Below, one piece after another: positions 1-53,293 of a stretch of DNA of 53,293 nucleotides. Under the pieces are notes generated by a model. It was not told where the DNA came from and did not search any database. It was given only the letters and a program-made list of their open reading frames with translations. A program made the translations under genes and the position numbers. This stretch comes from an uncultured Verrucomicrobiota bacterium (GTDB lineage: Bacteria > Verrucomicrobiota > Kiritimatiellia > RFP12 > UBA1067). The stretch is from positions 1-53,293 of the forward strand of contig CAMAHK010000007.1 of the NCBI GenBank assembly GCA_945834475.1, in the 5' to 3' direction. Each line of letters opens with the position of its first letter. The stretch's first letter is position 1.

Positions 1-618
1 CCGAGAGCAAAGATCATTTCTTTCTTTTATGTCAAAATCAAACAACTCTACTGTGCATAATTTATCCCCCTTACTAATGTTTGGGCATAATGAAGCATCT
101 ACATCATAGACATTTATCAACCAAACAATCTCACTATTTGACTCTATCTTTAGAAACGATGATTCTTTCCGGACCAGCGCGGAGTTCCGTGGCCGAGAAC
201 GGACAAAGTCTCTAATCTCCTGTTGCCAATCCCAAAAGCGAACCTTATCCTCGCCAGAACCCTTCAACAAGATCCACTCATCGCGATTCTGAGTATGCGG
301 CATTATAATTGAGCGATCAATATAAGCATCTTCATACAGCTCTTGTTTTGCTCCCCTTGAAGTCTCATGGACCAGCACCGCCTTACCCGTTATTGACCCT
401 GCGTAGTACACAGCATTTGTAGCATCTTCACTTGATGCGGCAATCACAGAAGACCAAAGGCTCACCGTCTTATGACAACTACCAACCGCAGATATCGCGT
501 TAGTCCCTAAAATGTGATTATCGCCCGACACGTCTGACTTTAACGAGCAACCGACGATGGCTGTTGCCAGAACGCCAAAGACAAACATATAAGGATGCTC
601 TGCTATATTTATTCTCAT
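1..618 (-). CDS. Putative lipoprotein, candidate immunity protein for the RHS-Tae4-like toxin (partial at window edge)
   Basis: An open frame runs from an ATG at 618 to the window edge (206 codons, C-terminus missing). The ATG overlaps the RHS stop codon as ATGA, so translation is probably coupled. Residues 1-24 look like a lipoprotein signal: a short basic start, a hydrophobic stretch and a lipobox ending I-V-G-C with Cys24 as the lipidated residue. The remainder is hydrophilic and matches no family I recognise. The region is AT-rich compared with the rest of the window, as is the toxin tip before it. Its position directly behind a toxin tip, and its predicted export to the periplasm where a peptidoglycan amidase would act, make it the best candidate for a cognate immunity protein. 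That role is inference; it does not visibly resemble Tai4. Confidence 0.8.
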   Translation of the reverse strand, partial: MRINIAEHPYMFVFGVLATAIVGCSLKSDVSGDNHILGTNAISAVGSCHKTVSLWSSVIAASSEDATNAVYYAGSITGKAVLVHETSRGAKQELYEDAYIDRSIIMPHTQNRDEWILLKGSGEDKVRFWDWQQEIRDFVRSRPRNSALVRKESSFLKIESNSEIVWLINVYDVDASLCPNISKGDKLCTVELFDFDIKERNDLCSR

Positions 619-1135
619 TGCAACTTCCACAAATTAAATGTGGGGTTAGGCTTGTTAAAATAACTATCCGAGCTATCAATCGTCGTCTTTCCCGTCCATA
701 ACGTTGCATGCCCAGAAGCATCACTCCATCCGGACACTTCCAGCACAAGAATTCCCTTGGGCGCACATTTAATGAATTTTTGACTGCTCTTATATACGGA
801 TGGTTTTCCGTACTTCTCCGTTAAATAAGACTTCATCTGTTGGACTCGATAGATATACCACCATTTAGGAGGATTCTTGCCTGAGGAAGTCTGACCTTCT
901 ATATATTTAACTTTCTCACCAGATTTGTTTAAAGCATGACTAACCCGAATTGCACATGAGTTATTAAAAGTTCCACTCTTTGCATTAAGCAACACCTTAC
1001 CACCTATCAACTGCCAAATGCTGTTTGGCGATGTTATATCCGTCGGATAGTCAGACGGTTTGGGATAATTCGCAGATAATACAGCGAATGTCACTTCCCC
1101 TAAAGAGTCACATCGCATCAAAGCGTTATTTCCAC
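615..1135 (-). other. Exchangeable toxin tip of the RHS protein (AT-rich module)
   Basis: The segment after the conserved RHS boundary is clearly richer in A+T than the RHS body, and the change falls near position 1135 just after the codons for the GNNALMRCDS motif. The AT-rich composition continues through the downstream lipoprotein gene to the window edge. This is the composition step expected when toxin tip and immunity gene are replaced together by recombination within the conserved RHS core. The amidase motifs all lie in this segment. Confidence 0.7.
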
Positions 1136-4100
1136 AAAGTGAGTACAAATTCACGCCGCCATCCTCTTCAATTGGATCGCGGTTGAGCCAACGCATGAGA
1201 GCGGGATGGTAGAAGCGGTAACCGTAGTAGTAGAGACCGGATTCGGCGTCGTAGTATTTCGTCGAGAAGCGGTGGCGGAAGAGGTACGCGAGATCTCCAG
1301 ATTGGGCAATCGTATTGCCGAAAGCGTCATAGGTGTACGCTGCGACGACTGCGCCGGTCGCATCGCAGTAATGCGTCACGTTGCCGTTGTTGTCATAGAA
1401 CGGCACGTAGACGCTGCCGTCAATCGTGAGATAGAGAAGTCCGCCGACCCCGCCTGCCCCTTGAAGCGAGCCCGAGAGGTCTTTACCCCACGTATACCGG
1501 ATGACCGTATTCGTCCCGTTCGCGTTCGCGATCCGCTCTTCGATGAGATTCCAATCGTCATAGAAGTAAGTCGTCGTCGCCTCGGGCGTCACCTTGCGGA
1601 CACGGCGAGACTTCGCGTCGTAGTCGTTCGTCACCAGCAGGACGCCGTTCGAGGAGACGGTCTTCAGCCGGTTTGCGGCATCATAGGTGAAGTCGAGCGC
1701 GTTGTCCGTCAGGAGGTTGCCATCGAGGTCGTAGTCGAACTCCGTGTACTGGTTCAGGTTGTTCGCCGAATGCGCGAGCGAGTTACCGATGTCGTCGTAG
1801 GCGTAGGTCGACGAGTGTCCGCCGACGGTCGCCGACGTCACTTCGCTGCGGTCGTTGTAGCCGAAGGTGTCGGCATTGCGCGTCACGGGACGGTTGAGCG
1901 CGTCATACGCATAGGCAAGCGCGTTGACCGCCGCATTGCCGACCCGATTGGTGATCGCGGTGACCAGCGTCCGACGATAGGCATCGCGCGTCACGCTGCG
2001 CGTGAAGGTCACACCGTTCGCAAGCGCGAGCACATATCCGGCGTCCTCGCGATCGGCCGCATACGAATAGCTGACCGTCGCGTCTGCCGTCGTGATCGTC
2101 GCGAGCCTTCCGTCTTCCGCATACGAATGGACAGCCCCGTCATTCGCCGACAACCGTCCGAACGAATCAGAAACGCGTTCAAGCGTACGCTCTTCGGCCC
2201 CGATGCGCCAAAGCTCGTTCGTGATCGTCCCGTCGTCAGCGCGGAGAAGCGCAACCGCCGCGACAGCGTTTGAAGCTACAATCTCCTGCGAAAACTCGTC
2301 GTAAACAAACGTGTCAGTTCCACCATCCGAGAACCGAACGGCCGTCCGTTCGCGTTTCGCATTATATTCATTCTCCGACCACCGACCGCTCGGGAAGGTC
2401 GTGCGGAGCGGCTTACCGTCTTGCGTATGGGTATAGGCAACCGCCGCATCATCGGCATAGCGCTTCCCCGTGCAGAGTCCCGTCGCGGCGTCATACGTCC
2501 AGTGCGTCTCGTCCCAAACCTGTCCGTCGCGTGTCGTCGAGAGGTTTGTCCTGCGGCCCTCTGCATCATACCCCTGACGGAGCGGATAGGTTGCGCCGGA
2601 GGCGGACGATGGACGATTGTCCGCATCAAAGGACGTGCTGGTTACGGATCCGAGTGCGTTCGTCGCCGAGATGCGGTTGCCAAAGACATCATATCCGTAA
2701 AAATCAGCATAGACGCTGTCTCCGGAAGCATGAAAGACGTCATACTCCTCGACGTCTCCGAAATCGTTGCGTCCGATCCAGTCGACGCTCCGTCCGTCCT
2801 TCTCGGAATAGAAGACCCGTCCGTAGGCATCGAAGAAGCCGTTAACCGTCCCGGAACTTGTCGTCGTCGTGATGACGCGGCCGAACTTGGATTGCGTCTC
2901 GGTCCGGCCAGACAGCGCATCATCCTCAACTTCCGTCAGGATCAGCGTCTCGGGATCAAAAGAAGATGTCTGGCGTGACACCAAGACACCCCGGCGATAG
3001 GTTTCGATCTCGCTTCGCAGCTCGTCCGAGAGTCCCGTCAACCGTTCCTTGAGGACCGTGCAGACATTCGTGACCTGGCCCGTGCGCTCTTGTGTCGTCA
3101 CGCGCCAAAGCCCGTTTGTCCCCTGCTCATACCGCGTCTCAGATTTCGATGAGATGCCGTTGATCCTTTCACCGACACCTTCGCCGCATGAGTTATAGAG
3201 CTTGATCCGCGTCACTCCGGACTTCGCATCAACAGTCTGAAATACACGAGATCCCGCTCCCTCATAGGTGTAAGTAATGTCGGTATTCGCGCTAATCTCA
3301 CGGACCACGCGGCCGAGGAAGTCACGGATCACCCGCCGCGTTTCAACGCAGTCATGATCCGAGGACGTGACCGTTGTCGTCTCGACCTTGCATCCGTCAT
3401 CATCACAACCCACCACCAACTCAGTTTCCTTCCATGACCCACCGGCCCAATCCTCGCGCGTTACGGTCTCTCCGTTGCGATAGGAAAGGACGGTCGTCGT
3501 CTTGTTCGCATTCGATGACACCAACTCCTCGCAGGATTCAAACGATGTCGAGAACGACGTCGTTTCAAGTCCTCTTGCGTCAACCGCCACACTGTAATCC
3601 GAGACGCCATCGGGATAGCGTGTCGTCTCGTGCGACTTCCAGCCCCGACAACTGTAGGACGGATTCACCGCACCGCCTTCCACCTTACAGCAACGGACGA
3701 TCACATTCGTTTCCCGACCAAGTGCGTCCATGAAATGCTGCGTCACGCGGAACGCATCGTCCTCCGTCGCCGTACCCTCATACGGTATGTAACGGTTGTC
3801 GTGCGGCAATTGCGCAAGCGAAACCTCTTCCATCGCATAATACAGATGGTCGCGTCCCGTTGTCGCGCTCCTCACGGTCTTCATGCCGTTGCGGTCATGC
3901 GTCCAAAGGAGACGACAGCAGGAATACGCATTGGTCGAAAACGAGCCGTCTGCGTATCGCGTCGAAACAAGGCGATTCTTCTCGTCGTAGCAATACCACG
4001 TTTCGTCAAACGGCGTATCGTCGGATGCAAGGCACGTCGCCGTCCTGAGCGTGTTGCCGTACACAAGATCAGTTTCCACGAGAGAATAGGTCGGGTAGGC

Positions 4101-7100
4101 TTCGCCGGCATAGGAAAGCCGCGTCTTCTGCGAGAGAACGCCGTCTGCGATCGTGTAGACATTCTCCGTTGTGATCTGATCCGCATCCGTCGAACGCAAG
4201 AGCGCCCCACGCAGAACAAGGGGGACTCCGGGCGCATCTTCATCGTAAGTCGTCTCAACCGCATGGGCATTACGCGCATCGTCAAACTCGGCATCCTGCG
4301 CTCCCGCCGTGATGGTCTCGACCGTGAGCGTCGGGTAGCCGTTCTCCCGCCCGCGAACATATCTTGTCCAGTTTCGGGCAATAAGCGTCGAATATCCCGA
4401 GCGGACAAGATACCGCGATTCCGTGCGAACCTTATCGGCGTCCCGGGAATCTGCGGAATCGCCAACGTGCGGAGAATAGTCATAATGCGTCGCGATCATC
4501 TCGGATTCCACATAAGGCAGCACGTCCAATGGGAATGAATCATCGAAGTAATCGGCACCGATCCACGCAAGCTCATTCGTCGGGCAGGCGGAGCCGTTAT
4601 GCTGCTCAAGCGTCAGCACGGGACGCCCTTCGCCATCGTAAGCCGAGAACTTCCAGAGACGATCATTACCCCAGACAAGGCGCACGTTACCATGCCGCTT
4701 CGGATGAGCGCTGTCATCGTAATACGAGGCGAAGGACTCCTTCCAATTGTTCCCCCAGCCCTTCTCGGCATGATACGTCTCACGGAGGACGGCATCTGCA
4801 AACGAGCCAAAGCGCGTCAAGTCGGTTATCGTGTGAGAGAGGACATGTCCATCGAGATCGCGAACGATCCGTTCCTCACTTTTCGCGCCATCCGTCGAAA
4901 GGGAATCTTCGACTATCAACTGTTCGGAGGACTCCGATATGTTGTCGAACTCCGTCCACTCGCCATTGGCATACACGAAGGTCGTGTCGCTCATCAGGTT
5001 GTTCTGCCGACTGATCTTCTGCAGGCGAACGCGAGAAGCGCTCCGACTCTCATTCGTGATCCGCCACGTATGTTCAAGCCTTCCCGAGCCTGTCTCGGTA
5101 ATCACGATCTCGATGCCGGCGTCAATCGGACTGATTGTCAGCGTCCGTCCGCGATTGTCTCGACAGGCGATGATGCGCGTACTTCCCGTCCGCGTATCCG
5201 TAATCTGCGCATCGGATCGCGCCAGCAGTTGCAAGGTCTGAAGGCCCACGGAGACGGGCCCCTCGGTTCTGAGCCACGCGAAGCCGCTCACCTGATCCTT
5301 GCGAGGCACGCCGAGCGGGATGCGGAACTTAAGGGACCCGAGTTCCGGACCTTCCAGACTGTCACAGTTGCCTTCCGCACAGGAAGAGCATTCATCGCAC
5401 TCATCATCCGAGAGCAATTCAATTCCGCTGCCCCCGGACGACGAGACATCGTGCGTCGCCGTATCCCGCCAGACCTCGGTCCCGCCGATTGAGATCGTCC
5501 CCGTCGCCACGTCGGCGGCGACCGTTACATTTGTCGAAATGTCGGGGAATCCGGATATGTCGAAGCCGACGGAGAGCTCAGGCTCACACGAACAGACGTA
5601 CCCGCCGGTCGCGTCGGAATGCCAGGACCTCCAAAGACAAGCCGAGTCAAGCGGATAGGTATAGGTTTCCTCGTAACGATTCTCTTCGGCGAAATACGCA
5701 AGGCCGTATCCGCCGTAGTGATGACCGGTTCCGTAGGTCAGCTTCGGATTAAGGCAGGCCAGATAACTCTTTGCGGTGTCATTCGGCTCCTCGTTTGAGC
5801 GCGTCTTGCGAAGACGCCGCATGTTTTCTCGGTAATCCTCAAGATTGATATGGGGCAGCTCGTAAATCCCAGGCGACGAGACGACCATCGCGCCTCCGGC
5901 ATCAAAGCCCATCACATCTGCGCTGGCCGGATAAGAAGCCGACAGCTCCTGATGATAAAGCGGAGCCTTGCACGGACGCCCCGTCTGATCAATCGCAAGG
6001 GAAAGGCTTGTTTCCTCTTTGATGGTCACGACGCGCCAGATCGTGTTGTCCGTCTCGACCGGTACACCACCGTCAAAGGACACGGACGGCGAATAGGCCA
6101 ACAGGTAAAGCGGCTTCCGACAAGACACCGCCGCTGCATTCGCCCGAAGGCGGATCGTGAGACGCGCGGGACTGTTCGTCGAGACGGGCAGATAAAGACT
6201 GTCGTCTCGCGGCGAGCGATCGGCAACGCCGGTCTCGCCTTCCGAATCCTCCCATTCGAGCGAGAGCCCTTCAAGCCGCCAGTCTCCGGCCCGATCGGGA
6301 CGCGACGAAACAAAGAACTGCTCCCAGCTCCCGTGACGCGAGATCGGAAGTGTGCGCTCGTAGACAAGGCCACGTTGCGACGTCTGCGCCACGAAGGCAT
6401 CCGTCAGCTTCCATGCGGCAATCCGATTCGTCGGCGAGAAGACCGCATCCGGTGCATTCGTCGGATTGTGTCCCGCTTCAAGATCAAATGCATAGTTGAA
6501 ACCGTCCGGGCCGAACGAAGAAGCCGTATCGATGACATTCGTGCCGCCGAACCAATGGTTTTCGTAGGCATCGGGGAGTGCATCCTCGTCAAGGTCGGCC
6601 AGCGAGTTAGACAGCAGCGGATCCGGATCCGACCCATCGACGAACCCGTCACCGTCGAAGTCGCGCACGAGAGGATTCGTGCCAAGCGCAATCTCCTCTC
6701 CGTCCGAAAGTCCGTCACCTTCCGAGTCCCAGAAATCCGGGTCCGTATGCCAGATCATGAGTTCGTCAACGGTCGCTAGGCCGTCCCCGTCGCGGTCTGG
6801 ATTCTCAAGATCATCCATCGTCACCCGCCCCCATGTAAGCGAGGTCGTCCCCCGCACAAGCTGCGTGAACACGCGACCGGCCCCTTCGTTGCGGATACCG
6901 ACCACGAGGTTCGAGACGATGGAATCGGTAAGCCGTGAGAGGTCATAGCGGAACTGAATCTGTCCTTCCGGCCAGCATTCCATTTGAAAGCTCACGGGGC
7001 TATTCACATCGCGATTAAGCAATCCGTTCCGCCACGTCATCACGAGTGTGTTCGACGGCGTAAGGAGCTGCCAGAATTGACTCGGTCCACAATCAAGCTG

Positions 7101-7769
7101 ATCCCAGTTCGCAGCAGGAACAAGTCCAAGCGACGATTCCAACGGCGAGATGAAGGTCTCCTTGTCTTTCATTCTTGGCCTTGCCGTGCCGTAGGAGAAA
7201 ACCGTCATCGCATCAACCGTGTTCGTACCGAGGACAAAGGACCAGTTGTTGGTGAAGTGCGTCCTGAACCAGTCCCTTGCTGCGCCATAGGCCGTCCAGT
7301 CCTCACGGACATCAGCCCCCTCCGGCGGCGCAAAGTCAAACGTCTCGCCGGTACCGATTCGCGTTAGGACAAGACCGGCGGCATAATCATTTGCAATCAA
7401 TTCACGAACAGACGGAAGTTCCGATCGCTCGGTCTTCAGCGCATTCTGCACCGCCATTTCTTCGCGAAGGAATGAACCATCCATAAGCACGGTTCCCATC
7501 GCGGAATTCTGCGAAGCCATCTGCTGCTGTTGCTGATTGTAGGCGTCCTTTTCCTCTTGTGTCAAATAGCTGTTTGCCGTCGCCCAGACCCCGAATGAAA
7601 ACAGAACGGCAACCGTAGCCCAGCCAGCCTTCTTCGCAAAAGAACAAACCCGCCCCGGCACGCGGCGAAGCCACATCGCAAAGGAAAAGAATCCAAGACC
7701 GGCAAGTCCGAGACCGCATCCGACAAGGATGCCCTGGTCTATCGTCGCCTTGATCGTATTCACATCCAT
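615..7769 (-). CDS. RHS/YD-repeat polymorphic toxin with C-terminal Tae4-like amidase domain
   Basis: This 2384-residue protein starts with two hydrophobic segments (about residues 14-35 and 48-66), so it is probably membrane-anchored or exported. Residues about 320-410 hold Asp-rich DxDGDG-type repeats like thrombospondin type 3 calcium-binding repeats. A Cys-rich stretch follows near 785-800, then a long RHS/YD region with many YDxxGxL-type motifs. The conserved RHS boundary (LYYYGYRFYHP then RWLNRDPIEEDGG) lies near residues 2170-2205. The last 160 residues are a distinct tip. They carry NSCAIRVSHALNKSG and SGHATLWTG, matching the Cys and His motifs of Tae4 peptidoglycan amidases (NlpC/P60-like fold); the candidate triad is Cys2272, His2354 and Asp2365. 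The expected role is cutting peptidoglycan stem peptides of competitors. The start lies 12 bases after the preceding gene. Confidence 0.93.
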   Translation of the reverse strand: MDVNTIKATIDQGILVGCGLGLAGLGFFSFAMWLRRVPGRVCSFAKKAGWATVAVLFSFGVWATANSYLTQEEKDAYNQQQQQMASQNSAMGTVLMDGSFLREEMAVQNALKTERSELPSVRELIANDYAAGLVLTRIGTGETFDFAPPEGADVREDWTAYGAARDWFRTHFTNNWSFVLGTNTVDAMTVFSYGTARPRMKDKETFISPLESSLGLVPAANWDQLDCGPSQFWQLLTPSNTLVMTWRNGLLNRDVNSPVSFQMECWPEGQIQFRYDLSRLTDSIVSNLVVGIRNEGAGRVFTQLVRGTTSLTWGRVTMDDLENPDRDGDGLATVDELMIWHTDPDFWDSEGDGLSDGEEIALGTNPLVRDFDGDGFVDGSDPDPLLSNSLADLDEDALPDAYENHWFGGTNVIDTASSFGPDGFNYAFDLEAGHNPTNAPDAVFSPTNRIAAWKLTDAFVAQTSQRGLVYERTLPISRHGSWEQFFVSSRPDRAGDWRLEGLSLEWEDSEGETGVADRSPRDDSLYLPVSTNSPARLTIRLRANAAAVSCRKPLYLLAYSPSVSFDGGVPVETDNTIWRVVTIKEETSLSLAIDQTGRPCKAPLYHQELSASYPASADVMGFDAGGAMVVSSPGIYELPHINLEDYRENMRRLRKTRSNEEPNDTAKSYLACLNPKLTYGTGHHYGGYGLAYFAEENRYEETYTYPLDSACLWRSWHSDATGGYVCSCEPELSVGFDISGFPDISTNVTVAADVATGTISIGGTEVWRDTATHDVSSSGGSGIELLSDDECDECSSCAEGNCDSLEGPELGSLKFRIPLGVPRKDQVSGFAWLRTEGPVSVGLQTLQLLARSDAQITDTRTGSTRIIACRDNRGRTLTISPIDAGIEIVITETGSGRLEHTWRITNESRSASRVRLQKISRQNNLMSDTTFVYANGEWTEFDNISESSEQLIVEDSLSTDGAKSEERIVRDLDGHVLSHTITDLTRFGSFADAVLRETYHAEKGWGNNWKESFASYYDDSAHPKRHGNVRLVWGNDRLWKFSAYDGEGRPVLTLEQHNGSACPTNELAWIGADYFDDSFPLDVLPYVESEMIATHYDYSPHVGDSADSRDADKVRTESRYLVRSGYSTLIARNWTRYVRGRENGYPTLTVETITAGAQDAEFDDARNAHAVETTYDEDAPGVPLVLRGALLRSTDADQITTENVYTIADGVLSQKTRLSYAGEAYPTYSLVETDLVYGNTLRTATCLASDDTPFDETWYCYDEKNRLVSTRYADGSFSTNAYSCCRLLWTHDRNGMKTVRSATTGRDHLYYAMEEVSLAQLPHDNRYIPYEGTATEDDAFRVTQHFMDALGRETNVIVRCCKVEGGAVNPSYSCRGWKSHETTRYPDGVSDYSVAVDARGLETTSFSTSFESCEELVSSNANKTTTVLSYRNGETVTREDWAGGSWKETELVVGCDDDGCKVETTTVTSSDHDCVETRRVIRDFLGRVVREISANTDITYTYEGAGSRVFQTVDAKSGVTRIKLYNSCGEGVGERINGISSKSETRYEQGTNGLWRVTTQERTGQVTNVCTVLKERLTGLSDELRSEIETYRRGVLVSRQTSSFDPETLILTEVEDDALSGRTETQSKFGRVITTTTSSGTVNGFFDAYGRVFYSEKDGRSVDWIGRNDFGDVEEYDVFHASGDSVYADFYGYDVFGNRISATNALGSVTSTSFDADNRPSSASGATYPLRQGYDAEGRRTNLSTTRDGQVWDETHWTYDAATGLCTGKRYADDAAVAYTHTQDGKPLRTTFPSGRWSENEYNAKRERTAVRFSDGGTDTFVYDEFSQEIVASNAVAAVALLRADDGTITNELWRIGAEERTLERVSDSFGRLSANDGAVHSYAEDGRLATITTADATVSYSYAADREDAGYVLALANGVTFTRSVTRDAYRRTLVTAITNRVGNAAVNALAYAYDALNRPVTRNADTFGYNDRSEVTSATVGGHSSTYAYDDIGNSLAHSANNLNQYTEFDYDLDGNLLTDNALDFTYDAANRLKTVSSNGVLLVTNDYDAKSRRVRKVTPEATTTYFYDDWNLIEERIANANGTNTVIRYTWGKDLSGSLQGAGGVGGLLYLTIDGSVYVPFYDNNGNVTHYCDATGAVVAAYTYDAFGNTIAQSGDLAYLFRHRFSTKYYDAESGLYYYGYRFYHPALMRWLNRDPIEEDGGVNLYSLCGNNALMRCDSLGEVTFAVLSANYPKPSDYPTDITSPNSIWQLIGGKVLLNAKSGTFNNSCAIRVSHALNKSGEKVKYIEGQTSSGKNPPKWWYIYRVQQMKSYLTEKYGKPSVYKSSQKFIKCAPKGILVLEVSGWSDASGHATLWTGKTTIDSSDSYFNKPNPTFNLWKLQ

Positions 7770-7781
7770 ACCAGAAGCTCC

Positions 7782-8357
7782 TCACCTGAAGCTGATAGCA
7801 AAACTGCGATAGGAGTTGACTATCCTGCACCATTCAGAAGCAGGAACCGCCCCTCGCCGCGTCACCTTGGCAAGGTTCCAGTTCGTGCTGAAGAGATAGG
7901 ATTGCGCACCGATATCGGCAAAGCAAACGCCGGACTCCGAAATGAACGAAGCCGTCTTCGGGGCAAGATTCTTGCCGTTCATAACGGTCATGTGAAGGAA
8001 TCGCGCATGCTCTGCCAGTTCAGAAGCCTCGGCGAAACGACGGCTCTCGCCGGCGACATCCTCGACGAAGTAGCGTCCGCCACGCCAGCCGAGCACAAAA
8101 TCAGCCTCATCGGGAGCAAGGTCACCATCCTCATCCGCATCGCGCCCGAAGGCGACCTGAACACAATTCGAGACAGATCCCGACAACTCCATTTTCACCT
8201 CAAAGGTCTTCGCATCGCTCCTTCCGACGTTAAAGGCGACATTCGTCGAGACCTCCGTATCGAGATACACAGACGCAGGCAGAGGCGACACGATGAGCGC
8301 CCTAGCAAACAAGCCGATCGACACAAAAGAAACAAAGACAGATAGAACGATCCTCAT
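7782..8357 (-). CDS. Secreted protein of unknown function, first gene of the RHS unit
   Basis: This 191-residue protein has a clear signal peptide (MRIVLSVFVSFVSIGLFARA) and no other membrane segment. Near residues 75-90 it has a short acidic DADEDGDLAPDE stretch that resembles an EF-hand or dockerin-like calcium loop, echoing the calcium repeats of the RHS protein. I do not recognise the family. It ends 12 bases before the RHS start and shares its promoter, so it probably works with the RHS protein, for example in export, folding or surface attachment; this is inference from context. The only promoter-like sequence is 9 bases from the ATG, so the mRNA would have almost no leader and no ribosome-binding site. 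Confidence 0.8.
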   Translation of the reverse strand: MRIVLSVFVSFVSIGLFARALIVSPLPASVYLDTEVSTNVAFNVGRSDAKTFEVKMELSGSVSNCVQVAFGRDADEDGDLAPDEADFVLGWRGGRYFVEDVAGESRRFAEASELAEHARFLHMTVMNGKNLAPKTASFISESGVCFADIGAQSYLFSTNWNLAKVTRRGAVPASEWCRIVNSYRSFAISFR

Positions 8358-8366
8358 ATTGAAGAT

Positions 8367-8375
8367 ATTATATCA
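8367..8375 (-). promoter_or_regulatory. Extended -10 promoter of the RHS unit (leaderless)
   Basis: Reading the minus strand, TGATATAAT gives TATAAT at 8372-8367 with the extended TG. Only 9 bases separate the hexamer from the ATG at 8357, so transcription should begin within about 1-3 bases of the start codon. No good -35 box is visible. Confidence 0.65.
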
Positions 8376-8477
8376 TACGGCAGGCAACGACGCCCCGCCG
8401 TTCCATGGATTAAGACTTTAAGTTTTCCCCTGCAAGCACTCACTGCGACCAATATTCTTTAACCTCGGAGACACGGC

Positions 8478-8594
8478 ATGCGGGATGTAAGATGCGCCAT
8501 CTATACACGGAAAAGCACCGAAGAAGGACTCGACCAAGAGTTCAACTCCCTTGATGCGCAACGCGCCGCCTGCGAGGCTTACATTGAAGCTCGT
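8478..8594 (+). pseudogene. Large serine recombinase, N-terminal fragment
   Basis: The first 39 codons match the start of a large serine recombinase: [12 protein letters not shown] followed by [15 protein letters not shown], including the catalytic Ser of the YTRKS motif. A GGAG ribosome-binding site sits 8 bases before the ATG. Homology stops at about 8594; the frame continues to 8798 but reads out of phase through the next gene. The catalytic domain remainder, zinc ribbon and coiled-coil parts are absent, so this is a decayed remnant. It suggests that a mobile element once sat here next to the tRNA genes. Confidence 0.8.
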
Positions 8595-8600
8595 CGACCC

Positions 8601-8630
8601 TTGCAACCTACTAAACAAAAATGTTATACT
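8601..8630 (+). promoter_or_regulatory. Promoter of the toxin-antitoxin pair
   Basis: TTGCAA (8601-8606) and TATACT (8625-8630) are separated by 18 bases, and the -10 is of the extended TGnTATACT kind. The predicted start near 8637 is only about 4 bases before the ATG at 8641, giving a nearly leaderless mRNA. Confidence 0.6.
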
Positions 8631-8640
8631 ACGGATGCCG

Positions 8641-8958
8641 ATGAAGAAGCAAATCATATTCACGCCGCAAGCCCGGCATTATCTGAAAGACCTACCCGAT
8701 CAAGTAAAGGCCGAGTTCAATGCCAATTTCACGGTACTTTCAGAAACCGGGCGGCTAGAGTTCCCCGACGGGTGCAAACTGCAAAACGGGCTGTTTGAGG
8801 TGCGCGTCGCAATGGGCGGGAACGCATATCGGACGATTTACTGCTACGCGCACCAAAACGAGATTTGGATATTGAACGGCTTTACGAAGAAGACGCAAAA
8901 GACACCCGAACGCGAACTTGATAAGGCCCTTGCAATCATGAGGAGAAACGGACTATGA
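8641..8958 (+). CDS. HigB/RelE-type toxin (phage Gp49-like family)
   Basis: This protein of about 105 residues begins [18 protein letters not shown] and contains [18 protein letters not shown], the usual core of Gp49-like RelE/HigB toxins. These are ribosome-dependent mRNA interferases. It precedes its antitoxin, the order typical of HigBA, and their reading frames overlap by ATGA at 8955-8958. An ATG two codons upstream at 8635 is in frame, but the predicted transcription start lies after it, so 8641 is preferred. The gene begins right after the broken recombinase and is transcribed opposite to all neighbouring core genes, consistent with an acquired module. Confidence 0.88.
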
Positions 8959-9332
8959 AGAAAGACAAGGCATATTTCGACGCAATCGAAAAGGATATTG
9001 AGGGCGAGGGCGGCGCATGGACTCGCGAAGAGGGGCTGGCGGCGGCTTCCGAATGGATGACCGAAACCGCGAAACTTCCGGGGGCTGATGCCGCCTATCG
9101 TCGCATAAAGGCACAACAGACGGCGGCAAAGGCCTTGCGCCGCATGCGCGAACGCGCCGCCCTGACGCAAGCCGAAATCGCCCGCCGAATGGAAGTCAAG
9201 GCAACCGCCGTTTCCCGCCTTGAGCGATTCGGCGCGACAACCTTGCAAGCCCTTTTCGGGTACGCTCAAGCATGCGGGTACAAAATCCGCATCACCGCCG
9301 AAAGCAAGGCGGATCAATTCGCGTTCGCATGA
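8955..9332 (+). CDS. HigA-type antitoxin with XRE helix-turn-helix
   Basis: This 125-residue protein has a helix-turn-helix of the Cro/C1 (XRE) type at about residues 58-100, with LTQAEIARRMEVKATAVSRL as the recognition core. The N-terminal 50 residues are probably the toxin-binding part. It overlaps the toxin stop codon by ATGA. In such pairs the antitoxin neutralises the toxin and, alone or with it, represses the shared promoter; the promoter at 8601-8630 is the likely operator region. Family and order are clear from the sequence; activity is inferred from the family. Confidence 0.88.
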   Translation: MKKDKAYFDAIEKDIEGEGGAWTREEGLAAASEWMTETAKLPGADAAYRRIKAQQTAAKALRRMRERAALTQAEIARRMEVKATAVSRLERFGATTLQALFGYAQACGYKIRITAESKADQFAFA

Positions 9333-9383
9333 CGTGCGGCCCGGGTGAAAGCGGGAGAGAGCGCGACGCAAAAACGATTTTAT

Positions 9384-9444
9384 CCCGTCCGTGGGCGCCG
9401 ATCAATCCCGGCTCTTTCACCCCACGGGCGCGGGTTTTTCTTTT
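9384..9444 (+). terminator. Intrinsic terminator of the toxin-antitoxin unit
   Basis: CCCGTCCGTGGG (9384-9395) pairs with CCCACGGGCGCGGG (9421-9434) with a 2-base bulge and is followed directly by a T-rich run (9435-9444). A competing 9-bp pairing exists between GGGTGAAAG (9343-9351) and CTTTCACCC (9414-9422). The two pairings share bases 9421-9422, so they are mutually exclusive at that point. Confidence 0.6.
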
Positions 9445-9458
9445 GAAGGAGTTATTTC

Positions 9459-9638
9459 GTGTTTAGGGATTCGCTCGACCGCTTGCACAACCGTTCGCAG
9501 TCCGCCGATACCCCGCTCAACCGCCCGTGCGCCGCATCATTCGGGCGTTCGCCACGGCTTGCGCTGGTGCATTTCGCGTTCCGTCCCCCACCCGTGCCCG
9601 TTCTGTCCCCTACTTTGTCCCCTACCCCCAAATCGTAA
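9459..9638 (+). CDS. Possible small protein, unrecognised
   Basis: A 59-codon frame begins with GTG at 9459, preceded at 7-base spacing by a strong AAGGAG ribosome-binding site, and ends with TAA at 9636-9638. The product is rich in Arg, Ser and Pro and has no recognisable domain or membrane segment. It lies after the terminator of the toxin-antitoxin unit and has no obvious promoter of its own. It may be a real accessory gene or a leftover of the decayed element. The 9639-9705 interval after it holds nothing I recognise. Confidence 0.35.
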   Translation: MFRDSLDRLHNRSQSADTPLNRPCAASFGRSPRLALVHFAFRPPPVPVLSPTLSPTPKS

Positions 9639-9705
9639 AGTCGTGTATATGGGTGTAATAACTTACTTGCTAATCTTGCGAAAACTATCAAAATCGCTTG
9701 AAAAG

Positions 9706-9782
9706 TGGTGCGACTGACTGGGATCGAACCAGCAACCTTCGGCTTCGGAGGCCAACGCTCTATCCAATTGAGCTACAGTCGC
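9706..9782 (-). tRNA. tRNA-Arg (anticodon CCG)
   Basis: A full cloverleaf can be folded: acceptor GCGACTG/CAGTCGC, D arm, anticodon loop CTCCGAA with anticodon CCG, T arm containing TTCGATC, discriminator A and an encoded CCA end at 9708-9706. It begins only a few bases after the T-run that follows the hairpin downstream of tRNA-Ser. No separate promoter is visible, so it probably depends on read-through or processing from the tRNA-Ser transcript. Confidence 0.95.
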
Positions 9783-9786
9783 ATCT

Positions 9787-9819
9787 AAAAAAACGCGCCA
9801 ACGACCTTATATCGTTGGC
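9787..9819 (-). terminator. Hairpin plus T-run between tRNA-Ser and tRNA-Arg
   Basis: On the minus strand GCCAACGA (9819-9812) pairs perfectly with TCGTTGGC (9804-9797) and is followed by GCG and seven T residues (9793-9787). It is a textbook intrinsic terminator. Its 5' arm starts with the discriminator base and CCA end of tRNA-Ser, and its T-run ends 5 bases before tRNA-Arg begins. Confidence 0.7.
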
Positions 9820-9908
9820 GGAGGGAGGGGGATTCGAACCCCCGGTACGGGTTTACCCCGTACGACGATTTAGCAAACCGCTGCCTTCAGCCACTCAGCC
9901 ATCCCTCC
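9816..9908 (-). tRNA. tRNA-Ser (anticodon GCT)
   Basis: The acceptor GGAGGGA/TCCCTCC, anticodon loop TTGCTAA with anticodon GCT, a long variable arm and the TTCGAAT T-loop identify a class II serine tRNA. The discriminator is G, and CCA is encoded at 9818-9816. Its promoter overlaps the 3' end of nagA. Confidence 0.95.
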
Positions 9909-9936
9909 TACGCGTTTTTATGCGTAAGTGTTTTGT

Positions 9937-9965
9937 AGTATATCAAATCTTCTGGACGCCGTCAA
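9937..9965 (-). promoter_or_regulatory. tRNA-Ser promoter overlapping the nagA stop codon
   Basis: TTGACG (9965-9960) and TATACT (9942-9937) are separated by exactly 17 bases. The TGA stop codon of nagA (9945-9943) lies directly before the -10 and provides the TG of an extended -10. The -35 and spacer are therefore nagA coding sequence. Confidence 0.8.
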
Positions 9966-11106
9966 CGAAGACCGCCACGGGCTTCCAGTTCTTCTTGTTA
10001 ATGACAACAAGGTCGGCCGTGTATCCCTTCTGGACCTTGCCGAGCGTGTCGCCATAGCCGAGCTCGATCGCCTGGTTGTAGGAGGTCGTGCGGACGAGGT
10101 CCTTGAGCGGAATGCCCGTCACCTCGTGGACGTTCTTGAGTCCGTTGCCCATCCAAAGCGTCGAACCCGCGAGGTTGCCGCCCTTGACGAGACGCGCCTC
10201 GCCCTTTTCGAGCTTGACCTCGAGGCCGCCCATCGTGAACGCATAGCCGTCCGTGCAGTGCGAGCAACGCAGCGAATCGGTGATCATCTGGACGTGCGCG
10301 AGATTGCGGCGCGTGAAGACGAGCTTGAGCATGTCGGGACAGAGATGGATCTTGTCGCAGATGACCTCGGTGTTGAGGTCCTCAATGAGGAAGCCCGCGC
10401 CGACCATGCCGATCTCGCGGTGGTGGAGCGGCGTCATCTGGTTGCAGAAGTGCGTCATGTGACGGAGGCCGTTCTTGTACGCCGGCATGAGGTCCGCCAG
10501 CTTCGCGCCCGTGTGGCCGCAGCTCGGGACGACGCCCATCTTGATCATGTCCTTCGCGAACTTCGCGCCGCCCTCGGTCTCGACCGCGTAGGAGATGAGC
10601 TTCACGGGATAGACCTTCGCGATCTCCTTGACCTCGGCGAGCGACGGCTTGCGGACGTACGCCGGATTCTGCGCACCGCAGCACTTCATGTTGATGAACG
10701 GTCCCTCGAGATGGATGCCGGGAACCTTTGCGTACGGCGCCCCCGCGTCAATGTAGTTCTTCGCGTTTTTCGCGCAGGTCATGAGCTCCTCGTGCGAGAC
10801 TGTGAGGGTGGTCGGCAGAAACGTCGTGACACCCTCCTGGAGCTTGCCTTCGGCGAGACGGAAAATCGCCTGCGGATCCGTGTCGCAGAAGTCGAACGTG
10901 TTCGCGCCGTGCGTGTGGACGTCAATGAAGCCCGGCATCACGTACTGGCCCTTGACGTCGACAATCGTCGTATCCTTCGTCGCCTTCGGCGCCGCCTTGC
11001 CGGCCTTCGCGACGGACTTGATCGTGCCCTTCTCGATCGTAATGACCGCGTTCTCGATCTCAAGATCGGGGCTGATGACATGAGCGTTGATGATGATGGT
11101 CTTCAT
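9943..11106 (-). CDS. nagA: N-acetylglucosamine-6-phosphate deacetylase
   Basis: This 387-residue metal-dependent amidohydrolase converts GlcNAc-6-phosphate to glucosamine-6-phosphate and acetate in amino-sugar catabolism and cell-wall recycling. The metal site motif DVHTHGA is near residue 60, followed by HLEGPFINMKCCG, the conserved SCGHTGA, HFCNQM and the catalytic Asp of MITDSLRC. Length is usual for the family. The start at 11106 has a GAAAGGAA ribosome-binding site about 10 bases away. No nagB or sugar transporter is adjacent and the gene is apparently monocistronic, with its own promoter at 11140-11168. Confidence 0.93.
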   Translation of the reverse strand: MKTIIINAHVISPDLEIENAVITIEKGTIKSVAKAGKAAPKATKDTTIVDVKGQYVMPGFIDVHTHGANTFDFCDTDPQAIFRLAEGKLQEGVTTFLPTTLTVSHEELMTCAKNAKNYIDAGAPYAKVPGIHLEGPFINMKCCGAQNPAYVRKPSLAEVKEIAKVYPVKLISYAVETEGGAKFAKDMIKMGVVPSCGHTGAKLADLMPAYKNGLRHMTHFCNQMTPLHHREIGMVGAGFLIEDLNTEVICDKIHLCPDMLKLVFTRRNLAHVQMITDSLRCSHCTDGYAFTMGGLEVKLEKGEARLVKGGNLAGSTLWMGNGLKNVHEVTGIPLKDLVRTTSYNQAIELGYGDTLGKVQKGYTADLVVINKKNWKPVAVFVDGVQKI

Positions 11107-11139
11107 GGATGAATGATTCCTTTCAAAAGAGATAAGTGA

Positions 11140-11168
11140 ATTATATCATTTCCACGTCTCACACGCAA
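11140..11168 (-). promoter_or_regulatory. nagA promoter
   Basis: TTGCGT (11168-11163) and TATAAT (11145-11140, within TGATATAAT) are separated by 17 bases. The predicted leader is about 27 bases long and contains the ribosome-binding site. The remaining interval up to holB (11169-11273) holds no gene and only weak inverted sequences. Confidence 0.7.
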
Positions 11169-11273
11169 AGTTAGGCGTTATGCCCCGTACGGCCTTCGGC
11201 TATTTCCGCTTCGCTCCAATCCGGGGTGCGCGATGTCAGCAAGGTTTCAGAAATTCGTGCGTGCGGCAAAGAA

Positions 11274-12041
11274 TTATAAAAATGTTATGCGTTCCAACAG
11301 ATAGGAAAGAACCGCCTCGTCGTTGAGGGACTTCTCGCTGCGGCGGTAGGCGGCTTCGACGGCCTCGATGTTCTCGAACGCCTGCGGACGCGGCAGTTTC
11401 CCGCCGAGCATCATCTCGCGCACGAAGGACATCAGCGTCTTATAGAACGCCTTGCGGACGAGCGCGGCGTCTTCATCTTCGGCATCATCCTTCAGCGCCT
11501 TGAGCTTTGCCGCAAGTGCGACCGCGTCCTTCGACGCAAAAGCCTCGGCGACCTCCGTGTAATCGTCCCCTTCAAGCGTGCCCGTCGGGAGCGGTAGGTC
11601 GATGCGCTGCGTCCGCGAGATGATCGTCGGCAGAATCGCGTCCGGCTGATCGGTCAGCAAGAGATACATCGTCTTCGGCGTCGGCTCTTCCAGCGACTTC
11701 AGGAAGGCATTCGCACCCTCGGTGCGCATGCGGTCCGCCCCGGAGATGACGCCCACCTTCCAGCCGCCCGAGAACGCTGTCGTGGCCATGGGCCCGACAA
11801 TCTTCTCGCGCATCGACTCGACGGAAATGATCCGCGCCTTGCCCTCGGGCGCAAGCGTCACGACATCGGGATGCGACCACGCCTCGATTTGCGCGATCTC
11901 GCGCGGAAACAGTTTCTGCAAAATCATCTGAGCGAGTTCGGCAGCATTGCCCGATACACCGCCCACGATCAGGTACCCGTGGGCGGCGCGTCCGGCATCG
12001 ATCGCGCGGGAGATCAGCGAATACGCTTCAGCGACTTCCAT
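11274..12041 (-). CDS. holB: DNA polymerase III delta-prime subunit
   Basis: This 255-residue protein belongs to the clamp-loader AAA+ family. It has a degenerate P-loop region (GGVSGNAAE, near residues 27-35), as expected for the non-hydrolysing delta-prime subunit. It also has the conserved GADRMRTEGANAFLKSLEEP and an ISRTQRI sensor 1-like motif. It is shorter than the E. coli protein and lacks the usual zinc-binding Cys cluster. It overlaps the end of tmk by 28 bases, the tmk-holB order known from many bacteria. It would help load the beta clamp during replication. Confidence 0.87.
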   Translation of the reverse strand: MEVAEAYSLISRAIDAGRAAHGYLIVGGVSGNAAELAQMILQKLFPREIAQIEAWSHPDVVTLAPEGKARIISVESMREKIVGPMATTAFSGGWKVGVISGADRMRTEGANAFLKSLEEPTPKTMYLLLTDQPDAILPTIISRTQRIDLPLPTGTLEGDDYTEVAEAFASKDAVALAAKLKALKDDAEDEDAALVRKAFYKTLMSFVREMMLGGKLPRPQAFENIEAVEAAYRRSEKSLNDEAVLSYLLERITFL

Positions 12042-12649
12042 ACCTCATTCCAGACTTCGTCGGGCGTGCCGTTCGCATTGATCGGCACGATACGCCACGG
12101 TTCTTGCTTCGCGAGTTCCACAAAACCACGGCGGAGACGCGCGTGAAACTCGCTACCGGCACGCTCGATACGGTCTGCCGTCGTGTTCGTCGCCTGTTCA
12201 CGCCCCGCCAGACGCGCCGCGGCGACAGTCGGATCGACCTCCAGAAGAAGCGTCAGATCCGGCTTCAGATTCTCGCAGGCGAACGTGTTGGCAATGTCGA
12301 TGACCTCGAGCGGCAAACCACGTCCATACCCCTGATAGGCGAGCGTCGAATCGCTGAAACGGTCGGAAATGACCCAGACGCCCTTCTCCAGCGCGGGACG
12401 AATCACAGTCTTCACGAGCTGGGCGCGCGCCGCGAGAAACAACAGGAGCTCCGAACGGTCACACGGCGGATCCTCCGCCTGGTCCTTGATGAGTGTGCGA
12501 ATCTGTTCCGCGAGCCACGTGCCGCCCGGTTCGCGCGTCAGCACGACCTCGATGCCCTCCGCCTCCAGTGCATCCTTGAGGCGCTTCACTTGCGTCGACT
12601 TGCCGCAGCCCTCGCCGCCTTCAAACGTAATAAACTTGCCGTTTCCCAT
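12014..12649 (-). CDS. tmk: Thymidylate kinase
   Basis: This 211-residue enzyme phosphorylates dTMP to dTDP. The P-loop is GGEGCGKST (residues 11-19), the DR[YFH] motif is DRFSDSTLAYQGYGRGL, and LTREPGG matches the substrate-binding segment. It overlaps holB downstream. The start codon at 12649 lies just 12 bases from a strong TATAAT, with no ribosome-binding site, so translation may be nearly leaderless. It lies next to the thymidine kinase operon, so dTTP salvage genes are clustered here. Confidence 0.95.
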   Translation of the reverse strand: MGNGKFITFEGGEGCGKSTQVKRLKDALEAEGIEVVLTREPGGTWLAEQIRTLIKDQAEDPPCDRSELLLFLAARAQLVKTVIRPALEKGVWVISDRFSDSTLAYQGYGRGLPLEVIDIANTFACENLKPDLTLLLEVDPTVAAARLAGREQATNTTADRIERAGSEFHARLRRGFVELAKQEPWRIVPINANGTPDEVWNEVWKSLKRIR

Positions 12650-12661
12650 GATGTGACGAAT

Positions 12662-12670
12662 ATTATATCA
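12662..12670 (-). promoter_or_regulatory. tmk promoter built on the stop codon of the preceding gene
   Basis: TGATATAAT gives TATAAT at 12667-12662. The TAA stop of the upstream nucleotidase gene (12665-12663) lies inside this hexamer. The distance to the tmk ATG is 12 bases, giving a predicted leader of about 5 bases. Confidence 0.65.
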
Positions 12671-13310
12671 AAAACTTGCCGCAACCATAGAGCACCGGGC
12701 AAGCCGCGCCGCTGATGAGCCGATGCGCGAGGATGTCGGCCCAATCTTTGACGCGTGTCATGTTCGCGGCGGGACGGTAGGCGGCGTTCCAGGGTCGGTC
12801 AAAGACAAAGACGCACGTTGTGTGCCAGACTTCAAGCGACTTGAGCGCAATCGGTGAATCGTCAATGGCGACGTCGTAGTGCCGTGCGAGCAATTCAGCA
12901 AGCGGGACCATCCGCGGCGCATTGGAATCGGGCGGACACGGACGGCCATATTTGTCGACGTACGTGACGGCGAAGTCCCCGAGACCGACCTTCTCGAGCC
13001 AGGCCTGCGTGCCCCGCCAGGCGGTTGACGGGCGTCCCGTCACGATTTCGACCTCGTGCCCTGCCGCCTTCAGCTGACGCAACGCCGCGACAGCCCCCGG
13101 CGTCGGCGCATAGGCGGTGAGATGCTCGGGCGCATGTGCTGCCTCCATATAACGACGCATTTCCTCGTCCGTGAGCTCGAATGTTCGCTGCAAGTTGAAG
13201 TCCCGGACATCCGCGTACGCGACACGCTTGCCGAACATCCGCTCGGCTAGCTCGCAGAGCGAGACGGCCGTCTCGCTTAGGACGTCGTCAATGTCACAGT
13301 AGATGCGCAT
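12663..13310 (-). CDS. HAD-family 5'(3')-deoxyribonucleotidase-like protein
   Basis: This 215-residue HAD phosphatase starts MRIYCDIDDVLSE, where Asp6 is the expected nucleophile and Asp8 the acid/base. The pattern and the VEIVTGRPS and IDDSP motifs fit the NT5C-type pyrimidine deoxyribonucleotidases. The start at 13310 overlaps the tdk stop as TGATG; a longer frame upstream is the shadow of tdk. Its place between tdk and tmk supports a role in balancing thymidylate and deoxyuridylate pools by hydrolysing the monophosphates; substrate is inferred. It is the last gene of the long hom operon. Confidence 0.78.
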   Translation of the reverse strand: MRIYCDIDDVLSETAVSLCELAERMFGKRVAYADVRDFNLQRTFELTDEEMRRYMEAAHAPEHLTAYAPTPGAVAALRQLKAAGHEVEIVTGRPSTAWRGTQAWLEKVGLGDFAVTYVDKYGRPCPPDSNAPRMVPLAELLARHYDVAIDDSPIALKSLEVWHTTCVFVFDRPWNAAYRPAANMTRVKDWADILAHRLISGAACPVLYGCGKFLI

Positions 13311-13882
13311 CAGCTGAACTGGGCCGCCAGCGGCCCGAGATCGCCCGCGTTCCAGTGCTTGCGGCAAAGCGACACGTACGCCTCGTTGCCGCCGAGTACG
13401 ATCTGCTCGCCTTCCTTGACGACCTTGCCGTTGACGACACGCGTGTTGTAAGTCGCCTTCTTGCCGCACCAGCAGATCGTCTTCACCTCCTCGATCGTAT
13501 CCGCCCAGGCCATCAGCCACTGACTGCCCTCGAAGAAGTTGCCCTGGAAGTCCGCCCGAAGGCCATACGCAATCACAGGAATATTGAGGTCGTCCACGAC
13601 ATGCAACAGGTACTGCACCTGCGGTTTTGTCAGGAACTGCGCCTCGTCGACGATCACACAATCAATATCCGAAAGGTCGACGGACGGCAGCTCCTCAACG
13701 AAAACACACTCCGCCGAGAGTCCACAGCGGCTCTTCACGACACGTTCGCCGTCCCGCGTATCGAGTTGCGGCTTCACCATGAGCACGTTCTGTCCGCGCT
13801 CGAGATAGTTGTGCCGCACCATGATCGCGTTGGCCGTCTTGCTCGACCCCATCGCACCGTATCGGTAATACAGCTTAGCCAT
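13310..13882 (-). CDS. tdk: Thymidine kinase (type II)
   Basis: This 190-residue protein has the P-loop GAMGSSKT (residues 9-16), the VDEAQFL Walker B motif and a Cys/His zinc-binding lasso (CWCGKKATYNTR with CRKHW near the C-terminus). These features define type II thymidine kinase, which makes dTMP from thymidine. It overlaps the preceding glycosyltransferase by 8 bases and the following nucleotidase by 1 base. A GGAAT sequence before the ATG may serve as ribosome-binding site. Together with the nucleotidase and tmk it forms a thymidylate salvage set. Confidence 0.93.
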   Translation of the reverse strand: MAKLYYRYGAMGSSKTANAIMVRHNYLERGQNVLMVKPQLDTRDGERVVKSRCGLSAECVFVEELPSVDLSDIDCVIVDEAQFLTKPQVQYLLHVVDDLNIPVIAYGLRADFQGNFFEGSQWLMAWADTIEEVKTICWCGKKATYNTRVVNGKVVKEGEQIVLGGNEAYVSLCRKHWNAGDLGPLAAQFS

Positions 13883-14996
13883 TGAAAATTCCTTTCACAA
13901 ACTCGACATAATTTGGATAAATGAGATCGGCCCGCAAGAGATCCGGCAACGCAACGGACCCCATCGGCAGGTTGGCGAGCGCTCGGCGCAGAGACTCGGG
14001 CGAACCAAAGTCGTAGACTGCGCCGAGGCCTTCGCGCGTCAAGAGTTCACCGCATTCGCCGTGCAGGGAACTCACGACCGGAAGTCCCGCCGTCAGATAG
14101 TCACCAAGCTTGTAGGGAAGTCCTACCCAGCTGTCGTCGCGCATCGGGATAATGCCAACCGAACAGGTCGCTGCCAGCGCCGCAAGATCCGCCGCGGCGA
14201 GATAGCCGTGGAAGCGGACGCGGTCGGCGAGCTTGAGCGACGCAACCTGCGCCTTGAGTTCGGCTTCGCGCGGTCCCTTCCCGGCGATGTCCAGCGTGAG
14301 GGAGGAATCCTCCGTAACGGCCGCAATGACGGTCGCGAGATCGTAGCCCGCGCCGAGGTTGCCGAGATAAAGAAGGCGAAGAGATGAAGGTGAATGTGAC
14401 GGTGAAGACGAAGGAAGTATCCCGTGATAGAAGACGCGGTAGTCGGGACGGTTCACGATCACCCGGTAGCGTTCGCTAACACCGGTCACGGCGTCGGCTT
14501 CGCGGTAGAGCCGCTTCGCGACACGGTACATCGGCGCGAGAAGAATTTTCGGAACTCCGAGTCGTCCGAAAGTCTCAGGCCAAGCGTCTTGCACGTCGAG
14601 CACAAACCGCGCCCCGACACGCCGCGCATAATCGAGCAGGACCTTCGCCGCGCCCAGCATCGGCATCGCCGAGATGATCAGGTCGGGCTTCGCCAACCCG
14701 CAAGTCGCGTCCCGAACTTCTCTCGCAAGTCGCCTCGCGTAAGCCACATGCGAAGTCACGCGCGTCAGCGACACGTTCTTCGCGTACGGCCGCGTCTTCA
14801 CAAGCCGCAAATCGACAGGCGACGCAACCGTTGTCCCGAGCTTCCGCGTCGCCTTCGTACCGTGATTGAAATCACTCGTCCAGTAGACGACCGTATCGCC
14901 CGCCGCGGCAAACGCCTCAGCCATCAGCCAGTAGCGCTGCTTCCGGAAGCCCTCGTGCGGGAGGTTGTCGAAGGGACTGTGAATCCAGACCGTCAC
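13875..14996 (-). CDS. Glycosyltransferase family 4-like protein
   Basis: This 373-residue protein has a two-domain GT-B layout: an N-terminal acceptor domain and a C-terminal donor domain with LLYLGNLGAGYDLATVI, then GTxGLPYKLGDYLTAGLPVV-like sequence and the HGECGELL segment. It probably transfers a sugar during cell-surface polysaccharide synthesis; donor and acceptor are unknown. It starts with GTG, overlapping the dus stop by 4 bases. Between the two domains (residues near 195-204) a Ser/Pro-rich loop is encoded by a hexamer tandem repeat (14382-14417), apparently an insertion. No other surface-polysaccharide genes are nearby. Confidence 0.82.
   Translation of the reverse strand: MTVWIHSPFDNLPHEGFRKQRYWLMAEAFAAAGDTVVYWTSDFNHGTKATRKLGTTVASPVDLRLVKTRPYAKNVSLTRVTSHVAYARRLAREVRDATCGLAKPDLIISAMPMLGAAKVLLDYARRVGARFVLDVQDAWPETFGRLGVPKILLAPMYRVAKRLYREADAVTGVSERYRVIVNRPDYRVFYHGILPSSSPSHSPSSLRLLYLGNLGAGYDLATVIAAVTEDSSLTLDIAGKGPREAELKAQVASLKLADRVRFHGYLAAADLAALAATCSVGIIPMRDDSWVGLPYKLGDYLTAGLPVVSSLHGECGELLTREGLGAVYDFGSPESLRRALANLPMGSVALPDLLRADLIYPNYVEFVKGIFNG
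14382..14417 (-). repeat. Degenerate 6-base tandem repeat inside the glycosyltransferase gene
   Basis: Plus-strand units are AGATGA, AGGTGA, ATGTGA, CGGTGA, AGACGA and AGGAAG. They encode the Ser/Pro-rich loop SSSPSHSPSS immediately before the donor domain. The six-base period keeps the frame open. Confidence 0.6.
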
Positions 14997-15979
14997 AATT
15001 CCCGTCCCACCTGTTCGGCAATAATGGACTCAATCTCGGCCAGCGTCCGCACCGTGTTGAGCCGCGCCCGCAACGCCGCCGCGCCGGGACGTCCGTTGAA
15101 ATAACGGAAGAGATGCGTGTGCATCTTGACGGACGCATAACCGTCGACCGAGGGGATATGGTCATTCGGGTACCGCGCCGCCAGCTGTTCGCGGAACTGC
15201 AAGATGTAATCTAAGTGAGGAATGAGGAATGAGGATTGAGGAATGGTGGAGGAAACGTTTTTAAGCAGACTGAAGATCGCCGGGTTCGCGAGCGCCGCTC
15301 GGCCGATCATGATTGCATCGACGCCCGTCTTCGCCATCTCGGCCGCCGTCTTCGCGTCGACGACCGAACCATTGCCCGTCACGGGAATCCGCGCGCGGCG
15401 GACGACTTCGGCAAGTGTGTCGAGATGGACTTCGCCACCGTGCATCTGCGAGGTGTAGCGCGCGTGGACGATCAGGCCCTTCGCGCCCGCCTCCTGCGCG
15501 GCATCGAGGATCTCAAAGATGAGCGTCGACTTCGGATGAGGTCCAAGCCGCGTCTTGAGCGTCACGGGCAGATCCGTGTTCTCGACCATCGCCTTGAGAA
15601 GCCGGTAGATCTTCTGCGGATCCTCCACAAGCTTTGCCCCCGCCCCTTCGCGCGTCACCTTCGTCATCGGACAGCCGGCGTTCAAATTTACTTCCGTAAA
15701 TTTGAAGTGATAATCGTTAAGTGATAAGTGTTGAGTGATGGTGGGAATGACTTCTTTGACCGAATAGGCGAGTTCCGTTTCTTTCGAACCGAAGAGCTGG
15801 AGGGCGACGGGGCCTTCTCTGGGCATCACTTCCATCAGGTGACGCGTCGGAGACGAGCCGTGGGCGAGTCCCGCGGCCGAGACCATCTCCGTGTACGTGA
15901 GGTCTGCGCCGCCCTCCGTGCAAAGACGGCGGAACGGCGCATCGGTGAAACCGGCGAGCGGCGCGAGGACGTACTTCAT
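14993..15979 (-). CDS. dus: tRNA-dihydrouridine synthase
   Basis: This 328-residue flavoenzyme reduces uridines in the tRNA D-loop. It starts MKYVLAPLAGFTDAPFR, has the catalytic Cys in NLNAGCPMTKV, and the FMN-binding segments RLG, HAR and NGSV plus DAIMIGRAA. Overlaps by ATGA/GTGA with both neighbours indicate one operon. Two stretches look foreign: TITQHLSLNDYHF, just before the catalytic segment, and SSTIPQSSFLIPH near the C-terminus. Both are encoded by heptamer tandem repeats (15705-15739 and 15214-15241). The reading frame survives both, so the protein is probably functional with longer loops. Confidence 0.9.
   Translation of the reverse strand: MKYVLAPLAGFTDAPFRRLCTEGGADLTYTEMVSAAGLAHGSSPTRHLMEVMPREGPVALQLFGSKETELAYSVKEVIPTITQHLSLNDYHFKFTEVNLNAGCPMTKVTREGAGAKLVEDPQKIYRLLKAMVENTDLPVTLKTRLGPHPKSTLIFEILDAAQEAGAKGLIVHARYTSQMHGGEVHLDTLAEVVRRARIPVTGNGSVVDAKTAAEMAKTGVDAIMIGRAALANPAIFSLLKNVSSTIPQSSFLIPHLDYILQFREQLAARYPNDHIPSVDGYASVKMHTHLFRYFNGRPGAAALRARLNTVRTLAEIESIIAEQVGREL
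15214..15241 (-). repeat. Degenerate 7-base tandem repeat inside dus (first)
   Basis: Plus-strand units are AGTGAGG, AATGAGG, AATGAGG and ATTGAGG, four nearly identical heptamers. Related AGTGAGG/CGTGAGG units occur 7.7 kb away inside the PflX-like gene. Confidence 0.75.
15681..15739 (-). repeat. Perfect inverted repeat plus 7-base tandem repeat inside dus (second)
   Basis: TTCAAATTTAC (15681-15691) and GTAAATTTGAA (15696-15706) form a perfect 11-bp inverted repeat with a 4-base loop. Adjoining it are heptamers AAGTGAT, AATCGTT, AAGTGAT, AAGTGTT and GAGTGAT (15705-15739). Half of the inverted repeat encodes the native FTEVNLN segment; the other half belongs to the insertion. Confidence 0.75.
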
Positions 15980-17544
15980 TTCGCTGCGGGAGTTTCGGCC
16001 TTCGGCTGGTCAAGCGGCGTCAGGGCCGGGTCAGAATACGGTGCCTTCGGATCCATCCGCGCGAACGAGACATAGCTCGGGGCACCCCAACCCGTTCCGG
16101 GATTGCGTCCAAAGACGGCGATGTCAACGCGCTTCGTCGGGGACATCTTCGTGCGGTCGACCGTCACTCGCGCCTCGTGGGGACGGAGGATCTCGATCGT
16201 CACGTCGACCTCCTCGCCATGTGTCTTCGCGAACCTGAACTCTCGCGCACTACGCGGATCGGCCCGAATGAGGAATGTCCGCTTCGTCTCGTCCGCACGC
16301 AGGACATAGGCCCAGGCGAAGGCCGAACGATAGGTCAGTTCCGGCCAGACTGGCGGAATCTCCGGCGGCACAGCCTCGACAGAGATGATCGCCAGCGGCG
16401 GAATCTCCGAGACCTTCAGCGCCGCCGCGGCGGCGACCAGGCGGTTCGTGTCGACACCGTTCGGCGGCATCGCCGTCGGATGCGCACGAGACGAGAGGTA
16501 GTCGTCCTCGGTCCGCACCATGCCAAGCGACTTGCGGATCAACGTCTGGATTGTCGGCGTCAGCAGGCGGCGACGCACGATCTCGCGCTTGACATCGGGC
16601 TTGAACGCGGCAGACGCGAGAAGCGCCGCCTTGACGTACGGGCGGTCGGACCAGCTGCGCCCCGCCGTCGTGAGCCAGTACGGCGCGATTGACGCAAAAA
16701 CGTCACCATTCGTTCCGATCGGCGCGGTGTCGGCGTTGGACGGGAAAACCCAGAACTGATTCGAGAGATAGAGCTTCTCCATCGCCTTGAGACGCGGCGA
16801 TTCGGTTGTCAGGAGCGCCCGCGGGATCGACCGCCAGTACGGTCCCTGTACGAATGCCATTGAGCAGTTGCCGAACGTCGGATACGGGAAGCAGACATTC
16901 GGCGCGTTGAGATCCATCCGCCGCTGACGTCCCTCGGCGTCAAACTTCACCTCAGTAAGTCCCGGGAACTGGTCAAGCGTCATCGGTGAATGGTTCGCGT
17001 CACGGTTCATGTAAAGGTCGCCTGTCCAAGGTTCGGCCTTTCCAATCGCCAGCTTGAGCCGCGCCTCATACAGGCCGCGGTCGAAATCCCAATTCAGGTT
17101 CTGCGCGCCCAACGCGATTTTCGAGCCGAAAAGACCCGTCGCGTCAACCGTGGCGAGCGGACCCATCATCATCGGACGAGTCCGCATCTCGCGCGCATAT
17201 TCGACGAGCTGTTTGAATCGGAGACTCCCCGACAGCCGCTGGAGATCCGTATCCTTGGCGATTTCGTCGGGACGCCGAAAGCCGAGGTCAATCGCCTTCT
17301 CGAGTTCATCCAACGCCTCGTCCGTCCGCTTCGGGAAGTACGCGAGCGCGCAGGCAAGGTTGTAGTGCCAGGTCGGATCGTCCGGCAGGAGCTGGGCACC
17401 CTTCCGGCACGTCTCTTCCATCGTCGCCGTATCACCGCCGCGCATCGCCACGACAAACTGATTCCGCAGCCGCTCGTGCATCGGATAGCGTGCGGGATAA
17501 TCCCAGATCGACAGGGTCGCCAGCAGAATCGTCAGAATCATCAT
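15976..17544 (-). CDS. Exported TPR-containing protein of unknown function
   Basis: This protein of about 522 residues begins with a hydrophobic signal-like segment (MMILTILLATLSIW). A tetratricopeptide-like region follows at about residues 28-100, including DDPTWHYNLACALAYFPKRT. The rest is a large domain I do not recognise. The start at 17544 is chosen because it overlaps the upstream stop codon as ATGA, like the other genes of this operon; an ATG 7 codons upstream at 17565 is also possible. It lies between the GYF proteins and dus. It probably acts in the cell envelope; the precise job is unknown. Confidence 0.75.
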   Translation of the reverse strand: MMILTILLATLSIWDYPARYPMHERLRNQFVVAMRGGDTATMEETCRKGAQLLPDDPTWHYNLACALAYFPKRTDEALDELEKAIDLGFRRPDEIAKDTDLQRLSGSLRFKQLVEYAREMRTRPMMMGPLATVDATGLFGSKIALGAQNLNWDFDRGLYEARLKLAIGKAEPWTGDLYMNRDANHSPMTLDQFPGLTEVKFDAEGRQRRMDLNAPNVCFPYPTFGNCSMAFVQGPYWRSIPRALLTTESPRLKAMEKLYLSNQFWVFPSNADTAPIGTNGDVFASIAPYWLTTAGRSWSDRPYVKAALLASAAFKPDVKREIVRRRLLTPTIQTLIRKSLGMVRTEDDYLSSRAHPTAMPPNGVDTNRLVAAAAALKVSEIPPLAIISVEAVPPEIPPVWPELTYRSAFAWAYVLRADETKRTFLIRADPRSAREFRFAKTHGEEVDVTIEILRPHEARVTVDRTKMSPTKRVDIAVFGRNPGTGWGAPSYVSFARMDPKAPYSDPALTPLDQPKAETPAAK

Positions 17545-19007
17545 GAGTGTTTCAACCTCATCCACGCCGGAAGCTTGACCTGCTTCGCCTCGCGGCTCTG
17601 GTTCGTCTCCATCGTCGAGGTCGTGCCGATCGACGGCGACTCGAGCGCGGCAAGGCGCGTCATCAGCGTCTGCTTGTTAAGGGCTTCGCGCTGACGGAGC
17701 TCCTCGGACCTCTGACGTTCCGCGAGCAGGTCCTTCTGCGTCCGCTGCAGGAGCTCGCGCAACTGCTCGGCCTCGGCGCGCAGTTGCACGATATCCTTCT
17801 GACTCTCGCCTGTCCGTGCACCTTCGGCCCGCGCCAGACGAACCTGTTCGGAGAGCTGGCGGATCTTCGACTCGCTGTCGAGCATCGCCTTCTCGTGGAC
17901 GCGCTGAAGTTCCTCGTAATCGCGCCGCAGACGCGTCGTGCGCGGATCCTCGGGACGCTCCAGAAGAGCCTTGCGGGTCATCTCCTCAACGTCGCGTCCA
18001 CTCATCTTCAGGATCTCGCGGCGGTATTCCGTCAGTTTCTCCACGCGACTCTGGTAGCGGAGGCGAGACTCCTCGAATTCAGCCTTCTCACGCTCCAGCG
18101 TCTTCAGAATGACCGACGCCTCGTCCTGTAGAATCTTGAAGACCGCGACCTGGCGGTCGGCGACCTCGCTCGCCGCCGCCGGCAGACGCTTGATCTCGTC
18201 CTCCAGCGCCACGACCTGCTCGGAGAGCTTCTCGGACCGGGCGCGTGCGTCGCGAAGCTCGACGTCCTTCGCCGAAAGCTGCGAGTCGCGGGTTGCGATC
18301 TCGGCGTCGCGGTTGGCGATGTCCGACGCGGCGGACGCGAGTTCGACCTCCTTGGACGAAAGCTGTGTCTTCAGGTCGGATGCCGAGCGAAGCGCCTCAT
18401 CGAGACGCGCCTGGAGTTCGGCGGCGTGACGGCGCTCGGCTTCGATCACGCCCTCAAGCTCGTGGACACGCGTCTCGTCGACGACAACCTTTTCGACAAT
18501 CTTCTCGACGATCTTCTCGACGGGAACTTCAACCCGGACCTCCTTCTCGACGATCTTCTCGACCGGGACCTCCACGATCTTGTCGACGAACTTCTCGACT
18601 TCGACGATCTTCTCGACCGGGATCTCAACAACCTTCTCAACCTCGACGATCTTCTCGACCGGAACCTCGACGCGAACTTCCTTCTCGACGATCTCCGGCC
18701 GCTTCTCCTCCTCGAACGGTCCACGCACCTCGACCATTGACGCGGTCGGCGGCAGACGGCCGCTCGCCATCAGGGCCTCGGCCGCAGCCTTGTTGAACGG
18801 CCCGCGCGGATTTCCGTCCCCGATGTCGATCGAGAAACGCATGTCCAGGAAAGGCACCTCTTCGACGCGTCGCCAGATCACCTCGTCATCGGAGATTTCC
18901 TGTCCCGGCTGAACGCGCCCGAGCCGCGCCCAAGCGACAAGCTGCTCTTCGGTCTCAGGGCCGAAGGTCTCGTCCTGGGTCCTCAAGAACCACTTCTTCT
19001 CACTCAT
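17541..19007 (-). CDS. GYF-domain protein with VEK repeats and a long coiled coil (GYF2)
   Basis: This 488-residue protein has two tandem GYF_2 (DUF4339-type) modules in residues about 3-95, recognisable by WFLRTQDETFGPETEEQLVAW and a second GPF motif. Residues about 105-180 are made of VEKIVEVPVEKIVEK-type repeats. A long, charged coiled coil (about 185-455) follows, then a basic tail. No signal peptide or membrane segment is seen, so it is probably cytoplasmic. It overlaps the related shorter gene upstream by ATGA, and the two are clearly paralogous in their N-terminal halves. GYF_2 modules are usually protein-interaction domains; a scaffolding role is inferred. The exact function is unknown. 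Confidence 0.85.
   Translation of the reverse strand: MSEKKWFLRTQDETFGPETEEQLVAWARLGRVQPGQEISDDEVIWRRVEEVPFLDMRFSIDIGDGNPRGPFNKAAAEALMASGRLPPTASMVEVRGPFEEEKRPEIVEKEVRVEVPVEKIVEVEKVVEIPVEKIVEVEKFVDKIVEVPVEKIVEKEVRVEVPVEKIVEKIVEKVVVDETRVHELEGVIEAERRHAAELQARLDEALRSASDLKTQLSSKEVELASAASDIANRDAEIATRDSQLSAKDVELRDARARSEKLSEQVVALEDEIKRLPAAASEVADRQVAVFKILQDEASVILKTLEREKAEFEESRLRYQSRVEKLTEYRREILKMSGRDVEEMTRKALLERPEDPRTTRLRRDYEELQRVHEKAMLDSESKIRQLSEQVRLARAEGARTGESQKDIVQLRAEAEQLRELLQRTQKDLLAERQRSEELRQREALNKQTLMTRLAALESPSIGTTSTMETNQSREAKQVKLPAWMRLKHS
18478..18695 (-). repeat. VEK-coding tandem repeat region (GYF2)
   Basis: The DNA is a mosaic of near-identical 18-24 base units encoding VEKIVE, VEKVVEIP and VEKEVRVEVP. 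The units resemble those in the upstream paralogue at 19210-19370. Such repeats are prone to length change by slippage or recombination. Confidence 0.8.
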
Positions 19008-19690
19008 CCGTGTTTTCTCCCAAAGAAGTCAGAAACATTGCCAAAGCGTCCGCTCCGCGCGAGTTCGCGTTGCGCCGCCGCTTCCAGCGCCGCCAGCTTG
19101 TTGCGGTTGAGATTGCCGAAGATGGTGCTGCCTGCGCGCGGCGGCGGCGGCATCGACGAAACCGGCTCAACGACTTCGGGAACGACAACCTCGCAACGGG
19201 CCGGAGGTTCGACTTCAACAATCTTCTCGACCTCAATGATTTTTTCAACGATCTTTTCGACCGGGACTTCAACCCGCACTTCCTTCTCGACGATCTTCTC
19301 AACGACCTTTTCAACAATCTTCTCAACGGGAACTTCGACGATCTTCTCGACAATCTTCTCGACAATCTGCGGCGGCGGATCTTCTTCGGGAGCAAACTCG
19401 TGCAGCGAATAGACCTTTGTTTCAGGCGCAGCCAAACCGTCCTTGAAAAGCTGGATGACGACCGCACGGTTAAACGGACCAAAGACCTTACCGGGCGCAG
19501 TCTCGACAAGCCACTTCATCTCCAGTTCGGGTTTTGTCTGTGCCGGCACCCAACTTCTGCGATCCTGCGAAAGAAAACTCGTCGGTTGAATGCGGCCATC
19601 CTTCGCCCAGCTAATCAACGACTGGACCGAGGCGGGACCATAAACATTCCCATCCGCAGTTTTGACATACCAATTTAGATCTTCAGCCAT
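19004..19690 (-). CDS. GYF-domain protein with VEK repeats (GYF1)
   Basis: This 228-residue protein has two GYF_2-type modules: LNWYVKTADGNVYGPASVQS at residues 5-24 and a second beginning near residue 58 (MKWLVETAPGKVFGPF). A run of VEKIVEKIVEVPVEKIVEK repeats covers about 107-160, followed by a short Pro-rich and then basic tail. It lacks the coiled coil of its neighbour. It overlaps the symporter gene by 8 bases and GYF2 by 4. The shared modules and repeats suggest that the two proteins bind each other or a common partner; function is unknown. Confidence 0.85.
   Translation of the reverse strand: MAEDLNWYVKTADGNVYGPASVQSLISWAKDGRIQPTSFLSQDRRSWVPAQTKPELEMKWLVETAPGKVFGPFNRAVVIQLFKDGLAAPETKVYSLHEFAPEEDPPPQIVEKIVEKIVEVPVEKIVEKVVEKIVEKEVRVEVPVEKIVEKIIEVEKIVEVEPPARCEVVVPEVVEPVSSMPPPPRAGSTIFGNLNRNKLAALEAAAQRELARSGRFGNVSDFFGRKHG
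19210..19370 (-). repeat. VEK-coding tandem repeat region (GYF1)
   Basis: Plus-strand TTCTCGACGATCTTCTCGAC-type units recur several times and encode alternating hydrophobic and charged VEKIVEK segments. Units are shared with the repeat region of GYF2. Confidence 0.8.
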
Positions 19691-21221
19691 GGCGAGAGAA
19701 GAAGTCCTTTGTTGTCTTCCAGACGACCGGCGAGAGCAACACGAGCGCGACCAGGTTCGGGAAGGCCATGAGTCCGTTCATCGTATCCGCGACACCCCAG
19801 ACGATGGAAACCGTCAGGTAGGGGCCGATCGCGACAAAGAGTATGTAGAGCATGCGATAGAGCTGGACAATGCGCAGGCGCTTCTGGCCGACGAGGTACT
19901 CCAGACACTTCTCCGAATAGTAGTCCCAACCGAGGATCGTCGTGAACGCAAAGAACGTCAGCGCCGTCATCAGGAAGAACGAGGCAATCGTCCCGGAATG
20001 CGGCCCGAGGAACGAGAGTCCGCGCGTGAACGCCTCGATCGTGATATCGACGCCCTTGAGCCCGAGTGACGGCTCCCAGGCGCCGGTGACAACGATCGCC
20101 AGGCCCGTCATCGTGCAGACGATGATCGTGTCGATGAACGTGCCCGTCATGCAGACAAGGCCCTGTCGAGCCGGCTCGTTCGTCTTCGCTGCGGCCGCCG
20201 CGATGGGGGCCGACCCGAGACCGGCCTCGTTCGAGAAGATGCCGCGGGCGATGCCCTTCTGCATCGCGATGAAGATCGAACCGACGAGACCGCCCGTGAA
20301 GGCCGACGGATTGAACGCCGCGCGGACGATCAGCTCGATCGCATCGGTAATCTTCGACAGGTTGCCCAGGAGGAGGAAGCCGCAGATCGCGATATAGAAG
20401 ACCGCCATGAACGGCACGATGATCGTCGAGACGTTCGCAATGCGCTTGATGCCGCCGATGACAACGAGGGCCGTCGCCAGCGTGACGAGCGCACCCGCGA
20501 TCATCACCGGCAGCGAATAGGTCGTGCCGAAAAGCTGCACACCCGTCGACAGGTCCGCCGGATTGAAGTTCGGATCGAAGAAACGCTGTGTCGCGGACGT
20601 GATGCCATGGACCTGCGTGATCGTGCCGATGCCGAGCAATCCCGCGCCGACGCCGAAGAGCGCAAAGAGCACCGCGAGCCACTTCCAGTTCTTGCCGAGT
20701 CCCTTCTCGATGTAGTAGAACGGACCGCCCAAGACACGGCCGTCCGGCGTGAACTCGCGGTACTTGACGGCCAGCAGTCCCTCGGCATACTTCGTTGCCA
20801 TGCCGAAGAACGCGGCCAGTTCCATCCAGAAAAGCGCACCGGGACCACCGGTCCCGATGGCCGTCGCCACACCGACGATGTTGCCCGTTCCGATGGTCGC
20901 CGACAGCGCCGTGCACAGCGCGCCGAACGAACTGACATCACCCGACGTCCCCTCCTCCGTGTGGAACATGTAACGGAAGGCATTCTTCAAATTGAAGAGA
21001 TGGACGCACCGGAGAATGCCGGTGAGGAGCATGCCCGTCACGAGAATGGCGGCGATCAGAGGCACGCCCCACACCAGGTCGTCGACCTTGTCGACATATC
21101 CCGTCAGCGTCGTGAGCCAGTCGCTCGAGGTTTCGATGGACTTGTTGATCGCGCCCGACAAGGCCGCCTCCGGTTGGTTGGCGATTGTCTTAAGCGCCGT
21201 CGTAACGAGGGTGTTCGTCAT
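19683..21221 (-). CDS. Sodium:alanine symporter (AGCS family)
   Basis: This membrane protein of about 512 residues has around ten hydrophobic segments. Characteristic AGCS motifs are SATIGTGNIVGVATAI, GGPGALFWMELAAFFGMATKYAE, GGPFYYIEKG and GIARGIFSNEAGLGSAP. It should import alanine or glycine with sodium. The ATG at 21221 is chosen, but a GTG at 21242, 5 bases after the hom stop, is also possible; neither has a strong ribosome-binding site. It is the second gene of the hom operon and overlaps GYF1 by 8 bases. Confidence 0.9.
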   Translation of the reverse strand: MTNTLVTTALKTIANQPEAALSGAINKSIETSSDWLTTLTGYVDKVDDLVWGVPLIAAILVTGMLLTGILRCVHLFNLKNAFRYMFHTEEGTSGDVSSFGALCTALSATIGTGNIVGVATAIGTGGPGALFWMELAAFFGMATKYAEGLLAVKYREFTPDGRVLGGPFYYIEKGLGKNWKWLAVLFALFGVGAGLLGIGTITQVHGITSATQRFFDPNFNPADLSTGVQLFGTTYSLPVMIAGALVTLATALVVIGGIKRIANVSTIIVPFMAVFYIAICGFLLLGNLSKITDAIELIVRAAFNPSAFTGGLVGSIFIAMQKGIARGIFSNEAGLGSAPIAAAAAKTNEPARQGLVCMTGTFIDTIIVCTMTGLAIVVTGAWEPSLGLKGVDITIEAFTRGLSFLGPHSGTIASFFLMTALTFFAFTTILGWDYYSEKCLEYLVGQKRLRIVQLYRMLYILFVAIGPYLTVSIVWGVADTMNGLMAFPNLVALVLLSPVVWKTTKDFFSRHG

Positions 21222-21247
21222 AGGTGTTCCCGAGCGGATCACGTTCT

Positions 21248-22543
21248 TTAGAGCGCGCGCAAGGCGACCGGCTCGGCGCCGATGACGCCGCTCTGCTGGA
21301 TCTCCTTGAGCGCCGCCTCGAGATCGGCCGACTTCGCCTTGTGCGTCAGCACGACGACCGGCACCGGCTGGTTGCCGACGCTGCCCGCCTTCTGCGAGGC
21401 CGCCGCGAGCGAGACACCGTGCTGGCCGAGGATGGACGCGATCGTGCCGAACGCGCCCGCCTTGTCCTCGACGAGGAAGCGGATGTAGAACTTCGAGGCG
21501 ATGTCGCCCGCCGCGCGGAGCTTGATCTGGTCTTCCGCGTAGTTCGGGACGCCACGCACGTAGCGCGTCTCGCCGTGCGCGAGGTTGCGCGCGATATCAC
21601 CGATGTCGCCGACGACCGTCGAGGCGGTCGGCGCACGGCCCGCGCCGCGCCCGTAGTACATCGTGTAGTCCGACATGTCGCCCTTCACCATCGCCGCGTT
21701 AAACGCGTCGTTGACGTTCGAGAGCATGTGCGAGAACGGCACGAGCGTCGGATGAACGCCGACCTCGACCTCGTCGCCCTGACGGGCAACGACCGCGAGA
21801 AGCTTGATCCGGTAACCGAAGTCCGCCGCGTACTTGACGTCCTCGCCCGCAAGGTTGCGGATGCCCTCGACCTGCACCTGGTCGACGGAGGGCTGGAAGC
21901 CGAACGCGAGCGCCGCGAGAATGCACGCCTTGTGGGCGGTGTCGAAGCCGTCGACATCGAGCGAGGGATTCGCCTCGGCGTAGCCGAGCTTCTGTGCGTC
22001 CTTGAGGACAACGTCGAACGGCAACCCCTCGTTCTCCATGCGCGTCAGGATGTAGTTGCACGTGCCGTTGAGGATGCCGTAAATCGACTCAATGTTGTTG
22101 CCCGCAAGACCTTCGCGGAGGACGCGGATGATCGGGATGCCGCCGCCCACCGACGCGCCGAAGTAGATGTCGACGTTGTTGGCTTTCGCCGTGTCAAAGA
22201 TCTCCTTGCCGTATTCCGCAAGAAGCTTCTTGTTGGCCGTGACGACGCACTTCTTGTTATTGAGCGCATCGAGGACGAACTTCTTCGCGATGCCCGTGCC
22301 GCCGATCGTCTCGACGATGATCTGGATCTCCGGATCGGCGATGACCGCCGCCGCGTCCGTCGTGAGGACACCGTCCGGAACCGCAATGCCGCGGTCCGTC
22401 GTAATGTCGAGATCCGCGATCTTCTTCAAGACAATGTCGACGTCGAGGCGCTTCGCCATCACGTCACGATGCTTCAGGAGGCCGTCCGCAACACCCGCGC
22501 CGACCGTACCGAAGCCAAGAATACCAACGCCAATTTCCATCAT
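21248..22543 (-). CDS. hom: Homoserine dehydrogenase
   Basis: This 431-residue enzyme reduces aspartate semialdehyde to homoserine, the branch point to threonine and methionine. The NAD(P)-binding motif is GILGFGTVGAGV near the N-terminus; VVETIGGTGIAKKF and GILNGTCNYILTRM are conserved core motifs. A C-terminal ACT domain (about residues 350-425) suggests feedback control by an amino acid. An ATG at 22543 and one at 22540 are both possible; the GAAAGG ribosome-binding site fits either. It leads a long overlapping operon. asd, the preceding pathway enzyme, is in another operon at 38618. Confidence 0.95.
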   Translation of the reverse strand: MMEIGVGILGFGTVGAGVADGLLKHRDVMAKRLDVDIVLKKIADLDITTDRGIAVPDGVLTTDAAAVIADPEIQIIVETIGGTGIAKKFVLDALNNKKCVVTANKKLLAEYGKEIFDTAKANNVDIYFGASVGGGIPIIRVLREGLAGNNIESIYGILNGTCNYILTRMENEGLPFDVVLKDAQKLGYAEANPSLDVDGFDTAHKACILAALAFGFQPSVDQVQVEGIRNLAGEDVKYAADFGYRIKLLAVVARQGDEVEVGVHPTLVPFSHMLSNVNDAFNAAMVKGDMSDYTMYYGRGAGRAPTASTVVGDIGDIARNLAHGETRYVRGVPNYAEDQIKLRAAGDIASKFYIRFLVEDKAGAFGTIASILGQHGVSLAAASQKAGSVGNQPVPVVVLTHKAKSADLEAALKEIQQSGVIGAEPVALRAL

Positions 22544-22573
22544 TGAGGAGTACCTTTCACTAAATTAGTCCGT

Positions 22574-22582
22574 ATTATATCA
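22574..22582 (-). promoter_or_regulatory. Extended -10 promoter of the hom operon
   Basis: TTTTTTTGATATAAT places TATAAT at 22579-22574, 7 bases beyond the stop codon of the PflX-like gene. The leader is about 25 bases and contains GAAAGG. No clear -35 is visible. Confidence 0.7.
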
Positions 22583-22588
22583 AAAAAA

Positions 22589-23458
22589 TCAACTGACCGT
22601 CCCGTGATCGGCGGACATGTTCTCGCCGAGAAGCGCCAGCTTGGGATCGGAAGCCTCATACCCCTGGATCCAGCCGTTCTCAAAACCGAAGTCCGCTGCG
22701 GCTTCGGTCACGCTTTCGTATTCCTCTTCGGTGACCGCGCGATCATAGGGCGGCGTCTCAAGCGCCTTGTACGCGGGCGTGTACTGCGCCATGACCGAGA
22801 CAGGAACTTCGTTCGAGACCTCGGTCGCGAGCCATGCGAGATTCTCGATCGCCTCGTCTGCATGGCCGGGAAGGACAAGAATGCGAGCGATGAGTGAGGC
22901 GTGAGGCGTATTAAGAGAACGAGAATAAGCCCATTTGACGGCGGCGCGCGACGCCTCGACATAATTCGGCGCCTGCGACGCGGCGACGGCCGTCGTGTTG
23001 CGCGAATAGCGCAGGTCAAAAAGCGCGATGTCGCAGAGATCCTTGTATTCTTCCAGCGTCTCGACGCGCTCGTAGCCCGACGAGTTCCAGACGAACGGCA
23101 GGCGGATTCCCTCCGCGAACAGCGGCTGGACCGCCTCGCGGACGAACGGCAGGTACGGGGTCGGCGAGACAAGATTCCAATTCTCAACCTTGTCCTTGAT
23201 CGCCAGGTCACGGAAAATCGCCGTCAGCTCGGGGGTTGTCAGGTCCTTGCCCTCGCCCTTCCAGCTCCACGGCGAATTCTGGCAATAGAGGCATTTCATC
23301 GTGCAGCGCGAGAAGAAGACGCACCCCGACCCGCGTTCGCCTGTAATCGGCGGCTCCTCGCCAAAATGCGGTCCCCAGCGAAAGACGCGCGGCCGTTCGC
23401 CCGCCCCGCAGTAGCCGGGACGCTTTCCGCACCGCCGTGGACAGAGTTCGCAGTTCAT
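22589..23458 (-). CDS. PflX-like radical SAM protein
   Basis: This 289-residue protein begins with a Cys-rich segment (Cys3, Cys6, Cys10, Cys17; MNCELCPRRCG). The conserved EEPPITGERGSG follows, then the radical SAM cluster motif Cys52-x3-Cys56-x2-Cys59 (CTMKCLYCQN). This layout matches the COG1313/PflX group, relatives of pyruvate-formate-lyase activating enzyme whose substrate is uncertain. The start at 23458 overlaps the BrkB stop as ATGA; upstream extension of the frame is shadow. A loop near residues 177-190 is encoded by a heptamer tandem repeat (22886-22927). The ferredoxin heading the operon could be its electron donor, which is inference. Confidence 0.85.
   Translation of the reverse strand: MNCELCPRRCGKRPGYCGAGERPRVFRWGPHFGEEPPITGERGSGCVFFSRCTMKCLYCQNSPWSWKGEGKDLTTPELTAIFRDLAIKDKVENWNLVSPTPYLPFVREAVQPLFAEGIRLPFVWNSSGYERVETLEEYKDLCDIALFDLRYSRNTTAVAASQAPNYVEASRAAVKWAYSRSLNTPHASLIARILVLPGHADEAIENLAWLATEVSNEVPVSVMAQYTPAYKALETPPYDRAVTEEEYESVTEAAADFGFENGWIQGYEASDPKLALLGENMSADHGTVS
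22886..22927 (-). repeat. Degenerate 7-base tandem repeat inside the PflX-like gene
   Basis: Plus-strand units are AGCGATG, AGTGAGG, CGTGAGG, CGTATTA, AGAGAAC and GAGAATA. They encode the SRSLNTPHAS loop just before the conserved LVLPGHAD motif. Confidence 0.65.
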
Positions 23459-24462
23459 TTCACCCGCCGTGACGTCTCGAACGAGCGCACCATCACAGCT
23501 CCGAGCAGGATGATCTGCCAGCTCATGTAAAACCAGGCCAGCACGATCGGAAGGATCGCGAACGATCCGTAAAGCGCCGAGGACTTCGCGATACCGACCT
23601 GGGCGATCGCACAGATCTTCATCCACGCGCCGAAGAAGACGGCCGTGATGAAACCACCCCACCAGGCGTGCAACTTCGAGACCTTGCAGTTCGGCATGAT
23701 CCAGAAGACAAAACCGAAGGTCAACGACGCCATCAAAAGGACGAAGGCAAAGCGCAAGAACGCCGAATCGAGAAACCAGATGACGCCGTCCGACACCCAC
23801 TTCGTCAACCACGTCGCGCCCAACGTCGCGACAAGGATGTCCTTGACGATGTTCAGAATCGGCAGCGACATCGCGATCGCCACGAGAATCGGCAAAATCG
23901 TCGTGATCGCCAGGTAAAGAAGCGCGCGCTTCCAGACGGGACGCGGCTTCGGCACTTCAAAGATCTCATTGAAGCTCACCTCGACCATACCGATGGACGA
24001 GATGACCGTCCAGAGCAGGAACGCGAAGCCGATCCAACCAAGCGTGCCAATATCAAACCTCTCAATCCGGTCGAAAAGGAGATTCGAGATCTTGCGCGCC
24101 TGCGTACCGAACTCCAGCGCCGCCTCGCGCTTCTTGGCACGCTCTTCTTCGCTCACGACCTTCGCGTCGGAAAACCACTTGACGATCTCCTCATCCTGTC
24201 CGTTCTCGATGTTGGAAATCATCGCGTCGAGATGGAAGTTCACCTCCTTGCGCGCATAATCGTCGGCTCCACACATCTTCGCAGTGAAGAGGAGAACGCA
24301 CAGGACCGGCACGATCGCCAGCATGGCGAAATACGTGAGCCCCGCCGCGTGCATCGAGCAGTTGTTCTTAAGGAATCCCTTTAGAACCTCCCAGAACCAG
24401 GCGATCACGCGAACGGACAGGAGCTTCTGGGAACAGGAAACACAAAAATCTTTGATTTTCAT
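23455..24462 (-). CDS. YihY/BrkB-family inner-membrane protein
   Basis: This 335-residue protein has six or so hydrophobic segments. The N-terminal NNCSMHAAGLTYFAMLAIVPVL is the hallmark of the YihY/BrkB family (formerly mis-assigned as RNase BN), and the C-terminal GSFAILPIVLAWFYMSWQIILLGA is also typical. It contains a charged soluble loop between the first and second segments (about residues 70-130). The start at 24462 overlaps the upstream permease stop by ATGA. The function of the family is not established; membrane transport or envelope maintenance is possible. Confidence 0.88.
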   Translation of the reverse strand: MKIKDFCVSCSQKLLSVRVIAWFWEVLKGFLKNNCSMHAAGLTYFAMLAIVPVLCVLLFTAKMCGADDYARKEVNFHLDAMISNIENGQDEEIVKWFSDAKVVSEEERAKKREAALEFGTQARKISNLLFDRIERFDIGTLGWIGFAFLLWTVISSIGMVEVSFNEIFEVPKPRPVWKRALLYLAITTILPILVAIAMSLPILNIVKDILVATLGATWLTKWVSDGVIWFLDSAFLRFAFVLLMASLTFGFVFWIMPNCKVSKLHAWWGGFITAVFFGAWMKICAIAQVGIAKSSALYGSFAILPIVLAWFYMSWQIILLGAVMVRSFETSRRVK

Positions 24463-25295
24463 AAGAGAGGCCCCGTCAGACAGCCCAACACGACGCCGAC
24501 AAAATAAACGGCCAACAGGACAAGAAGATTTTCCTTCAGGTTGCGGTTCGTCCGAAAAAGAACGAGGAGACCGAGCCCCGACCCCGTGAACGAGGAGGCC
24601 ATTAGAGCCCCGGGACTCATCGCCCCCGCCAGATAAAGCTTCGCCCCGGCGACCGACACCGCACAGTTCGGAATAAGCCCGAGTGCGCCCGCGGCAAGTT
24701 CGCCGAAGATTGGTTGGTTGAGCCGCAACGCCTCCAGGGAATCTTCGCCGAAGTAATGCATGCAAAGCTCGATCGCGCCGGAAATGACCACAATAAAAAG
24801 GAAGATCTCCGCCGTATGGATCAGCGCCGGCACGAGAATGCCCTTCGACCCCGTGCAACCGCAATGGCTGTGTTCGCAGAGTTCATGCACGGACACCTTG
24901 CGGCGCATGTGGCGGACAAAAGCCAGAACGCCATCGACGGCGAACCCGATCGCGAGCGCCGTGACGACCTTGATGCCGACGATCTTGAAAAGAAGCGCCG
25001 CCGGAACGCGCGAGGAAATGAGAACGGGGATAAGCTCGTCGGCCGTCGCCAGGAAGACGGCGAGAAGCGTGCCGACGGTGATGACACCGCCCGCATAGAA
25101 CGAGGCCGCGGCAGCAGAAACGCCGCACTGCGGAATCGCCCCCGCGAGCGACCCCGCAAACGGCCCTACAGAACGAGCACGCTCGAGAAACTTCTCGAGC
25201 GCGCCGCCCGCGTGGGCTTCCACCGCCTCCAGGACGAGGTACGTCGCAAAGAGAAACGGCAGAAGCTGCAGGGTTTCTAGAACGAATTCAATCAA
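24459..25295 (-). CDS. Putative 10-TM heavy-metal exporter/permease (ArsP-like, DUF2899 group)
   Basis: This protein of 278 residues has two related halves, each with hydrophobic segments and a conserved motif: AGAIPQCGVSAAAASFYAGG in the first and LGLIPNCAVSVAGAKLYLAG in the second. This duplicated PxC pattern is typical of ArsP-like permeases annotated as putative manganese or heavy-metal transporters. A His/Cys-rich loop (HELCEHSHCGCTG) between the halves could bind metal. The start is a TTG at 25295 overlapping the ferredoxin stop (TTGA), since upstream codons belong to the ferredoxin in another frame. The metal is unknown. Confidence 0.78.
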   Translation of the reverse strand: MIEFVLETLQLLPFLFATYLVLEAVEAHAGGALEKFLERARSVGPFAGSLAGAIPQCGVSAAAASFYAGGVITVGTLLAVFLATADELIPVLISSRVPAALLFKIVGIKVVTALAIGFAVDGVLAFVRHMRRKVSVHELCEHSHCGCTGSKGILVPALIHTAEIFLFIVVISGAIELCMHYFGEDSLEALRLNQPIFGELAAGALGLIPNCAVSVAGAKLYLAGAMSPGALMASSFTGSGLGLLVLFRTNRNLKENLLVLLAVYFVGVVLGCLTGPLL

Positions 25296-25462
25296 GCCGG
25301 GTTGATCGCTTCGTTCGGGCACTGAGCCGCGCAAGCGCCGCAGTCGAGGCACTTGTCGGGATCAATTGTGTAGGGCGTACCCTCGGTAATCGCTTCGGCC
25401 GGGCAAGCATCCTTGCAGCAGCCACAGCCAACGCACTTGTCAGCGGCAATCTTGTGAGCCAT
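25292..25462 (-). CDS. 2[4Fe-4S] ferredoxin
   Basis: A 56-residue protein read directly from the sequence. It has two CxxCxxCxxxCP cluster motifs: Cys10, Cys13, Cys16 and Cys20, then Cys38, Cys41, Cys44 and Cys48, as in clostridial-type ferredoxins. An extra Cys15 lies in the first motif. A GGAGAAA ribosome-binding site precedes the ATG at 25462. It is the first gene of a four-gene overlapping operon that ends with a radical SAM enzyme, which would need low-potential electrons. Cytoplasmic electron carrier. Confidence 0.93.
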   Translation of the reverse strand: MAHKIAADKCVGCGCCKDACPAEAITEGTPYTIDPDKCLDCGACAAQCPNEAINPA

Positions 25463-25507
25463 TTTCTTTTTTCTCCTTAATTTGGTTTGTCTTGCAAGAC
25501 GTCAGTT

Positions 25508-25537
25508 ATTATATCAATTCATCCCCCAGTTAGACAA
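25508..25537 (-). promoter_or_regulatory. Promoter of the ferredoxin operon
   Basis: TTGTCT (25537-25532) and TATAAT (25513-25508, in TTGATATAAT) are separated by 18 bases. The leader is about 40 bases long. Confidence 0.65.
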
Positions 25538-25602
25538 CGGTAAGTTAAATCTCAACTTCAAATCATCCTTCCTCGCCGCAACAAACCCCTCCTCACACCA
25601 AC

Positions 25603-25635
25603 TTTCCACGATTGTGCCTGACACAAACATGGAAA
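25603..25635 (-). terminator. Compound hairpin after the pgk operon
   Basis: TTTCCA (25603-25608) pairs with TGGAAA (25630-25635), and inside it TTGTG (25612-25616) pairs with CACAA (25622-25626). It lies 22 bases beyond the stop of the NYN gene. No strong T-run follows on the minus strand, so termination or mRNA 3'-end protection is only suggested. Confidence 0.45.
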
Positions 25636-25657
25636 ATCAGCACTCATCTCTTGCACA

Positions 25658-26170
25658 TCAGCCTGTGTAGATTGCCTGGTGAGCAAGATTGGCGATCTGA
25701 CGGCGGAAGTCCTTGTCGTGGGTTCGCACCGTGACACGATCGCCAAAGCCGCGGTAGACGGCCATGCGGACGAAATCGACGATGAAGCGGTCGGCGCGAT
25801 GCGCACCCGTTCCGCCCGTATAACTCACGCGCAGCCGTTCCTCGTTCGTCACGCGCTCGTCGTGTCCGTCGAAGACGATCCAAATGCGCAATGTCGGATC
25901 TTCCGCCAGCTTCGAGCGGGCCTGCGCGAAAAGTTCGTCACGGTCACGAGCGGACTTTGTCGCACCCAGAATGAGATTCCAACCGTCCCAGAGCTCGAGC
26001 CGTGCGTCGGCAAGCTCTTCGGCGGCAATCAGCGCGAGGGTGAAGTGCGCCTCCAGCGCGTCCTTCTCCGCCCGCAAGGCGGCGTTCACCGCCTTCAACT
26101 TCTCGACTTCCGTCTTCAGCTCGCGAAGATGCGCGACGCGCGCACCGAGAATGAGATCCTGTGCGCTCAT
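25658..26170 (-). CDS. NYN/PIN-like (YacP-type) nuclease-like protein with N-terminal coiled coil
   Basis: This 170-residue protein has a charged coiled coil at residues about 12-50. A compact domain follows with LWDGWNLILGA, RIWIVFDGHDERV, YTGGTGAHRADRFI and VTVRTHDKDFRRQ. The spaced Asp residues and the order of these motifs resemble NYN_YacP domains of the PIN nuclease fold, in which acidic residues bind metal for RNA cleavage. It overlaps prmC by ATGA and is the last gene of the pgk operon. RNA processing linked to translation is plausible, but no substrate can be read from the sequence. Confidence 0.72.
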   Translation of the reverse strand: MSAQDLILGARVAHLRELKTEVEKLKAVNAALRAEKDALEAHFTLALIAAEELADARLELWDGWNLILGATKSARDRDELFAQARSKLAEDPTLRIWIVFDGHDERVTNEERLRVSYTGGTGAHRADRFIVDFVRMAVYRGFGDRVTVRTHDKDFRRQIANLAHQAIYTG

Positions 26171-27036
26171 TTGAGAATCGCGGACGCGTAGCGGTCGTGT
26201 CCCGCGTAGTCCTTCTCGATCTGGATGTCGCTGAAACCGTAATCAGACATCAGCTTCTCGAGCGCCGGTCCCTGATCCTCGCCAATCTCGAAGAAGACCG
26301 CCCCGCCTGGCTTGAGCAGGTTGAGCGCATCGGCGAGATAGCGGTCATAAAAGTCGAGCCCCGTCACCCCGCCGTCAAGCGCCAGGCGCGGTTCGAAGTC
26401 TTTCACCTGCGGATCAAGTGTCTCGCAGACCGCCGTCTTGATGTACGGCGGATTTGAGACGAGGACGTCCACGCTCTCGGGTTCGTCGAACTCGTCGAGT
26501 CCGTCGGCGACCGCGAACTTCACGTGCGCGGCGAGCCCCGTCCGCACAGCATTCTCCCGCGCAAGCTGGATCGCGTCTTCCGAGACATCCGTCCCGAGAA
26601 ACACCGCCGCGCCCTTGAATTCCTTCGCCAGCGAAAGGATGATCGCTCCTGTCCCCGTCCCCACGTCAACAACGAGGGGAAGCGACGAGTGCTGAGCGTT
26701 GCGTGTCGAATGGAGGTGGCGCAAGACACGCGTCACTAGCTCTTCCGTCTCGGGACGCGGAATGAGCGCGCGCTTGTCGCAGGTAAGCGTCAGCGTTCGG
26801 AAGTCCCACTCGCCCAAGACATACTGGAGCGGCTCGCCCTTCACGAGTCGCGCCATCCCGCGCCGCATCGCCTCGAGGTACTTCTCAGGGACATCCTTCG
26901 CAAGAGACGACGCGAGCAGTCCGCGCCCGACACCAAGAAGCCGCGCAGCCAGAAGCTCCGCGGCGACTTGAGGATCGGGCACGCCCTTTCCGTTCAGGAA
27001 CGAGGCTGCTTTCGCAATGACCTCATGCCAAGTCAT
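26167..27036 (-). CDS. prmC: Peptide chain release factor N5-glutamine methyltransferase
   Basis: This 289-residue SAM-dependent enzyme methylates the Gln of the GGQ motif in release factors. The helical N-terminal domain is followed by the SAM motif DVGTGTGAI (residues 124-132) and the catalytic NPPY at 195-198. RPETEEL near residue 95 is typical of PrmC. Residues about 109-119 (HSTRNAQHSSL), directly before the SAM motif, are encoded by a heptamer repeat and look like an insertion. The ATG follows immediately after the stop of the DUF3127 gene. Confidence 0.95.
   Translation of the reverse strand: MTWHEVIAKAASFLNGKGVPDPQVAAELLAARLLGVGRGLLASSLAKDVPEKYLEAMRRGMARLVKGEPLQYVLGEWDFRTLTLTCDKRALIPRPETEELVTRVLRHLHSTRNAQHSSLPLVVDVGTGTGAIILSLAKEFKGAAVFLGTDVSEDAIQLARENAVRTGLAAHVKFAVADGLDEFDEPESVDVLVSNPPYIKTAVCETLDPQVKDFEPRLALDGGVTGLDFYDRYLADALNLLKPGGAVFFEIGEDQGPALEKLMSDYGFSDIQIEKDYAGHDRYASAILK
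26681..26708 (-). repeat. Degenerate 7-base tandem repeat inside prmC
   Basis: Plus-strand units are AGCGACG, AGTGCTG, AGCGTTG and CGTGTCG, sharing an AGyGnyG pattern. They encode the extra loop before the SAM-binding motif. Confidence 0.55.
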
Positions 27037-27420
27037 TTAGAACGGCATGTCGTCGACATCCCCGGCATCTGCCGGGAAGTCGGGTTCGGCTGGCGCCGGC
27101 ACGGGCTCGGTCGACGAGCCGTCGGCGTTGAGGACCTCGATCTTGAGCGCCGTCAGGTCGACGAAGTACTGTGTGCCCTTCGGACCGTCCCAGCGGCGAC
27201 CGTCGATCGCGAAGCGAACCTTCGCGCGCTGTCCCTTGGCGACACCGTCCAAGAGCGAACAGTTGTCCTTCTTGAACGTGAACTTGACGGGGTTCGGATA
27301 CTTCGACGTCGAATCGACATCGTTGCCGATGATACAATCGCGCTTCGTGAAGCCGCTGCCGAAAGTCTGCACTGCGCCGACTTCCTCGACAACCCCCGTG
27401 TACTCGTAAATCTGAGCCAT
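27037..27420 (-). CDS. DUF3127-family OB-fold-like protein with SSB-like acidic tail
   Basis: This 127-residue protein begins MAQIYEYTGVVEEVGAVQTF and contains AKVRFAIDGRRWDGPKGTQY, which resembles the DUF3127 family. I recall that family as small, probably OB-fold proteins. The C-terminal 25 residues are Pro/Glu/Asp-rich and end DVDDMPF. This closely resembles the DDxPF tip with which single-stranded-DNA-binding protein recruits partners. The likely role is nucleic-acid binding and partner recruitment; this is inference. It lies 11 bases after pgk and abuts prmC. Confidence 0.78.
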   Translation of the reverse strand: MAQIYEYTGVVEEVGAVQTFGSGFTKRDCIIGNDVDSTSKYPNPVKFTFKKDNCSLLDGVAKGQRAKVRFAIDGRRWDGPKGTQYFVDLTALKIEVLNADGSSTEPVPAPAEPDFPADAGDVDDMPF

Positions 27421-27431
27421 GTGCCGAGACC

Positions 27432-28745
27432 TTACTTCGCGGTGAGCGCCGCAACGCCCGGGAGGACCTTGCCTTCGAGGAACTCGAGGGACGCGCCGCC
27501 GCCCGTGGAGACGTGGCTCATCTCGGGAGCCTTGCCCGACTTCTTGACCGCGCTGACCGAGTCACCACCGCCGATGATCGAGATGCCGCCATTGGCCTTG
27601 ACCGTCGCAACCGCCTCGCAGACGCCGTACGTGCCCTTGGAGAGCGGCGCGAACTCGAAGCAGCCCATCGGGCCGTTCCAGACGACCGTCTTCGCGTCCT
27701 TGACCGCCGCGCTGAAGAGCTCGACCGACTTCGGCCCGATGTCAAGACCCATCCAGCCGTCCTCGATGTCGCCCTCGACCGTCTTCATCGTGATGTCGGA
27801 GGCATCCTTCTCGGCCGGGAACTTGTCGGCGATGACGCTGTCAACCGGAAGGAGGATCTTGACGCCCTTCGCCTCGGCCTTCTCGAGCATCTCCTTGCAG
27901 TATGCGACCTGCTCGTCTTCGCAGAGCGAGTTGCCGATCTTCATGCCCTGCGCCTTCTTGAAGGTGTAGGCCATGCCGCCGCCGATGATGAGCGTGTCAA
28001 CTTTCTCGAGGAGGGCCTTCACGACCGCGAGCTTGTCGGAAACCTTCGCGCCACCGAGAATCGCGACGAATGGACGGACCGGGTGTTCGACCGCATCACC
28101 GAGGAACTGAATTTCCTTCTCCAGAAGGAAGCCCGAGACCGCCGGCTGGATGTAGTCGGCGATGACCGCCGTCGAGGCGTGGGCGCGGTGGGCCGTGCCG
28201 AACGCGTCGTTGCAGTAGATGTCGCCGTAGCTGGCGAGCTTCTTCGCCATCTCGGCGCGCTCGGCCTTGAGCTCCGCCTTCTTCGTGGCGAACTCTTCGT
28301 CGGTGAGGTGGATGCCCTTCTTCTCGTCATCCTTCTTCACCTTGCCGTCCTCGGCCTTGTAGAAGCGGGTGTTCTCAAGGAGCGCGACTTCACCCGGCTG
28401 AAGCGCCTTGACGACGTCGTCGGCCGCCATGCAGTCGGGGACGAACTTGACCGCGAGGCCGAGCTTCTCGGAGAGCGCCTCCGCAACCGGCTTGAGCGTG
28501 AACGCCGCATTCTCCGGATTCGCCGGCTTGCCGAGCTTGACGCCTTTCGGACGGCCGAGGTGCGACATGAGGACGAGCGAACCGCCCTGCTCGAGGACGT
28601 ACTTGATCGACGGCAGCGCCGCGACGATGCGCGTGTCGTCCGTGATCTTGCCCGAGCCGTCCTTGGCCATCGGAACGTTGAAGTCAACGCGCATGACCAC
28701 GCGCTTGCCCTTGAGCTCAACATCCTTCAGTGTCTTCTTATCCAT
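27432..28745 (-). CDS. pgk: Phosphoglycerate kinase
   Basis: This 437-residue glycolytic enzyme transfers phosphate from 1,3-bisphosphoglycerate to ADP. Conserved motifs include [11 protein letters not shown], the SHLGRPKG substrate-binding loop, [31 protein letters not shown] and the C-terminal GGGDSVSAV and [14 protein letters not shown]. It is somewhat longer than usual because of a Lys/Glu-rich insertion around residues 125-165. A strong AAGGAG ribosome-binding site lies 10 bases before the ATG. It heads the operon with the DUF3127 gene, prmC and the NYN gene. Confidence 0.97.
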
Positions 28746-28760
28746 GATCTTTATAACTCC

Positions 28761-28792
28761 TTAACTGATCAATTGTTTAACTGATTAACTTA
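28761..28792. repeat. 8-base tandem repeat upstream of pgk
   Basis: Plus-strand units are TTAACTGA, TCAATTGT, TTAACTGA and TTAACTTA. The array abuts the pgk ribosome-binding site, so the leader of the mRNA is made largely of repeat. Confidence 0.7.
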
Positions 28793-28805
28793 AAAACCGT
28801 ATTTC

Positions 28806-28840
28806 CCGACTTGCGACTTTCGACGACCGACTTCCGGCCT
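28806..28840. repeat. 7-base tandem repeat between pgk and rpsT
   Basis: Plus-strand units are CCGACTT, GCGACTT, TCGACGA, CCGACTT and CCGGCCT. The CCGACTT unit is close to the CGGACTT/AGGACTT units at the end of lpxD, 12 kb away. Confidence 0.7.
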
Positions 28841-28854
28841 TTTGAAAGTTGCAA

Positions 28855-28886
28855 GGGCACCAGAATGTTCTTGCATTCCGATGCCC
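28855..28886 (-). terminator. Hairpin downstream of rpsT
   Basis: GGGCACCAGAATG (28855-28867) pairs with CATTCCGATGCCC (28874-28886) as a 13-bp stem with two G-U pairs when read as RNA and a 6-base loop. It lies 32 bases after the rpsT stop. The tail is not T-rich, so it may act as a weak terminator or a 3'-end stabiliser. Confidence 0.55.
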
Positions 28887-28917
28887 TATGCGATCACATT
28901 CCCGATTGCCTTGAATG

Positions 28918-29205
28918 TTACTTGGCGGCCGCAGCAGCCATCTTGTTCATCTTGAGCTGAGCGCGGGATTTCTTGCGGTCAGCCGTGTTCTTCGTGATGA
29001 TACCCTTCTTCACGGCCTTGTCGAGACCGGAGACAAATTCCTTGAACTTCTTCGCCGCGGTTTCCGCATCGGAGGCATCCGCAGCCTTGAAGAGCTTCTT
29101 GTGCGCGTCGTGCAGCTTCGCCTTGCACACTGCATTGCGCTTACGCGCCTTCTCATTCTGACGATCGCGCTTACGAGCCGCGCGGCCACCCTTGATATTA
29201 GCCAT
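28918..29205 (-). CDS. rpsT: 30S ribosomal protein S20
   Basis: This 95-residue, very basic protein begins MANIKGGRAARKRDRQNEKA and continues as a three-helix Lys/Ala-rich protein, typical of bS20, which binds 16S rRNA in the body of the small subunit. The C-terminus ends in an Ala run. It has its own promoter, an AAGGAT ribosome-binding site and a hairpin after the stop, so it appears monocistronic. Confidence 0.95.
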   Translation of the reverse strand: MANIKGGRAARKRDRQNEKARKRNAVCKAKLHDAHKKLFKAADASDAETAAKKFKEFVSGLDKAVKKGIITKNTADRKKSRAQLKMNKMAAAAAK

Positions 29206-29239
29206 TTTTATTTATCCTTTTATGGGAATGTTCGCGCAT

Positions 29240-29269
29240 AGTATATCAAAAAACCGTGCCGCGAATCAA
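29240..29269 (-). promoter_or_regulatory. rpsT promoter
   Basis: TTGATT (29269-29264) and TATACT (29245-29240, within TTTTGATATACT) are separated by 18 bases. The predicted leader is about 28 bases. Confidence 0.7.
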
Positions 29270-29277
29270 GTGCGGAT

Positions 29278-29889
29278 CTACTTTCCCTCAATCCAGAGGA
29301 CGCGTTCCTGCTCGAGCGTGAAAACACCGTTCGCCGCGAGAGCTTCGATGGCGGAGGCGACGTCCTCGACCTTGAACTGCGACTGAAGCGTGTTCTGCAA
29401 CTTCTTCAAGCTTTTCGGACGCATGCGGTTCAGGCGATCCACGTCTTCCGGCGGAAGCGGCAGCGCGGGCTTTTTCTTGCGCGTCGCGCGCGGTTTCTTC
29501 GCCGTCGTCGTTGTCGAAGCCTTGCGCGTCCGCTTCGCGAGCTTCGGCTCGTCCGCCGGCGCTTCGGCCGGAGCCGACTTCTCGGCGCTCGACTCGGCCG
29601 TCGCGGCCGACTGACGCGCCTCGGAAACGAGCTGCGCGTCCGTTTCGGGCGAGACATCCTCCGGCGTCGGCGTCAGGGCGTCCTTCGTCGGAATCGGCAG
29701 GATCGCCGGCGTAGGCGCGTCGCCCAGAAGCGCCAAGACCGCCTCTGGCGTCTCACGCACGTCATAGTCAAGCCCGTCTCCCACAGGGACGACAACAGAG
29801 CCGCCGCCCTTGCGCGGTTCGACGGTGACGATAAAAGCGGCATTCAGCCAGATCGGCGAAGTATCGAGTCGAGTGAGTCTGATGAACAT
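29278..29889 (-). CDS. FlbD/SwrD-like N-terminal domain fused to a basic low-complexity linker
   Basis: Residues 1-60 (MFIRLTRLDTSPIWLNAAFI, then IVTVEPRKGG) resemble the small FlbD/SwrD family, which begins MIxLTRLNG and is otherwise usually only 60-70 residues. Here it is followed by a long Ala/Pro/Glu-rich linker, a Lys/Arg-rich segment (about 115-140) and a C-terminal helical region of about 60 residues. No flagellar genes are in this window. The likely -10 (TAGAAT, 29904-29899) is 9 bases from the ATG, suggesting a leaderless mRNA. The biological role is unknown; the basic segment could contact nucleic acid. Confidence 0.65.
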   Translation of the reverse strand: MFIRLTRLDTSPIWLNAAFIVTVEPRKGGGSVVVPVGDGLDYDVRETPEAVLALLGDAPTPAILPIPTKDALTPTPEDVSPETDAQLVSEARQSAATAESSAEKSAPAEAPADEPKLAKRTRKASTTTTAKKPRATRKKKPALPLPPEDVDRLNRMRPKSLKKLQNTLQSQFKVEDVASAIEALAANGVFTLEQERVLWIEGK

Positions 29890-29930
29890 AATCGTGTTAT
29901 TCTACTACCCTACAAAGCACAAGGCGACCG

Positions 29931-30734
29931 TCAGACCTGCGGCGGCCTGGGAAGTCGTCCCTCGAGCGCATCCGCCGCAATGGCTTTCACATCCGAGTCA
30001 AAGTCGCCCTTGATGATCCACTTCAGGAAGTTCGGTTCGTTGAGCATCAGCTTCTTGAGCGGTTCGCCCTTCTTCTTGCCGAAGTTGACGCACAGAACCC
30101 CGTCCCGCCAACGGAACATGCCGTTGCGGTCGGCGTTGAGCGGATCGTGCGGCGCGATGTACTCGGCGAGCTCATGAATACCCTTGCCTTGGAGTTCGGC
30201 GTAACGTCCCTCGGTGCGCGTCAGCTGCGCCTTGAGAACGTCCAGCGTCGCCTGCGCGTCGGCGAGCGCCCCGTGTGCCCCGACATGGTCGCGGTGGCAG
30301 TAGTAGGCCACGGCTGAGGTCAGGTCGCGCGGCTCCATCTTATGGTAGATGCGCTGCACGTCGACGCGGTCGACGACCGCCGCCGAGAGATTGCGGCCGA
30401 CGCGGAGGAACTCCTCCTCAAGGCACGGGATGTCATAGCGGTCGGAGTTGAAGCCCGAGATGTCGCAGCCCTCGAAGAAGGCGTAGATCTCGTCCGCCAC
30501 CTCGGCGAACGTCGGACAGTTCGCGACCGTCGCGTCGTCGATGCCGTGAATGGCCGTCGTCTCGGGCGGAATCGGGATCGTCGGATTGAGAAGACGCTCA
30601 AGACGCTCCTCCGTGCCGTCGGGATTCACCTTCACCGCCGCGATCTCGATGATGCGGTCCTTGCGCGGGAAGAGTCCCGTGGTTTCAAGGTCGAAGACGA
30701 CGAGCGGACGTTTCAGGGCGATCGGAAAGATCAT
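29931..30734 (-). CDS. DnaQ-like 3'-5' exonuclease
   Basis: This 267-residue protein has an N-terminal DEDDh exonuclease domain. ExoI is VVFDLETTGLFP with Asp15 and Glu17; ExoII is near ISGFNSDRYDIPCLEEEF; ExoIII is HGALADAQATLDVL. It resembles the exonuclease domain of the epsilon subunit or of PolC. The C-terminal 85 residues (about 185-267) include a basic FGKKKGEPLKKL segment, as found in other stand-alone exonucleases. It overlaps the ABC permease gene by ATGA. Roles in proofreading, repair or RNA trimming are possible. Confidence 0.88.
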   Translation of the reverse strand: MIFPIALKRPLVVFDLETTGLFPRKDRIIEIAAVKVNPDGTEERLERLLNPTIPIPPETTAIHGIDDATVANCPTFAEVADEIYAFFEGCDISGFNSDRYDIPCLEEEFLRVGRNLSAAVVDRVDVQRIYHKMEPRDLTSAVAYYCHRDHVGAHGALADAQATLDVLKAQLTRTEGRYAELQGKGIHELAEYIAPHDPLNADRNGMFRWRDGVLCVNFGKKKGEPLKKLMLNEPNFLKWIIKGDFDSDVKAIAADALEGRLPRPPQV

Positions 30735-31645
30735 TTTTCACTCCTCAGTGCGGGGTCCAGACGGTCGCGGAGATAATCCGCGAGATGATTGAAGACAAGT
30801 ACGAGAATGAAGATCGCCGCAGTCGTGAAGACCATCTCCCACCAAATGCCCTGCCAGAGCCGCGTTCGCGCGTTGTTGATCATAATACCCCAGCTCGGCT
30901 CGCCCTGCACGCCGATGCCGAGGAACGAGATGAAGACCTCCGTCGAGACCGCGCTCGGGAAGCGGATCGAAAACTGGATGAGAATGACGTGCGCGACGTT
31001 GGGCAGGATGTGGCGAAACATGATCCGCGCGTCGGAGTAACCGAGCGTCTTCGCCGCCTGCACGTACGCGCGGTCGCGGTGCTTCATTGTCTCGCCGCGG
31101 ATCGTTCGGCACGTGCCGACCCACGTCGTCAGCCCGATGCCGACGATGACACCGAGGAGCCCCTTGCCGACCACCAGCGAAATCGCGAGAATGAAGAGGA
31201 GCCCCGGCATCGACGCAACCGTCGCGCAAAGCCAGATGACGAGCGAATCGATCTTGCCGCCGTAGTAGCCACCGAGAAGCCCTAGGACGACACCCAACGG
31301 AATCGCGATGAGCGAGGTCAGGATGCCGACGTAAAAGGCAATGCGCGTTCCCTGTGCGAGGCGCTCGGCGACCGAACGCCCGAGGTTGTCGGTGCCGAGG
31401 AGGTACACCGTACCGCGGTGCGTCTCGCCCGCGGCGGGTAACAGGTCTGCCGTGGAAACGCCGCGGGCGGGGACGCACCGCGGTACGGAGTCCCCCGGCG
31501 GCAAAAACCTCGCCTCCATGCAGACCTGGTTATAGCTCGGTGTCGTGTCGCGCACCTGCGCGACACGATACTGCACTTCGCCGTAGATCGCCACGGCGAA
31601 GTAGGCGGCCAGCGCCAGCAGGCAGAGCTTAACCGAAAGCTTCAT
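30731..31645 (-). CDS. Oligopeptide/dipeptide-type ABC transporter permease (OppC/DppC family)
   Basis: This 304-residue membrane protein has about six hydrophobic segments. It has the LLGTDNLGRSVAERL motif before the second segment and the cytoplasmic EAA-type loop AAKTLGYSDARIMFRHILPN. No partner permease, ATPase or binding protein is in the window, so it is an orphan component. The start at 31645 overlaps the end of cmk by 17 bases; longer frames upstream are cmk shadow. Between the first segment and the GTDNLG motif about 27 residues are encoded by a large DNA palindrome (31408-31488), which looks like an in-frame insertion in a periplasmic loop. Confidence 0.87.
   Translation of the reverse strand: MKLSVKLCLLALAAYFAVAIYGEVQYRVAQVRDTTPSYNQVCMEARFLPPGDSVPRCVPARGVSTADLLPAAGETHRGTVYLLGTDNLGRSVAERLAQGTRIAFYVGILTSLIAIPLGVVLGLLGGYYGGKIDSLVIWLCATVASMPGLLFILAISLVVGKGLLGVIVGIGLTTWVGTCRTIRGETMKHRDRAYVQAAKTLGYSDARIMFRHILPNVAHVILIQFSIRFPSAVSTEVFISFLGIGVQGEPSWGIMINNARTRLWQGIWWEMVFTTAAIFILVLVFNHLADYLRDRLDPALRSEK
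31408..31488. repeat. Large palindrome inserted in frame in the ABC permease gene
   Basis: Arm 31408-31436 pairs with arm 31459-31488; 28 of the 29-30 positions are complementary. Both share the CCGTACCGCGGTGCGTC and CGCCCGCGGCG blocks. The loop is 22 bases. The element is wholly coding and leaves the frame open, like the protein-coding palindromic elements described in Rickettsia. I see no second copy in this window. Confidence 0.85.
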
Positions 31646-32300
31646 GCACCTTTTCGAGGACCAGCGCGACGACTTCGTCGAGCGTGAGGTCGGAGGAATC
31701 GATCTCGATCGCACCGTCCGCCTTGCGAAGCGGCGCATACTTGCGCGTCGAGTCTATCGCGTCGCGCGCGAGGAGCGAGGCCTTCACCGCCTCGGCCGTC
31801 TGGTTCGCGATACCCTTCTCGACCTCTTCCTTCTGTCGCCGGCGGGCGCGCGCCTCGGCGGACGCCGTGAGGTAAAAACGCGCGGGCGAATCGGGGAAGA
31901 CCGCCGTCGTGATGTCACGTCCCTCGACGACCAGATCGCCGTACTGCGTCATGCCGCGCAGGAGGTCCGTCACCTTGTCGCGCACCGCCTTCACCGTCGC
32001 GACCTGCGAGGCGTGTGCGTTGATCTCGGGCAGGCGGATGCGCTCACCCGGCGCTTCGCCGTCCACGTAGTAGGCGATCGCCCCGTTCTCGGGACGGCAT
32101 TCGATCGTGACCGTCGGTGCGAACGCCGCGACAGCCTCGGGATCTTCGGGGTTGACATTCTTGACGAGCACCTGCCACGTCATGATGCGGTAGAGCGCGC
32201 CGGAATCGACATGCAGGAACCCGAGCGCCTTGCCGACGAGCTTGGAAACGGACGACTTGCCGGCCCCGCTGGGACCGTCAATGGCGATGACCTTAGCCAT
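31629..32300 (-). CDS. cmk: Cytidylate kinase
   Basis: This 223-residue nucleoside monophosphate kinase phosphorylates CMP and dCMP. The P-loop is GPSGAGKS (residues 9-16); VDSGALYR, the GRDITTAVFPDSPARFYLTA segment and the RDAIDSTRKYAPL lid/substrate motif are all typical. It overlaps the antiporter gene by 8 bases upstream and the permease by 17 downstream. Many bacteria have cmk next to rpsA or plsC, which is not the case here. Confidence 0.96.
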   Translation of the reverse strand: MAKVIAIDGPSGAGKSSVSKLVGKALGFLHVDSGALYRIMTWQVLVKNVNPEDPEAVAAFAPTVTIECRPENGAIAYYVDGEAPGERIRLPEINAHASQVATVKAVRDKVTDLLRGMTQYGDLVVEGRDITTAVFPDSPARFYLTASAEARARRRQKEEVEKGIANQTAEAVKASLLARDAIDSTRKYAPLRKADGAIEIDSSDLTLDEVVALVLEKVHEAFG

Positions 32301-33315
32301 GGAAAACCTCCTGATAAATGGTCAGCGAAAGATAAGCGATGAACAAAAGCACCCACAGCGCGCCCTCGCCGCGCGTGACGAGCCCCGCTTCCCGCGGCTT
32401 GCGCCAGTTGATGCCGAAAAGGAAAACGGTCATGGAGATGACAACCAGCGCGACCAGGTCGCGCCCCACGACATAGCCCGTCGAAAAGCCCGTGACCGGC
32501 TCCGCACTCGCCGCCCCCGCCGTACCGACGACACAGAGCGTGTTGAAGAGGTTCGAGCCGACGATATTGCCGAGCACGAGCTCCGACTCGCCCTTGCGCG
32601 CCGCGGCGACCGCCGTCGCGAGCTCTGGAATCGACGTGCCGATCGCGACGATCGTGAGTCCAATCAGGAGTTCGCCGACACCCAGCTGCCGCGCGAGATC
32701 GACCGACCCCCACACAAGCAGATGGCTCGCCCCGACCATCACCCCAAGTCCGACCAAAAGCGCATAAAGCATCCAGACAACCCCGTGCCCTTCACCTTCA
32801 TCTCCACCTGCTTTCTCCCCCTTCTCACGCTCCCCCTTCTTCTGGTCAAACCAGCAGTAGATCGGCATGATGACCGCGAAGACCGCGAGGAGCACAAGGG
32901 ACTCGAACCGTCCGAGCGAACCGTCGCGCAGGAAGAAGATCGAGAAGACCGCCACGGCCGTCATCAGTGGCGCCCCGGCGAAGACAAGCGTCGGCTTGAC
33001 GACGAGCGGCGAGACCATCGCCGCGATGCCGAGAATGCCGGCGACATTGAAGACACAGCTGCCGTAGGCGTTGCCGAGCGACAGGTTCGCGTGGTTGGAG
33101 AGGCTCGAAAAGAGCGACACGCAGAACTCCGGCGCACACGTGCCAAAGCCGATGATCACCATGCCGATGATGAACGGCGAGATGCCGAGCTTGCGGGCGA
33201 GCGCCGAAGCACCGTCCACAAAGAGGTCGCTGGACCACGTCAGCGCGACAAGTCCGCCGACGATGAAAAGTGCCGAAAGCCAGAACGGTATGTTAGTATA
33301 CATGGATTTGCCCAC
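32293..33315 (-). CDS. Calcium/sodium antiporter of the CaCA family (YrbG-like)
   Basis: This 340-residue membrane protein has about ten hydrophobic segments in two inverted halves. Each half carries the alpha-repeat: GFGTCAPEFCVSL then GNAYGSCVFN in the first, and AIGTSIPELATAV then GNIVGSNLFN in the second, where the acidic residues bind the cation. The loop joining the halves is Lys/Glu/Gly-rich and encoded by a hexamer repeat. The start is GTG at 33315 directly after the nnrD stop (TGAGTG); an ATG at 33303 is a possible alternative. It should exchange Ca2+ for Na+ at the inner membrane. Confidence 0.9.
   Translation of the reverse strand: MGKSMYTNIPFWLSALFIVGGLVALTWSSDLFVDGASALARKLGISPFIIGMVIIGFGTCAPEFCVSLFSSLSNHANLSLGNAYGSCVFNVAGILGIAAMVSPLVVKPTLVFAGAPLMTAVAVFSIFFLRDGSLGRFESLVLLAVFAVIMPIYCWFDQKKGEREKGEKAGGDEGEGHGVVWMLYALLVGLGVMVGASHLLVWGSVDLARQLGVGELLIGLTIVAIGTSIPELATAVAAARKGESELVLGNIVGSNLFNTLCVVGTAGAASAEPVTGFSTGYVVGRDLVALVVISMTVFLFGINWRKPREAGLVTRGEGALWVLLFIAYLSLTIYQEVFHG
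32791..32844 (-). repeat. Degenerate 6-base repeat inside the antiporter gene
   Basis: Plus-strand units begin TTCACC, TTCATC, TCCACC and continue as C/T-rich hexamers such as CTCCCC, CTTCTC and CCCCTT. They encode the charged GEREKGEKAGGDEGEG loop between the two halves of the transporter. Confidence 0.5.
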
Positions 33316-34152
33316 TCAAATGTCCAGTTGAACGCGGAACGAGCCGATCTTGGCCGCCGTGTTGGCGATCGACGGATCCATCACCTCCGCGACGACCGCA
33401 TCGGACGCCGCGCCGTGCATCCAGACGGCCGAGGCCGCCGCGAGAAACGGATCGCCCTTCAGGTAGGCCCAACGCGCTGCGATGACGCCCGCAAGGAGGT
33501 CGCCCATGCCACCCATCGCCATAAACGGATTCCCCGTCGCGTTCTCGTAGACGCGCTGGCCGTCGGACGATACGACGAGCGTATGCGCGCCCTTCAGAAC
33601 CACCGTCGCCCCATAACGGTCGACAATCTCACGCGCCGTCGCGAGCCGATCGGCGACGACCTGTTCCTTCGTCCATCCGAGAAGCCGCGCCGCTTCGCCC
33701 TCGTGCGGCGTCAGCACGAGCTCCTGCCCCTTCGCCGGATCATAGCCGTCCGTCCGCCCATACCAGTTGGCGAGAATCGAGAGAGCATCCGCATCAACGA
33801 CAAAACGGCCGTGGGACCCCGAAAGGAGGCGCGAGACGATGACTTCCGTCGAAACCGAGATCCCGAGCCCCATGCCGACGACCGTAACATCGGCCTTCGG
33901 CGGCACGCAGGTCGCCGTGAGCTTCGTGAACGTCGCCTCGGGAAGGAGCGCTCCCGCCGCAATGCGCGAGGCATCCGGCACCGCGAGCTGAACAAGCCCC
34001 GCGCCGCCGACGCGCGCACCAAGACCCGCGATGACCGGCGCATGGATGTAATGTCCGGAACCGCCGACCACCGTCACCGTACCGACCGTGTACTTGTTCG
34101 CAGTCACGGGACGCGCCACGAAGGCGCCTTTGAGCTCTACAGGAAAATTCAT
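33316..34152 (-). CDS. nnrD: ADP-dependent NAD(P)H-hydrate dehydratase
   Basis: This 278-residue protein repairs hydrated NAD(P)H. It has the ribokinase-like fold with TVTVVGGSGHYIHAPVIAGLGA near the N-terminus, LTPHEGEAARLLG, VVLKGAHTLV and the NPFMAMGGMGDLLAGVIAA active-site region. The epimerase domain (NnrE), often fused, is absent. The ATG at 34152 is preferred because it lies 9 bases after a strong TATAAT; an upstream ATG at 34161 directly abuts the -10 and would not be transcribed. The frame further upstream is comEC shadow. It heads a five-gene operon. Confidence 0.92.
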   Translation of the reverse strand: MNFPVELKGAFVARPVTANKYTVGTVTVVGGSGHYIHAPVIAGLGARVGGAGLVQLAVPDASRIAAGALLPEATFTKLTATCVPPKADVTVVGMGLGISVSTEVIVSRLLSGSHGRFVVDADALSILANWYGRTDGYDPAKGQELVLTPHEGEAARLLGWTKEQVVADRLATAREIVDRYGATVVLKGAHTLVVSSDGQRVYENATGNPFMAMGGMGDLLAGVIAARWAYLKGDPFLAAASAVWMHGAASDAVVAEVMDPSIANTAAKIGSFRVQLDI

Positions 34153-34161
34153 ACTCTGCAT

Positions 34162-34170
34162 ATTATACCA
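34162..34170 (-). promoter_or_regulatory. Extended -10 promoter of the nnrD operon (leaderless)
   Basis: TGGTATAAT places TATAAT at 34167-34162, 9 bases before the ATG at 34152. It lies 22 bases after the comEC stop. No ribosome-binding site can exist in so short a leader. Confidence 0.65.
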
Positions 34171-34189
34171 AAACGGCCGATACCCCGCA

Positions 34190-35374
34190 TCAGAGCCGTG
34201 CGTGACGATCCTGCACATGGCGCACCAGATAGGCCAGAAGCCCCAGGGCCACATACCAACCGCCGCACTCGAAGAATCCCCAAGGCGGGATCTCGACAGA
34301 AGCGAACGGCAAACGCGCAACCGCCGAGGCGACGACTACCATCGCCTGTGTCGTCAGGATCGCCAGGTTGTTGAGATGCTCGGCCAACGGCAGCCAGACG
34401 AAACTCAGGAGCAGTCCGAGAATACCTGCCGTCACCGAATAGGCGGCCGTCACGACCAACACCAGATTCGCCAAGATGCCCCCGGGCGTCAGACGTCCGA
34501 AGGTCGCCGCGGCAATCGGCACCCCGGCCGCCCATGCTGCCAGCGTCAAGACAAGTAGCTTCGCCCAGATCCGCCGCGGCAAGCGCACGACGCGGCTCGC
34601 CAGGACCAGCGAGAGCATTACGACAAAGGAAAAGAGCGACCCCACGTTCGTCAGCTGCCCGGGATCGGACACATGGACGACCAGAAACGCGAGAGCCCAA
34701 GCGATCGGCCCGTTGGGACGCCGCCAGACGACCGACGCCGAAAAATAGAAGGTTGCCATCAAAGCAGCGCGCACCGCACTCGGCGGGGAGCCGATCAGGT
34801 AAACATACCCCCAGAGGACCGGAAGCGTCACCGCTCCCTGCCAGCGGTACGGCACGAAGACAAACGCCGCCAAACACATGAGGATCTTGGCCACGACCAT
34901 CACGTGCAGTCCCGAGATCGCAAACACATGAATCGCTCCTGAGTCGACGAAGACCTGCCGAAACTGCGCCGGCAGCCGCTTCCGCTCGCCGAGGAGAATC
35001 GCCTGGTTCAGCGCTGTCAGCTGCGGCGCATGTCCACCCCCCGCCGCCACACGCCGTGAAAGCTCCTGTCGCAACTCAGGAACGCCGGATGCCGTGCTCG
35101 CGCCCTGATGCCGGACCGCCCGCAGCCAGGGCGACTCGCGATAAAGCCGCTCGTTCTGCACCGTTGACTGATAGGCAAGCGCAAGCCCCGCCAGAGCCAC
35201 GGTCAGGAGCCACCAGCCGCGAACGGCGAACCCGTAGCCCAACAGGGCCACGAGGGCCGCCAGGGTCACCGCAACTGGCCAAAGTTCCGCCGCTCGCGGC
35301 AGCAGGAGCGAGCAGCCGATCCCCGCGGCCAGCGCCGCAGAGCCGCATAGCCATTTCAATTCAATCTGATTCAT
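34190..35374 (-). CDS. ComEC/Rec2-type competence membrane protein (competence domain only)
   Basis: This 394-residue protein carries the ComEC competence domain with the LNQAILLGERKRLP, GAIHVFAISGLHV and GSPPSAVRAALMATFY motifs and about ten hydrophobic segments. ComEC forms the inner-membrane channel for DNA uptake. Canonical ComEC has about 700-800 residues with an N-terminal OB-like domain and a C-terminal metallo-beta-lactamase-like nuclease domain; the N-terminal region here is reduced and the nuclease domain is missing. It has its own promoter and an AAAGGAAAAG ribosome-binding site that lies in an inverted repeat. Confidence 0.88.
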   Translation of the reverse strand: MNQIELKWLCGSAALAAGIGCSLLLPRAAELWPVAVTLAALVALLGYGFAVRGWWLLTVALAGLALAYQSTVQNERLYRESPWLRAVRHQGASTASGVPELRQELSRRVAAGGGHAPQLTALNQAILLGERKRLPAQFRQVFVDSGAIHVFAISGLHVMVVAKILMCLAAFVFVPYRWQGAVTLPVLWGYVYLIGSPPSAVRAALMATFYFSASVVWRRPNGPIAWALAFLVVHVSDPGQLTNVGSLFSFVVMLSLVLASRVVRLPRRIWAKLLVLTLAAWAAGVPIAAATFGRLTPGGILANLVLVVTAAYSVTAGILGLLLSFVWLPLAEHLNNLAILTTQAMVVVASAVARLPFASVEIPPWGFFECGGWYVALGLLAYLVRHVQDRHARL

Positions 35375-35376
35375 GT

Positions 35377-35427
35377 CACTTTTCCTTTCGCACCGCTATC
35401 ATACCACAGATGCGAAAAAGAAAAGTG
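35377..35427 (-). promoter_or_regulatory. comEC promoter inside an inverted repeat that covers the ribosome-binding site
   Basis: The -10 is TGGTATGAT with TATGAT at 35403-35398. It sits in the loop of a near-perfect inverted repeat: 35377-35392 (CACTTTTCCTTTCGCA) against 35411-35427 (TGCGAAAAAGAAAAGTG). The right arm as transcribed contains the comEC ribosome-binding site. Only transcripts reading through from upstream would contain both arms. Confidence 0.6.
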
Positions 35428-35445
35428 AAAAATAAGTGAGGAGTC

Positions 35446-36081
35446 CTACCGGGGCACTTCGTCGAAGGTGTCGATGATCATGTCGGGCGAAACCGCGGCG
35501 AGCGTCTCGCGCGCATTCGTTCCCGTAATGGCCACCACGCGCATCTTCGCCGCCTGCGCGGCCTCGATGCCGTTGACCGCATCCTCGAAGACGGTGCAGG
35601 CATCGGGCGAGACACCTAGCCTCCGAGCCGCCTGCAAATAGCAGTCCGGCGCAGGCTTGCCGCGTTCGTAATGCGACGAATCGACGATGCACGCGAAGAA
35701 GGCGCGGATGTCGAGTCCATCCAGCACGTAGTCGACGTTGGCCTTGGATCCGCCGGTGACGACGGCACAGGGGATGCCCGCGGCGCAGGCGGACTGCAGA
35801 AACTCCATCAGGCCCTTCCGCGGCGCGAGATGGGGACGGTAGAGCTCGCGATAAAGGGATTCCTTTTCCTGCATCAGTTCGTCCACGCGCTCCGGCGACT
35901 GGGGCTCGTCAAACATACGGACAATATAGTCCCGCCCCGGAGCCCCCATCCATTCGACGATCTGGCGTTCGGTGAGCTTTCCGCCGTGCCGTCTCGCGAA
36001 TTCGAGCCAGGAGAGCACGTGATACCGGCAATTGTCGACAAGGACGCCGTCCATGTCAAAGAGATAGGCCTTTCCCGCCAT
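35446..36081 (-). CDS. HAD-family hydrolase (beta-phosphoglucomutase-like)
   Basis: This 211-residue protein begins MAGKAYLFDMDGVLVDN with Asp9 as nucleophile and Asp11 as acid/base. VVTGGSKANV, KPAPDCYLQAARRLG and VFEDAVNGIEAAQAAKM complete the subfamily I HAD motifs. It resembles beta-phosphoglucomutases and related sugar-phosphate phosphatases. The start at 36081 lies 5 bases after the stop of the dehydroquinate-synthase-like gene; the upstream frame is shadow. It is the last gene of the long bamA-containing run. Confidence 0.87.
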   Translation of the reverse strand: MAGKAYLFDMDGVLVDNCRYHVLSWLEFARRHGGKLTERQIVEWMGAPGRDYIVRMFDEPQSPERVDELMQEKESLYRELYRPHLAPRKGLMEFLQSACAAGIPCAVVTGGSKANVDYVLDGLDIRAFFACIVDSSHYERGKPAPDCYLQAARRLGVSPDACTVFEDAVNGIEAAQAAKMRVVAITGTNARETLAAVSPDMIIDTFDEVPR

Positions 36082-36086
36082 TGCAC

Positions 36087-37022
36087 TCAGTCCTCGAAGA
36101 AACGGGCGACGCCGGGAAGATGACGGGAATGGCGGGCGCCGTCCAGGGCCCCGCACGCCGCAAGGAGCGCCTTGACCTGGACAAGCTCCTCCGCCTTGCG
36201 CTCGCCCGCCGCGATTTCGCGGTCGAGATCGATGAGCGTACCGATGGCGACGGCATAGCCGTGCGGCAGCTTCCACGTGCTCTTCGGCTCGAGTTCCGCG
36301 GCCGTCGACAGGCCGAAGTCCGTGCCGCCTTTCTTCTGGCGAAGTGCGAACGCGAGGCTCACGAGTTCGGCGAGCGCAGCCGCGTCACGCCGTTGATAGG
36401 CCTCTGCGAGCGGTTGGATTTTCTTCAGCTGCTTAACGTCCTTTGCGACCGCAAGTCGCACCGCTTCGCTGAAACCGGCGCGCCAGACGCCGTCCAGAAC
36501 CGTTGTCGCAAACGCCAGATCGATCAGCACCGCCGCCGGCACGGACGGCACGACGAGCGCGTCCTTCACGAGCGGCGTATTGAGCGCGGCCGTTTCGGCA
36601 AACGCACACCCGAGCATCGCCGCGGGCGTCGTCGGCAGACGCAGGAGCTTCACACCGCCCTTCAGCTGCGCAGCCGCCCAACCCGCGACATCGAGAATCG
36701 TGCCGCCGCCGAGGGCGAGAATGTAATCGTCGGCCGTCAAATCCGCCTTGAGCGCGGCGTCGATGATGCACGTTGCACTCTGGAAGTTATCCATCTTCAC
36801 GCGCTCGCCGCCGGCAATGACGACCGGCGCACCCGCGAGCGTCAGGTTGTGCTCCTTCACATACGCGCCAATGCGCGTACCCAGGCTCTTGGTGCGCTGC
36901 ACGACATTGAGGTCAGCCACCAGCAGAACTTTCGCACGGCCGACGATCTCGGCTAGCTTCGCGCTCGCTCCAAAGACGTCTTCGACGAACTCAACGGGAT
37001 AACTCAAGCAATTCTTCGGCAT
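36087..37022 (-). CDS. 3-dehydroquinate synthase-like protein lacking key metal ligands
   Basis: This 311-residue protein has the fold signature of the dehydroquinate synthase superfamily: YILALGGGTILDVAGWAAAQLKGG (residues 100-123), PTTPAAMLG and GFSEAVRLAV with Glu186. HGYAVAIG near 254 matches the HGEAVA motif. The usual FGHTFGHAIE is replaced by FGLSTAAELE, so the Zn-binding His of that motif is missing, and the SSVGGKTGIN lysine segment reads AETAALN. It is also shorter than AroB. It may be an inactive or repurposed sugar-phosphate cyclase. It overlaps recN by 32 bases. Confidence 0.75.
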   Translation of the reverse strand: MPKNCLSYPVEFVEDVFGASAKLAEIVGRAKVLLVADLNVVQRTKSLGTRIGAYVKEHNLTLAGAPVVIAGGERVKMDNFQSATCIIDAALKADLTADDYILALGGGTILDVAGWAAAQLKGGVKLLRLPTTPAAMLGCAFAETAALNTPLVKDALVVPSVPAAVLIDLAFATTVLDGVWRAGFSEAVRLAVAKDVKQLKKIQPLAEAYQRRDAAALAELVSLAFALRQKKGGTDFGLSTAAELEPKSTWKLPHGYAVAIGTLIDLDREIAAGERKAEELVQVKALLAACGALDGARHSRHLPGVARFFED

Positions 37023-38583
37023 GTTTTCTCACAACACTGGTCAGTTTCTCTCCACCGAGCATCCGTGCGATCTCCGCGACGCGTTCCGCGCCCAAGACCT
37101 CATGTACGCCCGTCCGCGTACGTCCGCCGGAGACGGACTTCGCGACGACAAAATGTCTTTCGCCGTAAACGGCGCTTTGCGGCAGATGCGTAATCGCGAT
37201 CACCTGATGGTTCTTCGCGACCGCACGCATCTTCTCCCCGACGGCCTTGCCGACTTCGCCGCCGATGTTCGCGTCGATCTCGTCGAAGACCATCGTGCCG
37301 CACGCTTCGCCCGACGCAGCATCCGCCAGCACGACCTTCGCCGCCAGCATCACGCGCGCGATTTCGCCCGAGGACGCAATCGCCGCGAGGGGACGCGCCG
37401 ATTCGCCTGGATTCGGCTCAAAGAGGTAGACGACGCGATCGAGTCCCGTCGGTCCCGGCTCGGCCCGCTCGAGCGTCACACCGAACTTCGCCTGAAGGAA
37501 CCCGAGTCCGTGCAGCTCCGCCGTGATCGCCTTCGCAAGTTTCGCGCCCGCCTTCGCGCGCGCCTTCGAGAGCGCGTCGCCGACCGCCTTCACCTCGGCT
37601 TCCGCCACGGCAATCGCGCGATCAAGTTCGGCAATCCTCGCATCGCGATTCTCCGCCGCGTCGAGCTTTGCCTGCTTCTCGTCCAGAAGCGCCATCAACT
37701 CGGCGACGGTTGTCGCGTGATACTTGCGCTTCAGCCTGCTAACGACCGTGAGCCGCGCGTCGAGCGCCGCCAGATCCTCATCGCCCAAGTCGATCCGCGA
37801 GACGGCGTCCGCAATCGTGCGCGACAGTTCCTGAAGGCGGAGCGCGATGTCGTCCGCCTCCGTCGCCCACTCGGCCGCCGCGGGAAAATGCCGCGCCGTC
37901 GCGGCGAACTTCGGCTGGAGGGACGAAAGAATCTCCGAGACGCCGCGGTCACCGCCCAGCGCCTCCGTGATCTCGTTCGCGTGCGCGACGATTTCCTCCT
38001 GATGCGCTGCCGCAGCATGACGCTCGGCAATCGTCTCGTCCTCTTCGGAAAGATCGGCCGCCTTGAGTTCCTCGACCTGGAATCGCAGGAAGTCCAGCTC
38101 GTCCTCGCCCAGCGCCGACGCGATCGCCGCACGATCGCCCTTCAGCTTCGCATACGCGCCGTAGGCCTTTTCGTAGGCCATGCGACTGACGTTGCCGAAC
38201 TCATCGAGCGTCTTGCGCTGGAAATCTTCGTCGAGAAGGCGCTGGTTCGCGCGCGGACCATGGATGTCGACGAGCCGATGCGCGAAGGCCTTCAACTCGG
38301 CAATCGTGACAGACTCGTCGTCGATCCAGGCGCGGGACCGTCCTTCGCGCGTCACCGTGCGGCGCACGGTCTTGCCGTCGAACACGGCCTCGACTTCGGC
38401 TTCCGCCGCGCCGTCGCGGACGGACGACGCCTCGGCGCGCCCGCCCAACACGAGGTCGAGCGCGCCCATCAGGACGGACTTGCCCGCACCCGTCTCGCCG
38501 GTCAGAACATTGAGTCCCGGACCGAAAGCGATTTCGGTCCGTTCGACAATGGCCAGATTGGATACCTTGAGATGTGTCAGCAT
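36991..38583 (-). CDS. recN: DNA repair protein RecN
   Basis: This 530-residue SMC-like ATPase acts in double-strand-break repair. Walker A is GETGAGKS (residues 29-36), long coiled coils occupy about 150-370, and the C-terminal half carries IASSGEIARVMLA (signature) and MVFDEIDANIGGEVG (Walker B/D-loop). Length is close to the usual 550. The start at 38583 has no good ribosome-binding site, and a perfect small hairpin lies directly in front of it. Lies 34 bases after asd. Confidence 0.95.
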   Translation of the reverse strand: MLTHLKVSNLAIVERTEIAFGPGLNVLTGETGAGKSVLMGALDLVLGGRAEASSVRDGAAEAEVEAVFDGKTVRRTVTREGRSRAWIDDESVTIAELKAFAHRLVDIHGPRANQRLLDEDFQRKTLDEFGNVSRMAYEKAYGAYAKLKGDRAAIASALGEDELDFLRFQVEELKAADLSEEDETIAERHAAAAHQEEIVAHANEITEALGGDRGVSEILSSLQPKFAATARHFPAAAEWATEADDIALRLQELSRTIADAVSRIDLGDEDLAALDARLTVVSRLKRKYHATTVAELMALLDEKQAKLDAAENRDARIAELDRAIAVAEAEVKAVGDALSKARAKAGAKLAKAITAELHGLGFLQAKFGVTLERAEPGPTGLDRVVYLFEPNPGESARPLAAIASSGEIARVMLAAKVVLADAASGEACGTMVFDEIDANIGGEVGKAVGEKMRAVAKNHQVIAITHLPQSAVYGERHFVVAKSVSGGRTRTGVHEVLGAERVAEIARMLGGEKLTSVVRKHAEELLELSR

Positions 38584-38588
38584 GGAAA

Positions 38589-38605
38589 TCGGACTTCACG
38601 TCCGA
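38589..38605 (-). repeat. Perfect hairpin between asd and recN
   Basis: TCGGAC (38589-38594) and GTCCGA (38600-38605) form a 6-bp stem with a 5-base loop. It begins 5 bases upstream of the recN start codon, so it could hamper ribosome access. CGGACTT within it matches the heptamer unit of the repeats at 41100-41127. Confidence 0.6.
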
Positions 38606-38617
38606 GACCCGCGCGAC

Positions 38618-39631
38618 TTAGACGAGGCCGCGCTTGATGAGGTGCTCGGCGATTTCGACCGCATTGAGCGCCGCGCCGCGGAGGAGCTGGTCGCCCGAGA
38701 CGAACATCTCAAGGCCCTTGTTATCGTCACGCGAGATGTCGCGGCGGATGCGGCCGGCGAGCACGTCGTACTTCGCCGTCGCGTCGAGCGGCATCGGATA
38801 ACCGCCGTTGAGCGGATCATCGACGACGCGCACACCCTCGCAGCCCTTCAGGATCTCACGCGCCTCTTCGGGCGTGATATCGTTCTCGAACTCGAGATTC
38901 AGCGACTCGGAGTGGGCGCGGGCGATCGGCACGCGCACGCACGTGCAGGAGAGGCGGAGCTCCGGGTGGTGGAGCATCTTGCGCGCCTCGTTGCGCATCT
39001 TGAGCTCTTCGAGCGTGTACCAGTTGGTCTCGTCGAACTTGTCGATGTGCGGGATGAGGTTGTACATGAGCTGGTGCTGGAACGCTTTGACCGTGAGCGA
39101 CTCACCCTTCGCGTAGGCGTGGATCTGGTCCTCAAGCTCGTTGAGGCCGGGGGCACCGGCGCCCGACGCGGCCTGGTAGGTCGCGGCGACGAGGCGCTTG
39201 AGGCCCTTCGCCTTGTGCAGCGGCGCGACCGCCTCGAGCATGATCGCCGTCGTGCAATTCGGATTCGCGATGACGCCCTTGTTCCAGTCGAGGTCCTCGG
39301 GATTCACCTGCGGCACCACGAGCGGGACTTCCGGATCCTGGCGGAACGCGCGGGAGTTGTCGATCATCTTCGCGCCCGCCTTGACGCAGGCGTCCTTGAG
39401 CTGGATGGCGACATCCGTCTTGCCGGCGAAGAGCACGATGTCGAGACCGTTGAAGCAGTTCTCGTCAGCTTTCTTGACATGGTATGTCTCGCCGAGAATC
39501 TGCTCGTCACGTTCGCGGCTCGCGAACACCTGCACCTCCCCGTTCATCGGGAAGTTGCGCTCCTTCAGGCACTTGATCATCTCGGTGCCGACCGCACCGA
39601 CGCCAACCAGACCAACGTTGTACTTTTTCAT
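38618..39631 (-). CDS. asd: Aspartate-semialdehyde dehydrogenase
   Basis: This 337-residue NADP-dependent enzyme makes aspartate semialdehyde for lysine/diaminopimelate, threonine and methionine. The nucleotide-binding motif is GLVGVGAVGTEMI; the catalytic Cys126 is in NPNCTTAIM; the substrate motifs ATYQAASGAG and CVRVPIARAHSE follow. It lies between the porin and recN genes in the bamA run. Its partner hom is at 21248. There is no obvious strong ribosome-binding site. Confidence 0.97.
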   Translation of the reverse strand: MKKYNVGLVGVGAVGTEMIKCLKERNFPMNGEVQVFASRERDEQILGETYHVKKADENCFNGLDIVLFAGKTDVAIQLKDACVKAGAKMIDNSRAFRQDPEVPLVVPQVNPEDLDWNKGVIANPNCTTAIMLEAVAPLHKAKGLKRLVAATYQAASGAGAPGLNELEDQIHAYAKGESLTVKAFQHQLMYNLIPHIDKFDETNWYTLEELKMRNEARKMLHHPELRLSCTCVRVPIARAHSESLNLEFENDITPEEAREILKGCEGVRVVDDPLNGGYPMPLDATAKYDVLAGRIRRDISRDDNKGLEMFVSGDQLLRGAALNAVEIAEHLIKRGLV

Positions 39632-39679
39632 CTTTGCTTTATCTTGTGGATTGTGAAAGGGTTTCCTCCCCCTGACACA

Positions 39680-41068
39680 TTAGAACTTGAAGTCGACCTG
39701 CCAGCGGACGAAGTACGCGGGCTTGTCCGTCTCGTAGTAGTCGCCCGGATTGAAGAACTCGGCGAGAACATGGCCGAAGACCTCGACGCCGCGCTCCGTC
39801 TCGCTATTGAAGATATCCTGGCGCATCGTGTTCGTGAAGATCGGGAAGTCGTAGCGCAAGAACGTCTGGAAGCCCTTGAAGGTGCCGTTGCCGCCACCGA
39901 GATGGTCCTGCGTCGCCGCGAAGATCGGCGCGAACTGCGCGGAGACCTTGTGGTACTTGCCGAAGTCGACGCCCATCGTCAGCTTCGGATAGTGACAGTT
40001 CGACCACCAGCCGACGCCGTAGTGCGTGCCGTAGAGAAACATCTCGGACTCGACCGCGCCGCGCGCCCACATCGGATCCCACGTGCCGTGGCCGCCGTCG
40101 GCCGTCGCCGCGTCCTTGCTGCCGCTCTTGTACTCGTAGCCGAACTTGGCGAACGGCTTCCACCCCTCGCGCGCGCTCTTCCAGTTCGCGCCCGCATAGG
40201 TGCTCGCACCGTAAAGCGTCTTGCCGCCCGCGTCGCCGACCTGGCCCATCGCCTCGAGTTGCAGCGACCACTCTTCGTCAAGACGAGGCATCACCTTCGC
40301 GCCGACCAGCTCGCGCTGGCTGCGCGGACGCTTTCCGTACTTCGGGTGACGATACGAGGCCGTGTTCTTCTGCATCACGAAGAGCTGATACGGCACGTTC
40401 TCCGCGAGCTTGTCGCTCCAGATCGCGCCGAAGCCCCAGTCGTCCATGTCGGGCTCGGCCCCGCCAAGACTAGTCAGGCCACGGTGCTTGCTCCGGTCGG
40501 TGCCCCAGCGGACATCCGAATCGTCGAAGTTGTAGAGCGCGAACAGGTCGAGCCGACGGTCGTCCTCGAAGTTGAAGCCGACGCGGACCATGTCCGAATA
40601 GGTCGTGCGCGAACCATCGCCCGGCGTGCCATCGACGAAGATGTGGTCAAGCCCATAGAGGAAGAGCATGTCCTGACGACCGATCGAGAAGTCCAGAAGA
40701 CCATCGAAGAGATCCTTCGCCTCCAGGAAGAGGTTATCGAGAATCAGCTCGTCCGGGAAGGTGTTCGCGTTGTTCCAGGGCTTCACGTACCACTTGCACT
40801 CGTCGGCGACACGCGTGTAGAGGCGCCAGGTCGACTCGTTCTGCGTCACGCCCTTGATCTCGCCCCAGGCGCGGGCACGGAAGCGGATCCAGTTCGTGTA
40901 CTTGCGCACGGCGAACGAACCCGCACGGCCGCCGCCCGGCAAGCCGGGGAGATGGTCCATGATCTCCTGGCGAATGCGCAGATCCGCCCCGGCATTGAAG
41001 TCTATGTCAGCCAAGGCGCTGCCAATGAGAATGAACGAGAAAAGTCCGGTGCTCACGAGGTGTTTCAT
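39680..41068 (-). CDS. Outer-membrane beta-barrel protein (alginate-export/porin-like)
   Basis: This 462-residue protein has a signal peptide (MKHLVSTGLFSFILIGSALA) and then alternating amphipathic strands, ending in VRWQVDFKF with the terminal Phe typical of BAM-assembled barrels. RIRQEIMDH, FRARAWGEIKG and LLDFSIGRQD resemble the alginate-export (AlgE-like) group. The solute is unknown. It follows lpxD by about 30 bases with an AGGAAAA ribosome-binding site. Its presence right behind bamA-skp-lpxD fits outer-membrane biogenesis. Confidence 0.82.
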   Translation of the reverse strand: MKHLVSTGLFSFILIGSALADIDFNAGADLRIRQEIMDHLPGLPGGGRAGSFAVRKYTNWIRFRARAWGEIKGVTQNESTWRLYTRVADECKWYVKPWNNANTFPDELILDNLFLEAKDLFDGLLDFSIGRQDMLFLYGLDHIFVDGTPGDGSRTTYSDMVRVGFNFEDDRRLDLFALYNFDDSDVRWGTDRSKHRGLTSLGGAEPDMDDWGFGAIWSDKLAENVPYQLFVMQKNTASYRHPKYGKRPRSQRELVGAKVMPRLDEEWSLQLEAMGQVGDAGGKTLYGASTYAGANWKSAREGWKPFAKFGYEYKSGSKDAATADGGHGTWDPMWARGAVESEMFLYGTHYGVGWWSNCHYPKLTMGVDFGKYHKVSAQFAPIFAATQDHLGGGNGTFKGFQTFLRYDFPIFTNTMRQDIFNSETERGVEVFGHVLAEFFNPGDYYETDKPAYFVRWQVDFKF

Positions 41069-41097
41069 CAGGTTTTCCTATTCATCGGATGACAGCT

Positions 41098-42129
41098 TTA
41101 GGACTTCAGACTTTCGACATCGGACTTAAGAGCCTTGAGTTCGGCGCGGACCTTGGCCATCTGCTTCGGCAGGAGGACGCGGGCGCCGAAGTCCTTCATC
41201 GACTCGGCCGGCGCGCCGATCACGTACTTGACCGAGCCGTCGAGCGACTGGGGAACGCCCGCCTGGGGACCAACCTGGACGCCGTCGGCGATCTTGATGT
41301 GTCCCGAAATGCCAGCCTGCGCCCAGATGAGGCAGCCCTTGCCGATCTGCGTCGAGCCCGCGACACCCGCCTGGGCGATGATGCCCGAGTAGCCCGCGAC
41401 CTTGACGTTATGGCCGATCTGGACGAGGTTGTCGATCTTCGTCATCGGTCCGATATACGTGCGGCCGATGCGCGCGCGGTCGATCGTCGTGTTCGAGCCG
41501 ATCTCGACGCCATCCCCGAGCTCGACGATGCCGAGCTGCGGAATCTTCTCGATCTTGATGCCCGTAAGGCCGATGGACGTCGTGTAGCCGTAGCCGTCGC
41601 CGCCGATGCGAACGCCGCAGTGGAGGATCACCTGCTTGCCGAGGACAGACCCCTCGCGAAGCGTGACCTGTGGATAGAGGTGACAGTCGTCGCCGAGCTT
41701 GCAGTTCTCGCCGATGAAGACCTGCGCCTCGATGACGCAGTCGTCGCCGATCGTCGTACCCTTCTCGATGACCGTAAAGGGACCGATGTGAACGCGCTTG
41801 CCAAGCTTGACGCTCGAATCGACGATGGCCGTCGGATGGACGCCGGGCTCGCGCTTCGGCGCGGGCGGCGCGAAGATCTCGGCCGCCTTCATGCAGGCCT
41901 CGTTCGGTTCCTTCACGCGGATAATCGAACACGGCGCGCCGTGATCCCAGTCCTTCGGTAACAACACCGCGGAGGCCTTCGTCTCCTGCACGAGCTTCAC
42001 GTGCTTCGGGTCCTTGCAAAAGCTGAGGTCACCTGTGCGGGCTTCCTCGAGTCCGGCACAGGCGACAATGTCAACGTCCTTCCCCTCGAGCGAACCGCCG
42101 AGGGTCTTCGCAAGCTCACTTGCCTTCAT
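41098..42129 (-). CDS. lpxD: UDP-3-O-acylglucosamine N-acyltransferase
   Basis: This 343-residue enzyme of lipid A synthesis has an N-terminal uridine-binding domain. A left-handed beta-helix of hexapeptide repeats follows, from HPTAIVDSSVKLGKRVHIGP through IGHNVKVAGYSGIIAQAGVAGS, where the His is the catalytic base. The start at 42129 overlaps skp by 14 bases. The C-terminal residues SDVESLKS and the stop codon are encoded by a heptamer repeat, so the very end of the protein appears to be newly acquired. It indicates that the organism makes lipopolysaccharide. Confidence 0.95.
   Translation of the reverse strand: MKASELAKTLGGSLEGKDVDIVACAGLEEARTGDLSFCKDPKHVKLVQETKASAVLLPKDWDHGAPCSIIRVKEPNEACMKAAEIFAPPAPKREPGVHPTAIVDSSVKLGKRVHIGPFTVIEKGTTIGDDCVIEAQVFIGENCKLGDDCHLYPQVTLREGSVLGKQVILHCGVRIGGDGYGYTTSIGLTGIKIEKIPQLGIVELGDGVEIGSNTTIDRARIGRTYIGPMTKIDNLVQIGHNVKVAGYSGIIAQAGVAGSTQIGKGCLIWAQAGISGHIKIADGVQVGPQAGVPQSLDGSVKYVIGAPAESMKDFGARVLLPKQMAKVRAELKALKSDVESLKS
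41100..41127 (-). repeat. 7-base tandem repeat forming the end of lpxD
   Basis: Plus-strand units are AGGACTT, CAGACTT, TCGACAT and CGGACTT, with a fifth, weaker CAGCTTT before them. The array includes the stop codon and last codons of lpxD. Confidence 0.7.
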
Positions 42130-42679
42130 TCTTCTCCTTGCCCTTGACCTTCGCGGGATCAACGCCCATGTCCTTGAGGAGGTCGTTCGTGACATCAAAC
42201 GAGTCCTTCGAATACGCGATGACATTCGTGTCGAGGATCAGGTCGTAGCCATTCGCCTCGGCATACTTCTTGATGCGGGCGCGAAGGTCCTCCGTCGTCG
42301 CCTTCATGAGACGCGCGCGGTCGTCCTGGAGATCCTGGTTGCCGCGCATCATTTCGGAACGATAGCGCTGCTCGATCTGGATGAGCTTCTGCTGGATGTC
42401 CTGGATCTTCTTCTCGACATCGGCCTTCGCCTTCTCGTTCAACATCGGGTTGCGCATCTGCTCGACGAGCTTCTTGCCCTCGGCCTGCAACGCCTCGCCC
42501 TCGGACTTGATCTCCTCGCCCTTCTTCTCAAGGTCCTTGCTCTTCGACTCCATGAACTTCTCGTTCCGGTCGTAATCGGGATGGTTGCGGACGAGCACCA
42601 GCACGTCCACCGTCGCCAACTTCATCTCGGCCAGAGCCACCACCGGCACCATCATCAACCCGAAAACCAGCTTCTTCAT
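42116..42679 (-). CDS. skp: OmpH/Skp-family periplasmic chaperone
   Basis: This 187-residue protein has a signal peptide (MKKLVFGLMMVPVVALA) followed by a long charged coiled coil (about residues 35-125) and the conserved YDLILDTNVIAY-like C-terminal strand. It escorts unfolded outer-membrane proteins through the periplasm to BamA. It lies between bamA and lpxD, the classical order. Its ribosome-binding site GAGGGTG lies inside the heptamer repeat between bamA and skp. It overlaps lpxD by 14 bases. Confidence 0.93.
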   Translation of the reverse strand: MKKLVFGLMMVPVVALAEMKLATVDVLVLVRNHPDYDRNEKFMESKSKDLEKKGEEIKSEGEALQAEGKKLVEQMRNPMLNEKAKADVEKKIQDIQQKLIQIEQRYRSEMMRGNQDLQDDRARLMKATTEDLRARIKKYAEANGYDLILDTNVIAYSKDSFDVTNDLLKDMGVDPAKVKGKEKNEGK

Positions 42680-42680
42680 T

Positions 42681-42714
42681 TTATCACCCTCGCTTATCGC
42701 TTATCGCTTATCAC
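42681..42714 (-). repeat. 7-base tandem repeat between bamA and skp
   Basis: Plus-strand units are TTATCAC, CCTCGC (six bases), TTATCGC, TTATCGC and TTATCAC. They fill the whole bamA-skp gap, and the divergent unit supplies the skp ribosome-binding site. The reverse complement, GTGATAA, matches the AAGTGAT units of the second dus repeat. Confidence 0.75.
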
Positions 42715-42715
42715 T

Positions 42716-45133
42716 TTAGAAATCGTACCCCACCGAGAAGGAGAACAGCTCCTTGCTCGCGTGACTGGGCTTCTTGATCGGCACACCGAAGTCCAGACGG
42801 ATCGGGAACATCGGAATGTCCAGGCGGAAACCAAGGCCGACCGTCCAGGCGAAGTTGTCCGAGAAGTCGAAGTCAAACTCGTCCTCGGTTACCGCGCCCA
42901 AGTCGGTGAAGCCCGCGACGCGGAACATCTTCACGATCGGCACCGTATACTCAAAGTTCGCGCAACCAAGAGTCTGACCGCCCCACGGATCGTACGAACC
43001 CGAACCCGTGCGACGGATCATCGGCGCGACATTGCGGTATTCGATGCCACGGATGGACTTCGGTCCGCCAAGGAACATGCGGTTGTAGATCGGCACGTCA
43101 CCGCTGAAGGCATCGATCGTCTCGACACGGAAGTTCGCCATGAACACGTGGTTGTACCGCTTCCAGGTCGTCCAGTAGTGGCGGTAGTTGACGCCGAGAC
43201 GCCAGTACTCGTTGTCGCCAGCCGGGGCGATGTCGCCGAAGATGCGGGCCCGATAGCCGCGTGTCGCAATGCGCGCGTTATCTCGTTCGTCCTTCAGCCA
43301 GAACAGATGGATAACCGGCTCGAATGCGTCGCCGTACATGCGATCTTCCTCGCGAAAGGCCTGAATCGAGCGGCCCTTCAGATCATACCAACCCGAATCG
43401 ACGTCGTCAAACTCAATGAATTCTCCCGAAAGCCCAACACCCAGCCGGCCGAAGGGATCCCAGGTCGGCCAGAACTTCACCGGATAAGCGAGCGACGCAT
43501 TCGCACCCGAACGGATCAAGTCATACTGATCATACCAACGCAGGCGACGGTACGCATCAACGGAAAGTTCCAGCATGCGGTCGAGGAAGTATGGCTCGAC
43601 AACGCCGACCTCGGCGCTCTGGTAGCGCGGGCCCCACGCCACGTAAGCACGACCCTTCTGGCCCGCGCCGCGGAACAACTTCGACGGCGCGAAGAGGTCG
43701 AAGTTGTTCTGGTTGACTTCGGCGGAGACATAGACCGAATCGACGGACGAGGCGCCGATGCCTACCATGAACGAGCCGGTGTTCTTCTCGGCCACCTCAT
43801 AGACGAGATTGCGGTACTCGGCGCCTTTCGCATCCTTGCCCTTGTCGGACGCCTTGAGCGTGTAGTCGACACGTGAGAAGTAGTCCAGATTCTCCAGGCG
43901 CTTCTTGGAACGATCCGCGCGATCCTCGAGCATACGGTCTCCAGGACCAAGCGCGATTTCGCGGCGAATCACCTTGTCCTTCGTGTAGTCGTTGCCGCGG
44001 ATCCTCACTTCGTCGATGACGACCGGCACGCCCTCGGTGACCTGGAAGATGAGATTGACCGCCTCCGGATCGCTGGCGGACGGAATGTGCTTAACGACGA
44101 CGCGCGTATCCGCAAGACCGAGATCGCCCGAACCGACCGTGACCTTGATGCGATGAGCCGCCTCGTCAAGGACAGACTGCGACGCCACCGAACCCTCTTC
44201 CGGCAGATCGCTCTTCGCCTTGACGTCGTCCTCGGAATAACGCGTGAGCCCGCGAATCAGTATCTTGCCGATGCGGTAACGCGGCCCCTCGACGACAGAG
44301 AAGACCAGGTTAACCTTCTCGCCATCCTCCGTCAGCGCCATTTCAGGCCCCGTCACACGCACATCGAGAAAGCCATGATTGCGAAAGACCTCGGCGATCT
44401 TGTTGCAGCACTGCACGCGCTGGTCGTAGGTGACGGGCGCATCAGCGAACCAGCCGAAGGGATTCCACCACGGATAGTCGCTCACCGCCTCGTGCAGCTC
44501 GACCGCGTCGAACGAGCCCTCTTCGATCGAGTAGAAGGGATTCAGGTTGCGCGACATCGCCGATGTCTCGACCGCATGCGCGGCTCCGGCGAAAACAACG
44601 CCCGCCACCTTCCGACGCACACCTTCGTCCACGATGAACGTGACCGTCGCGTCGTTGCCTGAAAGAAGCGTCACCTTGGGCGTCACCTTGGCGTCCGCAA
44701 AGTTCTTCTTCTGGTAGGCGAGGCGAACCTTTGCCGCCGCCGCCGCGAGATCGGCCTCGCCATAGAGAAAGCCGTCTTTCAGCTCGGACTCCTTCGAGAT
44801 CTTAGACTCGCTGAAGAAGTCACAGCCCTCAACGACGAGCGGCTGAAGATAGCGAACCTTGCGCTTGACGTAGAAAACAACCTCAACACCGTCCGTCACA
44901 TCGATCTTGTCGGCCGTGATCTCCTCGAACTCGCCGGAGTCCTTGAGCGTCGTGATGTCGCGCGTCACCGCCACGGGATCGTAGTCGGCGCCGACTTTCG
45001 TCTGGCAACGGCTCGCGACCGCACCTATATCACCACCGAAGCCGTCAAGCGCCTTGACCTTGACATCCTTCACCGTCGCCGCAACGACGGAAAGGACTTG
45101 GGCAACCGAGAACAGAAGTGTGAGCTTTTTCAT
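42716..45133 (-). CDS. bamA: Outer-membrane protein assembly factor BamA
   Basis: This 805-residue protein has a signal peptide, then POTRA domains over about residues 20-430, for example GCDFFSESKISKESELKDGF and IRGNDYTKDKVIRREIAL. A C-terminal 16-strand barrel contains the surface and lock motifs FLGGPKSIRGIEYR and ends FSFSVGYDF. It is the central insertase of the BAM complex. It starts 24 bases after the helicase stop and is followed by skp and lpxD. Confidence 0.96.
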   Translation of the reverse strand: MKKLTLLFSVAQVLSVVAATVKDVKVKALDGFGGDIGAVASRCQTKVGADYDPVAVTRDITTLKDSGEFEEITADKIDVTDGVEVVFYVKRKVRYLQPLVVEGCDFFSESKISKESELKDGFLYGEADLAAAAAKVRLAYQKKNFADAKVTPKVTLLSGNDATVTFIVDEGVRRKVAGVVFAGAAHAVETSAMSRNLNPFYSIEEGSFDAVELHEAVSDYPWWNPFGWFADAPVTYDQRVQCCNKIAEVFRNHGFLDVRVTGPEMALTEDGEKVNLVFSVVEGPRYRIGKILIRGLTRYSEDDVKAKSDLPEEGSVASQSVLDEAAHRIKVTVGSGDLGLADTRVVVKHIPSASDPEAVNLIFQVTEGVPVVIDEVRIRGNDYTKDKVIRREIALGPGDRMLEDRADRSKKRLENLDYFSRVDYTLKASDKGKDAKGAEYRNLVYEVAEKNTGSFMVGIGASSVDSVYVSAEVNQNNFDLFAPSKLFRGAGQKGRAYVAWGPRYQSAEVGVVEPYFLDRMLELSVDAYRRLRWYDQYDLIRSGANASLAYPVKFWPTWDPFGRLGVGLSGEFIEFDDVDSGWYDLKGRSIQAFREEDRMYGDAFEPVIHLFWLKDERDNARIATRGYRARIFGDIAPAGDNEYWRLGVNYRHYWTTWKRYNHVFMANFRVETIDAFSGDVPIYNRMFLGGPKSIRGIEYRNVAPMIRRTGSGSYDPWGGQTLGCANFEYTVPIVKMFRVAGFTDLGAVTEDEFDFDFSDNFAWTVGLGFRLDIPMFPIRLDFGVPIKKPSHASKELFSFSVGYDF

Positions 45134-45157
45134 AGGTTGTATCTTCCTGCAAAGGTG

Positions 45158-47029
<1,872 letters not shown>

Positions 47030-47040
47030 GTCTGAAACAA

Positions 47041-47112
47041 TGACTGAATGACTGAATGACTGAATAACCGAATTGGCGAATGGGCGAATGGACGAATGGA
47101 CGAATTGGCGAA
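47041..47112. repeat. 8-base tandem repeat, nine units, upstream of the helicase gene
   Basis: The units are three copies of TGACTGAA, then TAACCGAA, TTGGCGAA, TGGGCGAA, TGGACGAA, TGGACGAA and TTGGCGAA. All share T-n-n-n-(C/T)-GAA. The array begins 12 bases upstream of the helicase start codon and so occupies its expected leader. Confidence 0.85.
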
Positions 47113-47133
47113 TTGCTCCGGCCCTTCGAAACG

Positions 47134-47197
47134 CGAATTGTCGAATACCTACGCGGCTTGCGCCTTTCGGTGATTCGACAATTCGGTGATTCGGTTA
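47134..47197. repeat. Perfect 13-bp inverted repeat with an opposite-facing 8-base array
   Basis: CGAATTGTCGAAT (47134-47146) and ATTCGACAATTCG (47173-47185) are perfect reverse complements with a 26-base loop. TTCGGTGA, TTCGACAA, TTCGGTGA and TTCGGTTA (47166-47197) form a second array whose core is the reverse complement of the first array's CGAA. The hairpin lies 24 bases after the rpsI stop and may end or stabilise that transcript. Confidence 0.8.
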
Positions 47198-47209
47198 TTT
47201 CTTCCCGAA

Positions 47210-47611
47210 TTAACGCTTCGAGAACTGGAAGCGCTTACGAGCACCGGGCTGACCGGGTTTCTTACGTTCCTTCATGCGGCTGTCGCGGGTCATGCAGCCG
47301 GCCTTCTTGAGCGCGGCGCGCGTGGTCTCGTCGGCCTCGACGAGCGCACGGGCAAGACCGTGACGGATCGCACCGGCCTGGCCGGAGATGCCGCCGCCCT
47401 TGGCGAAGCACACGACGTCGACCTTCTCCATGTCATAACCAGAGATCGCAACGGGCTGCTTGAGATAGTCGCGGAGAGCCTCGGACGGGATGTACGCCTC
47501 AAGCGCGACACCATTGACCGTCCAGTTGCCCTTGCCTTCGACGAGGTTCACACGAGCCGTCGCGGTTTTACGACGACCGGTACCAGCGGAAATTGCCTTC
47601 TTGGTAGCCAT
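47210..47611 (-). CDS. rpsI: 30S ribosomal protein S9
   Basis: This 133-residue protein shows GTGRRKTATARV near the N-terminus, GGGISGQAGAIRHGLARAL in the middle and the basic C-terminal tail ending KRFQFSKR that reaches the P-site tRNA. The ATG at 47611 is 9 bases from AGGAG and is preferred over one two codons upstream (47617), which would be only 3 bases away. It follows rplM by 16 bases. Confidence 0.96.
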   Translation of the reverse strand: MATKKAISAGTGRRKTATARVNLVEGKGNWTVNGVALEAYIPSEALRDYLKQPVAISGYDMEKVDVVCFAKGGGISGQAGAIRHGLARALVEADETTRAALKKAGCMTRDSRMKERKKPGQPGARKRFQFSKR

Positions 47612-47627
47612 TTTCAAAATCTCCTAA

Positions 47628-48059
47628 TTAGAGCTTGATCTCGACCGGCTTCTGCGCGGTGTGCGTGTGTTCGGCACCGGCGAAGACTTTCAGGCGCGTC
47701 ATCATCTTGCGCGCGATGTTGTTCTTCGGGAGCATGCCCCAGACGGCCTCGGCGATCATGCGATCGGGGTGGCTGGCACGCATCTCGGCGGCGGTGAAGG
47801 TCTTGCGGCCACCGCGGAAACCGGAGTAGCGCTGATATTCCTTCTGCTCTTCCTTCTTGCCCGTGAGCTTCACGAGCGCGGCATTCGTGACGATCACGAA
47901 CGCGCCCGCGTCAACGGACGGATCGAACGTCGCGAGATCCTTCGCGCGGAGCTTGTTGGCGGCGACAACGGCGAGACGGCCCAGCGAGACGTCCTTCGCG
48001 TCGATGTGATACCACGTGCGATTGTCGCCCGGGTTCGGAGCACGATAGCTCTTCTGCAT
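47628..48059 (-). CDS. rplM: 50S ribosomal protein L13
   Basis: This 143-residue protein carries WYHIDAKDVSLGRLAVVAAN and the later GMLPKNNIARKMMTRLKVFAGAEH motif of uL13, an early assembly protein of the large subunit. It pairs with rpsI in the universal rplM-rpsI operon. A leader of about 100 bases separates it from its promoter. The ribosome-binding region is purine-rich (AAAGAAAGAG). Confidence 0.96.
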   Translation of the reverse strand: MQKSYRAPNPGDNRTWYHIDAKDVSLGRLAVVAANKLRAKDLATFDPSVDAGAFVIVTNAALVKLTGKKEEQKEYQRYSGFRGGRKTFTAAEMRASHPDRMIAEAVWGMLPKNNIARKMMTRLKVFAGAEHTHTAQKPVEIKL

Positions 48060-48164
48060 CTTTACTTTTCTCTTTCTTTTGTGCGGATTTGTGCCCTTTA
48101 TCCGGGGTTTTGTCCGCGGTTAACACCTCGCAACCGGTTAGCCCCCGATCGCGATATTTGTGAT
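48060..48164 (-). promoter_or_regulatory. Leader of the rplM-rpsI mRNA with possible hairpin
   Basis: The leader is the longest between a promoter and a gene in this window. CGGTT (48117-48121) pairs with AACCG (48132-48136) around a 10-base loop, and ATCGCGAT near 48148-48155 is self-complementary. Leaders of rplM operons in other bacteria can bind L13 for autoregulation; whether this one does is unknown. Confidence 0.4.
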
Positions 48165-48194
48165 AGTGTATCAAAAAGATGTGGTTTGTGTCAA
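48165..48194 (-). promoter_or_regulatory. rplM-rpsI promoter overlapping the thiD stop codon
   Basis: A consensus TTGACA (48194-48189) and TACACT (48170-48165) are separated by 18 bases. The TGA stop of thiD (48173-48171) lies directly before the -10 and gives the extended TG. The -35 is thiD coding sequence. Confidence 0.8.
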
Positions 48195-49016
48195 CTGTGG
48201 AAAGCCTAGAACCCCGCAGTTGTCACCAACCCAATAGGAACGGGAGATCGCCGAATGCACCGTCGCCTTCGCGCCCCGAACCGCCGCCTCGAGATCACGC
48301 CCGAGCGCGAGCTCCGCCGCCAGCGACGCGGCAAGCGTACACCCCGTCCCATGCGTCGACACCGGGTTCGCCACCCACGGCAGCGGAATAGCCGTCGGGG
48401 AGGGGGCGCCCTCGCCCCCTTCTCTCGTGACCAGAACATCGACCGCCTCGCCCTCGTCGGTCGCATGACCGCCCTTCACAAGAACGGCACAGCCGAACTT
48501 CGCCTGAAGCGCCCGCGCCAGCACAATCGATGAAACTCCGCCGTCAACCTCAACCTCCGACCTCAACCTCATCCCGACCCCCAAGAGCGCTTCCGCCTCG
48601 GGGATGTTCGGTGTCAAGAGCGTCGCCTGCGGAAAGAGAAGTTCCTCCGCCGCGGCCATCGCCTCGTCGCTCACGAGTTTCGCGCCGCTCGTCGCGATCA
48701 TCACGGGATCGATCACCTTCTGAATCTCGGGATGAGCCTTCAGCCGCTCGGCGATAACCTCAATGACCTTGACATCAGCGAGCATTCCCGTCTTGAGCGC
48801 GGCGATGTCGTAGACGCCCAAAACCGCATCGAGCTGCGCGGCAACGAAATCGGCCGGCACGGAATGGATCGCCGAGACGCCGAACGGATTCTGCGCGGTG
48901 AGCGCCGTGAAGACCGTGCAGCCATGGAGACCGTAGGCATGAAATGCGCGGAGGTCCGCCTGGACCCCCGCGTTGCCACCGGAATCGCTTCCGGCGATCG
49001 TGAGACAGCACTTCAT
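48171..49016 (-). CDS. thiD: Hydroxymethylpyrimidine/phosphomethylpyrimidine kinase
   Basis: This 281-residue thiamine-pathway kinase has the N-terminal TIAGSDSGGNAGVQADL, the TALTAQNPFGV segment and the C-terminal STHGTGCTLAASLAAELALG anion-hole motif. Two stretches look inserted: RSEVEVDGG, from a hexamer repeat (48544-48575), and REGGEGAPSPT, from a GC-rich palindrome (48402-48419). It starts 4 bases after thrS, so it is co-transcribed with it. No other thiamine genes or TPP riboswitch are visible here. Confidence 0.93.
   Translation of the reverse strand: MKCCLTIAGSDSGGNAGVQADLRAFHAYGLHGCTVFTALTAQNPFGVSAIHSVPADFVAAQLDAVLGVYDIAALKTGMLADVKVIEVIAERLKAHPEIQKVIDPVMIATSGAKLVSDEAMAAAEELLFPQATLLTPNIPEAEALLGVGMRLRSEVEVDGGVSSIVLARALQAKFGCAVLVKGGHATDEGEAVDVLVTREGGEGAPSPTAIPLPWVANPVSTHGTGCTLAASLAAELALGRDLEAAVRGAKATVHSAISRSYWVGDNCGVLGFPQLTQTTSF
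48402..48419. repeat. GC-rich palindrome inside thiD
   Basis: GGGGGCG (48402-48408) and CGCCCCC (48413-48419) form a perfect 7-bp stem with a 4-base loop. They encode part of the GGEGAPSP loop shortly before the HGTGCT motif. Confidence 0.6.
48544..48575 (-). repeat. 6-base tandem repeat inside thiD
   Basis: Plus-strand units are TCAACC, TCAACC, TCCGACC (seven bases), TCAACC and TCATCC. They encode the RSEVEVDGG loop. Confidence 0.65.
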
Positions 49017-49020
49017 TCCG

Positions 49021-50742
49021 TTAGGCCTTCGCCTCGGTCCTGATCTTCGCGAGGAAGTCCGGCATCGTCATCGCGCCGAGGTCGCCTTCGCCCGTCTGGC
49101 GGACGGAGACCGTGCCCGACGCCTCGTCCCGGGGACCGACGACGAGCTTGTACGGCACCTTCCAGACCGACGCCTCGCGGATCTTCGCGCCAAGCTTCTC
49201 GGCCGAGTCATCGACCGTCACGCGGTAGCCGGCGGCCATGAGCTCGTACTGGATCTTGCGGGCGTACTCGAGCGCCTTGTCGGAAATCGGAAGAACACGG
49301 ATCTGCTCCGGCGCGAGCCAGAACGGGAACGCGCCCGCGTAGTGCTCGATGAGAATGCCGATGAAGCGCTCGAGCGAACCGAGGACCGCGCGGTGAAGCA
49401 TCACCGGATGGTGCTTCTTGCCGTCCGCCCCGACATACTCGGCGTTGAGACGCTCCGCGCTGGGAAGCTGGTAGTCGAGCTGGATCGTGCCGCACTGCCA
49501 CTGGCGGGCGAGCGCGTCGACAAGCGTGAACTCGAGCTTCGGACCGTAGAACGCGCCTTCGCCGGGCTGGATCTCGTACGCGAGGCCCGCCGCCGTGCAG
49601 GCCGCCGCGAGGGCCGCCTCGGCGTGCTGCCACGTCTCGATCGCGCCGACGTGATCCTCGGGCATCGTGGAGAGCTTGACGAGAAGGTTCTTCTCGAAGC
49701 CAAAGTCGGAGTAGACATCCTTCAAGAGACGGCAGAACTTCGCGACTTCCTCCTCGATCTGCTCCTCGGTGCAGAGGATGTGCGCATCGTCCTGCACGAA
49801 GCCACGGACGCGCATGATGCCGTGGAGCGTGCCGCTCGGCTCGTTGCGCGCGCAGTGACCGAACTCGGCGAGACGGAGCGGCAGATCCTTGTAGCTGCGT
49901 GTGCGGCTCTTGAAGATCTCGATCGCGCCCGGACAGTTCATCGGCTTCACCGCGAAGAGACGCTTCTCGCTCTCGGTGACGAACATGTTCTTCTGGTAAT
50001 GGCCCCAATGGCCGCTGCGCTCCCAGAGCGAACGCGGCATCAGTGCGGGCGTATTGACCTCGCAGTAGCCGTCGGCCACCAGTTTCTTGCGCATGTAGTC
50101 CTGCAGCGTCACATAGACCGACCACCCGCGCGGATGCCAGAAGACCTGGCCCGGATTCTCGGGGTCGATGTGGAAGAGGTCCAGCTCGACGCCGAGCTTG
50201 CGGTGGTCGCGGCGCTTCGCCTCCTCGGCGCGCTCGACGATCGCGTCCATCTCCGCCTGGTCCTTGGCGATGATGCCGTAGACACGCTGGAGCATCTTGT
50301 TGTTGACGTCGCCGCGGTAGTAGGAGCCCGCGACGCGCATCAGCTTGACGACACCGATCTCCTTCGCGTGGTTGACATGTGGACCGCGGCACATCTCAAC
50401 ATAGTCGCCGACCGTATAAGTCGAGATCGTGACGCCGTCTGCGACGACGTCTGCGAGACGCTCGAGCTTGTACTTCTGCCCCGCTAGGAGCTTCGCGGCC
50501 TCGTCAGCCGAGACCTCCTTGCGGACGAACGGCTCGTCGAGCGCGATGAGACGCGAGATCTCCGCCTCGATCTTCGGGAAGTCTTCCGGCGACAGGCGGT
50601 GCGGCAGGTCGAAATCATAGTAGAAGCCCTCATCCGTGGCAGGCCCGATGTCGACCTGCACATCCTCGAACAGATTCATGATCGCCCGCGCCATCAGGTG
50701 CGCGGCGGAATGACGCCTCATCTCAACAGTAACTTCAGACAT
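49021..50742 (-). CDS. thrS: Threonyl-tRNA synthetase lacking the TGS domain
   Basis: This 573-residue class II synthetase starts directly in the editing domain, with His11-x3-His15 (HSAAHLMARA) and the YTVGDYVEMCRGPHV segment. The catalytic core has MNCPGAIEIFKS, the LAEFGHCARNEPSGTLHGIMRVRGF motif 2 region and GAFYGPKLEF; the anticodon-binding domain ends the protein. Most ThrS proteins have about 640 residues with an N-terminal TGS domain of about 60, which is missing. The ATG at 50742 has a strong AAGGAGA site and a promoter close by, so the short form is real rather than a misplaced start. Confidence 0.95.
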   Translation of the reverse strand: MSEVTVEMRRHSAAHLMARAIMNLFEDVQVDIGPATDEGFYYDFDLPHRLSPEDFPKIEAEISRLIALDEPFVRKEVSADEAAKLLAGQKYKLERLADVVADGVTISTYTVGDYVEMCRGPHVNHAKEIGVVKLMRVAGSYYRGDVNNKMLQRVYGIIAKDQAEMDAIVERAEEAKRRDHRKLGVELDLFHIDPENPGQVFWHPRGWSVYVTLQDYMRKKLVADGYCEVNTPALMPRSLWERSGHWGHYQKNMFVTESEKRLFAVKPMNCPGAIEIFKSRTRSYKDLPLRLAEFGHCARNEPSGTLHGIMRVRGFVQDDAHILCTEEQIEEEVAKFCRLLKDVYSDFGFEKNLLVKLSTMPEDHVGAIETWQHAEAALAAACTAAGLAYEIQPGEGAFYGPKLEFTLVDALARQWQCGTIQLDYQLPSAERLNAEYVGADGKKHHPVMLHRAVLGSLERFIGILIEHYAGAFPFWLAPEQIRVLPISDKALEYARKIQYELMAAGYRVTVDDSAEKLGAKIREASVWKVPYKLVVGPRDEASGTVSVRQTGEGDLGAMTMPDFLAKIRTEAKA

Positions 50743-50765
50743 ATCTCTCCTTGTGATAGTTTAGT

Positions 50766-50774
50766 ATTATACCA
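50766..50774 (-). promoter_or_regulatory. Extended -10 promoter of thrS-thiD
   Basis: TGGTATAAT places TATAAT at 50771-50766. The leader is only about 17 bases, so there is no room for a T-box or other threonine-responsive element. No good -35 is seen. The interval up to the acyltransferase (50775-50894) holds nothing else I recognise. Confidence 0.65.
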
Positions 50775-50894
50775 CAAATCAGCATACCAGAGGCCAACGA
50801 ATTACAGCCCTGTATCAATAAGCGGGTGTGATTTTTCCGTGTAACATCCACTCCCCTTTAAGGATTTCAAAATTCTGAAAAATCTTGACTCCTT

Positions 50895-51269
50895 TCAAAT
50901 CGTCTTCAAGACTTTCGCCGGAACGCCGCCGACAATGGTGCGCGGCGGCACGTCCTTCGCCACGACCGCACCCGCGCCGACAATCGCACCGTCGCCGATC
51001 GTGACACCCGGCAGGATCGTCACGTGGGCGCCGATCCACACCTTGTCGCCAATCCGAACCGGCTTCGCCCACATGGAGGCGCGGTCGTCGGGATCCTGTT
51101 CGTGGTTTAGGGTCGCGATGACGGTCTGCGGACCGATGAGGACGTCGTCCCCGATCCAGATTCCGCCCTGGTCCTGGAACTGACAGCCCGCGTTGACGAA
51201 GACGCGCGGCGACCCCGCAACAATCTTTTCACCCGACGCCATCCGCTTCCTGTATTCTGCCGCTGTCAC
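50895..51269 (-). CDS. Hexapeptide-repeat O-acetyltransferase, short form
   Basis: This 124-residue protein consists mostly of left-handed beta-helix repeats: [36 protein letters not shown] with the catalytic His, then [31 protein letters not shown]. It resembles maltose/galactoside O-acetyltransferases, which have about 185 residues; the N-terminal helical part is largely missing. It starts with GTG at 51269, 14 bases after dxs, without a strong ribosome-binding site. It probably acetylates a sugar or similar alcohol; the substrate is unknown. Confidence 0.82.
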
Positions 51270-51283
51270 GGATCAATCTCTGC

Positions 51284-53032
51284 TCACGCGTGCGCGAGGA
51301 CATCGGCTGAGATTTTCTCGACCGTCAGGCCGGCGCGCGTGAGGAGGTCCTTCGGATCAAAACGGTCCTCAAACTTCTTGGGCGCGCCCTTGACCAGCAC
51401 CTTGAGTCCGTGCGCCGCCGCGACACGCGCGACCTTCTCGCCGAAGCCGCCGGCGATCACGCCGTCCTCAAGCGTGACGACAAGCTCGTGGTCGTTCGCC
51501 AGGTCCGCGATCAGCGCCTCGTCGATATCGCCCGCATAGCGTGGATTGACCACCGTCGGATCAAGTCCCTTCTTACGCAGTTTCGCCGCGACCTCCTGCG
51601 CAAGCGGGAAGAACGCGCCGAGCCCGAAAAGCGCCACCTTCTTGCCGCGATGGGCAACCTGGAACTTTCCGATGTCGGCGTAGTCCGTGGCGACGGGAAT
51701 CGTCGCTGGCGTGTTGCCGCGTTCCCACATCCGGATGACGACCGGACGCGCACGCTGCGTGAGCGCCCAATCAAGCATCGCGAAGTATTCCGCCTCGCTC
51801 GTGGGACAGAGAAAGACAAGGTTCGGGATGTTCGACGCCATCGGGATGTCAAAGAAGCCGATGTGCGTCACGTCGTTCATTGCCGAAAGTCCGTTCGCGC
51901 AAACGACGATTACCGCCGGATTCGAGTTCACCGCGAGATCGTGCGACAGCTGGTCGTACGTGCGCTGCAGGAAGGTCGAGGCGACGAACCAGACGGGACG
52001 CGCCCCGCCCTTCGCGAGCGCACTCGAAAAGGCGACCGCATGTTCCTCGCAGATGCCGGGATCGACGAACTGCTTCCCGGCGCGATCGCGGCGCGGCTTG
52101 GTGAAGCCGCCGAAAATCGGCACCGCCGCGTTGATGACGCAGAGCGTCTTGTCCGTCTCCATGCGCTTCAGGAGCCACTCGGCCGTGCGGTCGTGGACGC
52201 TTTCGCCGAATTCCTGCAGGGGCTTGCCCGTCTCGAGGTTCCACGGCATCGACCAATGCCAGGGCTCCTTGTTTTCGGTCGCGTACTTGTAGCCGTGCCC
52301 CTTCTCGGTATTGACGTGGACGACGACCGGATGATCGATGTCCTTCACCTGCTCGAACGCGGCAATCAGCTTGTGGACGTCATTGCCCTCGTCGACATAC
52401 AGGTAGTCGAGCCCGAGCGCCTTGAAGAAATTGCAGGGATCAGCCCCCTTCGTCTTGCGGAGCTTCTGCAAAGACCCGAGGAAACCGCCGTGGTTCTCGG
52501 CGATGGACATCTGATTGTCGTTAAAGATGACGATCGCATTGCCGCCCTGCTCGCCCAGGTTGTTGAGACCCTCGAAGGCCATGCCGCCCGTGAGCGACCC
52601 ATCGCCGATGACCGCGATGACATTGTACTTTTCGCCCTTGAGGTCACGCGCCTTCGCGAGTCCGCAAGCGAGCGAGACGGATGTTGAGGTGTGTCCGACG
52701 ATGAAATGGTCGTGCGGCGATTCGCCCGGCTCGGAATAACCGGAGATGTCGTCGTACTTCGCCGGATCGAGATACGCGGCCATGCGACCCGTCAGCATCT
52801 TGTGCGGATAAGCCTGATGCGAGACGTCAAAGATAATCTTGTCGACGGGCGAATTGAAGACGTAGTGGAGCGCAACGGTGGCCTCCAGGAAGCCGAGATT
52901 CGGCCCCACATGCCCGCCATGTGCCGCGATGCGGGTCAGCATCGTCTCGCGCAGCTGGTCGCAGAGCGCGTCAAGCTGGTCGACAGGAACCTTCTTCAAG
53001 GCCTCTGGCCCGGTAATTTCACGCAAATCCAT
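51284..53032 (-). CDS. dxs: 1-deoxy-D-xylulose-5-phosphate synthase
   Basis: This 582-residue thiamine-diphosphate enzyme makes DXP from pyruvate and glyceraldehyde-3-phosphate, the first step of the MEP isoprenoid pathway. Motifs include HGGHVGPNLG, VSHQAYPHKMLTGR, the TPP motif GDGSLTGGMAFEGLNN and the transketolase-like central domain with FFDIPMASNIPNL. The ATG at 53032 is preferred because GAGGAGGGG precedes it at 7 bases; a longer frame reaching 53080 has no such site. It is somewhat shorter than the usual 620 residues. Confidence 0.96.
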   Translation of the reverse strand: MDLREITGPEALKKVPVDQLDALCDQLRETMLTRIAAHGGHVGPNLGFLEATVALHYVFNSPVDKIIFDVSHQAYPHKMLTGRMAAYLDPAKYDDISGYSEPGESPHDHFIVGHTSTSVSLACGLAKARDLKGEKYNVIAVIGDGSLTGGMAFEGLNNLGEQGGNAIVIFNDNQMSIAENHGGFLGSLQKLRKTKGADPCNFFKALGLDYLYVDEGNDVHKLIAAFEQVKDIDHPVVVHVNTEKGHGYKYATENKEPWHWSMPWNLETGKPLQEFGESVHDRTAEWLLKRMETDKTLCVINAAVPIFGGFTKPRRDRAGKQFVDPGICEEHAVAFSSALAKGGARPVWFVASTFLQRTYDQLSHDLAVNSNPAVIVVCANGLSAMNDVTHIGFFDIPMASNIPNLVFLCPTSEAEYFAMLDWALTQRARPVVIRMWERGNTPATIPVATDYADIGKFQVAHRGKKVALFGLGAFFPLAQEVAAKLRKKGLDPTVVNPRYAGDIDEALIADLANDHELVVTLEDGVIAGGFGEKVARVAAAHGLKVLVKGAPKKFEDRFDPKDLLTRAGLTVEKISADVLAHA

Positions 53033-53049
53033 ATTCAAACCCCTCCTCA

Positions 53050-53163
53050 TCAGTTGCACTTCATCTTGAGCCCCCGGCATGCAGACACCGTCGAATTCTC
53101 AGTTTCCTGCTCGCAGCTCCCGCACCCACGCGCGGATGGCCGACTCGTCCAAATGCGTCTCAT
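53050..53163 (-). CDS. Possible 37-residue ORF upstream of dxs
   Basis: An ATG at 53163 overlaps the stop of the preceding partial gene (ATGA), and the frame runs 37 codons to a TGA just before the dxs ribosome-binding site. The product is Cys- and Arg-rich and unrecognised. The position fits translational coupling, but composition gives no support, so it may be chance. Confidence 0.2.
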   Translation of the reverse strand: MRRIWTSRPSARGCGSCEQETENSTVSACRGLKMKCN

Positions 53164-53293
53164 TTCGTCGCCTCAATCACGGCTCCGACTTCTTCACAGA
53201 GCTTCTTCGTCAGTTCTTCAAGTGTTGGGCCATTGAGAAACGCCGCACGTTCGGCTGGATCGTAATACCCCCACTCGGCAATCCGCCAGTCGG
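53160..53293 (-). CDS. C-terminal end of an unidentified protein (partial at window edge)
   Basis: The last 43 codons of a gene entering from the right edge read as a plausible soluble protein tail (DWRIAEWGYYDPAERAAFLN, then LEELTKKLCEEVGAVIEATK) and end with TGA at 53162-53160. It is too short to name. It would be upstream of dxs in the same transcription unit; xseB or ispA often sit there, but this tail does not clearly match either. Confidence 0.55.
   Translation of the reverse strand, partial: DWRIAEWGYYDPAERAAFLNGPTLEELTKKLCEEVGAVIEATK

Follow-up and report, generated by a model that had tools for sequence, protein, structure and literature searches.

An 81-bp palindrome inside an OppC-like permease gene is a REPIN of a mostly intragenic, in-frame repeat family with a likely RAYT transposase

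Rickettsia has been known to carry protein-coding palindromes since 2000, and to our knowledge they have not been linked to any enzyme. A 53,293-nt stretch of an uncultured Verrucomicrobiota bacterium (contig CAMAHK010000007.1, here called the window) raises the question of what a long palindrome is doing in frame within a permease gene, and how it arrived there. The palindrome folds as one hairpin of 17 bp, a small bulge and 11 bp. A sequence-only reading of this DNA had described an 81-base palindrome with 28 pairs around a 22-base loop, and refolding recovered the same structure. Its predicted stability is −42.9 kcal/mol (z −8.5) as single-stranded DNA and −65.3 kcal/mol (z −10.1) as mRNA, and in each case 0/200 shuffled sequences were as stable.

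The palindrome lies wholly inside a minus-strand ORF that has OppC/BPD-transporter family matches, in agreement with the placement given earlier, in frame between the first membrane segment and the GTDNLG motif. The stop codon of the ORF is at 30731-30733, the start at 31645 was set by homology, and the frame passes through the element as VPRCVPARGVSTADLLPAAGETHRGTV. In an AlphaFold model of the permease the insert is a low-confidence loop following the first membrane helix. The encoded residues had been said to lack a counterpart in typical family members. Alignment of 21 congeneric orthologues bears this out: 15/21 are without exactly 27 alignment columns between LPP and LGTDNLG, and the remaining 6/21 have short, unrelated linkers at this position. 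Sister species are thus without the insert, and conservation of the loop is excluded. Because these 15 orthologues are shorter by 27 columns, the net insert is the element itself, 81 nt. A 15-bp inverted repeat at 31540-31571 of the same gene covers orthologue-conserved codons and is probably due to chance. Elsewhere in the window, imperfect TCGACGATCTTCTCGAC-type repeats form a long array in coding sequence (18463-19368), and an 8-bp unit, GAATGACT shifting to GAATGGAC, is repeated in tandem (47030-47117), with an inverted counterpart nearby (47163-47199).

Table. Positions of the permease gene, the parts of its palindrome and the RAYT genes (positions without a contig name are those of the window)
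Feature	Position	Strand	Basis or remark
Host gene, OppC-like ABC permease, 304 aa	30731..31645	-	PF00528, Opp3C/Opp4C-type matches, orthologues
Upstream gene, cytidylate kinase-like (no family search), overlaps permease start	31629..32300	-	ORF list, sequence reading
Whole REPIN, 81 bp, adding a net 27 codons	31408..31488	.	Fold, family, orthologue gap
REP-like unit 1, head CCGTA and bulged stem CCGCGGtGCG-TCT-CGCCCGCGG	31408..31434	+	Structural scan, fold, covariation
Spacer between stems: tails of both units (CGGGTAACAG on +, CGTTTCCACG on -) separated by 6 nt	31435..31460	.	Tail composition over 142 units, alignment of copies
REP-like unit 2, inverted, CCGTACCGCGGTGCGTCCCCGCCCGCGG on minus strand	31461..31488	-	Structural scan, covariance model (51.2 bits)
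RAYT (REP-associated tyrosine transposase) ORF, 222 aa	C1:14092-14760		NF047646 match, fold, repeat cluster
Second RAYT of the genome (L135)	G000 C17:31622-32185		
RAYT inside type IIG restriction-methyltransferase (L129)	G038 C31:1833-5171		
RAYT inside HsdR (L130)	G040 C160		
RAYT inside PFL-like enzyme (L123)	G046 C217		

The palindrome is not unique. Search for other copies of the arm, in other reading frames, gave about 60 full or partial places in the genome by BLAST of the 81-mer and at least 155 matches with a covariance model of the arm, in several frames. A detailed sample of 759 kb (13 contigs plus the window, about 30% of the genome) was then scanned by structure, with a head of CCGTACC (at most one mismatch) followed by an uninterrupted or singly bulged stem. 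The sample holds 142 bulged hairpin units, where shuffled sequence gave 2, 3 and 4. Extrapolated to the whole genome, this is about 480 units. A chance hairpin is ruled out as the origin of the window palindrome by the shuffled folds and the many copies. Copies occur in many contigs and within conserved genes, so we judge an assembly artefact to be unlikely.

Each unit consists of C followed by C, T or A, then CCGTA and a stem of 10 versus 9 bases with one bulged base, about 39–42 nt altogether. The loop is TCT, TCCT or TCCC and the tail is close to CGTCTCCAAGCC. The head is exactly CCGTACC in 113/142 units. Although stem sequences are diverse, 93.9% of cells still pair, and 26 stem cells have changed on both sides compared with 9.4 in shuffles. 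The covariation score was reached by 0/500 shuffles, and slid controls scored far lower. The bulge is retained across units at a variable position. In the sample 20 head-to-head pairs and 102 singles were found; tail-to-tail arrangements are also present. The window palindrome is therefore a REPIN, two REP-like units head to head. At C1:99163-99372 a 39-bp unit forms an in-frame tandem array, giving a repeated LGDAAGETHRGTG in the predicted protein.

The family is specific to one bacterial species, as far as can be said when no second genome of that species was compared. Matches to the 81-mer at 1e-6 were found in 0/60 congeneric genomes, and a search of 57 congeneric and same-order genomes yielded one weak 25-bp match. 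GTAG-type repeats of a sister species (G007) and of G038, tested for the same behaviour, were few or limited to one contig.

Published accounts place REPs mainly outside genes (PMC3116915, PMC3733652). The location of the copies was determined with a home-made codon-usage gene finder trained on the sample, which assigned the right frame in 98–99% of 240–300-nt windows of its own training genes. 84/109 repeat clusters (about 77%) lie within predicted genes, so an extragenic location is not a feature of this family. A clear same-strand frame was present on both sides of 68 clusters; 59 are in frame and 9 differ, where one third in frame would be expected (binomial p 1e-19). Random 60-nt segments of the genome were 82% genic, 52% in frame and 4.7% differing. 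The repeats are therefore distributed almost like coding DNA itself. Part of the in-frame excess may come from length and not from selection alone, since the unit lengths of 39, 78 and 81 bp are all divisible by three.

Hosts confirmed by NCBIfam include dxr, carB, murE, argS, tsaD, queA, uvrB, thrC, rseP, psd, pheT, rsmD, priA and dnaG, with two inserts each in queA and thrC. Comparison of 13 further host sites with up to three sister species placed the repeats in poorly conserved or length-variable loops that are shorter or unrelated in the sisters. At the Era site one sister loop matches the element in length and another exceeds it, so simple insertion is unproven there. Era is an example of single-unit sites at which a sister species has a loop of the element's length, and clean insertion is thus not proven everywhere. 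The six possible readings are used unevenly by 45 in-frame single units (20/14/6/2/2/1, p 1e-7). LGDAAGETHRGT and VPRCVxxAxG are favoured and arginine-rich readings are rare, which argues for selection on the encoded peptide.

A candidate transposase is encoded on contig C1, where ten REP units in both orientations surround a RAYT gene within 1.7 kb (expected 0.3, P ~2e-12). No comparable repeat cluster was found at the other Y1 loci examined. The ORF matches NCBIfam NF047646 (REP_Tyr_transpos) with E 2.6e-16 and 59.8 bits, below the equivalog cut-off of 80 bits. The IS200 model gave only 13 bits and the match to Pfam Y1_Tnp was marginal. H141 and H143, the HUH pair, and the catalytic tyrosine Y202 do not vary among twelve aligned homologues. 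The AlphaFold model (pLDDT 76) has as its best PDB match 4er8, a REP transposase in complex with its REP hairpin, ahead of the IS200/IS608 enzymes. A scan of genome contigs with this protein returned two distant relatives. These results suggest that the C1 RAYT is most likely the enzyme moving the repeat family; its movement of the repeats, its binding and its cutting are inferred, and no movement was observed.

The genome encodes a second RAYT on contig C17, flanked by a different, unrelated palindrome, ACGCGACAGGAGTGTCGCGTC. This palindrome is also dispersed (44 sites in the sampled contigs), lies mostly within genes and is in frame at 19 sites versus out of frame at 1. Because the two RAYTs are flanked by different palindromes, each is paired with a repeat of its own, in the manner described for REPtrons (PMC2817692, PMC3733652). 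The N-terminal reading frame of the C17 RAYT passes through a 15-bp tandem repeat (ASATG).

The C1 family resembles REP/REPIN and RAYT (TnpA_REP) systems in its imperfect bulged hairpins of about 40 nt, its occurrence as singles and head-to-head pairs in hundreds of copies, its compensatory stem changes and the presence of copies, in both orientations, on the flanks of a RAYT. It differs from them in being mostly genic and in frame and in its head, which is CCGTAC and not the GTAG tetranucleotide, a REP feature that was tested for and is not present. The GTAG head is what studied RAYTs contact, and the C1 RAYT is only distantly similar to these. The C two bases ahead of the head is enriched (CC, CT or CA in 94/142 units), which recalls the CT/CA sites at which studied TnpA_REP enzymes cut (PMC8266576). 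IS200/IS605 elements (IS608, ISDra2) have in common with this system a Y1 HUH transposase fold, recognition of single-stranded DNA hairpins and the lack of target duplication; here the closest family model and structure are those of RAYT/TnpA_REP, and the repeats carry no gene. Intragenic REPs are already known. GTAG REPs within genes have been reported, most of them in Opitutus terrae (PMC3733652), and are likewise of RAYT type, located in ORFs singly or in pairs and encoding up to 20–30 residues. The REPs of that survey are mostly intergenic, whereas here the genic fraction of clusters is near coding density, and the head differs. What is distinctive is that the copies are mostly intragenic and in frame and that a likely transposase could be named.

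The sequence-only reading had likened the palindrome to the protein-coding palindromic elements (RPEs) of Rickettsia, and the likeness has substance: hundreds of copies, other genes and frames and insert-free orthologues were found. RPEs have been reviewed as dispersed palindromes in frame inside housekeeping genes (PMC10969869), and the copies described here behave in the same way. If the family were of this kind, it would consist of selfish coding palindromes without a dedicated transposase, spreading by an unknown route. We consider this very unlikely. CGTC-type REPs, with which RPE-4 and RPE-6 of R. conorii have been equated, are reported to lack a dedicated transposase (PMC3733652), whereas the copies described here cluster around a RAYT gene. 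The CGTC head of RPE-4 and RPE-6 is absent, and the sequence differs, with the reservation that no RPE family sequences were compared. The earlier reading is accordingly refined to a REPIN-type pair of bulged hairpins with its own RAYT, which belongs to no Rickettsia RPE family and whose RPE likeness is one of behavior only. We class the family as a REP-like coding element associated with a RAYT.

Short palindromic terminal repeats and a high copy number would also be expected of a MITE, mobilized by cut-and-paste with target-site duplication by a DDE-type insertion sequence. Flanking direct repeats were not in excess at the ends of the 20 paired copies, the two arms are individual bulged hairpins of a kind also found alone, and the stem covariation fits recognition of a single-stranded hairpin and not of double-stranded terminal repeats. 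A DDE MITE was rejected for want of target-site duplication, and we consider it very unlikely. There is also little likelihood that the repeats, once mobilized by the RAYT, are now domesticated, with encoded loops or mRNA hairpins that function in the host. The strong bias toward two readings and toward hydrophilic loops is compatible with such a function, as is the very stable mRNA hairpin; avoidance of harm accounts for the reading bias equally well, and the host proteins are unrelated, the insertion points differ and the family is missing from all 60 sister species.

We are confident, short of certainty, that the window palindrome is a REPIN of a species-specific family most likely spread by the C1 HUH/Y1 RAYT, with in-frame copies in genes probably kept by selection. 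The C1 RAYT would act on single-stranded hairpin DNA, spreading units through the genome. Insertion is without target-site duplication and into coding and non-coding DNA almost alike. Within genes, nearly all copies seen keep the frame open, and they are placed in variable loops. Purifying selection probably removes frameshifting or badly behaved peptides, which is probably why most copies use just two of the six readings, and unit lengths close to multiples of three may contribute. In the window the insert lengthens by 27 residues the permease loop that follows the first membrane helix. That the host proteins still work is an inference.

In three other genomes of the order a RAYT gene itself lies in frame within a host ORF, flanked by in-frame palindromic repeats. 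For the type IIG restriction-methyltransferase of G038, both halves of the host are matched by a paralogue in the same genome and by homologues in G048, G027 and G047, all without the cassette. The alignments leave a query gap of about 340 residues, and the halves match nearly adjacent positions of the homologues. Because both halves are matched around the gap, the cassette is an in-frame insertion of a whole REP-RAYT-REP unit. This raises the possibility, which we offer only tentatively, that RAYT systems in this order have adapted to coding DNA, with REP units as tolerated loops that are open in nearly all readings and spread through essential genes, and with a cassette that inserts in frame and is carried there. 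If true, this would provide a concrete mechanism of spread for coding palindromes such as RPEs.

The genome thus contains a family that behaves like RPEs with a candidate transposase adjacent to it, and a second family with its own RAYT, while 60 sister genomes without the family serve as before-and-after controls. With candidate transposases and family-free sister genomes in hand, the origin of in-frame coding palindromes becomes testable. The dozens of natural insertions in essential enzymes are material for studying tolerance to added loops. These results also show that REP-type repeats need not be extragenic.
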